A stretch of 64,000 bases of DNA, taken from the NCBI GenBank assembly GCA_945865365.1, contig CAMBDL010000008.1:1-64000 (forward strand). Direction: 5' to 3'. Positions 1-64,000 of this stretch are shown here, in pieces. Each line of letters starts with the position of its first letter. The stretch's first letter is position 1. The stretch is from Streptomyces griseus. GTDB lineage: Bacteria; Actinomycetota; Actinomycetes; Nanopelagicales; Nanopelagicaceae. The translations under genes were made by a program, and so were the position numbers. The notes under the pieces are model-generated. The model saw nothing but the letters and a program-made list of their open reading frames with translations. It ran no database searches and was not told the origin of the DNA.

Positions 1-825
1 GAAGAGTTACTTCTGTGTGAACGCTTTGATATGTCTTCCCTTGATGAGGCCAATCGTATTCACATTGGCGTAGAGTCTAAGAAAATAGGCTTTGCTGATA
101 GGAATCTAACGCTTTCAGATCCAGAGTTTTTGGAAGTTAATGTTGAGAAAATCTTGTCAAAGGAAAATATTGATGTGAGGAGCCCGCAAATAGAGCTCAA
201 TAAAGCTAATAATGACCGAACTAAATCCCAAGAAGGTAGCGATACAACCTATTTCTTAGTCGTTGATAGTGAAGGTAATGCGGTTTCATGGATTCAATCG
301 GTCTTTCATGGCTTTGGAAGTTCGTGGGTAATCCCTGGTACTGGAATCGTGCTCAATAACCGCCTCACTGGTTTTTCACTTCACCCCCAGTCTCCAAATA
401 TCATCGCACCAGGAAAGCGGCCTGCGCACACATTAAATGCGTGGACGGCTACTCGTGCAGATGGTTCGCTCTATTTAGTGGGTGGAACGCCTGGGGCAAA
501 TATCCAAGTTCAAACTAACTTGCAGCTGATTCTAAATGTGATTGACCTGAAGATGGATGTGCAAGCGGCAATTGAAGCGCCACGCTGGCAGCACTTAAGT
601 ATTGCGGGTCAAAGCTCATTGGAAGAGTTAGGTGATGGCGTACTTGAGATAGAAGACCGTGTGCCTATGCCGGTGATAGATGCACTGAAATCAAAGGGTC
701 ATAATGTTCAAATGATTGGTCCATGGGCGCATGGTTCATCGGTGCAATTATTAGAAGTTTTAGATGATGGCACATATGCCTTTGGTTCAGATCCTCGGTG
801 TGATGGCATTGCAGAGGGTATTTAG
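1..825 (+). CDS. ggt: gamma-glutamyltranspeptidase, C-terminal part (cut by window edge)
   Basis: The reading frame is open to base 1, so the gene starts outside the window. What remains is the end of the large chain and the whole small chain of an Ntn-hydrolase gamma-glutamyltranspeptidase, which cleaves gamma-glutamyl bonds of glutathione and related peptides. The autoprocessing/nucleophile threonine is the first Thr of TTYFLVVD (codon 244-246). The downstream motifs VSWIQSVFHGFGSSWV, GIVLNNR, GKRPAHT and GGTPGANIQ are typical of the family's small subunit. Whether it carries a signal peptide cannot be seen. It lies 39 bases before hutG on the same strand, so the two may share a transcript; both would release glutamate. 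Confidence 0.9.
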   Translation, partial: EELLLCERFDMSSLDEANRIHIGVESKKIGFADRNLTLSDPEFLEVNVEKILSKENIDVRSPQIELNKANNDRTKSQEGSDTTYFLVVDSEGNAVSWIQSVFHGFGSSWVIPGTGIVLNNRLTGFSLHPQSPNIIAPGKRPAHTLNAWTATRADGSLYLVGGTPGANIQVQTNLQLILNVIDLKMDVQAAIEAPRWQHLSIAGQSSLEELGDGVLEIEDRVPMPVIDALKSKGHNVQMIGPWAHGSSVQLLEVLDDGTYAFGSDPRCDGIAEGI

Positions 826-864
826 AGAATAGAACAAAGCCTGAACAACCTCTACGATAAGGAC

Positions 865-1758
865 ATGTCATCGCTGCCCAATGATCCTCGGTGGGTTCGT
901 GCCAATACTCTATTTTTACACACGAGTAGTAACGCTGAATTTGCTTTAATAGGCGTTCCGGCGCATCAAAGCTCGATTTCACTCAGCAATGCGCACTTAA
1001 CCCCAGCCGCAATTAGAGAAGCGTTAGCCCGATACTCGACATTTTCAACTTCTGCCGACATCGATTTAGCTGGTACCTCCTTTATTGATTTGGGCGATGT
1101 GCAATCCCCTGATGGCAGGGAAGGTCATGAACGAGTAAAAACAGCGGTTCAAGGCTTACTCGGTCAGCATAAATTGCTAGTTGCCCTGGGTGGAGATAAC
1201 TCAATCACATACTCTGTAGCATCTAGTTTATGGCCAGATTTATCCAACATTGGCTTGATTACCTTTGATGCACATCATGATTTACGCGATAGTCATAGCA
1301 ATGGTTCACCTGTGTGGGAACTCATTCAAGCTGGATTACCTGGGAAAAATATCGTACAGATAGGTATCGCTGACTTTGCTAACAGCGCCGAATACAGTGC
1401 TCGTGCTAAAGAAAATGGAATCACAGTAATTTCGCGTGCAGAATTGCGGATACGTTCAATTGCCGATGTAGTAAAACAAGCTCTCGATATTGCAGGAGCT
1501 GGTGGTCGTGACATTTATGTTGATTTAGATGTTGATGTCTGTGATCGCAGCGTTGTGCCGGCATGCCCAGCGGCGATGCCAGGCGGAATATCTGCTGATG
1601 AACTACGACAAAGTGCATTCTTACTTGCAGCCGATGAGCGGGTGCGTGCTATCGATATAACTGAGATTGATGCCTCAATTGATACCGCAGATCAGCGCAC
1701 AGTTCGCCTGGCTGCCTTGTTAGTTTTAGAAGCGGCAGCTGGTTTAGCCTCTAGATAA
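865..1758 (+). CDS. hutG: arginase-family hydrolase, probable formimidoylglutamase
   Basis: A 297-residue ureohydrolase-fold protein. Two manganese-binding segments are clear: FDAHHD (D135, H137, D139) and DLDVDVCD (D222, D224, D227). The first metal motif, GGDHS in arginases and agmatinases, reads GGDNS here (N112), so one usual His ligand is absent. Next to hutH, hutI and hutU the likely reaction is N-formimidoyl-L-glutamate to glutamate plus formamide, the last step of histidine breakdown. This assignment rests on context; agmatinase or guanidine hydrolase activity cannot be excluded. A ribosome site (AAGG) precedes the ATG. Its 3' end overlaps hutH by 8 bases in convergent orientation. 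Confidence 0.8.
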   Translation: MSSLPNDPRWVRANTLFLHTSSNAEFALIGVPAHQSSISLSNAHLTPAAIREALARYSTFSTSADIDLAGTSFIDLGDVQSPDGREGHERVKTAVQGLLGQHKLLVALGGDNSITYSVASSLWPDLSNIGLITFDAHHDLRDSHSNGSPVWELIQAGLPGKNIVQIGIADFANSAEYSARAKENGITVISRAELRIRSIADVVKQALDIAGAGGRDIYVDLDVDVCDRSVVPACPAAMPGGISADELRQSAFLLAADERVRAIDITEIDASIDTADQRTVRLAALLVLEAAAGLASR

Positions 1759-3304
1759 GCGTTGGTACCACTTCTTTAGCTGCAGAAAGAACCGCACCTG
1801 AGTTAATCAATGTTGTTGCAGCCTCAAGTTCGGGCGATAAAAAGCGATCTGGACCAACACCTGGCACTGTTTTGCGAAGCACTGCGATAACACGCGCCGT
1901 TGCCGGTGAAGGACTCAGACCTTCACGAAACTCAATTGCGCGTGCCGATGTCACTAATTCAATTGCCAGAATCCGAGCTAAGTTCTCAACTACCTTGCGC
2001 AGTTTGCGCGCTGCAGACCAACCCATTGAAACATGATCCTCTTGCATCGCCGATGATGGAATCGAATCAACACTTGCTGGGGTAGATAAACGCTTGTTTT
2101 CACTGACTAATCCAGCTTGTGTGTACTGAGCAATCATTAATCCGGAATCAACGCCAGGATCGTGAGCTAAGAATGGTGGCAGGCCAGCTGATCGGTGTTG
2201 ATCTAAGGCACGATCGGTTCGGCGTTCAGCCATTGATCCTAAATCAGTTGCGGCGATTGCTAGAAAATCTAAAACATAGCCAACTGGCGCCCCATGAAAG
2301 TTTCCATTTGATTCGACGCGACCATCGGGCATCACAACAGGGTTGTCGATCGAGCTGGCTAATTCACGGGCAGCAATTGTTGATGCATGTGTAATTGTGT
2401 CGCGGACTGCGCCATTGACTTGCGGGGCACAGCGCAATGAGTATGCATCCTGTACTCGAGAATCATTTTCTAAGTGTGAAGCGACAATGCCTGAGTTCTG
2501 AAGCATTGCATAGATATTTGCCGCACTTACCGCTTGACCAACTTGTGGGCGAAGCGGAGCATGTAAATCTGGTGCAAAGACACGATCGGTTCCGAGCAAA
2601 CCTTCGATACTCATGGCCGTTGTTATATCGGCAACTGCGCATAAGTGTTCTAGATCAGCACAGGCCATGATCAACATCCCGAGCATTCCATCGGTGCCGT
2701 TAATAAGTGCAAGACCCTCTTTAGCCTCCAACTCAATCGGTGAAATTCCAGCGGCATCTAATGCTTGCATTGTTGGCATTTCAATTCCGCTAGCGTCATG
2801 GACTCGACCTTCACCCATTAAGGCAAGTGCACAGTGCGAGAGCGGCGCTAAGTCACCACTGCAACCGAGTGAACCAAACTCTGGAACAACGGGGGTAATG
2901 CCTTTATTGAGGAACTCAACGTAGGTCTGCGCCAAAGCAACACGTACGCCAGTTCGTCCTGAAGCCATGGTGCGCAGGCGCAAAAACATCAATGCCCGCA
3001 CTACTTCGCGCTCAATTGCCGGACCAACTCCTGCGGCATGAGACCTGATTAAAGACTTCTGAAGCTGCACCCGATCTTCTATATCAATATGGCGATTAGC
3101 TAAGGCCCCAAAGCCCGTTGAAACTCCATATACCGGAACTCCACCAGCGGCATAGCCCTCAATAAATTTTCTCGATGTATTCATTGCATCGATTGCACTC
3201 TGTGAAAGTACGACTTGTGAACCATGTCGTGCCACATCAATTACATCGGCGAAAGTCGTACCCGATGTTGATAACGTGACCGTTCTAGATGAGCTGGAGG
3301 CCAT
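1751..3304 (-). CDS. hutH: histidine ammonia-lyase
   Basis: A 517-residue enzyme of the aromatic amino acid lyase family that converts L-histidine to trans-urocanate and ammonia. The segment that forms the MIO electrophile reads GSLGCSGDLAPLSH, giving Cys-Ser-Gly at residues 148-150 instead of the textbook Ala-Ser-Gly; I believe some other actinobacteria share this, but cannot verify it here. YGVSTGFG near residue 59 is the usual N-terminal active-site loop. Length matches the family. The start overlaps the end of hutI by 20 bases, so the genes are translationally linked in the order hutU-hutI-hutH. Confidence 0.95.
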   Translation of the reverse strand: MASSSSRTVTLSTSGTTFADVIDVARHGSQVVLSQSAIDAMNTSRKFIEGYAAGGVPVYGVSTGFGALANRHIDIEDRVQLQKSLIRSHAAGVGPAIEREVVRALMFLRLRTMASGRTGVRVALAQTYVEFLNKGITPVVPEFGSLGCSGDLAPLSHCALALMGEGRVHDASGIEMPTMQALDAAGISPIELEAKEGLALINGTDGMLGMLIMACADLEHLCAVADITTAMSIEGLLGTDRVFAPDLHAPLRPQVGQAVSAANIYAMLQNSGIVASHLENDSRVQDAYSLRCAPQVNGAVRDTITHASTIAARELASSIDNPVVMPDGRVESNGNFHGAPVGYVLDFLAIAATDLGSMAERRTDRALDQHRSAGLPPFLAHDPGVDSGLMIAQYTQAGLVSENKRLSTPASVDSIPSSAMQEDHVSMGWSAARKLRKVVENLARILAIELVTSARAIEFREGLSPSPATARVIAVLRKTVPGVGPDRFLSPELEAATTLINSGAVLSAAKEVVPTLI

Positions 3305-4460
3305 TGCGCCAAACCTGTTCTACTAAGTTAACACCGGGGCGATATGCCAAGTGAATATACGACGGAGCATTAAGGATTTGAAAGTCTGCACGAGCACCTT
3401 CAACTAAATGACCAATGTCATTTCGGCGCAGAGCTTTAGCTCCACCCATAGTCGCCGACCACACAGCTTGCTCAGGTGAAAAATGCATCTCTCGCACCGC
3501 CATAGCGATAATAAATGCCATGCTGGTTGTGTATGACGATCCAGGGTTGCAGTCAGATGCCAATGCAACAGTGATACTAGCCTCTAATAATGGACGAACA
3601 TCAGGGTAGACCGACCTAGTTGAAAACTCTGCTCCTGGCAATAAAGTTGCAACGGTCTTAGAAGTTGAGAGCGCTTCGATATCGATCTCACTTAAGTGAG
3701 ACACATGATCAACTGATGCTGCATCTAGCTCAACACCCAATAAAACGCCTTGACCTTCTTGTAATTGATTTGCGTGAATACGTGGCAATAAACCCTTAGC
3801 GATTCCCGCCTTTAAAATTCGGCGCGCATCATCAACGGCAAATGCACCTTTATCGCAAAAAACATCGATCCACTTGGCAAATGGTGCCGCGACATTTAAC
3901 ATCTCTCCACAGACTAGATCAACATAATCTTTGGGTGAATCTTTGTATTCCAGCGGTACAACGTGTGCTCCAAGGAAGGTTGTTTCTTCAGTAATCTGAC
4001 TGGCAATTTCAAGACAGCGACGCTCATCGTTGACGCTTAAACCGTAGCCGGACTTGATTTCAAGGGTGGTGGTACCACCAGAGTGCGCCTCTGCCGCTAA
4101 GAATTTAGCGTGAGCTAGAAGCAATTCATCGCTAGCTTTGCGGGTCTTTTCAACGGTGGATGCGATTCCACCGGCGGTATAGCTCTCCCCCAACATGCGT
4201 GCACGAAACTCATTGCTGCGGTCCCCCGCAAAAATCATGTGCGTGTGACTATCGACATAGCCAGGTAAAACACACATACCTTCGGCATCAATAGTTGTCT
4301 TGATGTGATGCGTTGGGGCATCGGCATTTGAACCCGCCCAGGCAATAACGCCATCTTCAATTAAGAGCGCGGCATCTTTTATCAACCCGAGCTTTGTTCC
4401 ATCGTGGCTAGAGTCATTGGTTACTAACTGACCAATGTTGATGATTAAGGTACTTGCCAT
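3285..4460 (-). CDS. hutI: imidazolonepropionase
   Basis: A 391-residue amidohydrolase-superfamily enzyme that opens 4-imidazolone-5-propanoate to N-formimidoyl-L-glutamate, step three of histidine degradation. The metal site begins with GYVDSHTHMIFAGDR (H72 and H74) and continues with EIKSGYGL, HANQ and the late DCNPGS motif (metal Asp). Length agrees with the family (about 400). It lies 2 bases after the hutU stop and overlaps hutH, which supports one transcript. Confidence 0.95.
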   Translation of the reverse strand: MASTLIINIGQLVTNDSSHDGTKLGLIKDAALLIEDGVIAWAGSNADAPTHHIKTTIDAEGMCVLPGYVDSHTHMIFAGDRSNEFRARMLGESYTAGGIASTVEKTRKASDELLLAHAKFLAAEAHSGGTTTLEIKSGYGLSVNDERRCLEIASQITEETTFLGAHVVPLEYKDSPKDYVDLVCGEMLNVAAPFAKWIDVFCDKGAFAVDDARRILKAGIAKGLLPRIHANQLQEGQGVLLGVELDAASVDHVSHLSEIDIEALSTSKTVATLLPGAEFSTRSVYPDVRPLLEASITVALASDCNPGSSYTTSMAFIIAMAVREMHFSPEQAVWSATMGGAKALRRNDIGHLVEGARADFQILNAPSYIHLAYRPGVNLVEQVWRNGLQLI

Positions 4461-4462
4461 TC

Positions 4463-6124
4463 TTATTCGATATCTAACATGGGAACATGAACATGGCGTT
4501 CCTTAGCCGTGGTAATGGCATCGCCATAGCCCGCATCGGCATGACGAATCACGCCCATACCTGGATCATTAGTCAAAACGCGCGCCAATTTTTGTGCCGC
4601 TAACTTTGTTCCATCGGCAACTGAAACTTGGCCGGCGTGAATTGAACGGCCCATACCAACTCCACCACCGTGGTGAATTGAGACCCATGATGCACCCGAT
4701 GAAATATTGACCATTGCATTTAATAATGGCCAGTCGGCAATGGCATCTGAGCCATCAATCATTGCTTCGGTTTCACGATACGGCGATGCAACAGAGCCAC
4801 AATCTAAATGATCACGGCCAATAACAATCGGTGCAGAGACTTCACCGCGTGCAACTAAATCATTAAATGCAAGTCCTGCCTTATCGCGTTCGCCATAACC
4901 CAACCAACAGATTCGAGCGGGCAGACCTTGAAAAGCGACTTTTTCTTGCGCCATTGTTATCCAGCGATGCAGACCTTCATTTTCTGGGAATAAATCAAGT
5001 ACGGCCTTATCGGTACGGTAAATATCTTTTGGATCACCAGAGAGAGCGACCCAACGAAATGGGCCTTTTCCTTCGCAAAAGAGCGGGCGAATATAGGCCG
5101 GAACAAAGCCTGGAAAGGCAAAGGCACGCGAATAACCACCCTGGCGGGCTTCATCTCGAATCGAATTACCGTAGTCAAATACCTCAGCGCCTTTATCCAT
5201 AAAGCCCACCATGGCTTCAACGTGCTTAGCCATCGACGCCTGTGAACGCTGTGTGAAATCTTCAGGATCATCTTTAGCCATACGTGCTGCTGCATGAACA
5301 TCAACACCAACTGGCACATATGAAAATGGATCGTGCGCTGAAGTCTGATCGGTCACGATATCGATAGGTACATCCATCGATAAGAGCAAAGGAAAGAGCT
5401 CTGCCGCGTTGCCAACTAAACCAACTGATAATGGAAGACCTAGCGACTTAGCTTTAAGTACACGCTCCACCGCATCATCTACCCCATCGGCAATCTCATC
5501 TAGATATCGAGTTTCAATTCGCTTTTCTAACCGCGACTTATCGATATCGATAATTAAACACACACCACCATTCATTGTGACTGCAAGCGGTTGTGCCCCG
5601 CCCATACCACCACAACCACCAGTGAGAGTCAGTGTTCCTTGCAGCGTGCCATTGAAACGTTTCTGAGCAACTGCGGCAAATGTTTCATACGTACCCTGCA
5701 AAATTCCTTGGGTGCCAATATAGATCCATGAACCGGCCGTCATTTGACCGTACATCGTTAACCCTAAATGCTCTAAGCGACGAAACTCTGGCCAGTTAGC
5801 CCAGTCCCCAACAAGATTAGAGTTTGCGATTAATACACGGGGTGCCCATTCATGTGTTTGAAAAACACCTACAGGCTTACCTGATTGAACTAAAAGAGTT
5901 TCATCATCTTTTAGATTTGTTAAACTCTTAACAATGGCATCAAAAGATGGCCAATTACGCGCAGCTTTACCTGTACCTCCATAGACAACTAGATTCTCTG
6001 GATGCTCAGCGACGGCAGGATCTAAGTTGTTGTGAAGCATGCGAATCGCTGCCTCTTGTGCCCAGCCCTTAGCGGTTAAATTGGAGCCAGTTGCGGCATG
6101 CAAAATGCGAGCTGAACTATTCAT
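4463..6124 (-). CDS. hutU: urocanate hydratase (urocanase)
   Basis: A 553-residue NAD+-dependent enzyme that hydrates urocanate to imidazolonepropionate. The NAD-binding glycine-rich stretch [11 protein letters not shown] is present in mid-protein and the active-site cysteine motif [13 protein letters not shown] toward the end. Length matches bacterial HutU (about 555). It heads the hutU-hutI-hutH unit. A TAACCT hexamer 7 bases before the ATG suggests leaderless transcription from its own promoter, although the MOSC gene 39 bases upstream on the same strand could also read into it. Confidence 0.95.
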
Positions 6125-6131
6125 ATGGGTA

Positions 6132-6137
6132 AGGTTA
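6132..6137 (-). promoter_or_regulatory. candidate -10 box of leaderless hutU transcript
   Basis: On the minus strand TAACCT lies exactly 7 bases before the hutU ATG, with no Shine-Dalgarno sequence between. This is the spacing expected if the A of ATG is the first transcribed base. The -35 element was not assigned. Confidence 0.5.
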
Positions 6138-6163
6138 TCGGAGCGGCAAAGCTCTGCACAGTC

Positions 6164-6790
6164 TCACGTAGTTAGGGTTTTAGCCCATTCACGGTACTCA
6201 CGTGATAACTCTTCTACTAATCCAATTTCGAGAGCTTTTGAGCGGTCACCATTCTTAGCGGCGTACAAATCACGAATTGTGATTGCATGAGAAGGAGTTT
6301 TAATAACTTCAATAGAATCTCCCGCAGAAATTTCACCCTCTTTAATTATGCGAAGGTAGGTTCCAGGCTTTCCTGCGGCCATAAACTCTTTAATTAAAGT
6401 AGGGCGATTCCAAAAGCCTGCAAATACACGACATGGAATGCGAGGTTGGGAGACTTCTAGAATTGTTGAACCGATCTTCCACTGTTCACCAACTAGGGCG
6501 GCATTTACATCAATGCCTGCAGTCGTTAAATTCTCTCCGAATCGTCCATTACTAATTGATGTACCTATCTCTTTTTCCCACCAGTCGGCATCTTCGCGAG
6601 CATATGCATAAACGGCTTTGTCATAGCCACCGTGATGTGTGCGATCAACAATATGATCATGTTCTACTTGCTCATTCTTAAATTTTATTGGACCAAGTAC
6701 TGAGCGCTTATCGATTCCAGACTTAGCTTCTCTGCCAGTCCAATCGCCCTCGATGATGTGGGCTGCAATATTTATCGATACAACGTGCAT
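6164..6790 (-). CDS. MOSC domain-containing protein (YiiM-like)
   Basis: A 208-residue protein counted from the ATG at 6790 (MHVVSIN). A TTG four codons upstream is possible but gives a less family-like N-terminus. MOSC domains bind sulfur or the molybdenum cofactor through a conserved cysteine, here in SQPRIPCRVF; GRFGENLTTAGID and HHGGYDKAVYAY are the other family motifs. The C-terminal tail with REWA resembles the YiiM 3-alpha domain, linked in E. coli to detoxifying N-hydroxylated compounds. Its role here is unproven. It sits 39 bases upstream of hutU on the same strand. Confidence 0.8.
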   Translation of the reverse strand: MHVVSINIAAHIIEGDWTGREAKSGIDKRSVLGPIKFKNEQVEHDHIVDRTHHGGYDKAVYAYAREDADWWEKEIGTSISNGRFGENLTTAGIDVNAALVGEQWKIGSTILEVSQPRIPCRVFAGFWNRPTLIKEFMAAGKPGTYLRIIKEGEISAGDSIEVIKTPSHAITIRDLYAAKNGDRSKALEIGLVEELSREYREWAKTLTT

Positions 6791-6922
6791 GAGTCCCGCC
6801 AATCTTAATAATTGTGCCTAAATACAAGACCTCTGGATGAACTCACATGAGTGAAACAGCAGGCACATAATGATATCTACTGACAGCGTAGGCGTGTGGA
6901 GATTGCTGAAAAACTAGCGTAA

Positions 6923-7888
6923 TTACTTCTGATTAAATCGAATTGCGCTCCAAGCAGGACCTAGCTCCTGGTACTCCGTATTGATGTCGATACTTCGCTT
7001 TGTGCGAAAATATTCATCGATGTCATAACGCTTTTTTGCCTTTAAATCAGCAAAAGCAAGGTTGTAGCCACCGTGAGGAATAAGGAAATCACCAGTTACA
7101 TAAAAAATATACCTGGAGCCATCTTCATAGGGAAATGAATCCGATGTATCCCAGTCAGTGGAGTTAAAGAAATATCTCATCGATGGCTGGCCATCGTAGA
7201 AGCCCTTCATAATCGAATCATGTTTAGCGCTCTGCACGCGGGTATAAAGAAAACTGGTGTCATCCATTCCAATTGGGTAATAAGAGGATTGACCGGGGCC
7301 GGCATACATAAGGGTTTCCACTCCATCTTTTAGAAGATAGATACCTCCGCTGCGTTCAAAGAGAATATCTCGGCCATTTTTTGCAAAATAAGGCATTGAG
7401 GATTGGGGCTTGCCCTGTGTGAGGTATTTTTTGTCACTGCCATCGACCTTCATGGTTACTAGAACGCCATCCTGCTTATAAATGACGGTGGAGCCAGTGG
7501 GAGAAAACTTGGGGTCCTCATCGCGAGCGCCATTGGGTCCAGTCAGGTTAACGGGCTCAGCCCATGCAGATCCGTCCCAGTGAGAGACAAAGACATCCCA
7601 TTCATTCTCAGGCAAACCCGCTTGTGAGCCCATAAATGTGATCATCTGGCTATCGGCGGAAAAATGGGCGTTAATGGGCGAGATGACGCTGCTCCAATTA
7701 TCTCCGACCTGGGTCATCTGAGCTGTGGGTAGATCAATCATCCACAGCGTGGCATCCCAGGATTGGTAGTCGCTATAACGGTGATAAATGAGGGTGCCAT
7801 CTAGATAGGGCGCTCGCGGGCGGGTAACGGCAACGAGTGAGATCACAACTCCCAGAAGAGCAACTGCCGACGCGACACGCCTATTCAT
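6923..7888 (-). CDS. membrane-anchored TolB/PD40-like beta-propeller protein
   Basis: A 321-residue protein with an N-terminal hydrophobic stretch (residues 5-22) that acts as signal peptide or anchor; no lipobox cysteine is seen. The rest shows repeated blades with motifs such as HFSADSQMITFMGS, PKFSPTGSTVIYK and PYFAKNGRDILF, typical of the WD40-like PD40 repeat. Such domains bind proteins or glycans outside the membrane; no enzyme motif is visible. It is divergent from the sugar ABC operon and shares its operator-like region, so it may be co-regulated, perhaps helping bind the same substrate (inference). A good ribosome site (AGGGAG) precedes the ATG. Confidence 0.7.
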   Translation of the reverse strand: MNRRVASAVALLGVVISLVAVTRPRAPYLDGTLIYHRYSDYQSWDATLWMIDLPTAQMTQVGDNWSSVISPINAHFSADSQMITFMGSQAGLPENEWDVFVSHWDGSAWAEPVNLTGPNGARDEDPKFSPTGSTVIYKQDGVLVTMKVDGSDKKYLTQGKPQSSMPYFAKNGRDILFERSGGIYLLKDGVETLMYAGPGQSSYYPIGMDDTSFLYTRVQSAKHDSIMKGFYDGQPSMRYFFNSTDWDTSDSFPYEDGSRYIFYVTGDFLIPHGGYNLAFADLKAKKRYDIDEYFRTKRSIDINTEYQELGPAWSAIRFNQK

Positions 7889-7931
7889 ATTTCTCCCTCA
7901 TAACCCCTTGACCATCTCGTAAAACTCTGTA

Positions 7932-7969
7932 AGGTAACCTAACACAAAGCGGTAGGTTTCCTAACACAA
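7932..7969. promoter_or_regulatory. tandem operator-like repeats in divergent sugar-locus promoter region
   Basis: AGGTAACCTAACACAA (7932-7947) and AGGTTTCCTAACACAA (7954-7969) are direct repeats 22 bases apart, about two helical turns. The first contains the palindrome AGGTAACCT and the second the interrupted palindrome TAGGTTTCCTA. ROK-family sugar repressors often bind TTAGGAAA-like palindromes, and a ROK regulator is encoded at 11251-12462. The site lies between two divergent genes and could control both. Confidence 0.6.
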
Positions 7970-8021
7970 TAGCGTGGGCTTTTTGTGGACTTACCCAAAG
8001 TTAAGTGACAAAGGAGAAGAC

Positions 8022-9383
8022 ATGAGAAAAAATCGCATGTTCGCTTCACTTGCAGTGATCGCCTTAGTAGCCAGCAGCCTTGTAGCTGCTGCAACTGGAG
8101 CACAAGCTGCAACGCGAACAGTAACAGTCTGGTCACCCTATAAAGGTGGAAACCTTGCAATGTGGGATGCTGCAATAAAGCGCATCGAAGCCGCAAACCC
8201 TGGTTTAGAAATTAAGTCCGTTGGAAGCATCGATATGGCTAAATCTCTTGCTGCAATTAATGCAGGTAATGGCCCAGATATCTCTGTTTCAAATGGAAAT
8301 GGAAACCTTGGTTGGTTCTGTGGAACTGGTGCATGGCAGAGTTTGAACTCCCTCATTGCTGGTAAAAACGGAATCAATATGTCAGCGACATTTAACGCTG
8401 CATCAGTTGCATCTTCAATTTCAAACTATGTGCGTTGTGCACTGCCTTTGTACTCTGAAGTCTTTGGTTTTTACTACAACAAAGATCTTTTGAGTAAGGC
8501 AGGATTTGCAAACCCACCTAAGACTACAGCTGAACTACTTACGTACTCACAAAAGCTAACAACATTTAACGCCGATGGAAGTATCAAAGCTGCAGGATTC
8601 TTGCCATGGGCTGGATACTACGGTTTTGATATGGACTCCATGTGGCTTGGACAAATGTTCGGAGCTAAGTGGTACGGCGGAAATTCTTCAGCATTCTCAA
8701 CCGACCGTAAATGGGCAGAAGCATTCAACTGGCAGAAAGATTTCATCGCTAAGGTTTATGGTGGTGGAGATTTTACTAAGGGAAGCAAGCTCCTTACTAA
8801 ATTCGTAGCAGGAAGAGGCGGAGAATGGTCAGGAACTGATCATGACTTTATCTCTGGTCGAGTCGCTATGAAGTGGGATGCAAACTGGATGTCACCAATG
8901 TTTTGTACTGGTGATGATTGGAGTATGGCGGACAAGTGCACTGCCAAGGTAAACTTTGGCATTACCGGGTTCCCTGTATCTCCATCTAATATCAGCGCTT
9001 ACGGCTCTGGTGTAATTGGTCAAGGCCAAATGGGAATCTCAAAGGGTTCAAAGAATGTAAAGGATGCATGGATCGTTATGAAGGCACTTGCTACCGATAC
9101 AAAGCTTGCGGTTGCGTGGGATGCGGCAAATGGTGCACCTTCTTCACTTCTAACAAAAGAAGCTCGTCCAGCTAACTATCCAGCTTGGTATCAACCAATC
9201 TACGATATTACTGCGCATCCAAAGACTGCCTATCACACAGTTAAAAACACTGGAGAACACTTAGAGGAATCTATGCTTCAAAATCTGATGGCTTCATGGC
9301 AAGCCGGAGATACAGCAAATATCAAGACTGCACTCGCTGATTTAGCTCAAAGAGTTAATCAGATCATTGTAAGAAATAACTAA
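8022..9383 (+). CDS. ABC transporter sugar-binding protein (extracellular, family 1)
   Basis: 453 residues from the ATG at 8022, chosen because AAGGAGA lies 5 bases upstream and a classic Sec signal peptide follows (basic start, hydrophobic core to about residue 24, cleavage near AQA-A). An earlier GTG at 7974 would spoil the signal. The mature part begins TVTVWSPYKGG, as in MalE/UgpB-type binding proteins. There is no lipobox, so the anchoring is unlike most Gram-positive relatives. Four cysteines (WFCGTG, VRCALP, FCTGDD, DKCTAK) could form two disulfides. It is the first gene of the glycoside operon; the substrate is probably a small GlcNAc-containing sugar, judged from the neighbours. Confidence 0.9.
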   Translation: MRKNRMFASLAVIALVASSLVAAATGAQAATRTVTVWSPYKGGNLAMWDAAIKRIEAANPGLEIKSVGSIDMAKSLAAINAGNGPDISVSNGNGNLGWFCGTGAWQSLNSLIAGKNGINMSATFNAASVASSISNYVRCALPLYSEVFGFYYNKDLLSKAGFANPPKTTAELLTYSQKLTTFNADGSIKAAGFLPWAGYYGFDMDSMWLGQMFGAKWYGGNSSAFSTDRKWAEAFNWQKDFIAKVYGGGDFTKGSKLLTKFVAGRGGEWSGTDHDFISGRVAMKWDANWMSPMFCTGDDWSMADKCTAKVNFGITGFPVSPSNISAYGSGVIGQGQMGISKGSKNVKDAWIVMKALATDTKLAVAWDAANGAPSSLLTKEARPANYPAWYQPIYDITAHPKTAYHTVKNTGEHLEESMLQNLMASWQAGDTANIKTALADLAQRVNQIIVRNN

Positions 9384-9394
9384 GCACCTACTTA

Positions 9395-10360
9395 ATGTCA
9401 CTAACGAGGGCACGTGCAATATCCCCCTTCAAAAAGAAGGGGGATATTGCACCACCGCGAAAGAAACTCAAAGTCCCTCGTCTCTTCATCTTCCTATGCC
9501 TATCCCCCTGGCTATTTGGAATAATCTTTTTTACTGCTTACCCAATGGTGTCAAGTTTTTATCAGTCATTTACTAAGTTCAACTTGATAGAGACGCCACA
9601 ATGGGTCGGGCTCGATAACTTTCATCGAATGTTTTTTGAAGATGATGATTTTTGGAAAGCTCTAAAAAATACTATTTGGATTTCTGCGATTAGTATTCCA
9701 TTGCGAATCTGTTTCGCAATTTTCACTGCTTGGGTTTTAACTAAACCCAAACGTGGAAGTAGTATTTACCGTACAATATTCTTTTTACCCTCCATGGTTC
9801 CAGCCGTTGCTGGAACCATGGCATTTACCTATATCTTTAATCCAGCATATGGGCCTATCAATAAAATGCTTGAAGCCATTGGAATCAAAGAACCGCCATT
9901 TTGGTTTATGGATCCAGCGTGGTCCAAGTGGGGCTTAATTCTTCTCGGACTATGGGGTATCGGCGATACCATGATTATCTTTCTTGCCGGTCTTCTCGAT
10001 GTTCCGACTTCGCTGTATGAGGCAGCTGAACTTGAAGGAGCATCTGGCTGGCAATCCTTTAGGTACATCACTTTGCCTCTGATGACACCGGTGATCTTTT
10101 TCTCAACTGTCACCGGTGTCATTGGAAGCTTTCAATACTTCACGCAGGCTTATGTTGCATCTGGTCAAGTTAATGACTATTCACACTCCATGTATTTCTA
10201 TGCCACTCACATCTATTACAGTGCATTTAAAGCCTACGAAATGGGCTATGCCTCAGCCCTTGCCTGGGTCTTGCTAGTCATCACCTTGCTGTGCACGTTA
10301 GTTATTCTAAAGACCCAAAAGCGTTGGGTTCATTATCCGAATGGATCTCTCTTTAAATGA
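9395..10360 (+). CDS. sugar ABC transporter permease (MalF/UgpA type)
   Basis: A 321-residue integral membrane protein with six predicted helices and the EAA loop (EAAELEGASGWQSF...LPLM) that docks the ATPase. It pairs with the next gene to form the import channel. It starts 11 bases after the binding-protein stop with only a weak ribosome site. A 17-bp perfect hairpin lies 19-57 bases into the gene, and two more 13-bp perfect inverted repeats occur further in. No ATPase gene is present in the locus, so a shared MsmX/MsiK-like ATPase encoded elsewhere is likely. Confidence 0.93.
   Translation: MSLTRARAISPFKKKGDIAPPRKKLKVPRLFIFLCLSPWLFGIIFFTAYPMVSSFYQSFTKFNLIETPQWVGLDNFHRMFFEDDDFWKALKNTIWISAISIPLRICFAIFTAWVLTKPKRGSSIYRTIFFLPSMVPAVAGTMAFTYIFNPAYGPINKMLEAIGIKEPPFWFMDPAWSKWGLILLGLWGIGDTMIIFLAGLLDVPTSLYEAAELEGASGWQSFRYITLPLMTPVIFFSTVTGVIGSFQYFTQAYVASGQVNDYSHSMYFYATHIYYSAFKAYEMGYASALAWVLLVITLLCTLVILKTQKRWVHYPNGSLFK
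9414..9452 (+). repeat. 17-bp perfect hairpin just inside the first permease gene
   Basis: GTGCAATATCCCCCTTC (9414-9430) and GAAGGGGGATATTGCAC (9436-9452) are exact inverted complements around an AAAAA loop. No T-run follows, so this is not a normal intrinsic terminator. Its position right after the binding-protein gene resembles stem-loops that protect the upstream message and lower permease translation (inference). Confidence 0.85.
9792..9821 (+). repeat. 13-bp perfect inverted repeat inside permease gene
   Basis: CCATGGTTCCAGC (9792-9804) and GCTGGAACCATGG (9809-9821) pair perfectly around the tetraloop CGTT. It lies wholly in coding sequence. Confidence 0.85.
9956..9970. repeat. 15-base palindrome inside permease gene
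   Basis: GGTATCG (9956-9962) and CGATACC (9964-9970) flank one central G. It could be a protein-binding site or part of a mRNA fold; no function is known. Confidence 0.6.
10082..10122 (+). repeat. 13-bp perfect inverted repeat with 15-base loop in permease gene
   Basis: ATGACACCGGTGA (10082-10094) and TCACCGGTGTCAT (10110-10122) are exact inverted complements; each arm itself contains the palindrome CACCGGTG. It lies in coding sequence near the end of the first permease gene. Confidence 0.85.
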
Positions 10361-11250
10361 GTACCTACACACCTGAAAAGCTCGCTGAGATCGATGCCCA
10401 CTCACGCAAAGCTCGACGTGCTAAAAAGTGGAATCAATTCCTGCACATGGTGGGAAGTCATTCACTTCTCATTGCTCTTTCGGCAATCTTTATCCTTCCG
10501 CTCTACTTAGTTGTCGTAATCTCTCTCATGAGTAAGGGGCAAGCAGAGACGCGCGCGTTATGGCCACATCCATTTGTATGGCATAACTACATAGATATCT
10601 TTACTGCAGTTCCATTTCTTAAATGGACACTAAATACCCTCTTTGTCTCTATCATGGGAACAATCGGAACCGTAGTTTCTAGTGTTCCACCAGCCTATGT
10701 TTTATCTCGGCTGCAGTGGAAAGGCCGTCAAACTACTTTTCTCGTTATTTTGTCGACCATGATGTTGCCTGGTCAGGTCACAATGATTCCTGTGTACATT
10801 ATTTTCTCCCGCTTACACTGGATTCCATCGTTTCTGCCACTTATCGTTCCCTCTTTCTTTGCTAGTGCATTTTCTATCTTTTTATTAAGGCAGTTCTTTA
10901 CATCAATTCCTGATGAGATTTCAGATGCCGCTCGCATTGATGGATGTAACGAGTTCAAGTTGATGATGCGGATCATCGTGCCGCTAGCAAAACCAGCGAT
11001 TTCGGCCATTGCCCTCTTTGCATTTCTCGGCTCATGGAATGATTTCTTTGGACCACTCCTCTATATTGTCGAAAATGAAGATCTTTGGACTCTAGGTATT
11101 GGATTGAACGCTTTCCAAGGAATCCACCATGTTGATACGAATATGATGATGACAGCTTCTGCGCTTTTCATGGCTCCTGTTATTATTATCTTCTTCTTCT
11201 CACAAAAAGTCTTCATCGAAGGTGTTACCCTGACTGGAGTTAAGGGCTAA
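10357..11250 (+). CDS. sugar ABC transporter permease (MalG/UgpE type)
   Basis: A 297-residue membrane protein with six predicted helices after a basic cytoplasmic N-terminus. The EAA-loop equivalent reads DAARIDGCNEFKLMMRIIVP. It overlaps the first permease by 4 bases (ATGA), the usual sign of coupled translation of the two channel halves. The next gene, the ROK regulator, starts on the base right after its stop. Confidence 0.93.
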   Translation: MSTYTPEKLAEIDAHSRKARRAKKWNQFLHMVGSHSLLIALSAIFILPLYLVVVISLMSKGQAETRALWPHPFVWHNYIDIFTAVPFLKWTLNTLFVSIMGTIGTVVSSVPPAYVLSRLQWKGRQTTFLVILSTMMLPGQVTMIPVYIIFSRLHWIPSFLPLIVPSFFASAFSIFLLRQFFTSIPDEISDAARIDGCNEFKLMMRIIVPLAKPAISAIALFAFLGSWNDFFGPLLYIVENEDLWTLGIGLNAFQGIHHVDTNMMMTASALFMAPVIIIFFFSQKVFIEGVTLTGVKG

Positions 11251-12462
11251 ATGAGTAAAAAAACTATTGCAGCTGTTCCATCACTGATGCGAGAAATCAA
11301 CGAGCGTGGAGTCCTAGATATTTTGCGCCAAAAGGGCGCACTGCATGCAGCCCAAGTTGCGCGATTAATAGGCTTATCTAAGCCAACCACAGCCGATATT
11401 TTGCGCAGTTTAATTGAGTACGGTTTAGTGCAGGAGTTCACTCCAGGTGCTGAAGATCCCCGCCGAGCTCGTTCTGTTTATGAGGCAATTAGCGATGTAA
11501 AGGTTTGTTTAGGCATTGATATCGGATCACGCTTTATTCGTGCAGCGGTTGGAAATCTCAACCAAGTGATGCTTGCTGAAAACTCAATTCCGATAAAATC
11601 ACTTGAATTAAATGATTTAGTTGCAACGATGCATACAGCTGTGGAGGAAGTATTAAAGAGTTCTGGATATAAGCTCAAGGATGTTGCTGCCATCGTTGTA
11701 GGCACCCCCGGTGTTATCAATCATGCGACTGGTGTTATCTCAATCGCTGGAACCATTGGTTCACTAGATGGAGTTAATCTTTCATCACTTATTGAAGAAG
11801 AGTTTGGCCTCAAACCTACTTTAGAAAACGACATTAATTTAGTAACAGTAGCTGAGCAGTTTGCTGGCCATGGGCATAATGTCGAAAACTTTGCCGTTTT
11901 ATCGGTTGGATCTGGTTTAGGTTCTGGCTTGGTTTTGAACGGAAAACTTTTACGTGGCCATCGTGGTGCGGCAGGTGAGATTTTTTATGTTCCTTTTGGT
12001 AATCCTTTAGATATACATAGAACTTCCACTAATCCATCTGGTGATTTAATTGCAGAGATTGCACAGTCACTTGCCAAGAAATTTCCAAAAAGTATCCTCA
12101 AGGCGCCCTATTCAACTGTTGATATTCTTAATGCCGCTAAAGCCAATGATGAGCTAGGAATAGCCGTTGTAGAAATAGAAGCCGAACGTATTGCTCTTTA
12201 CGTTGCCGCAATCGCTGCCATTACCGACGTTGAACTCGTTGTTCTATCTGGAGGAATCGGTCGAGCTGCCGGCTTTTTCTTGGATTCAATAGAGGCGCTA
12301 GTATCAAAAGTTGTCCCATTTGCGCCAAGAATTGAGATCTCCACCCTTGGTGATACCGGGATCCTTGTTGGAGCCCTCTCTATTGCCACTCGAACCGCCT
12401 GCGACATAGTTTTCACTGGAAAATCCACAGGGGTAGTTCGAAATGTGGCTGGATTAAAGTAA
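11251..12462 (+). CDS. ROK-family transcriptional regulator
   Basis: 403 residues: an N-terminal winged helix-turn-helix (about 17-58, with AAQVARLIGLSKPTTADIL) followed by a sugar-kinase-like ROK domain (LGIDIGSRF near 88, LENDINLVTVAEQF, GSGLGSGLVLNG). The cysteine zinc cluster common in ROK proteins is missing: the region after GHRGAAGEIFYVPFG has no Cys pattern. It probably senses the imported sugar or its phosphate and represses the operon through the repeats at 7932-7969 (inference). It is embedded in the operon with no gap on either side, so it would be autoregulated. Confidence 0.88.
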   Translation: MSKKTIAAVPSLMREINERGVLDILRQKGALHAAQVARLIGLSKPTTADILRSLIEYGLVQEFTPGAEDPRRARSVYEAISDVKVCLGIDIGSRFIRAAVGNLNQVMLAENSIPIKSLELNDLVATMHTAVEEVLKSSGYKLKDVAAIVVGTPGVINHATGVISIAGTIGSLDGVNLSSLIEEEFGLKPTLENDINLVTVAEQFAGHGHNVENFAVLSVGSGLGSGLVLNGKLLRGHRGAAGEIFYVPFGNPLDIHRTSTNPSGDLIAEIAQSLAKKFPKSILKAPYSTVDILNAAKANDELGIAVVEIEAERIALYVAAIAAITDVELVVLSGGIGRAAGFFLDSIEALVSKVVPFAPRIEISTLGDTGILVGALSIATRTACDIVFTGKSTGVVRNVAGLK

Positions 12463-13746
12463 ATGAAGCTAGCGGTAATTGGCGGGGGCTCTACCTATAC
12501 CCCCGAACTCATCGATGGGGTCATCACAAGACATAACCGCCTGCCGATAACACATATCCATCTAATCGATATTGAAACTACAAAGTTAGAAATCATTGCC
12601 CGTTTTGCACAGCGCATGATTAAAGCCGCAAACGTAGATATCACCATCGAATATGGGAGCGATTTACGTGCGGGCATTCGGGGTTCATCTTTCGTAGTGA
12701 GCCAATTTAGGGTTGGAACACAAGCGGCTAGACACCGTGATGAACTTTTAGGGCGCAAATATAATTTAGTAGGCCAAGAGACCGTGGGTGTCGGCGGCTT
12801 TGCCAAAGCACTTCGTACTATCCCGGTCGCCTTAAACATTGCCCGAACTATTCTCGAGGAAGCACCACATGCGATTCTCTTAAACTTTACAAACCCCGCA
12901 GGCTTAATTACTCAAACAATTATTCAAGAGGTCCCCGAGCTAACAACAATTGGTCTTTGTAATGTTCCCTGGAATACTCGTATCGAAATTGCAGCAGCAA
13001 TGGGTGTTGAATCCACATCAGTTAAATTTGATTACGTTGGACTCAATCATCTTTCGTGGATACGATCGGTACATATTGATGGCCTAGATAAAAGCGCTGA
13101 AGCGATTGCGGCATTTCGTGGCTTAACCGTTCAAAAAGGTAAGCCAGGTGACTCACCTGCTTGGACTCAACAATCTATCGATTTACTCGATGCAATTCCT
13201 AATTACTACCTCTTGTACTACTATGCTGAAAAAGAGTGGATTAATTATCAGTCAGGTAATCCAACGCGAGCTAGTGAAGTAATGAAGATTGAAGAGATCT
13301 TAATTGAGAAGTTTAAAGATGAAACTCTTATGACTAAACCTGAGGAGCTCATGCAACGGGGTGGTGCGTATTATTCAGATTCTGCCGCTGAACTTATGGC
13401 CGATATTCATAACAATGCAGGCACCACTCATATCGTTAATACGCTCAATAATGGCGCCGTTCCTGGCTTCCCAGATGATGCCGTCATGGAGATACCCGCA
13501 GTAATAACTTCCGCAGGAGCGAAATCGATAAAGACGACTGCGATGCGAGGTGATATCGATGCACTCGTGCGCACGGTTAAGGATTTTGAACTTTTAACTA
13601 TTGATGCCGCCGTCAATGGCGATGAAGAGAGTGCGCTTCGAGCCCTTATTACAAATCCCATCGGTCCAGATATAGCCGATGCTCGTGCGCTATGGACGGA
13701 TCTAAAGAAAGAGAATGCTGGAATGATCGGAGCCTTCAATGACTAA
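12463..13746 (+). CDS. glycoside hydrolase family 4 (6-phospho-beta-glucosidase-like)
   Basis: 427 residues. GH4 enzymes use NAD+ and a divalent metal to cleave glycosides, often 6-phosphorylated, by oxidation-elimination. Visible features are the NAD motif VIGGGSTYTP (5-14), NFTNPAG (141-147), the metal ligands Cys166 (GLCNVPW) and His196 (GLNHLSW), and QETVGVGGFAKALRTIP. No PTS is nearby to make a 6-phosphate substrate, but a sugar kinase gene follows directly and overlaps by 8 bases. E. coli ChbF, the chitobiose-6-phosphate hydrolase, is a GH4 member, so an analogous role is possible. CGGGGG/CCCCCG (12483-12505) could form a small hairpin at the gene start. Confidence 0.88.
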   Translation: MKLAVIGGGSTYTPELIDGVITRHNRLPITHIHLIDIETTKLEIIARFAQRMIKAANVDITIEYGSDLRAGIRGSSFVVSQFRVGTQAARHRDELLGRKYNLVGQETVGVGGFAKALRTIPVALNIARTILEEAPHAILLNFTNPAGLITQTIIQEVPELTTIGLCNVPWNTRIEIAAAMGVESTSVKFDYVGLNHLSWIRSVHIDGLDKSAEAIAAFRGLTVQKGKPGDSPAWTQQSIDLLDAIPNYYLLYYYAEKEWINYQSGNPTRASEVMKIEEILIEKFKDETLMTKPEELMQRGGAYYSDSAAELMADIHNNAGTTHIVNTLNNGAVPGFPDDAVMEIPAVITSAGAKSIKTTAMRGDIDALVRTVKDFELLTIDAAVNGDEESALRALITNPIGPDIADARALWTDLKKENAGMIGAFND

Positions 13747-14713
13747 GGCTCTTCTAGGCATCGATGGCGGGGGAACTAAAACTCATGCCGTTATTGTCGA
13801 CCTAGATGGACACATTCTTGGCACTGCAGCAAATGGTGGAGCCAACTGGGAACGTATCGGGCTTCAGGCCGTTCAAACTGGTCTGCAAGAACTAATACGT
13901 TCGGTAGTTCATAATGCAGGAATCACAATTGAAGATGTAGTGGGGTCAACTTTTGCATTAGCTGGAATTGATTGGGATGAAGACAAAGAAAGCTTTATTC
14001 CAGTAATTAACTCATTACAGCTAAGTGGACTCACTCACTTGATGAACGATTCTTTTGCCGCCCTCTTTGCTGGAATTCCGGATGGCATCGGAATAGTCTC
14101 AATCGCCGGCACTGGGGGTAAGACAACAGGGCGCGATGCCAGCAATACTTTGCAAACAATGGGAATGGATCTGGGTGAAGCTGGCGGTGCTGGGCAACTT
14201 GTAGCTCTGTGTCTTGACTCAATTGCACGGATGCATCATGGGATTGCGACAAAAACTGCGATGTTTTACCTTATTCCAGCCAAGCTCGGTTATAACGATA
14301 TAGCCAAGTTCTTTACCGCTATTGCGCGAGATCGAATTCCTCTCGATGAATCTCTAGCACCATTGATTTTTGATCTTGCAAATACAGGCGACGCAACTGC
14401 AATTGACAATGTAACAAAAGTTGCACACCAACATGCTTTAGATGTCTTTGGAATTTTTTCGCGCCTAGATTTCAAAGGTAAAAAAGTAGCAATAATTCGA
14501 GCTGGGGGCCTACATACGGCTGGATCTGCAATATTTGATCAGGAGTTTGAGAGTGAAGTTACTCGACTGATTCCCAACTCCTCAATAAAGGTACTTACAA
14601 TTCCACCAGTTTATGGCTCAGTTTTAGCCACTGCGCGTAGTTACTTTGGAGCAGTACCAGATGCGTTCTCGGTACACCTTTTAACTCAAGCGGGAAAGGT
14701 TTTTCTGCAATGA
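13739..14713 (+). CDS. BadF/BadG-type sugar kinase, probable N-acetylglucosamine kinase
   Basis: 324 residues of the ASKHA superfamily BadF/BadG/BcrA/BcrD group, which includes eukaryotic-type GlcNAc kinase and bacterial MurK. The phosphate-binding segment GIDGGGTKTHAVIVD is at the N-terminus (7-21); SIAGTGGKTTGRD and MGMDLGEAGGAGQLV form the second nucleotide loop. It would phosphorylate an amino sugar such as GlcNAc, MurNAc or an imported disaccharide at O6. It overlaps GH4 by 8 bases and GH84 by 4. No deacetylase (nagA) or deaminase (nagB) gene lies in the window. Confidence 0.82.
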   Translation: MTKALLGIDGGGTKTHAVIVDLDGHILGTAANGGANWERIGLQAVQTGLQELIRSVVHNAGITIEDVVGSTFALAGIDWDEDKESFIPVINSLQLSGLTHLMNDSFAALFAGIPDGIGIVSIAGTGGKTTGRDASNTLQTMGMDLGEAGGAGQLVALCLDSIARMHHGIATKTAMFYLIPAKLGYNDIAKFFTAIARDRIPLDESLAPLIFDLANTGDATAIDNVTKVAHQHALDVFGIFSRLDFKGKKVAIIRAGGLHTAGSAIFDQEFESEVTRLIPNSSIKVLTIPPVYGSVLATARSYFGAVPDAFSVHLLTQAGKVFLQ

Positions 14714-16332
14714 TCTCAATCGCCAACGCATCCCCTCTCATCACATCTATTAATGAGGCCTTCTGGGCCCATCAAGAGTGTGATGATTTAAGTATTGAGA
14801 TCACTCTGGAAAACTCATCTTCTTTAAAGCCAGAAGGCTTTTCTCTCACTGCCTCCAGATTAAGCGCCAGCATAAATGCCACCATTGGCGTTCAGGTCGA
14901 TCACACTTATCGCTATGCACTGAATGCACTAACAACATGGATTAAATCTGGGCAAACAACAATTTCTTGCAATGAGGCTCCTGACTTTCCTATACGCGGA
15001 GTAGTCGAAGGTTTTTATGGCAAGCCATGGAACCATGAGCAACGCGTTCGTGCATTAAATTATTGTGGCGATTACAACATGAATACATATTTCTTGGCGC
15101 CAAAAGATATTCCTTGGCAGCGCTTCAACTGGAGATCATTATTTGATGATACTTTTTTATCTAATACAAAAGAGTTGATTGAAGTTGGCCATAAGAATGC
15201 AATTGAGCTAGCTGTCTGCGTATCACCAGGGCTCTCGGTTAAGTACAGCGATGAAGCCGATGTTGATGCAGTAGTTAATCGCTATAAGCAGTTATTCGAC
15301 TTAGGAGCCAGACATTTTGGTTTGTTGTGGGATGACATCGCGTGGGAGTTACAGCACGAAGAAGATATAGAGCGCTATGTTTCAACCGCTGAGGCTCATG
15401 CGGATTTTACGAACCGGGTGTGGAGCAAGTTAGTAGCTCTTGATAGTCATATCGCGCTAACAATGTGCCCTATGCACTATTCAGGCCGTGGAAATGAGCC
15501 TTACCTGCAGGTTCTAGGGCAAGAACTCCATGCCCGTGTAAATATTATGTGGACCGGACGTTCAATAATCTCTGAGTACCTTGATATCTCAGATGCCGTG
15601 ATTTTCGAACGTACAACCCTGCGGCCAGCTCTTTATTGGGATAACTTCCCCGTCAATGATGGGGGCCTGCAAAAGAACTTATACATAGGCCCTGTCCGCG
15701 GGCGCGAGGTAGGTTTACAGAAGTACTCATCGGGATTGGTTTCAAATCCTATGCTGCAGTTTGAGATGTCACAGATCCCTCTATTCACCATTGGAAAGTA
15801 CCTATGGAATTCCGCCACCTATGACCCCGATCAATCCTGGGAGAGCGCGCTCGTTTACCTCATCCCGAATGAGGGCGATCGTATTGCGCTGCGAAAGTTC
15901 TTGCGCACTTCAATGGGAACTGCAGTGGGTGGGGATCCTGCGCCAGATTTGCGGCAGGTGTTTCGTAAAGGTGTAACACAGTGGCGCCAAGGCAATCTAA
16001 TTGAATCCGGCGATATCTTTATTGCTGCCGGCAAGGAAATAATCGCAAACCACACATACTTACTTGGGAAAGAATTTAGCAAACCACTCATGATTGCAGA
16101 GATTGCAAAGTGGTTGGAGAAATACTTAATCGGCGGAGAAGTTCTTGTGGGTCTAGGTCAGGTTCTTAAAGGGTGCACATTCAATTCAGATAAGGGATGC
16201 ATCGCTGGAACATCGGCCGATCAGAGTGCGCTAGAAGCACTCAATGAGCGGCTCTTGGAGCACCGCAAGAATCTCTTTGGCGATCAAATTGAAGGACCCA
16301 TTAATGAACTCATCGCAGAGCTAGGGAGCTAG
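14710..16332 (+). CDS. glycoside hydrolase family 84 beta-N-acetylglucosaminidase
   Basis: 540 residues, with a degenerate N-terminal domain (about 1-95) followed by the GH84 TIM barrel beginning RGVVEGFYGKPWNHEQR. The catalytic Asp pair is D208-D209 in FGLLWDDIAW; VNIMWTGRSIISEYL and the late WDNFPVND motif match O-GlcNAcase/NagJ-type enzymes. These use the substrate's own N-acetyl group, so the substrate must carry GlcNAc. There is no signal peptide, so it acts in the cytoplasm on an imported oligosaccharide. Intracellular GH84 in an ABC operon is unusual, as the family is best known from secreted virulence enzymes and the eukaryotic protein O-GlcNAcase. Confidence 0.9.
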   Translation: MISIANASPLITSINEAFWAHQECDDLSIEITLENSSSLKPEGFSLTASRLSASINATIGVQVDHTYRYALNALTTWIKSGQTTISCNEAPDFPIRGVVEGFYGKPWNHEQRVRALNYCGDYNMNTYFLAPKDIPWQRFNWRSLFDDTFLSNTKELIEVGHKNAIELAVCVSPGLSVKYSDEADVDAVVNRYKQLFDLGARHFGLLWDDIAWELQHEEDIERYVSTAEAHADFTNRVWSKLVALDSHIALTMCPMHYSGRGNEPYLQVLGQELHARVNIMWTGRSIISEYLDISDAVIFERTTLRPALYWDNFPVNDGGLQKNLYIGPVRGREVGLQKYSSGLVSNPMLQFEMSQIPLFTIGKYLWNSATYDPDQSWESALVYLIPNEGDRIALRKFLRTSMGTAVGGDPAPDLRQVFRKGVTQWRQGNLIESGDIFIAAGKEIIANHTYLLGKEFSKPLMIAEIAKWLEKYLIGGEVLVGLGQVLKGCTFNSDKGCIAGTSADQSALEALNERLLEHRKNLFGDQIEGPINELIAELGS

Positions 16333-16336
16333 ATCT

Positions 16337-16930
16337 ATGTCGGCTATCAATCTCTTCATTGGCGATAGCGTCACCGATTGTGGCCGAGACATTGAGCCAC
16401 CCTATGGCGATGGCTATGTGCGTGAAATAGTTCGGTCGGGTTTACTTACGGGCGAGATCATCAACGTTGGAATAAGTGGTAACCGATTAATTGATTTAGA
16501 AAAGCGTTGGCAGGTTGATGTGTTAGACCATAAACCCACCTTACTTTCAATCGCTATCGGCATAAATGACATGTGGCGTCGATACGATGACAATGACATT
16601 ACCCCCACTGAGAATTTCCGTGAACGGTATGATCGGATCTTGAGCCTGACTCAAGCAATATGTAATCCGCAATTCGTTTTATGTGAACCATTCTTACTGC
16701 CAGTTCAAGATGAGATGAATTCGTGGCGAGAGGACTTAGATCCAAAAATCGAAATTGTTCACGAGATGGCTAAAAAGTTTGATGCCTTCGTGGTCCCCTT
16801 TGATCAACATTTCACGGCACTTTCTGGAGTTGTCTCTATGGCAAAGATTGCCGAAGATGGAGTTCATCCAACGGTATTTGGTCATTCTGAGATGTCGCGC
16901 TTATGGCTTGCAACAGTGGGCTTAGCGTAA
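16337..16930 (+). CDS. SGNH/GDSL-family hydrolase
   Basis: 197 residues with the four SGNH blocks: GDSVTD (Ser11 nucleophile), Gly in ISGNRL, GINDMW and the C-terminal DGVHPTVFGH catalytic dyad. There is no signal peptide. In this operon a carbohydrate O- or N-deacetylase/esterase role is the natural guess. It starts 4 bases after GH84 with a good ribosome site (AGGGAG). Its end overlaps the RNase H gene by 9 bases in convergent orientation, closing the operon. Confidence 0.82.
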   Translation: MSAINLFIGDSVTDCGRDIEPPYGDGYVREIVRSGLLTGEIINVGISGNRLIDLEKRWQVDVLDHKPTLLSIAIGINDMWRRYDDNDITPTENFRERYDRILSLTQAICNPQFVLCEPFLLPVQDEMNSWREDLDPKIEIVHEMAKKFDAFVVPFDQHFTALSGVVSMAKIAEDGVHPTVFGHSEMSRLWLATVGLA

Positions 16931-18004
16931 ATGCCCTTGCTCATTTAAGGATCGAACTGCTCGAAGGCCATCACTGGGCCAGATAGAAATAGTTGTAATC
17001 GAGCATGGCGAGACATCTATATGAAAGATGGAATCGGCAGGCGAACCGATCGCTAACTTTACCGCAGTTTTAATTGTCCCATTGTGTGATACAACAACAA
17101 CTCTTTGACCAGGGTATTCGGCAACTATCTGTTCAAGTGCTTCATCAACTCGTATGGCAACTGCGTCATATGACTCGCCTTCCGGGGGCGCAAAACCGGT
17201 TGAGCACAACCAAGAGTTGTAATCGACTGGATACATTTCTTTTACTTCATCGATCGACATTCCATCCCAGATTCCAAATGAACACTCGATCCAGGCATCC
17301 TCATAGTTAACGGGCAAACCGGTCGCACGAGAAATCGCTGCAGCGGTCTGCTTTGTGCGATTAAGAGGTGATGCCACAATCACTTCTGGGTTAAGTTCGG
17401 CCACAGCTTTGGCAACGAGTTCAGCTTGGGCTAGGCCTTGTTCGGTTAGCTCTGGGTTTAATGGCCCATCACCTGAAAACTTTTTAAGAGGTGTTAATGC
17501 GGTCTCGCCATGGCGGATCAAAATAACCGTAGTTGCTACCTCTTTTGTTAAGAGACGTTCAGTTAAATAATTTTTTTGCACCAAGTTTATCTCTGCCCCA
17601 CCGGCCTGAAGGTCAAGGGCCTTATTTGCTAAGCGATCGGCATGTGAGTTCTGATCACGCGGAATCCACGTATAAGTCACTAATGATGGCTTGTGCGCAG
17701 CTCTGGCATCACTGGCCAAAGTTCGCATATCTGCATGCTTAATCTGCCAACGACCTGACATCTGTTCTACAACGAGCTTGCTATCCATCTTTACATCGAT
17801 AGTTGCTTCGGGATCTAGGTCATGAATAGCAGTTAAGCCCGCAATGAGTCCGCTGTATTCAGCGACGTTATTAGTTGCAATCCCGATGTAATCATAGAGT
17901 TCAGCAATTATCGTTCCATTTTCAGTGACAACTGATCCATATCCTGCATCACCCGGATTGCCTCGAGAGCCACCATCGGCGGTGAGTGAAAAATGTCTAG
18001 CCAT
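16922..18004 (-). CDS. bifunctional RNase H / histidine phosphatase
   Basis: A 360-residue fusion known from actinobacteria (Rv2228c type). The N-terminal RNase HI domain (1-135) has D10 (DGGSRGNPG), E49 (NNVAEYSG), D74 (KMDSKLVVEQ) and the final Asp in NSHADRLA. The C-terminal phosphoglycerate-mutase-like phosphatase (about 158-355) has LIRHGET (H165) and VVVSHNGT. In mycobacteria the C-terminal domain acts as an alpha-ribazole phosphatase (CobC-like). It follows the zinc-ribbon gene by 4 bases. Confidence 0.92.
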   Translation of the reverse strand: MARHFSLTADGGSRGNPGDAGYGSVVTENGTIIAELYDYIGIATNNVAEYSGLIAGLTAIHDLDPEATIDVKMDSKLVVEQMSGRWQIKHADMRTLASDARAAHKPSLVTYTWIPRDQNSHADRLANKALDLQAGGAEINLVQKNYLTERLLTKEVATTVILIRHGETALTPLKKFSGDGPLNPELTEQGLAQAELVAKAVAELNPEVIVASPLNRTKQTAAAISRATGLPVNYEDAWIECSFGIWDGMSIDEVKEMYPVDYNSWLCSTGFAPPEGESYDAVAIRVDEALEQIVAEYPGQRVVVVSHNGTIKTAVKLAIGSPADSIFHIDVSPCSITTISIWPSDGLRAVRSLNEQGHLR

Positions 18005-18008
18005 CTAA

Positions 18009-18737
18009 TTAAACTCCACGCACCAAGATGCAACGGCACTCTTCGCATCGCACAACTTCATCTTCAGCTAAATCAGCAATGCGCTTAAGTTCAACGGTAT
18101 TGATTGAAAGGTGGCAGCCATTGCATGCACCTGCAGATAAGACAGCAGCACCGTTTCCATTATTGGAGCTTCGAATCTTTTCGTACAAAGCAATCAACTC
18201 ATCTGAAACACTTGCGAGCGCCTCTGAACGTTCTTTCACTATCGCCTCTAGCTCGTTATTAAACTCGGCCATTGCATTTTCTTTGCGAATCTCTAGATCT
18301 GCAATTTCAGCAGCGTATGTAGCTTCCTGCGCCTGTAGTTCAGCTATGCGGGCATTAATCTCATCCACTCGCATCATGATTTCAAGTTCGATCTCTTCTA
18401 ACTCGGCGCGACGAACTCCAAGTGTGCCAACTTCATGTTGTAACTGTTCAAGCTCTTTTGGCGACGCCGATCCACCACTAAGACGGGACTCGTCTTTAGT
18501 TATTCGACTGACAATCTGCTCAACATCGGCCTCGGCGCGCAAGAGTTCGCGCTTGACATCACTGAGTTCAGTTTGGGCACCTATCCGTAGATCACGGGCA
18601 TTGTGTGATTTCGTTGTAACTGCTTTAAGGAGAGCTAATTCGGGAAGGGTTGATACTTTGTGATTAATCGCAGTAGTTCGTTGATCCAAATGAGCAACTT
18701 CTAGGATTTGGCGCTGATGGTGTGAGCTGGCTTTCAT
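18009..18737 (-). CDS. coiled-coil protein with C4 zinc ribbon (Rv2229c-like)
   Basis: 242 residues from the ATG at 18737. A longer frame beginning at 18794 would run across tRNA-Val, so it is rejected. A long charged coiled coil fills residues 15-190 and a CxxC...CxxC zinc ribbon ends the protein (C205, C208, C231, C234). Proteins of this type sit next to the RNase H/phosphatase fusion in many actinobacteria; the function is not established. Confidence 0.88.
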   Translation of the reverse strand: MKASSHHQRQILEVAHLDQRTTAINHKVSTLPELALLKAVTTKSHNARDLRIGAQTELSDVKRELLRAEADVEQIVSRITKDESRLSGGSASPKELEQLQHEVGTLGVRRAELEEIELEIMMRVDEINARIAELQAQEATYAAEIADLEIRKENAMAEFNNELEAIVKERSEALASVSDELIALYEKIRSSNNGNGAAVLSAGACNGCHLSINTVELKRIADLAEDEVVRCEECRCILVRGV

Positions 18738-18764
18738 AGGCTTCTCATCAACTCCTTCTTCTTG

Positions 18765-18836
18765 TGGGCGCTGAGGGTTTCGAACCCCCGACATTCTCGG
18801 TGTAAACGAGACGCTCTACCACTGAGCTAAGCACCC
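18765..18836 (-). tRNA. tRNA-Val (anticodon UAC)
   Basis: 72 bases fold as a cloverleaf: acceptor GGGTGCT/AGCGCCC, D arm with GCTCAGTGGTAGAGC, anticodon stem TCTCG/CGAGA with loop TTTACAC, and T loop TTCGAAA. Anticodon TAC reads GUA and GUG valine codons. The 3' CCA is not encoded (CAAG follows the discriminator A). Confidence 0.97.
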
Positions 18837-18860
18837 GCGCACTCTTTCGAGCACCGGCAA

Positions 18861-18882
18861 ATCGTACTTCACAAGGTGTGAA
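18861..18882 (-). promoter_or_regulatory. candidate tRNA-Val promoter -10 with overlapping palindrome
   Basis: On the minus strand TACGAT (18866 to 18861) lies about 25 bases before the tRNA. Directly upstream is the exact inverted repeat TTCACA-CCT-TGTGAA (18868-18882), placed where the promoter spacer would be. It is also 19 bases past the ahpE stop, so a weak transcript-end hairpin is the alternative; no T-run follows. Confidence 0.4.
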
Positions 18883-18900
18883 ATGAGTAATTCCCGGCTA

Positions 18901-19359
18901 TTACAGCCCAGCTATTGCAGCTTTATAGTCTCCAACATTGCGCGCATCGCCCAATCCGTTAACTACCTGCCAGCGCAAAACGCCGCTCTTGTCGATAACA
19001 AAGGTTCCACGTGTTGAACATCCACGTGCATCATCGAAAACACCGTAGGCCTTAGCAACTGCGCCGTGTGGCCAAAAATCTGTTAGCACTGGGAACTTAT
19101 ATCCCTCATGATCTGCAAATGCGCGCTGGGCGTACATAGGATCACATGAGATTGCTAGAAGTTGAACGTTGTCATTTTGAAAAGCTGAAAGATCATCGCG
19201 TAAGGCGCAGAGTTCACCGGTGCAGATACCTGAAAATGCAAATGGATAAAAAAGTAGAACTACATTTTTTTCACCTTTAAATGAAGCAAGTGAAACTTTC
19301 TCACCGTGTTGGTTGAGAACTTCAAAATCTGGAGCTGCTTGTCCGATAGTTAATGTCAT
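18901..19359 (-). CDS. ahpE: AhpE-type peroxiredoxin
   Basis: 152 residues from the ATG at 19359 (MTLTIGQAAPDF). The upstream extension to 19446 overlaps the DUF3052 gene and lacks family similarity. The peroxidatic cysteine is C46 in FAFSGICTGEL. A second cysteine, C51, follows five residues on, as in PrxQ/Bcp enzymes, whereas M. tuberculosis AhpE is described as one-cysteine; an intramolecular disulfide is possible. It reduces hydroperoxides and peroxynitrite in the cytoplasm. Synteny with DUF3052 and aceE matches mycobacteria. A leaderless promoter box lies 7 bases upstream. Confidence 0.9.
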   Translation of the reverse strand: MTLTIGQAAPDFEVLNQHGEKVSLASFKGEKNVVLLFYPFAFSGICTGELCALRDDLSAFQNDNVQLLAISCDPMYAQRAFADHEGYKFPVLTDFWPHGAVAKAYGVFDDARGCSTRGTFVIDKSGVLRWQVVNGLGDARNVGDYKAAIAGL

Positions 19360-19366
19360 AAGGCTA

Positions 19367-19372
19367 ATTCTA
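19367..19372 (-). promoter_or_regulatory. candidate -10 box of leaderless ahpE transcript
   Basis: TAGAAT on the minus strand lies 7 bases before the ahpE ATG with no ribosome site between. It overlaps the last codons of the DUF3052 gene. Confidence 0.5.
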
Positions 19373-19762
19373 TCGTTTGGCAGCCTTGCGCGCGACCAGA
19401 TGTGTTGCCGTCCAATCGTGGGCGATAGATATCGATGAAGTAACACTTAAACCGGCGATAGGTGCAGCATCATGAATATCACTTGGCTCTACATGTCCAC
19501 TACGCCCAATTTTTGGAGTTAAGACCCAGATAGATCCATTCTCGCTTAAATATGTGAGTGCATCCATTAACTCATCAACTAAATCGCCATCGCTATCGTG
19601 CCACCAGATAATGACGCCATCTACAACTTCTTGCGAATCGGCCTCAAGGAATTCACTACCAGTTATTTCACATAAAACCTCTCGAACGTGGATATCGCAG
19701 TCATCAACGCGGCCGACCTCTAAAATTAGGTCGCCTTTCTTAAAGCCCATTCTCTCTGGCAC
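19370..19762 (-). CDS. DUF3052 family protein
   Basis: 130 residues from GTG at 19762; an ATG four codons later (19750) is an equally good start. The N-terminal GFKKGDLILEVGRVDDCD and the acidic middle with IIWWHDSDGDLVDELMDAL are typical of DUF3052, found beside aceE and ahpE across actinobacteria. The fold resembles SAM-methyltransferase-like or Ku-like small domains only weakly, and no catalytic motif is visible. Function unknown. It is divergent from aceE with a 97-base gap. Confidence 0.85.
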   Translation of the reverse strand: MPERMGFKKGDLILEVGRVDDCDIHVREVLCEITGSEFLEADSQEVVDGVIIWWHDSDGDLVDELMDALTYLSENGSIWVLTPKIGRSGHVEPSDIHDAAPIAGLSVTSSISIAHDWTATHLVARKAAKR

Positions 19763-19859
19763 GGGCTAAGTCCACACAATCTCGCCGGTTATTGCAAGAG
19801 GGTGGAGGGATTGATTCTCCATTTCGACTTACTGGGCAGTTCGGGGAAGAATAGGGGCC

Positions 19860-22580
19860 ATGACCGAAAACTTCGAAGCGCCCGATCAGTTCATCGACCA
19901 GTTGGTGGATACCGATCCATCTGAAACCGCTGAATGGCAGGCCTCTTTCGATGCCGCTCTTGAACATGCCGGCCCAGTGCGAGCTCGATATTTAATGCTG
20001 AGTCTTCTCAAGCGCGCACACGAAAAGAATATTGGAATTTCCGCTCTTCGTACTACCGATTACATCAATACGATTTCGCCTGAACATGAGCCCGACTTCC
20101 CAGGTGATGAAAATATTGAACGGCGAATTCGCGCAATCAATCGTTGGAATGCAGCCATGTTGGTGCACCGCGCACAACGCCCAGGAGTTGGTGTTGGTGG
20201 TCATATTTCAACGTATGCATCATCGGCGGCATTGTATGAAGTTGGTTTTAATCACTTCTTTCGCGGTCAAGATCATCCTGGTGGTGGAGACCAAGTATTT
20301 TTCCAAGGCCACGCAAGTCCAGGAATGTATGCGCGTGCATTTCTTGAAGGTCGCTTAAGCGAAGATCAGTTAGATGGCTTTAGACAAGAGCTCTCGCATC
20401 CATCTGGAAGTTTGTCGTCGTATCCGCATCCACGTTTGATGCCAGATTTTTGGCAGTTCCCAACTGTGTCAATGGGAATTGGCCCGCTCAATGCAATTTA
20501 TCAGGCGCGATATAACCGTTACTTACATAATCGGGGCTTTAAAGATACATCCGACCAGCATGTCTGGGCATTTTTAGGCGACGGTGAAGTTGATGAAGTT
20601 GATTCATTAGGAGCAATTGGTCTAGCGACTCGCGAAAATCTTGATAACTTAACTTTTGTTGTTAACTGTAATTTGCAACGACTCGATGGCCCAGTTCGCG
20701 GTAACGGAAAGATAATTCAAGAGCTCGAAGCAATCTTTGGTGGCGCTGGTTGGAATGTTATTAAAGTTGTATGGAGCCGTGACTGGGATCCACTTCTCGC
20801 TCAAGATCGCGAAGGCGCACTAGTTAAATTAATGAATGAGACTCTCGATGGAGATTTCCAGACGTTTAAAGCAGAATCTGGTGCATACGTGCGTGAGAAC
20901 TTCTTTGGTCGCGATCCACGAACTGCAGCGATGGTTGCCGATTGGAGCGATGAGAAGATTTGGAGCCTTCGCCGAGGAGGCCATGACTATAAGAAGCTAT
21001 TTGCCGCATATTCCAGATCGGTTCAACATAATGGACGCCCAACAGTAATTTTGGCTAAGACAATTAAGGGCTGGACTCTGGGCTCTACATTTGAAGGGCG
21101 TAATTCAACGCATCAAATGAAGAAGATGTCACTCGAAGATATTAAGCAGTTCCGCGATACCTTGCACTTAGAGATTCCAGATGAAAAATTAGATAAGTAC
21201 CTACCTCCTTACTTTAAACCCGCAGAAGATTCCGAAGAGGCAAAGTATCTAACCGAACGACGAGAAGTCTTAGGTGGTTCAATTCCTCGTCGCAGAGCAA
21301 TCTCGCGACCACTTACACAACCCGACGACTCCGTCTATGACTCAGTCAAGCGTGGTTCAGGGGCACAAGAGATCGCGACAACTATGGCCTTTGTTCGCAT
21401 GCTCAAAGATCTTATAAAGGATCCTGGTTTGGGTTCACGTATTGTTCCAATTATTCCTGATGAGGCACGCACATTCGGAATGGATTCACTATTCCCAACG
21501 CTAAAGATTTATTCTCCACACGGGCAGCAATACCAGCCCGTTGATCGTGAGCTTATGTTGTCCTATAAGGAATCTACATCGGGTGTAATTCTGCACGAAG
21601 GAATCAATGAAGCTGGCTCGGTTGCATCATTTACAGCAGTTGGCTCTTCTTATTCCACACACGATGAACCAATGATTCCTATGTACATCTTCTATTCAAT
21701 GTTTGGTTTCCAACGCACAGGAGATGCCTTCTGGGCAGCTGCAGATCAACTTGTACGAGGCTTTGTTATCGGAGCAACTGCCGGGCGCACGACCCTCAAT
21801 GGTGAAGGCTTGCAGCATGAAGATGGGCACTCACATCTTCTAGCATCTACTAATCCAGCTGTTGTTGCCTACGACCCAGCATTTGCCTTTGAACTAGGGC
21901 ATATAGTTAAAGATGGACTTCGTCGCATGTATGGTGAAAATAGTGAGAATATTTATTATTACCTCACTGTTTATAACGAGCCATATGTTCATCCTGCAGA
22001 GCCAGAAAATCTAGATGTTGCCGGCTTGCTGAAGGGAATTTATTTATATTCAGCGGCTAGCAATCGACGTAAGAAATCTGCTCAGATTTTGGCATCAGGT
22101 GTCGGAGTTAACTGGGCGGTAAAAGCGCAAGAGCTTTTGCGCAATGACTGGGGCGTCGAAGCTTCTGTCTGGTCGGTAACTTCATGGAATGAACTTCGTC
22201 GCGACGGTCTGGAAACAGATCGACACAACTTGATGAATCCAGAAGATACGCGTCGCGCCTATATTTCAAACAAGCTCGCTGGCTTTAATGGGCCTGTAAT
22301 CGCAGTCAGTGATTACATGCGTTCTGTACAGGACCAGATTGCACCGTGGGTGGAAGCGCCATTTATCTCACTCGGAACCGATGGCTTTGGACTATCTGAT
22401 ACCCGTGGCGCTCTACGCCGTCACTTTAAGGTCGATGCAGAGTCAATCGCCGTTGCCACATTGCAACAGCTTGAAAAAATGGGCCAGATTAAAAAGAAGG
22501 TTGTTAAGGCGGCCATGGCTAAGTATCGTATCGATGACATATCAGCGGCTGAAGCTGGCAATACTGAGGGTTCAGGTTGA
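19860..22580 (+). CDS. aceE: pyruvate dehydrogenase E1 component, homodimeric
   Basis: 906 residues, normal for actinobacterial and proteobacterial AceE. It decarboxylates pyruvate with thiamine diphosphate and transfers acetyl to the lipoyl E2 subunit. The ThDP motif starts at GDGE (240-243) and ends with the asparagine in [31 protein letters not shown] (about 140-155) is the substrate channel motif. The E2 and E3 genes are not in the window. It overlaps the glgE start by 4 bases, an unusual link between central carbon flux and glucan storage. Confidence 0.96.
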
Positions 22581-24301
22581 TCTCAAGAATTGCAATTAGT
22601 GATGTCTCCCCCGCAATTTTCTTCGGTGGAGAGTTCATACCTGTAAAAGCAGTTCCCCATGAGCAAATAAAGATATCTGCAACAGCGGTTATTGAGGGTC
22701 ACGAAAAATTAACGGCTGAAGTTGTTGTACACAATGCATCTGGGAGGGTTGTCTCGCGGCATCCCATGCTTGATGTAGCACCTGGAACTAACCACCTTGA
22801 AGCCACAATTAGCGTGCCAGAAGTGGGCGACTATTTTTTTATCATTGAGGCCGATAGTACCTCTGACTATCGCACTGTCTTGGGCTCTTCAGAGAAGTAT
22901 CCTCTTCGCGCAGATCGCAACCGTGCGCTTGTAGGTGCGTGGTATGAATTTTTCCCACGAAGTGAAGGTGCAGTTAAGAACTCCGATGGCACAATTACTA
23001 GTGGTAACTTTACAACTGCAGCATTACGAATCCCTGCGATCGCTGCGATGGGTTTTGATGTTCTTTATCTTCCTCCAATTCATCCCATTGGAATCGCACA
23101 CCGCAAAGGCGCAAATAACTCTTTAACTCCCACTGAATCTGATCCGGGAGTACCGTGGGCCATCGGCAATGCAGATGGTGGTCACGACGCTATTAATCCT
23201 GTTCTGGGCTCGATGGAAGATTTTGAAAATTTCGTTGCAACTGCTGGAAAGCATGGAGTTGAAATTGCACTCGACTTGGCGTTGCAAACCTCACCAGATC
23301 ATCCCTGGGTTCAGGCTCATCCAGAGTGGTTCAATAAGCGCGCAGATGGAACAATTGCATATGCTGAAAATCCACCAAAAAAATATCAAGATATCTACCC
23401 TATAAACTTTGATGACGACTACATAGGAATCCGAGATGAAGTCCTTCGCATTATTCGTTTCTGGGCATCAAAAGCTATAAAAATTTTTAGAGTCGACAAC
23501 CCACACACAAAGCCTGTTCATTTTTGGCAGGATGTATTGGCCATCATTAACAGTGAAGACCCTGACATAGTATTTCTGGCCGAAGCATTTACGGCTCCAG
23601 CCATGATGCACGCCTTAGGAAAGGCTGGATTTCACCAGTCATATACCTATTTCACCTGGCGCACCAACAAGTGGGAGCTCACTGAGTATGGCCGCGAACT
23701 AAGCAACCAGACCAGTGCTTTTTTTAGACCTAATTTTTGGGTCAACACACCAGATATAAATCCTTTTCACTTACAGTCTGGTAATCCCAACACGTTTGCC
23801 CTACGAGCAGTACTGGCCAGCACTCTAACGCCATCATGGGGAATGTATGCAGGGTATGAACTCTGTGAGCACGCCCCTTTCAAAGAGGGTGGCGAAGAAT
23901 ATCTAAACTCTGAGAAGTATGAGATTAAAGTACGCGATTGGACAAAGGCTCAAAAGAGCTTAGCGCCACTCATTACTCAATTAAATGAAATTCGAAAGAA
24001 CAATATTGCACTACAGCGTTTGCGTAACTTGGTTTTTCATACCACTGATTCTGATGCCGTTATCGCTTACTCCAAACGCGATGGAGACAACCTCATTCTT
24101 GTTGTTGTCAATCTTGATCCCAGCTTTGCACAGGGCACTATGGTGCATTGGGATATGCCATCTCTTGGTCTTTCTGGTGATCATTTTGTAGCTAAAGACT
24201 TACTTGATGGCATGACCTACAACTGGTCCTCTCATACCTTTGTTTCTTTAGATCCAACAGTTGGTAAAACTGCCCACATCGCACAGGTAAAGCTCCCTTG
24301 A
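22577..24301 (+). CDS. glgE: alpha-1,4-glucan:maltose-1-phosphate maltosyltransferase, short form
   Basis: 574 residues, starting at TTG in the overlap TTGA with the aceE stop; GAGGG lies 7 bases upstream and no better start exists. GH13_3 enzyme that adds maltosyl units from maltose-1-phosphate to alpha-glucan. Catalytic residues are visible: nucleophile D307 in FRVDNPHTK and acid/base E336 in [18 protein letters not shown]-like and SYTYFTWRT motifs follow. It is about 100 residues shorter than Streptomyces and mycobacterial GlgE. The loss lies between the N-terminal beta-sandwich and [16 protein letters not shown], where the helical S domain normally sits. treS and maltokinase genes are not in the window. 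Confidence 0.93.
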
Positions 24302-26145
24302 TACAAGACGTGGATCTCCATTTAATGGGTGAGGGCAGACACGAACAGTTGTGGAAAGTTCTCGGGGCACACGTTATACGTAACGAAGATGGCAATCTAA
24401 CTGGAACTAGTTTTAGCGTGTGGGCACCAAATGCACAAGCAGTCAGTCTGATTGGGGACCATAATTATTGGGATAGAAAAACTAATCCCATGACCCCTAC
24501 TGGTTCATCTGGAATTTGGCAGATATTTATTCCAGGTATCGATGTGGGTTATAAATATAAGTTTGCGGTATGCCGAATCGATGGGCACTGGGTTGACCAT
24601 GCAGATCCCATGGCTCGCGCAACGCAGATTCCACCGTTAACCGCCTCAGTAGTTGAAGAGTCGGCCTACATCTGGACTGATGCTGCGTGGATAAATCAGC
24701 GTTCTACTTTCCAGCCTTGGCGTGAGCCAATGAGTGTCTATGAAGTCCATCTGGGATCATGGAAATTGGGTTTGTCATATACCGAATTAGCTATTGAGCT
24801 AGTCGAATACGTTAAGGCCACGGGCTTTACTCATATTGAATTCCTTCCAGTAACCGAACACCCATATGGACCTTCGTGGGGTTACCAAGTCACCTCATTC
24901 TTTGCGCCGACATCGCGCTTTGGTACTCCCGATGAGTTCAAGCATTTAGTAGATGCACTCCATAATGCAGAAATTGGAGTAATTCTAGATTGGGTACCAG
25001 CGCACTTTCCTAAAGATGAATGGGCGCTTGCAAAATTCGATGGTACTGCTTTATACGAGCATGCAGATCCTCGATTAGGCGAGCACCCTGATTGGGGAAC
25101 ACTTATCTTTAATTTTGGGCGCAATGAAGTTCGTAACTTTCTTGTGGCAAGTGCACTGTATTGGCTAGAAGAGTTTCATATCGATGGATTGCGTGTCGAT
25201 GCCGTTGCATCAATGCTCTATTTGGATTATTCACGTGAAGAAGGCCAGTGGTTACCAAATATTCATGGGGGTCGTGAAAATCTTGAAGCGGTAGCGCTAC
25301 TACAAGAGGCGACTTCAACGGCCTATAGAAAATATCCTGGTGTAATAATGATCGCCGAAGAATCTACGGCATGGTCTGGAGTCACTCGATCTACAGATTC
25401 AGGTGGCTTAGGCTTTGGCTTTAAATGGAATATGGGTTGGATGCATGATGTCTTGCAGTATCTGCAGTATGACCCGATACATAGAGTTCATCACCACAAT
25501 GAGATTACATTTTCTATTCTCTATGCCTGGAGTGAAAACTTTATGCTTGCCCTTTCCCACGATGAAGTTGTTCATGGTAAAGGCCAGTTAGTTAACAAAT
25601 TTCCCGGCGATCGTTGGCAGAAGTTGGCTACATTACGGGCGTTATATGGTTTTATGTGGGCGCATCCCGGCAAAAAACTTCTTTTTATGGGTAGTGAGTT
25701 TGCCCAAAACGATGAGTGGAGCGAAAGCGCCGGTTTGCAATGGCATTTAACGCAGTATCCCGAACATAGTGGCGTCGCAACGATGATGTGCCATCTCAAT
25801 CAAAGCTATCGAAAGACCCCGGCTTTATGGCAGAAAGATGGCTCCCCAGATGGCTTTACCTGGCTAGTTAATAACGATGCTGGAGCTAATGTGCTGGCCT
25901 TTGCCCGGTGGGATGAAGCGGGTGAACCGCTTGTCAGCATTACTAACTTCTCTCCAATGCCACATGAGAGATATCTCCTCACTTTTCCAACCGTGGGCAC
26001 ATGGAGCGAGCTCTTTAATACTGATTCCAGTATTTTTGGTGGAAGCGGTTTTACTAATACGCCTATTAGTATCACAGATGGCGGGCATGTCAGTGCGGGT
26101 GTTCGCATTCCACCGCTAGCAACAGTGTGGTTTAAGCGTTCTTAA
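24298..26145 (+). CDS. glgB: 1,4-alpha-glucan branching enzyme
   Basis: 615 residues, again starting at TTG in a TTGA overlap, this time with the glgE stop. The N-terminus (DLHLMGEGRHEQLWKVLGAH) aligns with the start of the CBM48 region, so the extra first beta-sandwich of longer GlgB proteins (about 730 residues) is absent. GH13 catalytic residues are D301 (GLRVDAVASMLYLDYS) and E354 (MIAEEST); YEVHLGSW and SHDEVVHGK are present. It makes alpha-1,6 branches on glucan extended by GlgE. Its end overlaps the MFS gene by 14 bases, convergent. Confidence 0.96.
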   Translation: MIQDVDLHLMGEGRHEQLWKVLGAHVIRNEDGNLTGTSFSVWAPNAQAVSLIGDHNYWDRKTNPMTPTGSSGIWQIFIPGIDVGYKYKFAVCRIDGHWVDHADPMARATQIPPLTASVVEESAYIWTDAAWINQRSTFQPWREPMSVYEVHLGSWKLGLSYTELAIELVEYVKATGFTHIEFLPVTEHPYGPSWGYQVTSFFAPTSRFGTPDEFKHLVDALHNAEIGVILDWVPAHFPKDEWALAKFDGTALYEHADPRLGEHPDWGTLIFNFGRNEVRNFLVASALYWLEEFHIDGLRVDAVASMLYLDYSREEGQWLPNIHGGRENLEAVALLQEATSTAYRKYPGVIMIAEESTAWSGVTRSTDSGGLGFGFKWNMGWMHDVLQYLQYDPIHRVHHHNEITFSILYAWSENFMLALSHDEVVHGKGQLVNKFPGDRWQKLATLRALYGFMWAHPGKKLLFMGSEFAQNDEWSESAGLQWHLTQYPEHSGVATMMCHLNQSYRKTPALWQKDGSPDGFTWLVNNDAGANVLAFARWDEAGEPLVSITNFSPMPHERYLLTFPTVGTWSELFNTDSSIFGGSGFTNTPISITDGGHVSAGVRIPPLATVWFKRS

Positions 26146-27316
26146 ATATTTTTGAGAAAAAAGGAACAATAAGAAGCATGGCAGCTGGTATAACTAAAGC
26201 AAAAGTTAGTGAGGTTGCTTGAGCGGTCCATGCAATTATAAGGCGCATAAAGAAAATGGCGATATTATTGATTACACCTAGTTGACCTATGACAACGCTT
26301 GCCGGGGATTTTGATCTAAGATTTGCAATATTCATAATACTTGGTGCAAGAAAAGATGAGCCCAGTCCAGCTAGAGTGAAACTTATACAAAGAACTATTA
26401 ATACTAAGATTTTATTTGTATCACCTAGCAAATGCACAGTTGCTAAGCCGCATAGAAATGAAATTCCAGAAAGCAGGGCACCAGAAGTCATTAAAGATTG
26501 CATTGCGAATTTTTTAAATAACTTATGAACAAAAAGTCGGCCTGTAATCATGGCTAAAGTAAAGAGAATATAGGGCAGAGTATGTAATCCGCTCTTAATA
26601 CCCATATCTTCTTTAGTGAAGATTGCTGCCCAGTCACCTATGCTGAACTCTAAACAAATTGCACAAAAAATTGCACTTGAAACCAATGAATCTACTCTGA
26701 AGCCTTTGAATAAATCACTCACTTTATAGGCCTCACCAGGATTTTTATTTGGCTGTATGAGAACCGAATCCATACGTGAAAGGATAAAAAGCATGATGAG
26801 CAGAACGGCTAAGACCAGAACAATAATATGTATTTTTAAACTTATATTTCCAACTAATACCCCGGATATCATGGCGGTAGCTACTGCCCCAGCGCTCCAA
26901 TACCCACTTAATAAGGTGATAACCGGCTTTTTTGTGCGGTCTTGATAACTAAAACCTTGAGTATTAATCGCGATATGAAAGGCTGAAGTGGCACCCCCCT
27001 GAATCACACTACTTATCAAAAATATGAACCCAGAATGGGTTGTTGTTAAAAGAATCAAACTCGCTGCAATCGATAAGACAGAGAATCTCATAATATTTTT
27101 AGCTCCATAGTTATGGACTAAGTGACCTACCGTCAGAAGCGAAATAAGTGATCCAATCGCTGATGTGCTTACGAGCGAACCAAACTCACCATTTGTCAGA
27201 TCTAGATTTGCCTTGACTTCAGGAAATCTAGGAATCCACGACATGATGAGAAAGCCAAAGAGAAAAAACAGTGACTGTAAGTAGGTGAGTTCTTTCTTTG
27301 GGGTTAACGTATGCAT
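26132..27316 (-). CDS. MFS transporter (YbjJ/FucP-like)
   Basis: 394 residues with about twelve predicted membrane helices. The segment SWIPRFPEVKANLDLTNGEFG after the first helix is typical of the YbjJ-like major facilitator group, whose substrates are mostly unknown. The gene is richer in A/T and uses more AAA/ATA/TTA codons than its neighbours, which may mean later acquisition. Its ATG shares one base with the stop of the thioredoxin-like gene upstream (TAATG). Confidence 0.82.
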   Translation of the reverse strand: MHTLTPKKELTYLQSLFFLFGFLIMSWIPRFPEVKANLDLTNGEFGSLVSTSAIGSLISLLTVGHLVHNYGAKNIMRFSVLSIAASLILLTTTHSGFIFLISSVIQGGATSAFHIAINTQGFSYQDRTKKPVITLLSGYWSAGAVATAMISGVLVGNISLKIHIIVLVLAVLLIMLFILSRMDSVLIQPNKNPGEAYKVSDLFKGFRVDSLVSSAIFCAICLEFSIGDWAAIFTKEDMGIKSGLHTLPYILFTLAMITGRLFVHKLFKKFAMQSLMTSGALLSGISFLCGLATVHLLGDTNKILVLIVLCISFTLAGLGSSFLAPSIMNIANLRSKSPASVVIGQLGVINNIAIFFMRLIIAWTAQATSLTFALVIPAAMLLIVPFFSKIFKNA

Positions 27317-28176
27317 TAATACAGTGCATTCGCTAACGCACTACGCGCAGCAGAGAGTCGCGGATCGGATGGATCGACCAATAGAAAAAGTCCAACTAAG
27401 TGTTCGCGAGCTTTATTGCGCACATCGCCAGAGGATTCTTGTACTAAATGAATTAAGCGGCTAAATGCAGCTTCAACGCCGCCGTTGACAATCTCCATAT
27501 CAGCTGCTTGCAGTTGTAACGCAATCTCACTTGGTGAGGCTTGTGCTTTGGCAAGAATGGTATCTAGCTCTAAACCATCGGTACGAATAAGTAGTTGTGT
27601 CTGCGCTAACCCTAGTTTGGCAAAACTATCTGAGGGCTTACGAGCTAAAAGTTTTTTATATGCAGCTTGCGCCAAAATAAATTCACCGGCTTCTAATGCA
27701 GCCATCGCCTCCTCTTCTTCAGGCTCACTTACTTCAATAGGCGCAGCACCAACGCCTTGTTCGCCCGCAAGTACCAAAACTTTATCTATCACTAGTCGAA
27801 TCTGCGCCTCGGGATAGCTTTGTTCAAAAAGCGGCACCATCTGTTCGGCAATGATTGCAACTGCATAAGGGATGCTCTTAGTTTGAAAGGCTTCTGCTAC
27901 CTGCGGCTGGGCATCGATATCAAGACGCCCAAGGATCCAACTACCGGCATATGCCTTTTCTAAAGCGGCCAGAGTTGTCACCATTTCTAGAGACTCTGGT
28001 GAGCGTTGCGACCAGGCAATGATGATGACTGGTTTTTCCTTTGAGCTAGGCAAGACAACTGAGGTTAAGTTTGCGAGAGTAACCTCAAGGCCGGGCATAT
28101 GGGCTGGTGGAGCCGTCTTTGCTCGCCCTAATGAGCTTAAATCAAAGGCTTGTCCAAAGTTTGGGGGCTGACTCAC
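27316..28176 (-). CDS. thioredoxin-like TPR protein (CnoX/YbbN-like)
   Basis: 286 residues: a thioredoxin fold (about 35-130) followed by TPR-like helical repeats (about 155-285), as in CnoX/YbbN. The redox CxxC is missing: the active-site loop reads AWSQRSPESLEMV, so it cannot act as a dithiol reductase, fitting a chaperone-type role. The start is GTG at 28176, 6 bases after TAGTAT. It lies 4 bases after the DUF4032 stop. Confidence 0.82.
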   Translation of the reverse strand: MSQPPNFGQAFDLSSLGRAKTAPPAHMPGLEVTLANLTSVVLPSSKEKPVIIIAWSQRSPESLEMVTTLAALEKAYAGSWILGRLDIDAQPQVAEAFQTKSIPYAVAIIAEQMVPLFEQSYPEAQIRLVIDKVLVLAGEQGVGAAPIEVSEPEEEEAMAALEAGEFILAQAAYKKLLARKPSDSFAKLGLAQTQLLIRTDGLELDTILAKAQASPSEIALQLQAADMEIVNGGVEAAFSRLIHLVQESSGDVRNKAREHLVGLFLLVDPSDPRLSAARSALANALY

Positions 28177-28180
28177 GCTC

Positions 28181-29407
28181 TCATACTACTGGAAGCTCAA
28201 CGCCAGAATCACGGCGGTACGGCAGGATTTCGCTGACGTAGTTATCGGTTGCATCCTCGAGCCCTACGTCACTTCCTTGGTACTCGCTGAGGTACCAACG
28301 ATTTTCCAAAATCTCATGAAACATCTGTGCGCGCTCAACACGGCCACGCATGTGGTGAGGAACTCGCGAAATCGTTGCTTCAAATACTTCAGCAAACCAC
28401 TTTTTAGCTGACTCACTGGCTGAAGCTCCAGATTTTTCTTCACGTGCGTTGTAGCGATCAAAGGATGCCAAAATTCTCTTGGCTTGAAGCTCTTCAGTTT
28501 CAATTCCCATTAATTCGCGTAGGCGTGCAGTGTGGTATCCAGCTGCTACCAATTTTGGTTGGAAAGAAACCAGTTGAGAATCTCCATCGATAGTAATAGA
28601 GACTTCCTCCACAGCAAAACCTAAATCATGTAATTGTCGCATTGCACGTTCAACTGCATGTCGATCTTTTGGATCAAGAAGTTGACGCTCTTTTAGCGCT
28701 GTCCAAATACGCCGGTACCTACGGATAACAGCTTCAGCCGCGCGCACTGGATCCAAACCTGGATAGAGAACGCCCGATAAAGATAAGTCTTCAAGCTCGG
28801 CGGCAACGTTAAACATTGCAATATCTAAGTCATGCTCACGCTGTCCATCGCTTAAGGTTTTTTGAAACTCGCCTGTTTCGGCATCTACAAGATAGGCGGC
28901 AAAGCCTTCAGCATCGCGACGAAATAAAGTATTGGATAGTGAACAATCTCCCCACCAAAATCCAAGCAAGTGAACGCGCACAAGTAAAAGGGCTAAGGCG
29001 CTAGCCATCGTTGTTATGTCATGGGCGGTTACCGAACCCGACAGAAGAACTCGATATGGAAGTGAGTACGGTAGGAAGCGTGTGACGATGGCGCATGGAA
29101 GCTCTTCGCCATTTTTATCTGTGCGCCCCTCCACTACTGCAATCTGTTCTACACAAGGTGCGTTCAGGTGCGAGAGCTCACGCAAGGCTTTGTACTCACG
29201 ATTAGCGAATTCGGCCACAGTCTCTTTAACGGCATAGACTTGCGAATCAGGATCGCTCGTGGCTCGAACCAAGCGAACCACATGTCGCGAAATGCCTCGC
29301 TTTTCAGCAAGTGCTGGGTCTTCAGGCCACTCCTCCAGAGATTGATTCCATGGCAGGCCAGTGACTGCGGCGATCTCATCGCCTAATCCCGTGATTCGCA
29401 GTGCCAT
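28181..29407 (-). CDS. DUF4032 kinase-like protein
   Basis: 408 residues. The N-terminal half resembles lipopolysaccharide/protein-kinase-like folds: YAVKET (possible ATP-binding Lys), an alphaC-like glutamate in EFANREYKAL, the catalytic-loop-like WWGDCSLSNTLF and the metal-loop-like DAETGEF. The C-terminal half holds the DUF4032 domain. Found widely in actinobacteria; the substrate is unknown. It is transcribed away from the AI-2E gene. Confidence 0.8.
   Translation of the reverse strand: MALRITGLGDEIAAVTGLPWNQSLEEWPEDPALAEKRGISRHVVRLVRATSDPDSQVYAVKETVAEFANREYKALRELSHLNAPCVEQIAVVEGRTDKNGEELPCAIVTRFLPYSLPYRVLLSGSVTAHDITTMASALALLLVRVHLLGFWWGDCSLSNTLFRRDAEGFAAYLVDAETGEFQKTLSDGQREHDLDIAMFNVAAELEDLSLSGVLYPGLDPVRAAEAVIRRYRRIWTALKERQLLDPKDRHAVERAMRQLHDLGFAVEEVSITIDGDSQLVSFQPKLVAAGYHTARLRELMGIETEELQAKRILASFDRYNAREEKSGASASESAKKWFAEVFEATISRVPHHMRGRVERAQMFHEILENRWYLSEYQGSDVGLEDATDNYVSEILPYRRDSGVELPVV
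28183..28188 (-). promoter_or_regulatory. candidate -10 box of leaderless CnoX-like gene
   Basis: TAGTAT on the minus strand lies 6 bases before the GTG start, overlapping the end of the DUF4032 gene. Readthrough from the upstream gene is also possible. Confidence 0.4.
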
Positions 29408-29478
29408 GCTTCCTATTCTTGCCTATAAATGTGACGGGAAGATGAACTCCATGTCACCAATGAACTAGGTGGTGACTT

Positions 29479-29484
29479 TACAAT
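29479..29484 (+). promoter_or_regulatory. candidate -10 box of leaderless AI-2E family gene
   Basis: TACAAT lies 6 bases before the ATG at 29491 and there is no ribosome site, so translation would begin on the first transcribed base. Confidence 0.55.
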
Positions 29485-29490
29485 GTATGC

Positions 29491-30618
29491 ATGGCAATTT
29501 CAGCGCGAATAAAGAAGGTCACAGCTCGAAACGTGAAGGCTCCTACAGCACCGAACGATTATGGAGCCTTAGGCGAGCCAATAAACCGCACACATCCCTT
29601 TTACTTTGGATTTATTGCAACGCTAGGTGCACTAATGGCAATTGTATTATTGCGCGCCTTGGCCAGTGTAAGTCAGATCTTTGTACTGATACTTATCGCT
29701 TTATTCCTAGCAACTGGACTTAATCCTGCGGTTGAAGGACTTCGCAGAAGAAATTTCTCTCGCAACGCTGCAGTTGCAGTGATCTTTTCAGCCGTAATTC
29801 TTTTTGTCATCTTTTTTGCACTCGTAGTTTTACCACCAGTTATTTCTCAAGGTACGCAATTAATTGATAAAGCTCCACAATTACTCACAGACTTGAAAAA
29901 TAATTCCACAATTTCAAATCTTAACGATCACTACGGAATCATCGATACACTTCAAGAGAAATTAAAATCTGTAACCTCTAATGGAACATTATTGATATCT
30001 ACTTTCGGTGGAGTAATTGGAGTTGGAAAATCTGTTCTCTCAGGCTTTTTCTCATTCTTGACTGTTCTGGTGCTAACTTTGTACTTTATTACCTCCCTTC
30101 CACAAGCAGTTGAACTTGGCCTTTCACTCGTTCCTTCAACTCGACGTGAACGTGTCGGTCGACTCACTGAAGCGATTATTGCGCGCGTTGGTTCATTTGT
30201 GGGTAGTCAAATTGTTATTGCCATCATGGCATCTATCTTCGTCTTTTTCTTAGCTCTTATTCTTGGCCTGCCTTCGCCAATCGCCATTGGAATGATCATT
30301 CTGGTGTGCGGATTAATTCCACTAATCGGCCACTTCATCGGCTGCTCCATTGTTACGATCATTGCTCTCACACAGTCAGTATTTCTAGGAGCGGTTACTT
30401 TCATCGCTTATGTTATTTATGTTCAAGTTGAAAACTATATTGTTACCCCAAAAATTATGAAAAAGACGCTCGCCGTACCAGGTGCAGTAACTATTATTTC
30501 AGCTCTTATTGGCTCTTCACTTCTGGGGCTAATTGGCGGTCTACTAGCCGTACCCGTTGCTGCTGCAGTAATTCTAATATTAGATGAAGTGGTTATTCCT
30601 CGAGCTAATGATTCTTAA
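29491..30618 (+). CDS. AI-2E family (PerM-like) membrane transporter
   Basis: 375 residues with about seven to eight membrane helices and a large soluble loop (about 125-190) after the third or fourth. The C-terminal motifs GLIPLIGHFIG and QVENYIVTPKIM are diagnostic of the AI-2E/PerM family, whose members export autoinducer-like molecules or exchange Na+ for H+. The actual substrate cannot be told. Its stop overlaps the alpha/beta hydrolase gene by 4 bases, convergent. Confidence 0.88.
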   Translation: MAISARIKKVTARNVKAPTAPNDYGALGEPINRTHPFYFGFIATLGALMAIVLLRALASVSQIFVLILIALFLATGLNPAVEGLRRRNFSRNAAVAVIFSAVILFVIFFALVVLPPVISQGTQLIDKAPQLLTDLKNNSTISNLNDHYGIIDTLQEKLKSVTSNGTLLISTFGGVIGVGKSVLSGFFSFLTVLVLTLYFITSLPQAVELGLSLVPSTRRERVGRLTEAIIARVGSFVGSQIVIAIMASIFVFFLALILGLPSPIAIGMIILVCGLIPLIGHFIGCSIVTIIALTQSVFLGAVTFIAYVIYVQVENYIVTPKIMKKTLAVPGAVTIISALIGSSLLGLIGGLLAVPVAAAVILILDEVVIPRANDS

Positions 30619-31325
30619 AACTCCAGCGGGAGTGCTTCTTGATCGCCAGTCACGATTGAGTTAATCTCAGATAAAACCCGATTTACATAAGGCTCGCCTA
30701 ACCATAAATGTTTTGCCCCGCTCACAGCAATTATTTTTACATGTGGGACCAATGAAAAACGTTGTTGAGCCGCATCTGGTTGTAAGTAATCATCGAGTTC
30801 AGGCACAAGTGCAATAACTGGACGAAGGTCGGTATTCCAATAACGTAATTCTTCATCGGTGGTAGTTCGAAGTGGTGGGCTCAGTAGAATCATTCCCTTG
30901 TGACGAAGATCCTTTGCGTGCTGTAGCGCTAAATCAGTTCCAAAAGACCAACCCACTACCCATACATTTTCAAGGGCTAAAGTATCAAAGCAGTATGAAA
31001 GCATGGCAGCAACATCTAGTCCTTCGGCTTTTCCATTATCAAACTCACCCGTACTGCTCCCGATCTCACTTGTTGTACCACGAGTGTTAAAACGAACTAC
31101 AGTAATCCCAGCCATCGCAGGTAAACGGTTTGCGGCCTTTTTATAAATATGACTGTCCATCATTCCACCTGCGGTAGGAAGCGGATGTAAACATAAAATT
31201 GCACCTCGAGATTGACCAATTGGGGCGGCCACTTCGCCTATTAAATCAATACCGTCGGCGGTCATAACATGAAAAATCCTGCGAATAGCCGGCAAAGTAC
31301 TGCTGGGTCTTACTATCTGCGCCAT
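30615..31325 (-). CDS. alpha/beta hydrolase
   Basis: 236 residues. The nucleophile elbow is GWSFGTD with Ser127; HPLPTAGG near 47-54 forms the oxyanion region and the catalytic His is likely in SGAKHLWLG near the end. RFNTRGTTSEIGSSTGEFDNG resembles the family of small predicted esterases similar to YcjY/dienelactone hydrolase relatives. The substrate is unknown. It is divergent from the aldehyde dehydrogenase, with both promoters packed in 38 bases. Confidence 0.82.
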   Translation of the reverse strand: MAQIVRPSSTLPAIRRIFHVMTADGIDLIGEVAAPIGQSRGAILCLHPLPTAGGMMDSHIYKKAANRLPAMAGITVVRFNTRGTTSEIGSSTGEFDNGKAEGLDVAAMLSYCFDTLALENVWVVGWSFGTDLALQHAKDLRHKGMILLSPPLRTTTDEELRYWNTDLRPVIALVPELDDYLQPDAAQQRFSLVPHVKIIAVSGAKHLWLGEPYVNRVLSEINSIVTGDQEALPLEF

Positions 31326-31332
31326 GCTTCAA

Positions 31333-31338
31333 ATCCTA
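31333..31338 (-). promoter_or_regulatory. candidate -10 box of leaderless alpha/beta hydrolase gene
   Basis: TAGGAT on the minus strand lies 7 bases before the ATG; no ribosome site. Confidence 0.5.
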
Positions 31339-31350
31339 CCGACACCCGAC

Positions 31351-31356
31351 TACGCT
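31351..31356 (+). promoter_or_regulatory. candidate -10 box of leaderless aldehyde dehydrogenase gene
   Basis: TACGCT lies 7 bases before the ATG at 31364. It is 12 bases from the divergent TAGGAT box, so the two promoters must overlap. Confidence 0.45.
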
Positions 31357-31363
31357 CCTCACC

Positions 31364-32845
31364 ATGGCCACAAAACGAAAGCCCTCATTTAATTCACATA
31401 ACCCAGTAAACGATGAAGTTGTAGGTACTTATCCCCTCTGGAGTAAAAATGAAGTCAATGAAGCAGTAGCGCACGCTCGGGTGGCAAGCTCTGCATGGGA
31501 GGCCCTGGGTTTTGCTGGCAGAAAAAAGGTATTGCTAGCCTGGAGTTCACTAATTATTTCTCGAGTCGATCATGTAGCTGAACTTATTTCCCGTGAAACA
31601 GGAAAACCTTTCAGTGATTCGCGCATTGAAGTCAGTATCGCTGCCAACCATATTGGTTGGGCCGCGCGTCATGCCGAAGATGTCATGCGAACTTCCTATC
31701 GCAGGCCTGGTTTGTTGATGGCTAATATGTCGGCGACCGTTGAGCGTGCACCGTTGGGTGTTATTGGAGTTATTGGACCGTGGAACTATCCACTATTTAC
31801 TCCTGTGGGTTCAATCGCATATGCATTGGCCGCTGGAAACACGGTTGTTTTCAAGCCGAGTGAATACACACCTGGTGTTGGAATGTGGCTTGAAGAAAGT
31901 TTTAATGAAGTTGTACCTTTCGCTGATGTGCTTACAACCATCACAGGTTTGGGCGAAACAGGAAAAGCGCTGTGTACAAGCGGTATCGATAAACTCTCAT
32001 TCACCGGATCTACTCGTACTGCTACATTAGTTGCAGCTCAATGTGCTGCAACTATGACACCTGTGATCCTTGAATGCGGTGGAAAAGATCCGGTCCTTGT
32101 CGCTGCAGATGCCGATATTAAGCGTGCAGTGGATGCAACTATGTGGTCGGCCATGGCAAATGCCGGTCAATCATGTATTGGCGCTGAGCGTGTATATGTG
32201 GATGAAAAAGTTGCTGATGAATTTATTGTCCGTGCCGTTGAATTGGCCTCAACTATTCACCCTGGCCCTCCCGGAGATGGAAACTATGGTCCTGCAACAA
32301 TGCCTGCGCAAATCAAAGTTATTCGATCCCATATTAAAGCCGCCCTTGCCGATGGCGGTACATGCGTTTACGGTGGCCCACAATCAGTACAAGCTCCATT
32401 TGTGCAACCAGTCGTATTAATAGATGTTCCAGAGAATTCAACTGCCATTCGCGAAGAGACTTTTGGTCCAATCATTATTATTAATCGGGTAGCTAGTATG
32501 CGCCAAGCAATTGAACTATCTAACGCTTCCAAGTATGGATTAGGTGCCAATGTGTGGTCTAAGCGCCACGGTAAGAAAATTGCATCCCAACTTACATGTG
32601 GCATGGTGGCGATTAATTCAACCTTTGCATTTGCAGCCATACCATCGCTGCCGTTTGGTGGCATAAAAGATAGCGGTTCGGGGAGGGTTCATGGACCTGA
32701 AGGTTTATTGGAATATACATTTGCGCGCACGGTCGTTCGGACTCGTTTCAATTTACCACTACATTTCTTAAGCTTTAAACGCAGAGCTCAAGATGACACA
32801 CTTGTCATTAAGTTAACAAAGTTACTGAAAGGCCGTTTAGGTTAG
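31364..32845 (+). CDS. NAD(P)-dependent aldehyde dehydrogenase (succinate-semialdehyde type)
   Basis: 493 residues of the ALDH superfamily. The catalytic cysteine is C271 (NAGQSCIGAERVYV) and the general base E237 (VILECGGKDPVLV); GPWNYPLFTP and FTGSTRTA bind the cofactor. The closest textbook group is succinate-semialdehyde or broad-range aliphatic aldehyde dehydrogenase; the substrate cannot be fixed from sequence. No obvious operon partner. The end overlaps the next minus-strand gene by 4 bases. Confidence 0.92.
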   Translation: MATKRKPSFNSHNPVNDEVVGTYPLWSKNEVNEAVAHARVASSAWEALGFAGRKKVLLAWSSLIISRVDHVAELISRETGKPFSDSRIEVSIAANHIGWAARHAEDVMRTSYRRPGLLMANMSATVERAPLGVIGVIGPWNYPLFTPVGSIAYALAAGNTVVFKPSEYTPGVGMWLEESFNEVVPFADVLTTITGLGETGKALCTSGIDKLSFTGSTRTATLVAAQCAATMTPVILECGGKDPVLVAADADIKRAVDATMWSAMANAGQSCIGAERVYVDEKVADEFIVRAVELASTIHPGPPGDGNYGPATMPAQIKVIRSHIKAALADGGTCVYGGPQSVQAPFVQPVVLIDVPENSTAIREETFGPIIIINRVASMRQAIELSNASKYGLGANVWSKRHGKKIASQLTCGMVAINSTFAFAAIPSLPFGGIKDSGSGRVHGPEGLLEYTFARTVVRTRFNLPLHFLSFKRRAQDDTLVIKLTKLLKGRLG

Positions 32846-33153
32846 TAACGCGGGGCGTTGCGAGTTCTTTCAGTATTAGGATGGCGATTATTTTTCTTAG
32901 CCCAACATGCGCTGTGCCAATGTCTGCGACCTTCTTCATCGCCATCTAACCAAGCAACTATGTGTGGGGTTGCCATAGGAATCATTTGATCGCACCCGGG
33001 ACATCGATAGGGTTTAGTTGCCCCCGAGCCTGTTAGTTTGCGAACTGTATAGAGACCCTCATGATGTTCTTCGAAGCTTTGATTTGACGTTGCAATTTCG
33101 CGATCATCAGATTTAGGCCGCTTGTTCTTAGGGTAGTTTCTGCGCGGACTCAT
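32842..33153 (-). CDS. small conserved actinobacterial protein with Cys/His zinc-type motif
   Basis: 103 residues from the ATG at 33153; a longer frame to 33441 runs through the divergent ABC gene and is rejected. The N-terminus MSPRRNYPKNKRPK and the C-terminus RTRNAPRY are conserved in actinobacterial proteins often mislabelled as ATP/GTP-binding. YRCPGCDQMIP plus RRHWHSACW looks like a Cys2-His-Cys metal site. No Walker motif is visible. Function unknown. Confidence 0.8.
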   Translation of the reverse strand: MSPRRNYPKNKRPKSDDREIATSNQSFEEHHEGLYTVRKLTGSGATKPYRCPGCDQMIPMATPHIVAWLDGDEEGRRHWHSACWAKKNNRHPNTERTRNAPRY

Positions 33154-33171
33154 GGCCCTATTTTCGCATAG

Positions 33172-33177
33172 TAGTAT
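33172..33177 (+). promoter_or_regulatory. candidate -10 box of leaderless ABC exporter gene
   Basis: TAGTAT lies 6 bases before the ATG at 33184. On the opposite strand TACTAT overlaps it and could serve the small zinc-type gene. Confidence 0.5.
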
Positions 33178-33183
33178 TGGATT

Positions 33184-34035
33184 ATGAACGCAATTGAAGT
33201 GAGCGGCCTTACAAAGAGTTATGGTGCAGTTCATGCGGTTCAAGGAATCGACCTGACGATAGCAACTGGTGAAATCTTCGCCCTGCTTGGACCCAATGGT
33301 GCCGGTAAGACAACTACCGTTGAAATCCTTGAAGGTTTTCGAAGCCGTGATTCTGGGGATGTGCGCGTTCTGGGCTTTGATCCTCGAGAGGAGGGCAAGG
33401 CTGCGCGGCAATGGCGCAATCGCATCGGAATCGTCCTGCAATCCACATCTGACTCGGGTGATTTAACAGTTGTAGAGACTATTGAGCATTTCAGTGGCTA
33501 CTACTCCCATCCGAGACATGTCGAAGAAGTCATACACTCAGTGGGACTAGAAGAAAAATCTGGCGCATTAATTCGCACATTATCTGGTGGTCAGCGCAGG
33601 CGCTTAGATGTCGCCCTTGGAATTATTGGTAATCCCGAGCTCTTGTTTCTCGATGAGCCAACAACAGGTTTTGACCCTGAAGCCCGACGTGCCTTTTGGG
33701 CGCTCATTGAAAGACTTCGTGGAGATGGGACAACGATTCTTCTTACTACGCATTATTTAGATGAGGCTGAGGCGTTAGCAGGCCGCGTCGGCGTAATCAA
33801 CGAAGGCAAGATCGTTGAAGTATCTACACCTACCGAGCTAGGAGGGCGCAGTACTGCACAAGCTCTTGTTTCATGGCGTGATGGCGCAGAAATCAAATCA
33901 GAGGCAACCGATAATCCAACCTTCGTGGTCAGTAAGTTGACTGCACAATTTAATGGAGAGATTCCAGAACTGACAGTTACTCGTCCATCACTTGAAGATA
34001 TCTATCTGAAAATGATTGGGGTAACTCATGAATAA
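33184..34035 (+). CDS. ABC-2 exporter ATPase
   Basis: 283 residues with Walker A GPNGAGKTTT (36-45), signature LSGGQRRRLDVALG, Walker B LLFLDEPTTGFD and the switch His in LLTTHYLDEAEAL. This is the drug/lipid-exporter type (CcmA/NatA class). It overlaps the permease gene by 8 bases. The exported compound is unknown; a secreted protein gene follows the permease. Confidence 0.93.
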   Translation: MNAIEVSGLTKSYGAVHAVQGIDLTIATGEIFALLGPNGAGKTTTVEILEGFRSRDSGDVRVLGFDPREEGKAARQWRNRIGIVLQSTSDSGDLTVVETIEHFSGYYSHPRHVEEVIHSVGLEEKSGALIRTLSGGQRRRLDVALGIIGNPELLFLDEPTTGFDPEARRAFWALIERLRGDGTTILLTTHYLDEAEALAGRVGVINEGKIVEVSTPTELGGRSTAQALVSWRDGAEIKSEATDNPTFVVSKLTAQFNGEIPELTVTRPSLEDIYLKMIGVTHE

Positions 34036-34822
34036 GATTCCAAGTGCGCTATCTCTGGGTATTCGTCGTGGTGGATTAGAGATTAAGCAGTTTTCTCGTC
34101 AACGCGAATCTGTAGTTTTTACCCTACTTTTCCCCGTAATTTTACTGGTTATTTTTGGTTCAGTATTTACCGACACAATCGCACCTAACGTAACTTTCTC
34201 TCAATACTTTGTTGCTGGAATGATTGCTTCAGGATTAGTTAACACTGGATTCCAAGCTCTAGCAATTACGATTCCGCTCGAGCGCGATTTTGGTGCGTTA
34301 AAGCGATTACGTGGAACCCCTATGCCGGCATCAAGTTATTTCATTGGAAAAGTAATTCTGGTCTCTGTCAGTATGGTTATTCAAATTCTGATGCTTCTTG
34401 GCTTTGGTGCTATTTTCTTTGGCGTAGAAATTCCAACGGATATTAATAAGTGGATTACTTTTACCTGGCTAACTTTGCTAGGTAGTGCATGCTCAACGGC
34501 GCTAGGAATCGCATTCTCTATCGTTCCAAAGAGTGGTCGAGGCGCCTCTGCCGTAGTTTCACCTATCGTTATTATCCTGCAGTTCTTTAGCGGTGTATTT
34601 CTTATTTTCACCCAATTGCCTTCATGGATGCAGCAGTTTGCTGCACTCTTCCCACTCAAATGGCTTACACAAGGGATGCGTTCAGTCTTCTTGCCTAACT
34701 CCTTTGCATCTGAAGAAGTCGCTCAATCCTGGGAAAATGGCAAGACCTTTCTCATATTAGTCGTGTGGCTGGCCATAGGTATCTTCTTCTCTGTGCGAAA
34801 GTTCAAGTGGGATCGTGATTAA
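34028..34822 (+). CDS. ABC-2 exporter permease
   Basis: 264 residues with about six membrane helices and a cytoplasmic N-terminus. RLRGTPMPASSYFIGKV and SGVFLIFTQLPSWMQQFAALFPLKWL are ABC-2 type permease motifs. It forms the exporter with the preceding ATPase. It overlaps the next gene by 8 bases. Confidence 0.9.
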   Translation: MNKIPSALSLGIRRGGLEIKQFSRQRESVVFTLLFPVILLVIFGSVFTDTIAPNVTFSQYFVAGMIASGLVNTGFQALAITIPLERDFGALKRLRGTPMPASSYFIGKVILVSVSMVIQILMLLGFGAIFFGVEIPTDINKWITFTWLTLLGSACSTALGIAFSIVPKSGRGASAVVSPIVIILQFFSGVFLIFTQLPSWMQQFAALFPLKWLTQGMRSVFLPNSFASEEVAQSWENGKTFLILVVWLAIGIFFSVRKFKWDRD

Positions 34823-35390
34823 GCGCTTCAGTTTTCTCATTATGGTTGCAATTTTGATTGCACCGACCGCCGATGCTGCTTCAGAATCAGCACCGTCTGG
34901 CCATGCTGTAACGATGGTAAAGAAAAAGGTAACGCTCTCCCCTTCGCCATCACCTACGTGGCCGCCCAAGGGTTTCAAGAAAAATGGCGAGGTGTACGCG
35001 AAGATTCCAACGGCGAAGGAGCTCATTGGAACTGCTTCAAATAGCAAAACCTTAACCCGCCAACTTGCTCAATCAGTAGATGGAGTTCGGATCTGTGAGA
35101 AATATTCATGTGGAGCGGTGCAAGTTGCATCATTAAATGGTTGCACCTGGTGGGAAATTACTGCACAAGTCGTTGGACAAACCTCTGTAGAAGACAAGAC
35201 GATTAAAGTTTATGGATCTATTCGAACAACAATCAGAGAAACGGCAAAACGGCAAATCACAACAGTGCTACTTATTAGTCGAGAGCTTTTACCACTGCGC
35301 CGCACCATTTCTGGAATTATTGCAAAATGCCATCATGATGCAATAAGTGAAAAGATGCCATCAACAACGTATGTGCCAATTAGCAGTTAG
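34815..35390 (+). CDS. secreted protein of unknown function linked to ABC exporter
   Basis: 191 residues from a GTG that overlaps the permease stop by 8 bases. A signal peptide (MIKRFSFLIMVAILIAPTADA) is followed by a low-complexity Ser/Pro linker (SPSPSPTWPPKG, about 42-53) and a compact domain (about 65-190) with cysteines in RICEKYSCG, NGCTWW and AKCHH. I do not recognise the family. Tight coupling suggests it works with the exporter outside the cell. It ends convergently, overlapping pduO by 4 bases. Confidence 0.72.
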   Translation: MIKRFSFLIMVAILIAPTADAASESAPSGHAVTMVKKKVTLSPSPSPTWPPKGFKKNGEVYAKIPTAKELIGTASNSKTLTRQLAQSVDGVRICEKYSCGAVQVASLNGCTWWEITAQVVGQTSVEDKTIKVYGSIRTTIRETAKRQITTVLLISRELLPLRRTISGIIAKCHHDAISEKMPSTTYVPISS

Positions 35391-35959
35391 CGATTCGCTC
35401 CAGGTACCCACAGCTGATCGCCAATTTCTTTATTGGAATAACGCGCAAGTACAAACAGTAGATCTGAACAACGATTCAAATATTTCGCCGTTGTTGTGCT
35501 TACACCGCCGCCAAAGGCGTGAATTGCAGCCCATGTGCAACGCTCTGCACGACGAACTACTGTTCGCGCAACATGTAGGTGAGCAGCCGCTGGCGTACCT
35601 GATGGCAGGACAAATGAACGAAGAGAAGCAAGCTCACTATTATATTTATCGATAGCAGCCTCTAAATATTCAACTTGTGACTCAAGAACTCGCAAAGGCT
35701 CAAATGCGGGTGAATCTATGATGGGCGTACATAAGTCAGCTCCTACATCGAAAAGATCATTTTGAATTCGCACAAGAAGTGCGCGAACATCCTCACTGAG
35801 TTCATCGGTTGAGAGCACAACGCCAATCGAGGAGTTAGCTTCATCTACGGTCGCATACGCCTCAAGGCGTGGATCGTTCTTTGATGTCCGGCTCATGTCC
35901 CCTAGGGACGTCGTGCCGTCATCGCCTGTCTTTGTATAAATGCGCGTTAAATTAACCAT
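35387..35959 (-). CDS. ATP:cob(I)alamin adenosyltransferase, PduO type
   Basis: 190 residues. The N-terminal ATP-binding segment IYTKTGDDGTTSLGD and the arginine-rich helix HVARTVVRRAERCTW are signatures of the MMAB/PduO family that makes adenosylcobalamin. Synteny with murA matches mycobacteria. It implies use of B12 coenzyme, probably with salvaged corrinoid. TAGGCT lies 6 bases before the ATG. Confidence 0.92.
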   Translation of the reverse strand: MVNLTRIYTKTGDDGTTSLGDMSRTSKNDPRLEAYATVDEANSSIGVVLSTDELSEDVRALLVRIQNDLFDVGADLCTPIIDSPAFEPLRVLESQVEYLEAAIDKYNSELASLRSFVLPSGTPAAAHLHVARTVVRRAERCTWAAIHAFGGGVSTTTAKYLNRCSDLLFVLARYSNKEIGDQLWVPGANR

Positions 35960-35965
35960 GCCCGT

Positions 35966-35971
35966 AGCCTA
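35966..35971 (-). promoter_or_regulatory. candidate -10 box of leaderless pduO gene
   Basis: TAGGCT on the minus strand, 6 bases from the ATG at 35959. Only 4 bases separate it from the murA box on the other strand. Confidence 0.5.
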
Positions 35972-35975
35972 TAAG

Positions 35976-35981
35976 TAGACT
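35976..35981 (+). promoter_or_regulatory. candidate -10 box of leaderless murA gene
   Basis: TAGACT lies 6 bases before the ATG at 35988; TTAACC 18 bases upstream (35952-35957) is a possible -35. That -35 falls at the start of the divergent pduO gene. Confidence 0.5.
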
Positions 35982-35987
35982 GCCGCC

Positions 35988-37247
35988 ATGGCATCTCTGG
36001 ACCGATTCCGCGTAGTGGGCGGAGCATGCCTGCGCGGTGAGGTGAGAGTAACTGGGGCAAAAAACTCAGTGCTCAAATTGATGGCCGCCTCATTATTAGC
36101 CAGTGGTAAAACTACGATTACCAATGTTCCAGAAATCGCCGATGTAGACATCATGTCTGATCTCTTGACTCGCTTGGGTTGCACGCTCGTTCACAAGGAA
36201 TCCACGGTAACAATCGATGTGCCCGCTGTTCTTGGCCACCGTGCCGATTATGACTTAGTGAGAAAAATGCGTGCATCTATTAATGTGTTAGGCCCGCTCG
36301 TCGCTCGTATAGGACAGGCCGAGGTTGCACTTCCAGGTGGAGATGCAATTGGTTCTCGGGGATTAGATTTTCATATAAAAGGTTTAGAAACTCTTGGAGC
36401 GCGTGCACATATCGAACATGGATACGTCATTGCCGAAGCGCCGAATGGCCTTGTAGGTGCAGCGATAGCTTTAGATTTCCCAAGTGTAGGTGCAACTGAA
36501 AATATTATGACTGCTGCAGTTTTGGCACAAGGTGTAACAACGATCGATAATGCAGCTCGAGAACCTGACTTGGTTGACTTAGGTGAATTTCTTATTTCGA
36601 TGGGAGCCAAAATTCATGGTCTTGGAACCCCATTAATAACAATTACAGGGGTTTCACAGCTTCATCCAACGACTCATGCCACAATTGCCGATCGAATTAT
36701 TACTGGAACATGGGCTTTTGCTGCGGCAATGACTCGTGGAGATATAACAATTCATGGTGCCCGAGCCCAAGATTTAGAACTACCATTGGAAAAACTAGCC
36801 AGCGCTGGTGCAATTATTACATCTACCCCCGATGGAATTCGTGTACGCATGGACACACGTCCTCAAGCTATTGATGTTTCTACTCTTCCCTACCCTGGCT
36901 TTCCAACTGATTTACTTCCTATGGTCATTGCACTCAATGCAGTTGCCGATGGACACTCATTAGTAACTGAAAACGTCTTCGAATCACGTTTCATGTTTGT
37001 CAATGAACTTATTAGATTGGGCGCACAAATTAGCGTTGATGGGCATCACGCTTCAATCGATGGTGTTGCTGAACTCTCTGGTGCCCCGGTTGAAGCCACC
37101 GATATTCGTGCCGGTGCTGGTTTAATTCTGGCTGGCTTAGTCAGTGAAGGTGAAACTACGATTGATCAGGCTTTTCATGTTGATCGTGGCTATCCAAACT
37201 TTGCCGAACAGCTATGTAGCCTAGGTGCCACAGTGAGTCGTGAATAA
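35988..37247 (+). CDS. murA: UDP-N-acetylglucosamine 1-carboxyvinyltransferase (Asp active-site form)
   Basis: 419 residues. First committed step of peptidoglycan synthesis: transfer of enolpyruvate to UDP-GlcNAc. The substrate lysine motif TGAKNSVLK and the EPSP-synthase-like double fold are clear. The catalytic loop reads [13 protein letters not shown] with Asp119 where E. coli has the fosfomycin target Cys115. This Cys-to-Asp change is known in mycobacteria and gives intrinsic fosfomycin resistance. Its stop and the glpX ATG share one base. Confidence 0.96.
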
Positions 37248-38167
37248 TGCCTCCTATTCCAGATCGCAACTTAGCCCTTGAACTAATTCGTGTGACAGAA
37301 ACCGCCGCGATTGCCGCCGCACCATGGGTTGGGCGTGGAGAAAAAAATCTAGCCGATGATGCTGCAGTAAAAGCTATGCGCGCAATGATAAATACAGTGG
37401 ATATGGCTGGTGTTGTTGTTATTGGTGAGGGCGAAAAAGATAGTGCGCCTATGTTGCATAACGGTGAGCAGGTAGGTAACCAAGAGGGCCCTCTCTGCGA
37501 TGTTGCTGTCGATCCCATCGATGGAACATCGCTGACCGCCAATGGAATGAATGGTGCAATCTCAGTTATTGCCCTCTCTCCTCGCGGCACAATGTATGAC
37601 CCACAGTCGAGTTTTTATATGAACAAGATTGTCACTGGCCCAGAGGCGGCCCACTTCATTGATCTCGATGCTTCAACTGCCCAGAATATTCAAGCAGTAG
37701 CCAAAGCTAAGAATTTAGCGGTCAGCGATATAACTGTTGTTGTTTTGAATCGCCCTCGACATGAACAGCTGATTAAAGAGATCCGGGCTGCAGGTGCACG
37801 AATCCGATTGATTCAAGATGGCGATGTAGCCGCTGCGATTGAAACTGCACGAGCACATACTGGAATAGATCTTTTAATGGGTATAGGTGGAACACCCGAA
37901 GGCGTTATTACCGCCGCGGCCATGATCTGCTTGGGTGGTGCAATCCAAGGACGATTACATATTGATGGAAAAGCATCTGGTCCGATTCTGCACACGAGAG
38001 ATTTGGTGAACTCAGAAGATGTATTTCTTGCCGCCACTGGAATTACTGACGGCGAACTGATTAAGGGAATCCGCTACACAAGTTACGGCGCGGTTAGTCA
38101 ATCGATTGTGATGCGTGGAAAATCAAAGACCGTTCGAGTGATTGAGACTGAACACTACTTAAAATAA
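37247..38167 (+). CDS. glpX: class II fructose-1,6-bisphosphatase
   Basis: 306 residues. Hydrolyses fructose-1,6-bisphosphate in gluconeogenesis. Metal and phosphate motifs are [13 protein letters not shown] and [29 protein letters not shown] binds the sugar phosphate. Joined to murA by a TAATG overlap, so the two are probably co-translated. Its 3' end is 1 base from the end of atpC. Confidence 0.94.
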
Positions 38168-38168
38168 C

Positions 38169-38423
38169 TTACTTATTTACCGTTTCAGTCAAGATTGATA
38201 CACGATTGTTTGCTACCGATAAGAATCCACCACTGACATTAAATGAGGTGATGGTTCCATCGCTACCTTTAATACTTACCGCACCATCGACAAGCACTCC
38301 AAAGAGCGGTGCGTGATCAGTCAAAACACCGAGATCACCCTCCACTGTTCGGGCAGAGACAAAAACTGCCTCTCCCGACCAGACGCGCTCTGTTGGAGAT
38401 ACGAGTTCGACTTTAAGTGTCAT
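38169..38423 (-). CDS. atpC: ATP synthase epsilon subunit, short form
   Basis: 84 residues forming only the N-terminal beta-sandwich (SPTERVWSGEAVFVSARTVEGDLGVL...). The C-terminal two-helix domain that inhibits ATP hydrolysis in E. coli and Bacillus (about 50 residues) is missing. Last gene of the atpBEFHAGDC set. Confidence 0.93.
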   Translation of the reverse strand: MTLKVELVSPTERVWSGEAVFVSARTVEGDLGVLTDHAPLFGVLVDGAVSIKGSDGTITSFNVSGGFLSVANNRVSILTETVNK

Positions 38424-38431
38424 TGTTTTAC

Positions 38432-40776
<2,345 letters not shown>

Positions 40777-40779
40777 GAG

Positions 40780-42420
40780 TTACTTCTTCACCGCCGGTGG
40801 CACATGCCTAGTAATCTGCTCTACACCTTCACCATCAAGGGCTTCGGCTGGGGCGTCGTTAACTGCACCTGCAGTAGATGTCTTAAAGATCTTCTTAAAA
40901 TCATCAACGGCAATCTGCATCTTTGCAACGGTGTCATCTTCGAGCAACTTGGTCTCAGAGATTACGGTGAAGATATCTTTGCGTTCGCGACCAATGAACT
41001 CTAGGAGTTCGGCTTCAAATCGACGGATATCTGCAACTGGAACTGAATCAAGTGCACCCGATGTACCGGCCCAGATTGAAACAATCTGGTGCTCAAGTGA
41101 GTACGGTGAGTACTGACCCTGCTTCAATAGTTCAACCATGCGCGCACCACGCTCAAGCTGTGCCTTTGATGCAGCATCTAAATCAGAGCCGAAGGCTGCG
41201 AAGGCTTCAAGCTCACGGAACTGTGCAAGATCTAGACGCAAACGTCCAGCAATCTTCTTCATCGCTTTCGTCTGAGCAGAGCCACCCACGCGAGAAACAG
41301 AGACACCTACGTTGATCGCTGGGCGAACACCGGCGTTAAATAAATCTGTTTCCAAGAAGCACTGTCCATCAGTAATCGAAATTACATTTGTCGGAATAAA
41401 CGCTGAAACGTCATTTCCCTTAGTTTCAATAATTGGTAGACCAGTCATTGAACCACCACCGAGTTCATCGGAAAGCTTTGCGCAACGCTCTAATAAACGT
41501 GAGTGCAAATAGAAAACATCGCCTGGATAGGCTTCGCGGCCTGGTGGACGACGTAGCAATAGAGAGACTGAACGATAAGCCTCGGCCTGCTTCGATAGGT
41601 CATCAAAGACGATCAATACGTGCTCGCCCTTATACATCCAGTGCTGGCCAATTGATGAGCCCGTGTATGGAGCTAAGTATTTAAAGCCGGCTGGATCAGA
41701 TGCAGGGGATGCAACGATTGTTGTGTATTCCATCGCGCCAGCCTCTTCGAGCGCACCTTTAACTGCAGCGATCGTTGAACCTTTCTGGCCAATTGCAACA
41801 TAGATGCACTTAACTTGCTTCTTCTTATCTCCAGATTTCCAGTTTTCCTTCTGGTTAATAATTGTGTCGACTGCAACTGCAGTCTTACCAGTCTGACGAT
41901 CACCAATAATTAATTGGCGTTGTCCGCGACCGATCGCAGTCATTGCATCGATAGCTTTAATTCCAGTTGCGAGTGGCTCTTTCACTGGTTGGCGCTGAAC
42001 TACAGAGGGAGCCTGAAGTTCTAGTGCACGACGAGCATCTGCCTTAATCTCACCCTTGCCATCGATGGGACGACCAAGTGGATCTACAACGCGACCTAAG
42101 AAGGCATCGCCAACTGGAACAGAGAGAATTTCACCAGTACGACGTACTGATGTTCCCTCTTCAATTCCTTCATAACCGCCCAAGATAACAACACCGATTT
42201 CGCGCACATCAAGGTTGAGTGCTAGACCGAGTGTGCCGTTTTCAAACTGCAGCAACTCGTTTGCCATCGTCGATGGCAGCCCTTCAACACGTGCGATTCC
42301 ATCGCCTGCTTGGCTTACTGTTCCAACTTCGTCGCGTGCTGCAACGCCTGGATCGTAAGACTTAACAAAGTTTGCTAAGGCTCCCTGGATTTCAGCCGGG
42401 TTGATCGTGAGGTCTGCCAT
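40780..42420 (-). CDS. atpA: ATP synthase alpha subunit
   Basis: 546 residues with P-loop [15 protein letters not shown] and the arginine-finger region [15 protein letters not shown]. Non-catalytic nucleotide-binding subunit of F1. The C-terminus is slightly extended (rich in Asp/Ala/Pro), as in other actinobacteria. Confidence 0.97.
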
Positions 42421-42432
42421 GTGTTTCTCCCT

Positions 42433-43260
42433 TTATTTGCTTCCGACTACGGCGCGTGCGGCCCCAGCCAAACGATTTGACACTGTTCCATCAACTAACT
42501 CATCTGCAAACTTAATTGACACTCCGCCGATAACTGCAGGGTCAATCTCAATATTTATGCGAACTGGCTGTCCAACCTGCCTATTCAAAGAGGCGGCCAA
42601 ACGCTCAGATTGGCTGCTGTTCATTGGTGCGGCAACTCGAACAAGTGCAATTACTCGATTGCGTCTTGCAGCCAGTGAGTGCGCGTAATCTGCAAAAGCC
42701 GATTCGATACTGCGCCCACGCCAGGTATTAACCAGGTGAGAGACTAACTTCACGGTTGAATCAGATGCTCCCTTGAGAATCTCGCGCACCAATGTGGCCT
42801 TGGCGAGCTTTGCATCTGATGTCAGCGCTTTGCGTAACTCGGCTGAGCCTGCAATTGCACGTGAAGCGGTAAATATCTCATCTTCTACACGGTCAAGTTC
42901 GCCTGCAATATTGGCAGCAGATGCCTCTGCCTCAATAGCTAACTGCTCGATAACGTGTACAAGATCCTTTGGAGCAGACCAGCGCATCGCTGAAATCTCA
43001 GTTGCGATACCGAGAGCGAGTGCACCAATCCTGGAACTAAATAGCTCTGATAGAAAAACTTGCTTTGATGCTGCATCGCGAGATGAGTCGGTTAAAGCTC
43101 GACGCACTGCGATATGTGAATCCAACACCTCTGTTACAAAGAAGAGTTCAGCACTCAATGCAGATGCAGCCTGTGCATCGACGCCTTTTACGGCAGCATC
43201 TAAGGATGCGCGTGCAGCCACGAGTGACTGACGACTACTTCCTCCGAGGTGAGCTCTCAT
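42433..43260 (-). CDS. atpH: ATP synthase delta subunit
   Basis: 275 residues, about 100 longer than E. coli delta, as is normal for actinobacteria other than mycobacteria, where it is fused to a b-like domain. The C-terminal part RVAAPMNSSQSERLAASLNR and PAVIGGVSIKFADELVDGTV are the conserved delta signature. Peripheral stalk cap. Starts 3 bases after atpF. Confidence 0.93.
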   Translation of the reverse strand: MRAHLGGSSRQSLVAARASLDAAVKGVDAQAASALSAELFFVTEVLDSHIAVRRALTDSSRDAASKQVFLSELFSSRIGALALGIATEISAMRWSAPKDLVHVIEQLAIEAEASAANIAGELDRVEDEIFTASRAIAGSAELRKALTSDAKLAKATLVREILKGASDSTVKLVSHLVNTWRGRSIESAFADYAHSLAARRNRVIALVRVAAPMNSSQSERLAASLNRQVGQPVRINIEIDPAVIGGVSIKFADELVDGTVSNRLAGAARAVVGSK

Positions 43261-43263
43261 CTG

Positions 43264-43794
43264 TTATTTGCTCTTCTCTAGATCTTCTAAAAAGCGATCA
43301 ACAACGCGCGACTGACGTGCAGCATCATCGAGTGACTCTCCGACGATCTTTGATGCAAGCTCTACTGCCAATGCGCCGACCTCAGTGCGAAGCGAGGTAA
43401 TTGCTTGTTGGCGTTCGGCCTCAATAGATGCATGTGCAGTTGCAGTGATGCGCGCAGCTTCCTCTTGTGCCTTAATACGAAGATCTTCAATGATGGATGC
43501 ACCTTGAACACGGGCTTCTTCACGCAAAGTCTGCGCTTGGGCCTGTGCCAATGAGAGTTGTTCGGTGTACTGAGCAAGTGCACGCTGTGCTTCTAGCTGC
43601 GCCTTTTCAGCACGTTCGATTCCACCTTGAATTGCATTAGTGCGCTCAGTGAATGCCTTTTCAAACATAGGCACTACAAATTTGCGCAGGGTTAAGAAGA
43701 GAAGGGTAAAGGCGACTGCACCGACTACAAGCTCTGCAGTGTGTGGAATCAGCGGATTGATCTTCTCTTCCGCAGCCAAGTTAACAAATTGCAT
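43264..43794 (-). CDS. atpF: ATP synthase b subunit
   Basis: 176 residues: one membrane helix (about 20-40) then a long charged coiled coil. Peripheral stalk. It lies 30 bases after atpE. Confidence 0.95.
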   Translation of the reverse strand: MQFVNLAAEEKINPLIPHTAELVVGAVAFTLLFLTLRKFVVPMFEKAFTERTNAIQGGIERAEKAQLEAQRALAQYTEQLSLAQAQAQTLREEARVQGASIIEDLRIKAQEEAARITATAHASIEAERQQAITSLRTEVGALAVELASKIVGESLDDAARQSRVVDRFLEDLEKSK

Positions 43795-43824
43795 CAGTTG
43801 TCCTTAATGTTAAATTCTTATGTA

Positions 43825-44028
43825 TTAGAGAACGAATGCGAGAACGAGGCCGAAGAGTGCAAGCGCTTCAGCTAGGGCGAAGCCTAGGAATGCGATTGGC
43901 TGTAGGACGCTACGTGCTTCTGGCTGACGTGCAACGCCATTGATATAAGCCGCGAAGATTAGGCCAGTTGCGATTCCGGGACCGATTGCTGCCAGACCAA
44001 AACCAACCAGGTTGAGTGTGCCTTCCAT
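43825..44028 (-). CDS. atpE: ATP synthase c subunit
   Basis: 67 residues from the ATG at 44028; a longer frame to 44121 runs back into atpB and is rejected. Helical hairpin with the RQP loop (34-36) and ion-binding Glu54 in [12 protein letters not shown]. The Gln and Ser/Thr ligands of sodium-type c rings are absent, so the ring is of proton type, matching light-driven proton pumping by the rhodopsin. Confidence 0.97.
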
Positions 44029-44048
44029 TTTTTTCTCCTTATTTCCTA

Positions 44049-44828
44049 TTAGTGCTCGTCGGCAAGGGCGCCGGCGATGTAAAGAGCTGCGAGCAGAGTA
44101 AAGATGTACGCCTGCAAGCACTGGACCATGAATTCAAAGAAGGTCAACACAATGCCGATACCGAAGGCAAATGGGCTAATCAACTTCAAACCAATAACAC
44201 CTTGGAATAGATGCTCTCCACCCAAGATAAAGACGAGCAACAACAGGTGGCCCGCAAACATATTTGCAAATAAACGAAGCGCGAGCGTCAATGGACGCAC
44301 AACAAAGAATGTAAGAATTTCGAGCGGCGTAATAAGAATGTATGCAGCTTTAGGTACGCCAGGCATAAACATAATCTCTTTAAAGTATTTAATGGCACCT
44401 TGCTTGCGAATTCCAACGTAGTGAAACACCAAGTAAATAGTCAGTGCTAAGACATAAGGAAAAGAAACTCTCGCCATTGTCGGAAATTGCAGAAGTGGAA
44501 TAATTCCAAATAGATTATTGACTAAGATAAATGTGAAAAGTGTAAATAAATACGGTACAAATCGTAGAAAATCATGGCCAATAACATCTTTAGCCAAGTC
44601 ATTTCGTACGAATGAGTAGACAGATTCACCGGCAAATTGCAGCTTGGATGGTACTACCGCAGCTTTACGTGAAGAGATAATAAAAAATGCCGAGATGAGA
44701 ATGACTGAGAGAAAGACTAAGAAAATCGGTTTAGTTGTATAAGCATTGTCACCAAAAATCGGTGGAAGTTCGAAGTCGCTGCTACTTGGTGGGACGAAAC
44801 CCTCACCAGAACGCAGTAGAACGCGCAC
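44049..44828 (-). CDS. atpB: ATP synthase a subunit
   Basis: 259 residues from GTG at 44828, supported by AAGGAG six bases upstream; an out-of-frame ATG overlaps it. About five to six membrane helices; the essential arginine is R185 in [16 protein letters not shown]. First of the eight core ATP synthase genes. Confidence 0.95.
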
Positions 44829-44848
44829 GCATAACTCCTTAGGAACTC

Positions 44849-44877
44849 ATATACGGTTGACTAAACGGGGAAGTTAA
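44849..44877 (-). promoter_or_regulatory. candidate promoter for core ATP synthase genes
   Basis: On the minus strand TTAACT (44877-44872) and GTATAT (44854-44849) are 17 bases apart, just upstream of the atpB ribosome site in the largest gap of the atp cluster. This would let atpBEFHAGDC be made more strongly than wecA-atpI-atpZ. Confidence 0.35.
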
Positions 44878-44949
44878 GACGATGTAACCCTAAGGCAGAG
44901 TCGGCTCAGTTGAGAAATCGAACCCAGCCCGGCAGGTGTGCAGCAGGTC

Positions 44950-45138
44950 TCAGTCACGCCCAAATCGGAGCCAGACCAGATAGATCGCCCCACTGATGCC
45001 TACAAGCAGCCCAATGAGCGTGAAATAGGAGGCGTTGAGCCACTTATCCAGTCCGTAGCCAACCCCACCCCAAAAAAGCAGGCCAGATAGTAGGTAGCCA
45101 AAGATCGACCACATCGCACTCTCTTCTCGATTAGCCAT
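44950..45138 (-). CDS. AtpZ-like small membrane protein
   Basis: 62 residues with two membrane helices and the motif GYGLDKWLNASYFTLIGLLVG, typical of the F0F1 ATPase AtpZ/AtpI family. It may help c-ring assembly or ion uptake. Starts 3 bases after the AtpI-like gene. Confidence 0.8.
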   Translation of the reverse strand: MANREESAMWSIFGYLLSGLLFWGGVGYGLDKWLNASYFTLIGLLVGISGAIYLVWLRFGRD

Positions 45139-45141
45139 GGC

Positions 45142-45555
45142 TTACTCCTTCTTCTCTGGAAGAGGTAAATGTAGGCGCAAGGCCATAAAACTAGCAATCT
45201 CACCCCAGAGCCAGGCCACGGTCAGGGTCACCGCGCTTATGCCAAAGGTAGTGCGGCTAATGCTGGCACGGTCGGTGAACGTTGCAATCGCCCACAGGAG
45301 TAGTCCCAAGGCGAAGAGTTTTGCAAAGTATGAAAAAAGTGCCATCGCCATCGTTGAGATCGGATCGAGATTTCTGGTCATTCTAGAAACTGCGATATGA
45401 ATAATAAAAAAGATGACAACGACAAACTGTGCCAGCAGAGCTCCATATAAACCGCTGACGCCGCGAAATACAGTAGAAATAATAATGGCAAGAACACCAG
45501 TAATTATTGTGGGGCGGAAAGCGCCTCGAAGCAGTTGGGACTCATTGCTGCTCAT
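45142..45555 (-). CDS. AtpI-like membrane protein
   Basis: 137 residues from the ATG at 45555 (MSSNESQ), which overlaps the wecA stop as ATGA; the frame upstream of it lies inside wecA. Four membrane helices. Position between wecA and the ATP synthase genes matches the Rv1303-type protein of mycobacteria. AtpI helps assemble the c ring. Confidence 0.8.
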   Translation of the reverse strand: MSSNESQLLRGAFRPTIITGVLAIIISTVFRGVSGLYGALLAQFVVVIFFIIHIAVSRMTRNLDPISTMAMALFSYFAKLFALGLLLWAIATFTDRASISRTTFGISAVTLTVAWLWGEIASFMALRLHLPLPEKKE

Positions 45556-46625
45556 CGTGAAATCTTCACCTTCATAACAGTAAATGTAATGGCTGCCAGA
45601 ACTACTGCCGTTAACAATGCAACCCAAGCTGGCGCAAAGGCCAAGACGGTAACTGGAAATGCGATTGTTGCCGTTACCAGATACAAAATAAAAGATGTCT
45701 TTAGCTGTGAGTTACCCGCACTCATTAAGCGATGGTGTAAATGCTCATTGTCCGGCGCGAAAGGAGATCTACCTGCCTTTACTCGACGAGCCACTGCGAG
45801 TAATAAGTCAGCTAGGGGAACCGCTAAAACAGCAAAGGGCAGGAGTAGCGGCAACAAGGTTGGTCCGGCAGATTCTGCTGAAATCGCGTTGGGATCAACT
45901 TGGCCAGTTAATGTAATTGCCGCGGATGCAAGCAGAAGACCCAGCAACATAGAGCCACTATCACCCATAAATATCTTTGCTGGGTGTGCGTTATGGGGCA
46001 AGAAACCAATGCATACTCCCACTAATACAGCTGTAATAAGTGATGGAACACCGGCGCGATTGAAGCCATAATCAACTGCTAATAAATAGGCAAAGGCAAA
46101 AAATGCAATGCCGGCAATTGCAACAATGCCTGCAGCTAGACCATCCATACCATCGATAAAATTAACGGCATTAATAGTTATTACAACAATAAGGACAGTA
46201 ACCAACTGGCCAATACTTGGGGGTAATGTAACCACGCCGTTAATTGGAAGCCATAGGATCTGAATTCCATACATCAACAGAATTCCAGCTACGAATACTT
46301 GGCCGGTTAATTTAGTGAGCGCATCTAATTGAAAGCGATCATCGGCCATTCCCAATAAAACTATGGTGGTTGAAGCTAGGAAAATACCCTGTGCTTCATG
46401 ACCAAAAGACTTGCCTACCAATGGCAAGTGATTAACAATCATAAAAGTGATTGCCATGGCAAACCACATTGCTACCCCACCCCATCGAGCCGTTGGAGTT
46501 GTATGAATATCTCGACCTCGAATTTGGGCAACTGCACCAAAACGAATTGCTTGGGTACGTACAAGTGGAGTAATCAAGTAGCACAGCGCTGCCGAGATAA
46601 GCAAGGTTACTAAATATTCACGCAT
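45552..46625 (-). CDS. wecA: undecaprenyl-phosphate GlcNAc-1-phosphate transferase
   Basis: 357 residues with about ten to eleven membrane helices. Motifs ADDRFQLDALTKL, NFIDGMDGLAAG and GDSGSMLLG are those of the WecA/TagO/MraY superfamily. It starts linkage-unit or surface glycan synthesis by moving GlcNAc-1-P to the lipid carrier. The Rfe (Rv1302) position next to atpI is conserved in actinobacteria. Confidence 0.92.
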   Translation of the reverse strand: MREYLVTLLISAALCYLITPLVRTQAIRFGAVAQIRGRDIHTTPTARWGGVAMWFAMAITFMIVNHLPLVGKSFGHEAQGIFLASTTIVLLGMADDRFQLDALTKLTGQVFVAGILLMYGIQILWLPINGVVTLPPSIGQLVTVLIVVITINAVNFIDGMDGLAAGIVAIAGIAFFAFAYLLAVDYGFNRAGVPSLITAVLVGVCIGFLPHNAHPAKIFMGDSGSMLLGLLLASAAITLTGQVDPNAISAESAGPTLLPLLLPFAVLAVPLADLLLAVARRVKAGRSPFAPDNEHLHHRLMSAGNSQLKTSFILYLVTATIAFPVTVLAFAPAWVALLTAVVLAAITFTVMKVKISR

Positions 46626-46628
46626 ACT

Positions 46629-47888
46629 TTAATCCTGATAGATAGGAAAACGCGCAGTCAAAGCATGCACCTCGGTTTTAATTCTGGCATGCTCGGTAGA
46701 ATCTTCAGTAGCAATTGCCCGTGCAATGAGCGATGCAATCTGCTTCATCTCAGGAACTCCCATACCTTGTGTGGTTGTAGCTGGAGAACCAACGCGTATG
46801 CCACTTGTTATTCCAGGCTTTTCTGGGTCATATGGAATTGAATTCTTGTTCATAACAATTCCTGCGGCGCCACATCTTTCGTCGGCAACTTTTCCAGTCA
46901 CGCCAGTACTGCGAATATCCATCAGTGCAAGGTGAGTTTGAGTTCCACCTGACACTGCGCGCATACCCTCGGCTTCAAGTGCTGCAGCTAAGGCTTGGGC
47001 ATTAATAATCACATCTTTGGCATACTTTTGATAAGCCGGCGTTGCACACTCGGCTAGTGCAATGGCTTTTCCTGCTACCGCCGACATGATTGGTCCACCT
47101 TGCATACCTGGAAAGACTGATTTATCAATTGCGGCTGCATGTTCGGCCTTAGTTAAAATCATTCCACCACGCGGTCCGCGTAACACTTTGTGTGTTGTAA
47201 ATGAGACTACGTCGGCATATGGCACAGGAGATGGAATCGCTTTACCGGCGACAAGACCAATAAAGTGCGCTGCATCTACCCACATGATTGCACCAACCTC
47301 ATCGCAAATTGCGCGAATCTTTTCAAAATCAATCAGTGATGGATATGCAGTTGCACCTGAACAAATCATCTTAGGTTGAGTGGCAACAGCTTTATCGCGA
47401 AGCTCGTCATAATCAATAAGTTCGTTATCTGCGCGTACACCGTATGATTCGACGTTAAACCATTTGCCTGAAAAGTTAACGGCCGAGCCATGCGTTAAGT
47501 GACCACCATGCGGCAAAGACATAGCCAGAATGGTGTCACCTGGCTTAGTAAAGGCTTGATAAACGGCGATATTGGCACTAGCTCCAGAGTGAGGCTGAAC
47601 ATTTGCGTGATCTGCACCAAACAAACTCTTTGCCCGTTCAATAGCTAAATACTCTGCTTTATCTACTTCTTCACATCCGCCGTAATAACGCTTGCCTGGA
47701 TAGCCCTCGGCATACTTATTTGAAAGGGTAGAACCCATAGCGGCCAAAACTGCACGCGACGTAAAATTTTCCGATGCAATAAGTTGCAGGTTGGTCTGCT
47801 GACGAGTGAGTTCAGATAAGAGAACGGCGGCTATCTCGGGATCTTGGTGCGTTAAGAGTTCAAAATCTGGGCCATAGAAAGTAGACAT
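46629..47888 (-). CDS. glyA: serine hydroxymethyltransferase
   Basis: 419 residues. PLP enzyme interconverting serine and glycine with tetrahydrofolate; Lys234 in SFTTHKVLRGPRGG binds PLP. SENFTSRAV and the KYAEGYPGKRYYGG stretch are hallmarks. In mycobacteria glyA is not in this cluster, so its insertion between sua5 and wecA is a local difference. A leaderless promoter box overlaps the end of the upstream gene. Confidence 0.97.
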   Translation of the reverse strand: MSTFYGPDFELLTHQDPEIAAVLLSELTRQQTNLQLIASENFTSRAVLAAMGSTLSNKYAEGYPGKRYYGGCEEVDKAEYLAIERAKSLFGADHANVQPHSGASANIAVYQAFTKPGDTILAMSLPHGGHLTHGSAVNFSGKWFNVESYGVRADNELIDYDELRDKAVATQPKMICSGATAYPSLIDFEKIRAICDEVGAIMWVDAAHFIGLVAGKAIPSPVPYADVVSFTTHKVLRGPRGGMILTKAEHAAAIDKSVFPGMQGGPIMSAVAGKAIALAECATPAYQKYAKDVIINAQALAAALEAEGMRAVSGGTQTHLALMDIRSTGVTGKVADERCGAAGIVMNKNSIPYDPEKPGITSGIRVGSPATTTQGMGVPEMKQIASLIARAIATEDSTEHARIKTEVHALTARFPIYQD

Positions 47889-47894
47889 AGCCCA

Positions 47895-47900
47895 ATCCTA
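47895..47900 (-). promoter_or_regulatory. candidate -10 box of leaderless glyA transcript
   Basis: TAGGAT on the minus strand lies 6 bases before the glyA ATG; its first three bases are the stop codon of the upstream YrdC-like gene. Confidence 0.5.
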
Positions 47901-48542
47901 CAGTCCAGTGGCTCCAGGTGCGATTTCTTGAATCGCCTCTAGAGTGATTGCACCAACACGAAGGACTCTTACTCCCGTTGTATCGGCCTCAATAACGCTA
48001 GTTACTGGGCCTTTGCGCAGATTTCCATTATTGAACTGAAAGGCTAAGTCTGAGTCAAGAACGAAGATTTCACTAAGCGCTTTTGGCGCAGGTCGTCCCA
48101 GACGTGCTGCACTGGCAACAGCTAAGGGGCCGGTCTCGGCAATAAGAGCTTTCGCAAATTTATTTTTGGGAACTCTAATGCTGACTCGATCGAGTTGATT
48201 AGCATCACCTAAATCCCAACTTAATCCCATCTGCGGACGAAGATTCATTGACAGCATTCCTGGCCAAAACTTTTTCATCAACGCCGATATTTCTGGTGTT
48301 ACTTCGCGAACTACACCTTGTGCAGTTTTGGCACTATCAACTAAAACTTGTGCTGCGGTAAATAAGGTATCTCCACGCAATACATGCATGGCCCTTACTG
48401 CATCATGTTTGAATGCATCACAAGCAAAGGCATAACTATGTTCGAGTGGAATCGCAATAATGTAGCCATCGGAGATCGCTTTAAGTGCTTTATTAACATG
48501 GCGATTGAGCTCGCCCTTTTTTACATCGACCTCTTTGCCCAT
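47898..48542 (-). CDS. divergent YrdC/Sua5-fold protein
   Basis: 214 residues in the place of the actinobacterial sua5 (threonylcarbamoyl-AMP synthase) gene, after prmC. The fold signature is visible (AIPLEHSYAFACDAF, KKFWPGMLSMNLRP, RVSIRVPKN, LAVASAARLG) but key positions differ. The usual PT(D/E)T(V)YGL reads PLEHSYAF, the KxR...K substrate motif reads VLRGDTLFTAAQ, and the STSANxSG motif reads VASAARLGR. It may therefore be a specialised or inactive paralogue rather than the tRNA t6A enzyme. Starts 3 bases after prmC. Confidence 0.7.
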   Translation of the reverse strand: MGKEVDVKKGELNRHVNKALKAISDGYIIAIPLEHSYAFACDAFKHDAVRAMHVLRGDTLFTAAQVLVDSAKTAQGVVREVTPEISALMKKFWPGMLSMNLRPQMGLSWDLGDANQLDRVSIRVPKNKFAKALIAETGPLAVASAARLGRPAPKALSEIFVLDSDLAFQFNNGNLRKGPVTSVIEADTTGVRVLRVGAITLEAIQEIAPGATGL

Positions 48543-48545
48543 GAT

Positions 48546-49394
48546 TTACTTTCTGACCGCACTAGTCCACCGTGGACGACCAACGAGATCATCATGGAGT
48601 GCAATATCTTCAAAATCTAGGGCTAACTCACCTGCAATGGCAATCCCTTGTTCTTCAGTATGTTCAATCACTAAGACTCCCCCGAATTTAAGTAATCTGG
48701 CAGCTGCAGCGATAAAAATAGCCGGTAGCTCCATTCCAGTTGGGCCACCAAACAAGGCAACATGGGGTTCAAAGCCAACTACATCGCGCGGAAGGCTCTG
48801 TGAATCTGGAATATACGGTGGGTTAGCAATCACGACATCGCATTTGATTCCGGGCAAGACATCGCAAACATCGCCTTCAACAACGCGAACATTTGTTGCA
48901 TGCACCGCAACATTCTTCTTAAGCCAATAAATAGCTTCTGGTGATTTTTCAACGGCGATAACACGCGTATCAGGCGCCTCAGTTGCAATGGCTAAAGCCA
49001 GGGCGCCAGATCCTGCGCCAAGATCTATTACGCTAACGGGCGAAGGCAGATTCTTGATGTGCGCCAACACCGCGTCGACTAATAACTCTGATTCCGGGCG
49101 AGGTACCAAAACTCCTGGACCAACTTCAAGCTCTAAATAGCGAAAGGCTGCAACCCCAGTTAAGTATTGAACGGGTTCGTGATTGAGTCGGCGATCTAGA
49201 AGCATAAAAAACTGCTCCTCAATTACATCGGAATCACTCAAAGCGCTGACTGTGTTCTGAACTAAAACTGAATTATGTAGATCCATTCGTGAAAGACCTA
49301 AAAGATGCGACATTAAAATCTCGCTATCGACGTCAGAGATTCCAGATTCGCTTAATTGAGATTTAGCTACTTTCAAAATCGCCTTGATATCCAT
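48546..49394 (-). CDS. prmC: peptide chain release factor N5-glutamine methyltransferase
   Basis: 282 residues. Methylates the GGQ glutamine of release factors. SAM site DLGAGSG (124-130), catalytic NPPY (191-194) and the N-terminal helical domain with LTGVAAFRYLEL are present. Lies 7 bases after its substrate gene prfA. Confidence 0.95.
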   Translation of the reverse strand: MDIKAILKVAKSQLSESGISDVDSEILMSHLLGLSRMDLHNSVLVQNTVSALSDSDVIEEQFFMLLDRRLNHEPVQYLTGVAAFRYLELEVGPGVLVPRPESELLVDAVLAHIKNLPSPVSVIDLGAGSGALALAIATEAPDTRVIAVEKSPEAIYWLKKNVAVHATNVRVVEGDVCDVLPGIKCDVVIANPPYIPDSQSLPRDVVGFEPHVALFGGPTGMELPAIFIAAAARLLKFGGVLVIEHTEEQGIAIAGELALDFEDIALHDDLVGRPRWTSAVRK

Positions 49395-49401
49395 AAGAAA
49401 A

Positions 49402-50484
49402 TTAATTCGTATGAGCTAAACGCGCAGCTTTATCGGCATCAAGAAGTGCTTGAATCATGTCATCGAGATCGCCATTTAAGACTGCATCTAAATTATTAGC
49501 TTTATAGTTCACGCGGTGATCACTAATTCGATTTTCTGGATAGTTATATGTACGAATTCGCTCTGAGCGATCAACGGTTCGAACCTGACTTTTGCGCTCG
49601 GCCGAAGCTGCCGCCTCTTGAGCCTCTTGAGCCGCAGCTAGCAAACGTGCACGAAGAATACGCAGTGCCGACTCTTTATTTTGTAGCTGACTCTTTTCAT
49701 TCTGACAAGACACGACAATGCCAGTTGGTACGTGAGTTAAACGCACCGCTGAGTCGGTTGTATTAACCGACTGTCCGCCAGGTCCAGAAGAGCGAAATAC
49801 ATCTACGCGTACATCATTCATATTTAACTCAACATCGACTTCTTCCGCCTCAGGCAGAATTAAAACACCTGCCGCCGATGTATGGATTCGGCCCTGGCTC
49901 TCAGTCTCAGGAACACGTTGCACGCGGTGCACGCCGCCTTCAAACTTTAACCGTGCATATGGAGATTCACCTGGAGCAGGTACGCCCTTAGATTTAACAC
50001 CAACTGAAATATCTTTGTAGCCACCCATTTCACTCTCGGTGGCATCGATAATTTCAACTTTCCAATTATGTTTTTCGGCATATCGCATATACATACGCAG
50101 TAAATCTCCAGCAAAGATCGCTGATTCATCGCCACCTGCGCCTGCCTTAACCTCCAAAATTACATCGCGATCATCATTGGGGTCTCGCGGCAACAATAAC
50201 TCTTCTAGTTTTTCAGCTGCAGTTTCTGCACTTGCAATAAGGGCTGGAATCTCGGATGCAAAATCAGCATCGACTTGAGCTAACTCTTTAGCTGCAACTA
50301 GATCTTCCTCGGCGGATTTCCAGGCTTTAAAGCCAGCCACGACTGGACCCAGTTGGGCATAACGACGACCAAGTTTGCGCGCGTTATTTTGATCCTCATG
50401 AATAGAAGGATCGGCCATCTTGGCTTCAAGTTCGGCATACTCGCGCACCATTTCATGGGCAGATGCAAAGCGATCATTAGTCAT
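49402..50484 (-). CDS. prfA: peptide chain release factor 1
   Basis: 360 residues from ATG 50484, chosen over the frame start at 50547 because AAGGAGA lies 4 bases upstream. Has the stop-codon-reading PET motif (192-194) and GGQ (236-238) in [15 protein letters not shown]. Reads UAA/UAG. Confidence 0.97.
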
Positions 50485-50524
50485 TGGCTTCTCCTTCCTA
50501 TCTCTAGAATTCGACCCTTGAGAG

Positions 50525-50569
50525 AAATAAAAAAACCGCGACCGCAACCGTTAAGGCTGCGATGCGGTC
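50525..50569 (-). terminator. rho-independent terminator after rpmE
   Basis: On the minus strand GACCGCA (50569-50563) pairs with TGCGGTC (50546-50540), followed after CGCGG by a run of seven T (50535-50529). It separates rpmE from the prfA-prmC genes. Confidence 0.75.
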
Positions 50570-50580
50570 TCTTTAAAAAG

Positions 50581-50802
50581 CTACTTGGCTTCGGTGGTCT
50601 TTTTTCCAAAGCGCTCTTCGAACTTAGCAACACGTCCACCAGTATCAAGGATGCGCTGCTTGCCGGTGTAGAACGGGTGGCATACAGAACAGACTTCAAC
50701 GTAGATTGAACCACTTGCAACTGTTGAGCGAGTAACAAACTTCTCACCGCAACCACACGTTACTTGGGTCTCTTTATACTCTGGATGGATCTCTGGCTTC
50801 AT
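50581..50802 (-). CDS. rpmE: 50S ribosomal protein L31 (zinc-binding form)
   Basis: 73 residues. The C+ form with four cysteines, C16 and C18 (TCGCG), C38 and C41 (EVCSVCHPF), that bind zinc. [17 protein letters not shown] is the L31 signature. Usual neighbour of rho and prfA in actinobacteria. Confidence 0.97.
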
Positions 50803-50913
50803 TGAACTTCCCTAATTTCGTGCCTGGGTCTGAATCACTTCAGTGAACCAAGCGGATCGGTTAACGTGGATAAGAGTAGGCCAAAGCGCTACTTTTATGA
50901 AATTTACCTCTAA

Positions 50914-52461
50914 TTACCTGCTGTCATCAGGCCCAGATGTTGTCTTCTGGATCTGCATCAAGAACTCCACATTCGACTTAGTGCCCTTCATCTTTTCAAG
51001 GAGAAGTTCTAGAGCTGCCTGAGGCTCAAGGGCATGAAGTACACGGCGAAGCTTCCAGACAATATTGAGCTCTTCAGAACCCATAAGAATCTCTTCCTTA
51101 CGAGTTCCGGAGGCAACAACGTTGACCGCTGGGAAGATTCGCTTATCTGCAAGACGGCGGTCAAGGATGAGCTCCATGTTTCCGGTTCCCTTGAACTCTT
51201 CAAAGATAACTTCATCCATACGAGAACCTGTATCAACAAGTGCTGTTGCAAGAATTGTTAGTGATCCACCATCTTCAATATTACGTGCAGCACCAAAGAA
51301 TTTCTTAGGTGGGTATAACGCAGCAGAATCAACGCCACCGGACAAGATGCGTCCTGAAGCTGGGGCTGCGATGTTATATGCACGGCCTAGGCGAGTAATT
51401 GAATCGAGAAGTACAACTACGTCATGACCAAGTTCAACCAGACGCTTTGCGCGCTCAATAGCGAGCTCAGCGATTGTTGTGTGGTCATCGGCAGGGCGGT
51501 CGAAAGTTGAAGCGATAACTTCACCCTTTACGCTGCGCTGCATATCGGTCACTTCTTCTGGACGCTCATCAACTAAGACAACCATTAAGTGACACTCTGG
51601 ATTATTAGTTGTGATCGCATTAGCAATTGACTGCAGAACCATAGTCTTACCAGCTTTAGGAGGTGAAACAATAAGTCCGCGCTGACCCTTACCAATGGGA
51701 GCAATCAAATCGATAACTCGAGTAGTCAAAATATTTGGTTCAGTCTCAAGGCGCAAACGCTCTTGTGGATACAACGGAGTTAACTTGCCAAATTCAACAC
51801 GATTACGTGCCTCCTCAGGAGTCATTCCATTAACGGTTTCAAGGGTAATAAGCGCGTTGAACTTCTGCTTAGTTTCACCCTCGCGAGGTTGGCGTACCTG
51901 ACCAGTTACAACATCGCCTTTGCGAAGTCCGTTCTTGCGAACTTGCTGAAGCGTGACATAAACATCATTTGGTCCTGGCAAGTAACCCGATGTACGTATA
52001 AAGCCATAACTATCGAGAATATCTAATAGACCGCTTACGGGAACTAGGACATCGTCCTCGCCAATGACGGGTTCGCGCTCTTCGCGCGGTGCGCGATCGC
52101 GGTTACGATCGCGATTGCGACCACGTGAGCGATCATTGCGATCGAAACGATCATTGCGGTTTCCACGATCATTCGATGGTGCGTCCTCGCCTGCATCATC
52201 ATCTGAATCCTGAGTGTGATTGGCCGCTGGCTTGCTATCTTTCTTACGAGTGTTGCGCGCTTCACGGCGGGCTTCACGTTCAGCCTTTGCAGCTTCGCGA
52301 TTCTTAGCCTGTAAATCGGCGATCGCTTCTACAAGTGCATCCTTCTTCAGCTTTGCTGCGCCTTCAACACCTAACTGTGTTGCAACAGTCTTTAACTTAG
52401 GCAGGGTCATTGCAGCTAGCTCTGGACTTTGTGAACGTACGGGTTCATCTGTTGTTGTCAT
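50914..52461 (-). CDS. rho: transcription termination factor Rho
   Basis: 515 residues. N-terminal Rho domain (LPKLKTVATQLGVEGAAKLKK), then a low-complexity insert rich in Arg, Asp and Asn (about 75-130) typical of high-GC Gram-positives, then the RNA-binding cold-shock fold (LDILDSYGFIRTSGYLPGPNDVYV) and ATPase with P-loop SPPKAGKTMVLQ. The insert is encoded by imperfect CGATCGCGA-type repeats. Confidence 0.97.
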   Translation of the reverse strand: MTTTDEPVRSQSPELAAMTLPKLKTVATQLGVEGAAKLKKDALVEAIADLQAKNREAAKAEREARREARNTRKKDSKPAANHTQDSDDDAGEDAPSNDRGNRNDRFDRNDRSRGRNRDRNRDRAPREEREPVIGEDDVLVPVSGLLDILDSYGFIRTSGYLPGPNDVYVTLQQVRKNGLRKGDVVTGQVRQPREGETKQKFNALITLETVNGMTPEEARNRVEFGKLTPLYPQERLRLETEPNILTTRVIDLIAPIGKGQRGLIVSPPKAGKTMVLQSIANAITTNNPECHLMVVLVDERPEEVTDMQRSVKGEVIASTFDRPADDHTTIAELAIERAKRLVELGHDVVVLLDSITRLGRAYNIAAPASGRILSGGVDSAALYPPKKFFGAARNIEDGGSLTILATALVDTGSRMDEVIFEEFKGTGNMELILDRRLADKRIFPAVNVVASGTRKEEILMGSEELNIVWKLRRVLHALEPQAALELLLEKMKGTKSNVEFLMQIQKTTSGPDDSR

Positions 52462-52532
52462 CTGTATCTTTTCGCTATTGGCCTTTGAGTTTTTTTAGAT
52501 ATACCCAAGTGACCGTGGTTTTTAACTTCTGA

Positions 52533-52578
52533 GTATCTGTAGATGTTGCTGGCCACAATAAGCGGGCCGAACAGATAC
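52533..52578 (-). other. possible structured 5' leader of rho
   Basis: GTATCTGT (52533-52540) and ACAGATAC (52571-52578) are exact inverted repeats that enclose a second GGCC/GGCC pair (52551-52554, 52565-52568). It lies in the 153-base gap before rho, about 70 bases upstream of the ATG. It might be part of an autoregulatory leader. Confidence 0.4.
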
Positions 52579-52614
52579 CCATATGTTAGCAGTGCGACTA
52601 GCTGAGGGCAAAAT

Positions 52615-53544
52615 CTAGCCTGCAATGAGGCTGGCACCTGAACGAGAGACGCCCAAGGCCCTTGTTATGAACCTATCGCCAGCGGCCCGGGTCAACTCAT
52701 CTACTTCACTAGACCCGCCAGTGTGGAGCACTAAAACCGTTGGGCCAGCCCCAGAAATAAAGGCTGCCACGCCTGCTTTGCGAAGCTTGTTTAGCAGGGC
52801 GAAAGAGGCGGGCATCGCTTCGGCGCGATAACTTTGATGTAAGAAATCTTCAGTCGCCGTGTGTAATAAATCAGGGCGGTGCGAAAGCGCATGCACTAAC
52901 AATGCAGTATTAGCTGAGTTCTTAACTGCATCCGAATGGTTAATTAACTCTGGCAACATTTTTCGCGCTTTAGATGTTGCAACCGACGTTGCTGGAACAA
53001 ATGCTATTACTCCGATACGTGCATCAACTTCAAGTTGAACAGAGAGTGCAACGTTGCGACCATGTTGCATCTCTTGCCAGGCAATAGTTGCTCCGCCATA
53101 AATTGCTGCGGCAACATTATCGGGATGCCCTTCAAGTTCATTTGCTAAATTCAACATATCCTCGTTGCTCATCTGCTCATTACCACCAAGTACTAATGCG
53201 CGAGCAAGTGATAAGCCGCCGACGATTGCGCTTGCCGATGAACCTAATCCACGACCATGCGGAATTACATTCAACGCACGAAGTGCAACTCCACGGGGTT
53301 GGCCACCTAAAAATTCAAAGCCTTTATACATCGATTTAATTACTAAGTTCTTATCATTGCGTGGCACGGTCTCAGCACCTTCACCAGATATATCGATATC
53401 GATTATCGCGTCATCTAAAATCTGCGCAATATATCGATCATGCATACCCAGAGCTAAGCCAAGACTGTCAAAACCTGGACCTAAATTGGCACTCGTTGCA
53501 GGAACTTGCACCTGCATCGATTGCGCTTTAAAAGTTGGCTTCAT
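52615..53544 (-). CDS. thrB: homoserine kinase
   Basis: 309 residues from ATG 53544, one base after the thrC stop; the longer frame enters thrC. GHMP kinase with N-terminal VQVPATSANLGPGFDSLG and ATP loop PHGRGLGSSASAIVGG. Phosphorylates homoserine for threonine synthesis. Confidence 0.95.
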   Translation of the reverse strand: MKPTFKAQSMQVQVPATSANLGPGFDSLGLALGMHDRYIAQILDDAIIDIDISGEGAETVPRNDKNLVIKSMYKGFEFLGGQPRGVALRALNVIPHGRGLGSSASAIVGGLSLARALVLGGNEQMSNEDMLNLANELEGHPDNVAAAIYGGATIAWQEMQHGRNVALSVQLEVDARIGVIAFVPATSVATSKARKMLPELINHSDAVKNSANTALLVHALSHRPDLLHTATEDFLHQSYRAEAMPASFALLNKLRKAGVAAFISGAGPTVLVLHTGGSSEVDELTRAAGDRFITRALGVSRSGASLIAG

Positions 53545-53545
53545 A

Positions 53546-54631
53546 TTAATTAAGGCCCAGCGCCTTTGCGGCAGCTTTAACATTGACTGGAACTACAACA
53601 GGTTTCTTGGCATTCTCGAGTGCATAAGGAATATCTTTCAATCCATGCCCTGTCACTGTAATAACAATCGTCTTATCCTTTGCTAACTTTCCGGCCTTCT
53701 TGTACTTAATGAGGCCAGCTAAACCCGCGGCCGATGAAGGCTCGACGAAAATACCCTCTTTAGCTGCGATTAAGCGATATGCGGCCAGAATTTCCCGATC
53801 AGTTACTGAGTCAATGACGCCACCTGAGGTGTCGCGGGCTTCTACTGCCTGCGCCCATGATGCGGGATTTCCAATACGAATTGCGGTAGCAATAGTCTCT
53901 GGATTCTTAACTATTGCGCCCTTAACAATTGGTGCTGCCCCTGCGGCTTGAAAGCCATACATGGCTGGCAAACGTTGAGCCATACCATCATTGAAGTACT
54001 CCTTGTAGCCCTTCCAATATGCCGTGATATTTCCAGCGTTACCAACGGGCAGTGCGTGAATATCTGGAGCGTTGCCCAACAAATCTACAACTTCAAATGC
54101 GGCAGTTTTTTGTCCTTCAATCCGATATGGATTAACTGAGTTAACAAGTGCAACTGGATAGTTCTCTGAGAGTTCACGTGCAAGCGTTAAGCAATCATCA
54201 AAGTTTCCGTTAACTTGCAAAATAGTTGAATTGTGAATTACGGCTTGAGCTAATTTGCCCATTGCAATCTTGCCTTTAGGAATCAGAACCGCAGGAGTCA
54301 TACCGGCTTTAACTGCATATGCAGCAGCTGATGCCGATGTGTTTCCAGTAGATGCGCAGATAACGGCTTTAGCGCCTTCTTCGGCCGCTTTTGAGATCGC
54401 CATTGTCATTCCACGATCTTTAAATGACCCCGTTGGATTTAAGCCTTCAAATTTAATCCATACATTGTTACCTAATAATTCAGAGAGGTAGGCCGCATGA
54501 ATAAGTGGAGTCCCACCTTCGCGAAGTGAAATAATAGGTGTCTTAGCACTCACCGGTAAACGATGGCGATACTCTTCAATGACTCCCCGCCATTGATGGG
54601 CGCTTTTTTTACTGTTCCCAAAGATTCCCAT
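53546..54631 (-). CDS. thrC: threonine synthase
   Basis: 361 residues, PLP fold II enzyme. Lys71 in [12 protein letters not shown] holds the cofactor; [14 protein letters not shown] binds phosphate. Converts phosphohomoserine to threonine. Directly follows hom with no gap. Confidence 0.96.
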
Positions 54632-55927
54632 TTATGAGACCGCACCTTCAACGCGAATTACAGATTCAACTTTGCTGACAATTGCCATATCGGTTAATTT
54701 CTTCACGCACGCCTTGAGCGATGCCTCTGCCGCACTGTGTGTGATAACAATAAGTTCGGCGTCTTGGCCTAATCCAGCCTGGCGAACTGTTTGAATTGAA
54801 ATATCTTCACTTGCAAAAGTTTGTGCGACTGCAGCCAAAACACCTGATTTGTCAGTCACGTTCAGGCGCACGTAGTACTGGGACTTCACTTCACCAACTG
54901 GTGCAATATCTAAATCTGCATAATCCGACTCGCCATATCCAACAGTTGAATATGCTCGATGGCGAGTAACAGCAACTAGGTCACCTAAAATTGCAGATGC
55001 TGTCGGTGCACCTCCCGCTCCGCGGCCATAAAACATGAGCTGGCCAGCAGACTCAGACTCTACGTACACGGCGTTAAAAGCGTTACGAACCGATGCTAAT
55101 GGATGTGAGTTTGGCACAATAACTGGATGTACTCGTACTGAGATTTCATCTTTGAGCGTTAACTCCGCAATTGCTAATAATTTAATAACGCAGCCCATGG
55201 CCTTCGCGGCATTGACGTCTTCGATAGAGATTTCAGTAATACCTTCACAATATACTTCATCGATTGTCACAGTGCTATGAAATGCCAAGCTGGCTAGCAG
55301 CGCAGCTTTAGCCGCAGCATCATGGCCTTGTATATCGGCCGTTGGATCGGCTTCGGCATACCCAAGACTCTGTGCTTCTTTGAGAACATTTGCAAAGTCG
55401 CGACCTTCTTCATGCATCTTTGTCAAAATATAATTTGTTGTTCCATTTACTATTCCTAAAACTCGAGTGATTTGATCTCCCGCCAAAGATTCACGCATAG
55501 ATCGAATAATTGGAATTGCTCCAGCAACTGCCGCTTCGTAATATAAATCAACTTTGGCTGCATCGGCGGCGTTAAATAACTCATGGCCATGCGTTGCAAG
55601 CAAGGCCTTATTTGCGGTGATCACTGATTTCTTATTCTTAATTGCTTCTAGGATCAACGTGCGAGCAGGTTCGATTCCACCCATTACTTCGATAATAATA
55701 TTAATCTCTGGGTCACTCACGATTGAGTGCAAATCTGTTGTAATCATCGAAGCGTCAATGCCTTCACGCGGTGTATTGCTTCGAACGCCGACTTTTTTCA
55801 AAACTAGGAGAGCTCCTGAGCGCTCAGATAACTCTTGTTCATCTGATTGCAGCAGGCGAGCTACTTGACTGCCCACAACTCCAGCGCCAAGCATGCCAAT
55901 AGATATTGTCTTCAAGCCTGCGTCCAT
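54632..55927 (-). CDS. hom: homoserine dehydrogenase
   Basis: 431 residues: NAD(P) domain (GMLGAGVVGSQVARLL), catalytic domain with GIVNGTTNYILTKM and the GYAEADPTADIQGHDAA block, then a C-terminal ACT domain (about 345-425) for threonine feedback. Reduces aspartate semialdehyde to homoserine, which feeds thrB and metY. Confidence 0.96.
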   Translation of the reverse strand: MDAGLKTISIGMLGAGVVGSQVARLLQSDEQELSERSGALLVLKKVGVRSNTPREGIDASMITTDLHSIVSDPEINIIIEVMGGIEPARTLILEAIKNKKSVITANKALLATHGHELFNAADAAKVDLYYEAAVAGAIPIIRSMRESLAGDQITRVLGIVNGTTNYILTKMHEEGRDFANVLKEAQSLGYAEADPTADIQGHDAAAKAALLASLAFHSTVTIDEVYCEGITEISIEDVNAAKAMGCVIKLLAIAELTLKDEISVRVHPVIVPNSHPLASVRNAFNAVYVESESAGQLMFYGRGAGGAPTASAILGDLVAVTRHRAYSTVGYGESDYADLDIAPVGEVKSQYYVRLNVTDKSGVLAAVAQTFASEDISIQTVRQAGLGQDAELIVITHSAAEASLKACVKKLTDMAIVSKVESVIRVEGAVS

Positions 55928-55961
55928 GCGGGTTATTCTTTCACAGATGGCTGTAACGGGG

Positions 55962-57269
55962 TTAAATATCGAGTCTTAAGAGATCGGCTTCGGTCTCACG
56001 ACGCAGAATTACACGTGCTTTCCCATCTTTTACTGCAATAACTGGCGGACGTGGCATGTGGTTGTAATTACTTGCCATGCTGCGACCATATGCACCGGTG
56101 GCTGGGGTTGCTAACAAATCCCCTGGTGCAATATCACTGGCTAGTGATATCTCGCGAATAAGGATATCGCCGGTTTCGCAGTGCTTTCCAACAAGACGCG
56201 TTGAAAGGGTTGGCGCACTACTTTTGCGATTAGCAAGTACTGCTGTGTATTCGGCGCCATATAGAGCAGGGCGAATATTCTCACTCATTCCACCGTCAAT
56301 AGAAATGTATCGACGGTTATTGCCGTTTTCTAAAGTGACATCTTTTATGGTTCCAACTTCATAGAGTGTAAACATAGTTGGACCAACTATCGCCCGTCCT
56401 GGTTCAATCGAAATCTTAGGATGAGCTAAATTATATGTGGCACAGTTCTCTTTCACTGCTTTCGCTAATGCGTTCATAACTACAGTTGGTGATAGTTCTT
56501 CATCGCCCGGTAAGTAAGCGATTCCATAGCCTCCCCCTAAATCTAATTCGGGTAACTCTTCGTTAAAATTATCTCGGTACTGTGCCAACAATGCGATTAG
56601 TCGTTCGGCGCTGATTTCAAAAGAATCGGTATCTAAAATCTGTGAACCAATATGGGCGTGAAAACCACGTAATGAAATTGAGGCATGATTACGCGTTGCC
56701 TCGATAGCCTGCCACGCTGAACCACTTGCAATTGAAAAGCCGAATTTCACATCTTCATGCGCAGTAGCGATTGACTCGTGGGTATGCGCTTCGATTCCAG
56801 GAGTTAAGCGCAAAAGCACGCCTTGAACCACACCAAACTTTTGTGCAGCAGCGGCAACTCGATCGATTTCAAAAAGAGAGTCGATAACAATGGTGCCTAC
56901 CCCAGCGCTGACCGCTTTCTCAATTTCAGCCACTGACTTATTATTGCCATGTACTTCAATTTTTAAAGGATCAATACCTCCGGCAAGTGCAACAGCTAAC
57001 TCCCCACCCGTGCAGACATCGATTCCTATACCAATCTCTTGTATCCAGCGCGCAACTTCGACACAGATAAAAGCCTTTGCTGCGTAATACACGTTGCCGG
57101 CATGTGAACCGAAAGCCGTACCAAGTGCTTGATCCCAACTTTTAGCGCGATTATAGAAATCGACTTCATCCATAATAAAAGCTGGTGTTCCAAATTCTTG
57201 CGCAAGTGAGGTTGCAGAAATCGATGAGATTGTTAGTTGATCTGCGCGTGAAACATTAGCTGACCACAT
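55962..57269 (-). CDS. lysA: diaminopimelate decarboxylase
   Basis: 435 residues from ATG 57269 (MWSANVSR), preceded by GGAGAGGA at good spacing; the frame upstream lies in argS. PLP Lys65 in YYAAKAFI; HIGSQI, GGGYGI and EPGRAIVG are alanine-racemase-fold motifs. Last step of lysine synthesis from meso-DAP. Confidence 0.95.
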   Translation of the reverse strand: MWSANVSRADQLTISSISATSLAQEFGTPAFIMDEVDFYNRAKSWDQALGTAFGSHAGNVYYAAKAFICVEVARWIQEIGIGIDVCTGGELAVALAGGIDPLKIEVHGNNKSVAEIEKAVSAGVGTIVIDSLFEIDRVAAAAQKFGVVQGVLLRLTPGIEAHTHESIATAHEDVKFGFSIASGSAWQAIEATRNHASISLRGFHAHIGSQILDTDSFEISAERLIALLAQYRDNFNEELPELDLGGGYGIAYLPGDEELSPTVVMNALAKAVKENCATYNLAHPKISIEPGRAIVGPTMFTLYEVGTIKDVTLENGNNRRYISIDGGMSENIRPALYGAEYTAVLANRKSSAPTLSTRLVGKHCETGDILIREISLASDIAPGDLLATPATGAYGRSMASNYNHMPRPPVIAVKDGKARVILRRETEADLLRLDI

Positions 57270-57271
57270 AT

Positions 57272-58936
57272 CTACATCCTCTCCGGTGCACTGACACCTA
57301 ATAGCGCTAAACCATTTGCAATAACTTGTTTTGTAGATGCACACAGTAATAGTCGGGCCGTGTGTAGTGACGATGGATTTTCATCCCCCATTGGAAGAAC
57401 GCGGCAGTCGGCATAAAAGCCGTGATAAACCCCGGCTAACTCCTCTAAATAGCGGGCGACTCGATGAGGGTGGCGCAGTTCTGCTGCTGTTGCTACGACT
57501 CGAGGGAACTGGGCTAGGACACCTAAGAGCTCGTTCTCACGGTCATGGGTTAGCTGCGAAGAGTCGAAATCTTTTATATGTGTCGAAATTTTGAGCTCGT
57601 CGGCATTACGTAAGACCGCTGCGATACGGGCATGCGCATACTGAACGTAATAGACCGGATTTTCATTGGTGTTGCGTTTGAGAACATCGATATCCATCAC
57701 CATAGGTGTATCTACGGGATATCTAATTAATGTATATCTAGCAGCGTCAACTCCAACTTTTTCTACCAACTCTTCCAAAGTAATAATCGTTCCGGCGCGC
57801 TTAGAGAGTTTGACCTCTTCCCCGGCCTCCATAATTTTAACTAACTGACCAATTAATATGTGAATGTTGTACTCAGGGTTATCGCCAGCGCATGCAGCAA
57901 TCGCTTTTAGGCGACCCACATAACCATGATGATCAGCGCCTAACATGTAGATACAAATATCGAATCCACGTTCGCGCTTGTTTATGTAGTACGCGGTATC
58001 GGATGAGAAATAAGTCAGTGATCCATCGGATTTTTTTAGCACACGGTCTTTGTCATCACCAAAATCAGTTGTGCGCAGCCAGATTGCTCCTTCTTCTTCA
58101 AAGACATGTCCCTGTTTACGAAGTTTTTCTAACCCATATTCAACGGCGCCCTGTTCGTGCAAAGATTGCTCTGAAAACCACACATCAAAATGTGTACCGA
58201 AAGTATCAAGTACCCGCTGTTGATCTTTTAACTGCACTGCATATGCAGCTTCGCGAAATGCTTCGCGGCGGTTACCTTCTGGAAGATTCGTAATTGCAGA
58301 GTTAGCACTGATAACTTCTTTAGCTAAATCTGAAATATATGCACCTTGATACCCATCTTCTGGAATTGATTTTCCAAGAGCGGCTGCTTCAACCGATGCA
58401 CCAAAGAGATCCATCTGGTTTCCACGGTCATTGATATAAAATTCGCGAGTTACATCGGCCCCTGCTGCACTGAGTACGCGACCAAGTGCATCACCAACTG
58501 CTGCCCAGCGCGTATGCCCTAAGTGCAAAGGTCCAGTTGGGTTTGCACTAATAAACTCTAGATTTATTCGAACACCTGCGAGCGCATCTCCTTGGCCATA
58601 TGTTCCCGCTGATTTTAGAATTACCTCAACTAACTGGGCCTGGCTGGCACGGTTCAACGTAATGTTTATAAAACCAGGACCTGCAATATCTACGCGTGTA
58701 ATTGATTCAATCCCTGTCAGTTCACTTGCAATCAAATCTGCGATCTCGCGCGGACTACGCCCGGCGGCTTTAGCAAGTTGCAGAGCGATAGAGGTTGCAT
58801 AGTCGCCATGGTCGCGATTCTTTGGCCGATCCAAAACAATGGACTCAGGAACTTCCCCGGCTATCTTGCCATGTGAGATAAGACGATCAACTGCAGCTAA
58901 TACTGCAGACTGCAGTAGCTCTAGTTGTGTGGGCAC
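57272..58936 (-). CDS. argS: arginyl-tRNA synthetase
   Basis: 554 residues from GTG at 58936. Class I synthetase with HIGH-type HLGH in NPTGPLHLGHTRWAAVG and KMSKS-type KLSKRAG. The N-terminal tRNA D-loop domain and C-terminal DALR anticodon domain are present. Head of the housekeeping block; a leaderless promoter box lies 6 bases upstream. Confidence 0.96.
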   Translation of the reverse strand: MPTQLELLQSAVLAAVDRLISHGKIAGEVPESIVLDRPKNRDHGDYATSIALQLAKAAGRSPREIADLIASELTGIESITRVDIAGPGFINITLNRASQAQLVEVILKSAGTYGQGDALAGVRINLEFISANPTGPLHLGHTRWAAVGDALGRVLSAAGADVTREFYINDRGNQMDLFGASVEAAALGKSIPEDGYQGAYISDLAKEVISANSAITNLPEGNRREAFREAAYAVQLKDQQRVLDTFGTHFDVWFSEQSLHEQGAVEYGLEKLRKQGHVFEEEGAIWLRTTDFGDDKDRVLKKSDGSLTYFSSDTAYYINKRERGFDICIYMLGADHHGYVGRLKAIAACAGDNPEYNIHILIGQLVKIMEAGEEVKLSKRAGTIITLEELVEKVGVDAARYTLIRYPVDTPMVMDIDVLKRNTNENPVYYVQYAHARIAAVLRNADELKISTHIKDFDSSQLTHDRENELLGVLAQFPRVVATAAELRHPHRVARYLEELAGVYHGFYADCRVLPMGDENPSSLHTARLLLCASTKQVIANGLALLGVSAPERM

Positions 58937-58942
58937 TGTGCA

Positions 58943-58948
58943 AGGTTA
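58943..58948 (-). promoter_or_regulatory. candidate -10 box of leaderless argS transcript
   Basis: TAACCT on the minus strand, 6 bases before the GTG start; no ribosome site. Confidence 0.5.
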
Positions 58949-59027
58949 CCGTTAGCGCTCCTGCAGCGTTACCTAATCGTTAGATGCGGCAGGAAAAATT
59001 CTCACATTACCTAGTGCGGTTTCTGCA

Positions 59028-59033
59028 TAGTCT
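59028..59033 (+). promoter_or_regulatory. candidate -10 box of leaderless oxidoreductase gene
   Basis: TAGTCT lies 6 bases before the ATG at 59040; no ribosome site. Confidence 0.5.
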
Positions 59034-59039
59034 TGCCTT

Positions 59040-60119
59040 ATGAGCGTAATTTCTAACGGCAACGAACGAGACATCAAATTCGCAGTGATAGGTACAGGGT
59101 GGAGAGCTGAGTTCTTTACTCGCCTCGCCCAGGCTATTTCTGGCGTTGAATGCGTTGGCTCGATAGTGCGAACCCCCCGTGAATCTTTCCTGCCGATCTA
59201 CTTATCTCTTGATGAATGTATTCTCAAAGCCAAGCCAGATTTTCTGATTGCATCAGTACCCAGGGAAATTACACCCTCAATTATTCGGATGGCCGTTGCG
59301 GCTGGGATTCCAATAATGGCTGAGACTCCACCTGCCGCTGATTTACATTCGCTACGCGAGCTATGGAAAGACGTGGGTCAATCTGGACTCGTGCAAATTG
59401 CTGAACAATACCTGCGCCTTCCATCGCATGCTGGGCGACTAAACGTTGTTAAATCTGGCGCAATTGGCACCCCAACACACGTACAAATCTCATCAACCCA
59501 TGATTATCATGCAATCTCATTAATGCGCGGATATTTAAGCGCTGGTATTGGACCTGTCCGGGTAAATGCGACAGCCTTTAACGCTCCTCTGCAAAATCCA
59601 GCTTCACGCAATGGTTGGAATCTAGATTCAGAACCAGTCAAGACTCAATCACGTATAGCAACAATTGAATTTGATTCAACGCTTTCTGGTCTCTATGACT
59701 TTACAGATAACCAATGGCATAACCAGTTACGTTTTAGGCGCGTCATTGTTCGAGGTAGTAGTGGTGAGATCAATGATGATCAAGTTATTAAATGGGTTCA
59801 TCCTGATAGCTTTGTTACCGCCCCTATTGTGCGCAGGCAGACTGGATACGATTTAGATCTTGATGGGTATAGAACAGATAACCTTTCTTTTAACTCTGAA
59901 ATTATGTATAAAAATCCTTACGGCAAAGAATCCTGGTCAGATGAAGAGATTGCGATAGCTACAATGATTCAAGAAATGTCTGACTGGGTTGGCAAACGTG
60001 GGCCTGCTCCATATCCACTCGCTGATGGGATACATGACTATCGTGTTTCACTTGCAATTCAAGAATCACTCGATAAATCCTGCGCAATAACTACTGAAAA
60101 AGAGGCCTGGGATAGCTAG
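59040..60119 (+). CDS. Gfo/Idh/MocA family oxidoreductase
   Basis: 359 residues. Rossmann start KFAVIGTGWRAEFFTRLAQ and PDFLIASVPREI and GIPIMAETPPA place it in the Gfo/Idh/MocA family of sugar or inositol dehydrogenases. The usual EKP motif reads AETPPA, so the conserved catalytic-site Lys (EKP) is absent, and the enzyme may be atypical. Substrate unknown; stands alone between argS and tRNA-Leu. Confidence 0.75.
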   Translation: MSVISNGNERDIKFAVIGTGWRAEFFTRLAQAISGVECVGSIVRTPRESFLPIYLSLDECILKAKPDFLIASVPREITPSIIRMAVAAGIPIMAETPPAADLHSLRELWKDVGQSGLVQIAEQYLRLPSHAGRLNVVKSGAIGTPTHVQISSTHDYHAISLMRGYLSAGIGPVRVNATAFNAPLQNPASRNGWNLDSEPVKTQSRIATIEFDSTLSGLYDFTDNQWHNQLRFRRVIVRGSSGEINDDQVIKWVHPDSFVTAPIVRRQTGYDLDLDGYRTDNLSFNSEIMYKNPYGKESWSDEEIAIATMIQEMSDWVGKRGPAPYPLADGIHDYRVSLAIQESLDKSCAITTEKEAWDS

Positions 60120-60120
60120 T

Positions 60121-60149
60121 TTGGTGGTTGGGCCTAAATACCTTAATCT
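60121..60149 (+). promoter_or_regulatory. candidate tRNA-Leu promoter
   Basis: TTGGTG (60121-60126) and TAATCT (60144-60149) are 17 bases apart and end 15 bases before the tRNA. Confidence 0.4.
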
Positions 60150-60164
60150 AGGCTCCTTACTCCA

Positions 60165-60245
60165 GCGGGAGTGGTGAAATGGCAGACACGCAGGTCTTAG
60201 GAACCTGTGTCTTCGGACGTGAGGGTTCAAGTCCCTTCTCCCGCA
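60165..60245 (+). tRNA. tRNA-Leu (anticodon UAG)
   Basis: 81 bases with acceptor GCGGGAG/CTCCCGC, anticodon loop CTTAGGA (TAG), a long variable arm (TGTCTTCGGACG region) as in class II tRNAs, and T loop TTCAAGT. Reads CUN leucine codons. The 3' CCA is not encoded. Confidence 0.97.
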
Positions 60246-60268
60246 CACTCAATCAATAAGGTCCTAGT

Positions 60269-60274
60269 TAGGAT
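60269..60274 (+). promoter_or_regulatory. candidate -10 box or ribosome site before HhH protein
   Basis: TAGGAT lies 7 bases before ATG 60282, fitting a leaderless promoter; the same bases contain AGGA, a possible weak ribosome site if the gene is read from the tRNA promoter. Confidence 0.35.
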
Positions 60275-60281
60275 TTTTCTA

Positions 60282-60617
60282 ATGGCAAAGCAATCACCGG
60301 CTAAGACAAAGAAGTTGGCTGCAGAAGCAAAGCGCGCAGGTGCTGCTCACCGAGCTGAGAAACAAGCTAAAAAAGTATCTGCACAAACAAATAGCGATGA
60401 GGTGTTAGATGCCTATGCTGCCGTTGATGGGCACTGGCGTGAGATTGGCTTAACGCCACCAACTCGTCGCGCATTAATCGATGATGGATTATTTCAACTG
60501 AGCGATCTTCGCAAGACATCACTTGCAGCGCTCAAGGAGCTAGATGGCATGGGGCCAAATGCGATTCGCGTATTGATTGCCGAGATGAAAAAAGCAGATT
60601 TATCTTTTAGAAAATAA
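60282..60617 (+). CDS. small helix-hairpin-helix protein
   Basis: 111 residues from ATG 60282; the longer frame from 60207 crosses tRNA-Leu and is rejected. A lysine-rich N-terminal tail (1-40) precedes a domain like the RNA polymerase alpha C-terminus or helix-hairpin-helix (LTPPTRRALIDDGLFQLSDL...ALKELDGMGPNAIRVLIAEM). Probably binds DNA; target unknown. Confidence 0.75.
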   Translation: MAKQSPAKTKKLAAEAKRAGAAHRAEKQAKKVSAQTNSDEVLDAYAAVDGHWREIGLTPPTRRALIDDGLFQLSDLRKTSLAALKELDGMGPNAIRVLIAEMKKADLSFRK

Positions 60618-60824
60618 CTACTGCACTACTCGATAACCCGCAGCAATTACGGCCTGCGAGATTAACTCAGTATCTAAGGCATTATCGGATGTAATAACAG
60701 CCTGGCTATCCCCAGAGCTAGCCTTAACATCGGTGACGCCAGCGATCTTGCCCAGCTCTGTGTTTACTCGTCCCTCACAGTGCCCACATGTCATTCCTTG
60801 AATCTTTACCGTTGTCTGTGTCAT
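60618..60824 (-). CDS. heavy-metal-associated (CopZ-like) chaperone
   Basis: 68 residues. HMA fold with the Cu(I)-binding MTCGHCEGRV motif near residue 11 and the GVTDVKASSGDSQAVI core. Likely hands copper to a P-type ATPase, not in the window. Good ribosome site (GGGAGAG). Follows the DUF305 gene by 11 bases. Confidence 0.9.
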   Translation of the reverse strand: MTQTTVKIQGMTCGHCEGRVNTELGKIAGVTDVKASSGDSQAVITSDNALDTELISQAVIAAGYRVVQ

Positions 60825-60835
60825 TTTCTCTCCCT

Positions 60836-61444
60836 TTATTTGCTGAGTCGTGTGATCATTAAGTTCATCTGTTTATTCTGAGCAGTCTGGGCGGTAACTA
60901 CATTTTCACCAAATAATTTAATATCAACGTTACTTGCATCCTTAATCATGGTGGTCATATGCAGCGCGCCATCATGGTGATTCGTCATACCTTTTAGCCA
61001 CAGCAAATCAAATTCAGTTCCGGTGGCAGCATCTAAATCATTTAATTCAACCTCTGTAAGCATGCCGCCCATAGAGTCACCCATCGAGTGGCCCATATCG
61101 AGGTCGGCATTAGCTTGGCTTAACCACAACTTCATCTGAGTAATTTCGCTCTTCTGTTCGTCGCGAATATTAGTTGCCAGAGCAATCAACTCTGAATCCT
61201 TCGACTTAGCCAATGCCAAGTTCGAAATATCTACCGCTTGTTGGTGGTGTGGAATCATCATCTGCAAAAACATCACATCTGCACCACTAAGGGTTATAGT
61301 CCCTTGTTTCTCATCTGATTCCATCATCTCGTGCATTCCAGATGAACCGTGGTCACCATTTCGTGACATTCCCATGCCCATGATTACTGCAAGCAATGCA
61401 ACAATAATTATCAGAAATATTCCTGACTTCTTATCGATATTCAT
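60836..61444 (-). CDS. DUF305 protein, membrane-anchored, His/Met-rich
   Basis: 202 residues. One N-terminal membrane helix (8-26), then a periplasm-side region with Met/His-rich stretches (MHEMMESDE, MGHSMGDSMGGM) and the two DUF305 helices MIPHHQQAVDISNLAL and GMTNHHDGALHMTTMI. DUF305 proteins such as CopM bind copper. Together with the chaperone it forms a likely copper-handling pair. Confidence 0.85.
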   Translation of the reverse strand: MNIDKKSGIFLIIIVALLAVIMGMGMSRNGDHGSSGMHEMMESDEKQGTITLSGADVMFLQMMIPHHQQAVDISNLALAKSKDSELIALATNIRDEQKSEITQMKLWLSQANADLDMGHSMGDSMGGMLTEVELNDLDAATGTEFDLLWLKGMTNHHDGALHMTTMIKDASNVDIKLFGENVVTAQTAQNKQMNLMITRLSK

Positions 61445-61548
61445 CTGCGTGAGTCACTCCTCATTAGCCAGTAGTAGTTCCTAAAGTCTAGCAATTACTA
61501 ACGCACCATGAAGCTTTGGCGAGACATACCTCACATATAGTATGAGTG

Positions 61549-62865
61549 CTAGCGTGCAGCGGCAAAGCCCAACTTAATGTCGTTCTTAATATCCTCAATA
61601 TTTTCAAGGCCAATACTCACGCGTACCATTCCAGGTGTTATGCCAGCTTTAATCTGTTCATCAGAGCTTAACTGCGAATGAGTTGTTGAGGCGGGATGAA
61701 TAACTAAAGAACGCACATCACCGATGTTAGCCACGTGGCTAAAGAGTTTTAAACCCTCTACGAATTTACGGCCAGTAGGAGCACCACCCTTCAATTCAAA
61801 TGAAAACACGGCGCCAGCGCCTTTAGGTGCATATTTTTTTGCAACTGAGTTCCATGGTGAGGATGCGAGACCGGCATAACTAACGTGTGCAACTTCTGGT
61901 TGCTTCTCTAACCACTCGGCTAACTCTTGAGCATTCTGCAAGTGGCGATCCATTCGTAAGTTCAATGTCTCTAAGCCATGAGCTAATAACCAGGCATTAA
62001 AGGGAGACACTGATGCGCCAATATCGCGCAGCAGTTGCAACCTAGCTTTGAAAATATATGCGAGGTTTGCTCCGAAGGCTCCATTAACGCCAAGGGCTTG
62101 GGCATAGACAAGATTGTTATAGCTAGCATCGGGTTGATTAAATCCTGGGAATTTTTCAGGATCTTGCGCGAAATCGAAGTTGCCTGAATCAACGATTGCT
62201 CCGACCATTGCATTGCCATGACCTGATAAAAACTTAGTTGCCGAGTGCGTAACGATATCGGCGCCGTATTCAAAGGGCTTCGTGACATATGGGGTTGCAA
62301 TCGTGTTGTCCACTATCCACGGCACTCCTGCTTCATGTGCAATCTTTCCAATGGCCTCAATATCTAGCACTGCTCCAAGAGGATTTGAAATTCCTTCACC
62401 AAATAAAGCCTTTGTATTGGGGCGAACTGCGCTGCGCCAAGCATCCATATTGCCCGTGTCATTAACGAATGTAACCTCAATACCGTACTTGGGTAGCGTG
62501 TAGTTAAAGAGATTAAACGTTCCACCATAAACATTTGAGCTCGATACGACATGGTCCCCGGCTTGGGCCACATTCATAATGGCAAATGCCGTTGCCGCCA
62601 TACCTGATGCAACTAGAAGTGATGCAACTCCACCTTCAAGTGCAGCAATGCGTTGTTCCACTGCATCCTGCGTTGGATTATTAATACGCGTATATACGTT
62701 GCCAGCTTCAGCGATTCCAAAGAGATTTGCTGCATGCTGAGTATCGCGAAATTGATAAGCCGTCGTTTGATAAATCGGTAATGACCGTGATCCTGTTGTT
62801 GGATCGGGAGATTGCCCAGCATGGATTTGAAGAGTTTCAAAGGCCCAATCGTTTGTATCGCTCAT
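61549..62865 (-). CDS. metY: O-acetylhomoserine sulfhydrylase
   Basis: 438 residues, Cys/Met metabolism PLP family of MetY length and character. Lys211 in THSATKFLSGHGN binds PLP; VYTRINNPTQDAVEQRIAALE is the family start. It makes homocysteine from O-acetylhomoserine and sulfide, giving direct sulfur incorporation. Confidence 0.93.
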   Translation of the reverse strand: MSDTNDWAFETLQIHAGQSPDPTTGSRSLPIYQTTAYQFRDTQHAANLFGIAEAGNVYTRINNPTQDAVEQRIAALEGGVASLLVASGMAATAFAIMNVAQAGDHVVSSSNVYGGTFNLFNYTLPKYGIEVTFVNDTGNMDAWRSAVRPNTKALFGEGISNPLGAVLDIEAIGKIAHEAGVPWIVDNTIATPYVTKPFEYGADIVTHSATKFLSGHGNAMVGAIVDSGNFDFAQDPEKFPGFNQPDASYNNLVYAQALGVNGAFGANLAYIFKARLQLLRDIGASVSPFNAWLLAHGLETLNLRMDRHLQNAQELAEWLEKQPEVAHVSYAGLASSPWNSVAKKYAPKGAGAVFSFELKGGAPTGRKFVEGLKLFSHVANIGDVRSLVIHPASTTHSQLSSDEQIKAGITPGMVRVSIGLENIEDIKNDIKLGFAAAR

Positions 62866-62911
62866 GGCCTTTACCCTTTCGCACCAGCGCGCAAATTACA
62901 AGGACATTGAG

Positions 62912-63163
62912 TTAATTAATTACTGCGTAGGCAACGAGCGATGCTCCCAGAATTGCTGTCATCACTTGGCTAGCTTTCGTGTTCAAAACCTTGTGCATCG
63001 TCGGTATCCACGTTGAAATAAGTAATGCTATTCCGGGAATAATGATGGTCAAGCTATGTGCCACTACCTCGCTTTGGCCAGTTTGGTAGCGCAAGTTAAT
63101 TAAACCTATTGCAATGAGCAGATATCCGCCCATTCTGTAGTTATTTACAAGGTTACTTTTCAT
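62912..63163 (-). CDS. small membrane protein downstream of actinorhodopsin
   Basis: 83 residues from ATG 63163, picked because AGGAG lies 8 bases upstream; two earlier in-frame ATGs are too close to or before it. Three predicted membrane helices (about 10-25, 33-52, 63-82). I do not recognise a family. It follows the rhodopsin gene by 68 bases, past a strong hairpin. Confidence 0.7.
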   Translation of the reverse strand: MKSNLVNNYRMGGYLLIAIGLINLRYQTGQSEVVAHSLTIIIPGIALLISTWIPTMHKVLNTKASQVMTAILGASLVAYAVIN

Positions 63164-63187
63164 TCTCATAGCTCCTAAAGATAGAGA

Positions 63188-63217
63188 AATGGGGTGCCGA
63201 TTTCTCGACACCCCATT
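63188..63217 (-). terminator. hairpin with GAAA loop after the rhodopsin gene
   Basis: A 13-bp stem (one T-G pair) with the tetraloop GAAA on the minus strand: AATGGGGTGTCGA against TCGGCACCCCATT. Only a broken T-rich tract follows (TTCTCTATCTTT), so it is either a leaky terminator or an mRNA-stabilising end between rhodopsin and the small membrane protein. Confidence 0.65.
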
Positions 63218-63231
63218 GTTAATCTACGTGA

Positions 63232-63993
63232 TTAGTGATCTTCCTTCATTCCTTCTGCCATTGACTTCATACGTGCGATCTTCAAAATTGTAAGACCGAA
63301 TACGCACTTAGCTAGGATGTCGGCGATTGTGTAACCAACCTGTACGCCAACAAACTGCTCAGCAGTTGCCATGCCCTCACCCATACCTAGGATGTAGGAG
63401 ATTGGGTAAACGCCCCATGTAGCAATTAGCAATAGACGCAAACGACCAACGGTCTCTGCAACGCCTGCTGGTTGATTATCAAGTGACTTACCAAGCTCTA
63501 CGAATAGTACGTAGAGGATGTACAAGAATGGAATTGTTGATAGAACACCATAAAGAACCTGTGTGTTCTGATCGCTTGAAATTTCGCCTGGGTAACCAAG
63601 TGCGATCATTGCAGCAGATGCTGGAACAAGGCGCATGATTAATGAGCGAGAAACAGATTTGGCTAGGGCAAGTACTGCAACTACTTCAACTAGAAGTAGA
63701 GGAACAGTGAGTAGCCAGTCCACATAGCGATAGGCCTCATTAAATGAACCCTGAGCACCAGAGACATTTATAGTCATATCTGCAGATGATTCATTGAATG
63801 AGTTGAAGATTCGCATGTAGTGGTAGCCAGCGATAAATGTAACCATCGACGACATGACAAGTGCATTGCGATATTTAGCTAATACACGCTGTTGTGAAAC
63901 GAGTGTGTACACCGTGCAGGCAAGCATTGACACTAGTCCAAGAGAGAAGATGTTATAGACTAGGTTCCATTGATTACTATCGAGTTTCAGCAT
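63232..63993 (-). CDS. actinorhodopsin (light-driven proton pump)
   Basis: 253 residues, seven membrane helices. Proton-pump motif in helix C: acceptor D92, T96 and donor E103 in RYVDWLLTVPLLLVE. The spectral-tuning position two residues before LVE is Leu100, predicting green absorption as in proteorhodopsin. His58 (GYHY) pairs with the acceptor; D225 and the retinal Lys229 are in ADILAKCV. Together this is the actinorhodopsin/xanthorhodopsin-like group. The start is 7 bases from the window edge; no stop codon separates it from the edge, but MLKLDSNQWNLVYN matches the usual N-terminus. Retinal synthesis genes are not in the window. Confidence 0.97.
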   Translation of the reverse strand: MLKLDSNQWNLVYNIFSLGLVSMLACTVYTLVSQQRVLAKYRNALVMSSMVTFIAGYHYMRIFNSFNESSADMTINVSGAQGSFNEAYRYVDWLLTVPLLLVEVVAVLALAKSVSRSLIMRLVPASAAMIALGYPGEISSDQNTQVLYGVLSTIPFLYILYVLFVELGKSLDNQPAGVAETVGRLRLLLIATWGVYPISYILGMGEGMATAEQFVGVQVGYTIADILAKCVFGLTILKIARMKSMAEGMKEDH

Positions 63994-64000
63994 TGATTTA

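Follow-up and report, generated by a model that had tools for sequence, protein, structure and literature searches.

A conserved RNA hairpin inside the start of a sugar permease gene and its probable role in protecting the upstream binding-protein mRNA

Results

The window, meaning the whole 64,000-nucleotide stretch of DNA that was analysed, comes from an assembly of 1.41 Mb. The named relatives are mostly actinobacterial MAGs, many of lake or reservoir origin, and we infer that the host is an acI/Planktophila-type organism. The features of interest lie in and around the first of two permease genes:

8022-9383, plus strand: sugar substrate-binding protein (SBP) gene, recognised by phmmer matches to solved maltose/sugar binding proteins
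9384-9413, plus strand: 30-nt spacer between the SBP stop codon and the base of stem 1, holding the permease ATG at 9395
9395-10360, plus strand: first permease gene, MalF/UgpA-like (PF00528, Pfam 1.3e-16)
9414-9452, plus strand: stem 1, arms 9414-9430 and 9436-9452, 17 bp perfect, loop AAAAA, -31.0 kcal/mol
9792-9821, plus strand: stem 2, arms 9792-9804 and 9809-9821, 13 bp perfect, loop of 4
9956-9970: palindrome GGTATCGGCGATACC, 15 bases, 7-base arms flanking one base
10082-10122, plus strand: stem 3, arms 10082-10094 and 10110-10122, 13 bp perfect, loop of 15
10357-11250, plus strand: second permease gene, MalG/UgpE-like (PF00528, Pfam 5.4e-15)
11251-12462, same operon, 3′ of the permeases: ROK-family regulator gene

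After the SBP gene come the two permeases, the ROK regulator, a GH4 enzyme, a BadF-type ATPase/kinase and a beta-N-acetylglucosaminidase. The best phmmer match of the SBP gene product is 4r9f (5.9e-15), while a Pfam search of the gene at 8022-9383 returned no family. The first permease matches the NCBIfam UgpA/MalF models below the model cut-offs. Only 11 nt separate the SBP gene from the first permease gene, and because of this spacing the two are presumably co-transcribed. The ATG at 9395 is the sole in-frame ATG, GTG or TTG ahead of the first transmembrane stretch. The base of stem 1 begins 19 nt past this ATG, and the stem occupies codons 7-20 of the permease ORF. The junction with the second permease has no strong hairpin, its best local structure reaching -9.9 kcal/mol. 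Both a PNPase gene and an RNase E/G family gene were found in the genome.

A sequence-only reading of this DNA had reported the four repeats as a cluster within one permease gene. The repeats themselves were recovered, in the sequence and in a stem scan, at the positions it gave. Its claim that perfect stems of 13-17 bp are unlikely by chance in coding DNA was also borne out: three stems of at least 13 bp were observed, against a mean of 0.03 per synonymous-codon shuffle of the 54 window genes, and none of the 150 shuffles held two. For stems of at least 11 bp, the shuffle mean in the same genes was 0.35. Nor are such stems common in the genes of the window, as a scan of the whole 64 kb for perfect stems of at least 11 bp with loops of up to 25 found stems 1, 2 and 3 and no others. 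Stem 3 also has an alternative pairing, across 10075-10129 (20 nt at 85%).

Stem 1 was compared across 28 sequences, including the window, that were collected by protein and DNA searches; the relatives have 74-99% protein identity. A strong hairpin is present at this site in all 28, despite change in both the nucleotides and the amino acids, and the peptides encoded there vary among relatives (e.g. FKKKGDI, SPRKRGEG, RPRRKAGAI). The apex has 7-19 uninterrupted pairs, and in the clades with short stems it is lengthened by extra pairs with small bulges. Every relative has an in-frame start 5′ of the hairpin and an open frame across it. The spacing from SBP stop to hairpin is 28-32 nt in most relatives whose SBP end is present. 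When folding was compared with synonymous shuffles, z ranged from -3.1 to -6.95 (mean -5.1) in 28/28 sequences.

In alignment A1 (15 sequences), 94.5% of cells are paired and two-sided changes occur in 7 of the 17 pairs. The covariation score in this alignment was 0.347, against 0.115 in shuffles; it was reached by 0/500 shuffles, and slid controls gave 0.03-0.09. Pair types were counted by a search in which G-U and A-C oppositions carry the same score, with no bias to either. In the 28-sequence set, the stem 1 region has 372 Watson-Crick pairs, 11 G-U pairs and no A-C oppositions. An A-C opposition on the sense strand is a G-U pair on the antisense strand. GNRA loops (GCAA, GAAA, GTAA) are found on the sense strand in several clades. 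The two-sided changes, the bias toward G-U over A-C and the GNRA loops all indicate that the selected form of stem 1 is sense-strand RNA, and stem 1 is a real and strongly conserved RNA hairpin. A covariance model of stem 1 recovers the close clade, and does not reliably recover the short-stem clades.

Several other identities for stem 1 were tried and rejected. It belongs to no known RNA family in Rfam, where the best match, on the minus strand, reached 23.2 bits and the gathering score is 55.8. A mobile or repeated element was ruled out, as the stem 1 arm is single-copy in the genome, even when up to 2 mismatches are allowed. An extra outer helix, pairing about 9404-9413 with 9473-9481, forms when the window sequence is folded, but it was not accepted as part of the element because relatives do not keep the same form. 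Finally, stem 1 is not a canonical Rho-independent terminator: a terminator scan was blank at this site, and the flank CACCGCGAAA has no U-run, as is likewise the case in the relatives.

Two of the checks on the repeats that the sequence-only reading had proposed were paired changes in relatives and folding against synonymous shuffles. Both upheld stem 1 and neither upheld the other three. For folding of stem 2, the palindrome and stem 3, mean z across the 28 sequences is -0.92, -0.35 and -0.68, respectively, against -5.1 for stem 1. Outside the window, perfect or near-perfect copies of these repeats are confined to a 96%-identical sister, L012, in which stem 2 is unbroken and stem 3 differs at one pair. 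Other relatives have broken or partial versions, such as the 10-bp stem 2 retained in L019. Relatives with the same protein thus lack stems 2 and 3 and the palindrome, an observation that the sequence-only reading had itself named as counting against its proposal. Since no other relative has stems 2 and 3, the comparison speaks against any function that would maintain them. One origin shared by all four repeats is ruled out because stem 1 alone is conserved, and the idea of one functional cluster finds no support.

Stems 2 and 3 are very probably lineage-specific accidents, in which the codons of near-palindromic peptides became perfect by third-position changes in one species pair. The peptides concerned, MVPAVAGTM at stem 2 and MTPV...TGVI at stem 3, are near-palindromic in their codons, and the broken or partial stems of the relatives agree with this origin. 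Given the peptides, stems of at least 13 bp appear in 0.2% (stem 2) and 0.4% (stem 3) of synonymous draws. Plain chance is strained, however, by the lack of any shuffle with two such stems in one gene. Near-palindromes can be perfected by template-switch correction, which is a possible origin of stems 2 and 3. Together, stems 2 and 3 exceed the shuffle expectation though they are not conserved.

The genome-wide test of junctions covered permease loci only (30 PF00528 matches, with 29 genes scanned separately). In this genome, G000, hairpins of -22.2 to -32.2 kcal/mol are present at 11/11 SBP-permease junctions. The upstream gene was identified as an SBP by Pfam in eight cases and by phmmer in the window, and was judged to be one by position and sequence at L100 and L103. 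The other 18 permease starts in G000 have no hairpin below -12.4 kcal/mol; the gene 5′ of these permeases is a permease, an ATPase or another gene (one was not resolved).

Six G000 operons have an intergenic hairpin, which sits in a gap of 91-134 nt and 26-94 nt upstream of the permease start. In the five operons with abutting genes (L106, which is stem 1, and L115, L118, L121 and L108), it is within the permease ORF. In most embedded cases the hairpin begins 19-25 nt past the permease start codon. Relative to the permease start, hairpin positions span -94 to +83 across the 11 operons. Relative to the SBP stop, 10 of the 11 hairpins lie 18-52 nt downstream. The L108 hairpin is 95 nt past the SBP stop, partly G-U paired, weaker and further into the ORF. 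It is the SBP stop codon, rather than the permease start, that fixes where the hairpin lies. The hairpin sequences of different G000 operons are unrelated, and no U-tract is found 3′ of the embedded hairpins.

The complete genome G015 has hairpins of -27.6 to -32.4 kcal/mol at seven junctions, four of them intergenic, two embedded and one not placed precisely. The sole exception in G015 is junction L127, where an apparent amino-acid SBP (by position and sequence) is followed by no hairpin. The embedded hairpin of the L121 operon, whose permease starts with TTG, is kept in 30/30 orthologues (L150-L179), with compensatory changes and no A-C pairs.

In other phyla, hairpins of -18 kcal/mol or stronger occur at 8/31 junctions between an upstream gene and a permease, against 1/41 permease-end controls; this excess is only suggestive, as the upstream genes were taken by position, whether SBP or not, and GC content differs. 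Strong hairpins were also seen inside permease ORF starts in a Chloroflexi MAG (L075, -26.5 kcal/mol) and in another actinobacterial MAG (L042, -31.0 kcal/mol), suggesting that the embedded arrangement is more widespread.

Within the window, a strong 3′ hairpin is present at 2 of 55 gene ends, those of the SBP gene (-31 kcal/mol) and of a rhodopsin gene:

63188-63217, minus strand: rhodopsin 3′ hairpin, -22.2 kcal/mol, 14 nt past the stop codon, followed by pyrimidine-rich TCTCTATCTT
63232-63993, minus strand: rhodopsin gene (PF01036)

At the 16 convergent gene ends of the window no hairpin is stronger than -9.5 kcal/mol, which suggests that canonical intrinsic terminators are rare in this organism. 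The most abundant transcripts of acI actinobacteria include those of SBPs, at up to 411x the median, and that of actinorhodopsin, among the top 10 genes (PMC5574706). The two gene classes that should be most abundant are therefore the ones with strong 3′ hairpins, which, as judged from one window, fits a stabilising role.

Discussion

Stem 1 is probably a 3′ protective hairpin of the SBP mRNA, of the malE-malF type, that gives an excess of SBP. Most likely, it allows these lake bacteria to maintain far more SBP mRNA than permease mRNA. Stem 1 is stable and lies past the SBP stop codon but ahead of the main part of the permease gene, its pairing is selected, it has no U-tract, and it lies inside the downstream ORF. 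The PNPase and RNase E/G genes of the genome also fit this reading. The sequence-only reading had suggested that a stem-loop placed here would raise binding protein over permease. This part of it is well supported, both by compensatory change and by the presence of a hairpin at every SBP-permease junction of the genome. On the opposite side we count the partial terminators of Clostridia, the U-less hairpins at which mycobacteria are reported to terminate, the lack of a hairpin at L127, and the distance and G-U pairing of the hairpin at L108.

In the proposed mechanism, the SBP and permease genes would be transcribed as one mRNA, and an endonuclease would cut the permease part of the transcript. 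Exonucleases would then run back in the 3′-to-5′ direction and halt at the -31 kcal/mol hairpin. A stable SBP mRNA would remain, and binding protein would be made in excess of permease. Because the two genes nearly abut, the hairpin would have been written into the first 20 permease codons. A position 19 nt past the ATG falls outside the footprint of the initiating ribosome. With its base just beyond that footprint, the hairpin could be read through during translation, and this placing is consistent with a hairpin that is tolerated within an ORF. We infer that SBP mRNA exceeds permease mRNA in this organism, and that the hairpin works by holding off decay and not by partial termination.

The main rival to decay protection serves the same purpose by another mechanism. 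Stem 1 could be a U-less, partial internal terminator, at which polymerase stops part of the time and leaves more SBP than permease transcript. Each mechanism yields SBP excess, and the two are inseparable by sequence alone. We regard partial termination as unlikely, though it has to be taken seriously. It has been demonstrated in Ruminiclostridium for the hairpins that follow SBP genes, types very poor in U among them (PMC9045158), and the placing of 10 of the 11 G000 hairpins, 18-52 nt past the SBP stop, would suit it. For mycobacteria, which are likewise actinobacteria, "I-shaped" terminators that lack a U-tract and lie no more than 50 bp from stop codons have been reported, which makes the mechanism plausible here, but the literature disagrees on whether the mycobacterial polymerase needs a U-tract (PMC12288462). 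Against termination, the embedded hairpins lack U-tracts, stem 1 being followed by CACCGCGAAA, and the convergent operon ends of the window, where terminators would be most needed, have no such hairpins.

A third reading has stem 1 acting on translation, by slowing or gating ribosomes just past the permease start and so lowering permease synthesis. The position of most embedded hairpins, a short way past the start codon, would suit this. Against it, the hairpin is upstream of the permease start in the six intergenic operons, and its position follows the SBP stop instead of the permease start. We consider an effect of this kind very unlikely as the role of stem 1.

Least probable of all, and hardly credible, is a DNA operator, for example one for the ROK regulator of the same operon; stem 1 is a perfect 17-bp palindrome and the ROK gene is indeed downstream, but the sequence drifts freely while pairing is kept, G-U is tolerated where A-C is not, the loops are GNRA in several clades, hairpin sequences are unrelated between operons, the arm is unique in the genome, and the conserved half-site expected of a ROK operator was not found among orthologues or operons.

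The protective-hairpin reading may extend beyond this locus. It is quite possible, if somewhat short of probable, that in streamlined freshwater actinobacteria nearly all SBP genes are followed by a protective hairpin, placed at about the same distance past the stop codon each time. In operons whose intergenic space has disappeared, the hairpin would have been absorbed into the permease ORF, and the permease N-terminus would be shaped by RNA folding, not by protein function. Judged by sequence alone, a group of abundant lake bacteria probably uses RNA hairpins, at nearly every uptake operon, to fix how much binding protein is made relative to channel. The permease N-terminus also offers a clean example of RNA structure dictating part of a protein sequence. 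Stem 1 is of moderate interest for these two reasons: such hairpins are near-universal at the SBP junctions of the genome, and RNA appears to shape the permease N-terminus. The rule, a strong hairpin 18-52 nt past an SBP stop, whether intergenic or embedded, can be scanned for in other genomes and checked against existing metatranscriptomes.

Comparable arrangements are known from other bacteria. In E. coli, the malE-malF structure is intergenic and built of repeats shared across the genome; stem 1, unlike it, lies inside the permease ORF and has a genome-unique sequence. The two are alike in position, directly after the SBP gene and before the first permease. The malE-malF hairpins (REP) stabilise the SBP part of the transcript and give SBP excess, and the decay-regulated operons of E. 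coli include ABC operons with a stabilised SBP (PMC5927463). In cellulolytic Clostridia, internal terminators follow SBP genes as long, GC-rich stem-loops, some of them of low-U types (PMC9045158). Like stem 1, these lie between the SBP gene and the translocator genes, but the Clostridia hairpins are intergenic and act by termination, whereas stem 1 is coding-embedded and has no U-tract.

Stem 1 would belong to a kind already known, as coding-embedded versions occur in E. coli. There, 17/26 protective hairpins lie inside the coding sequence of the downstream gene, lack a U-tract and are conserved among relatives (PMC5927463), and stem 1 resembles them on all three counts. The E. coli hairpins were mapped experimentally and lie on average 107 nt into the gene, while the embedded ones described here are predicted from sequence and begin about 19-25 nt in. 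Unlike the E. coli set, the hairpins here are found in streamlined freshwater actinobacteria, where they occupy almost all the junctions between SBP and permease genes in a genome.
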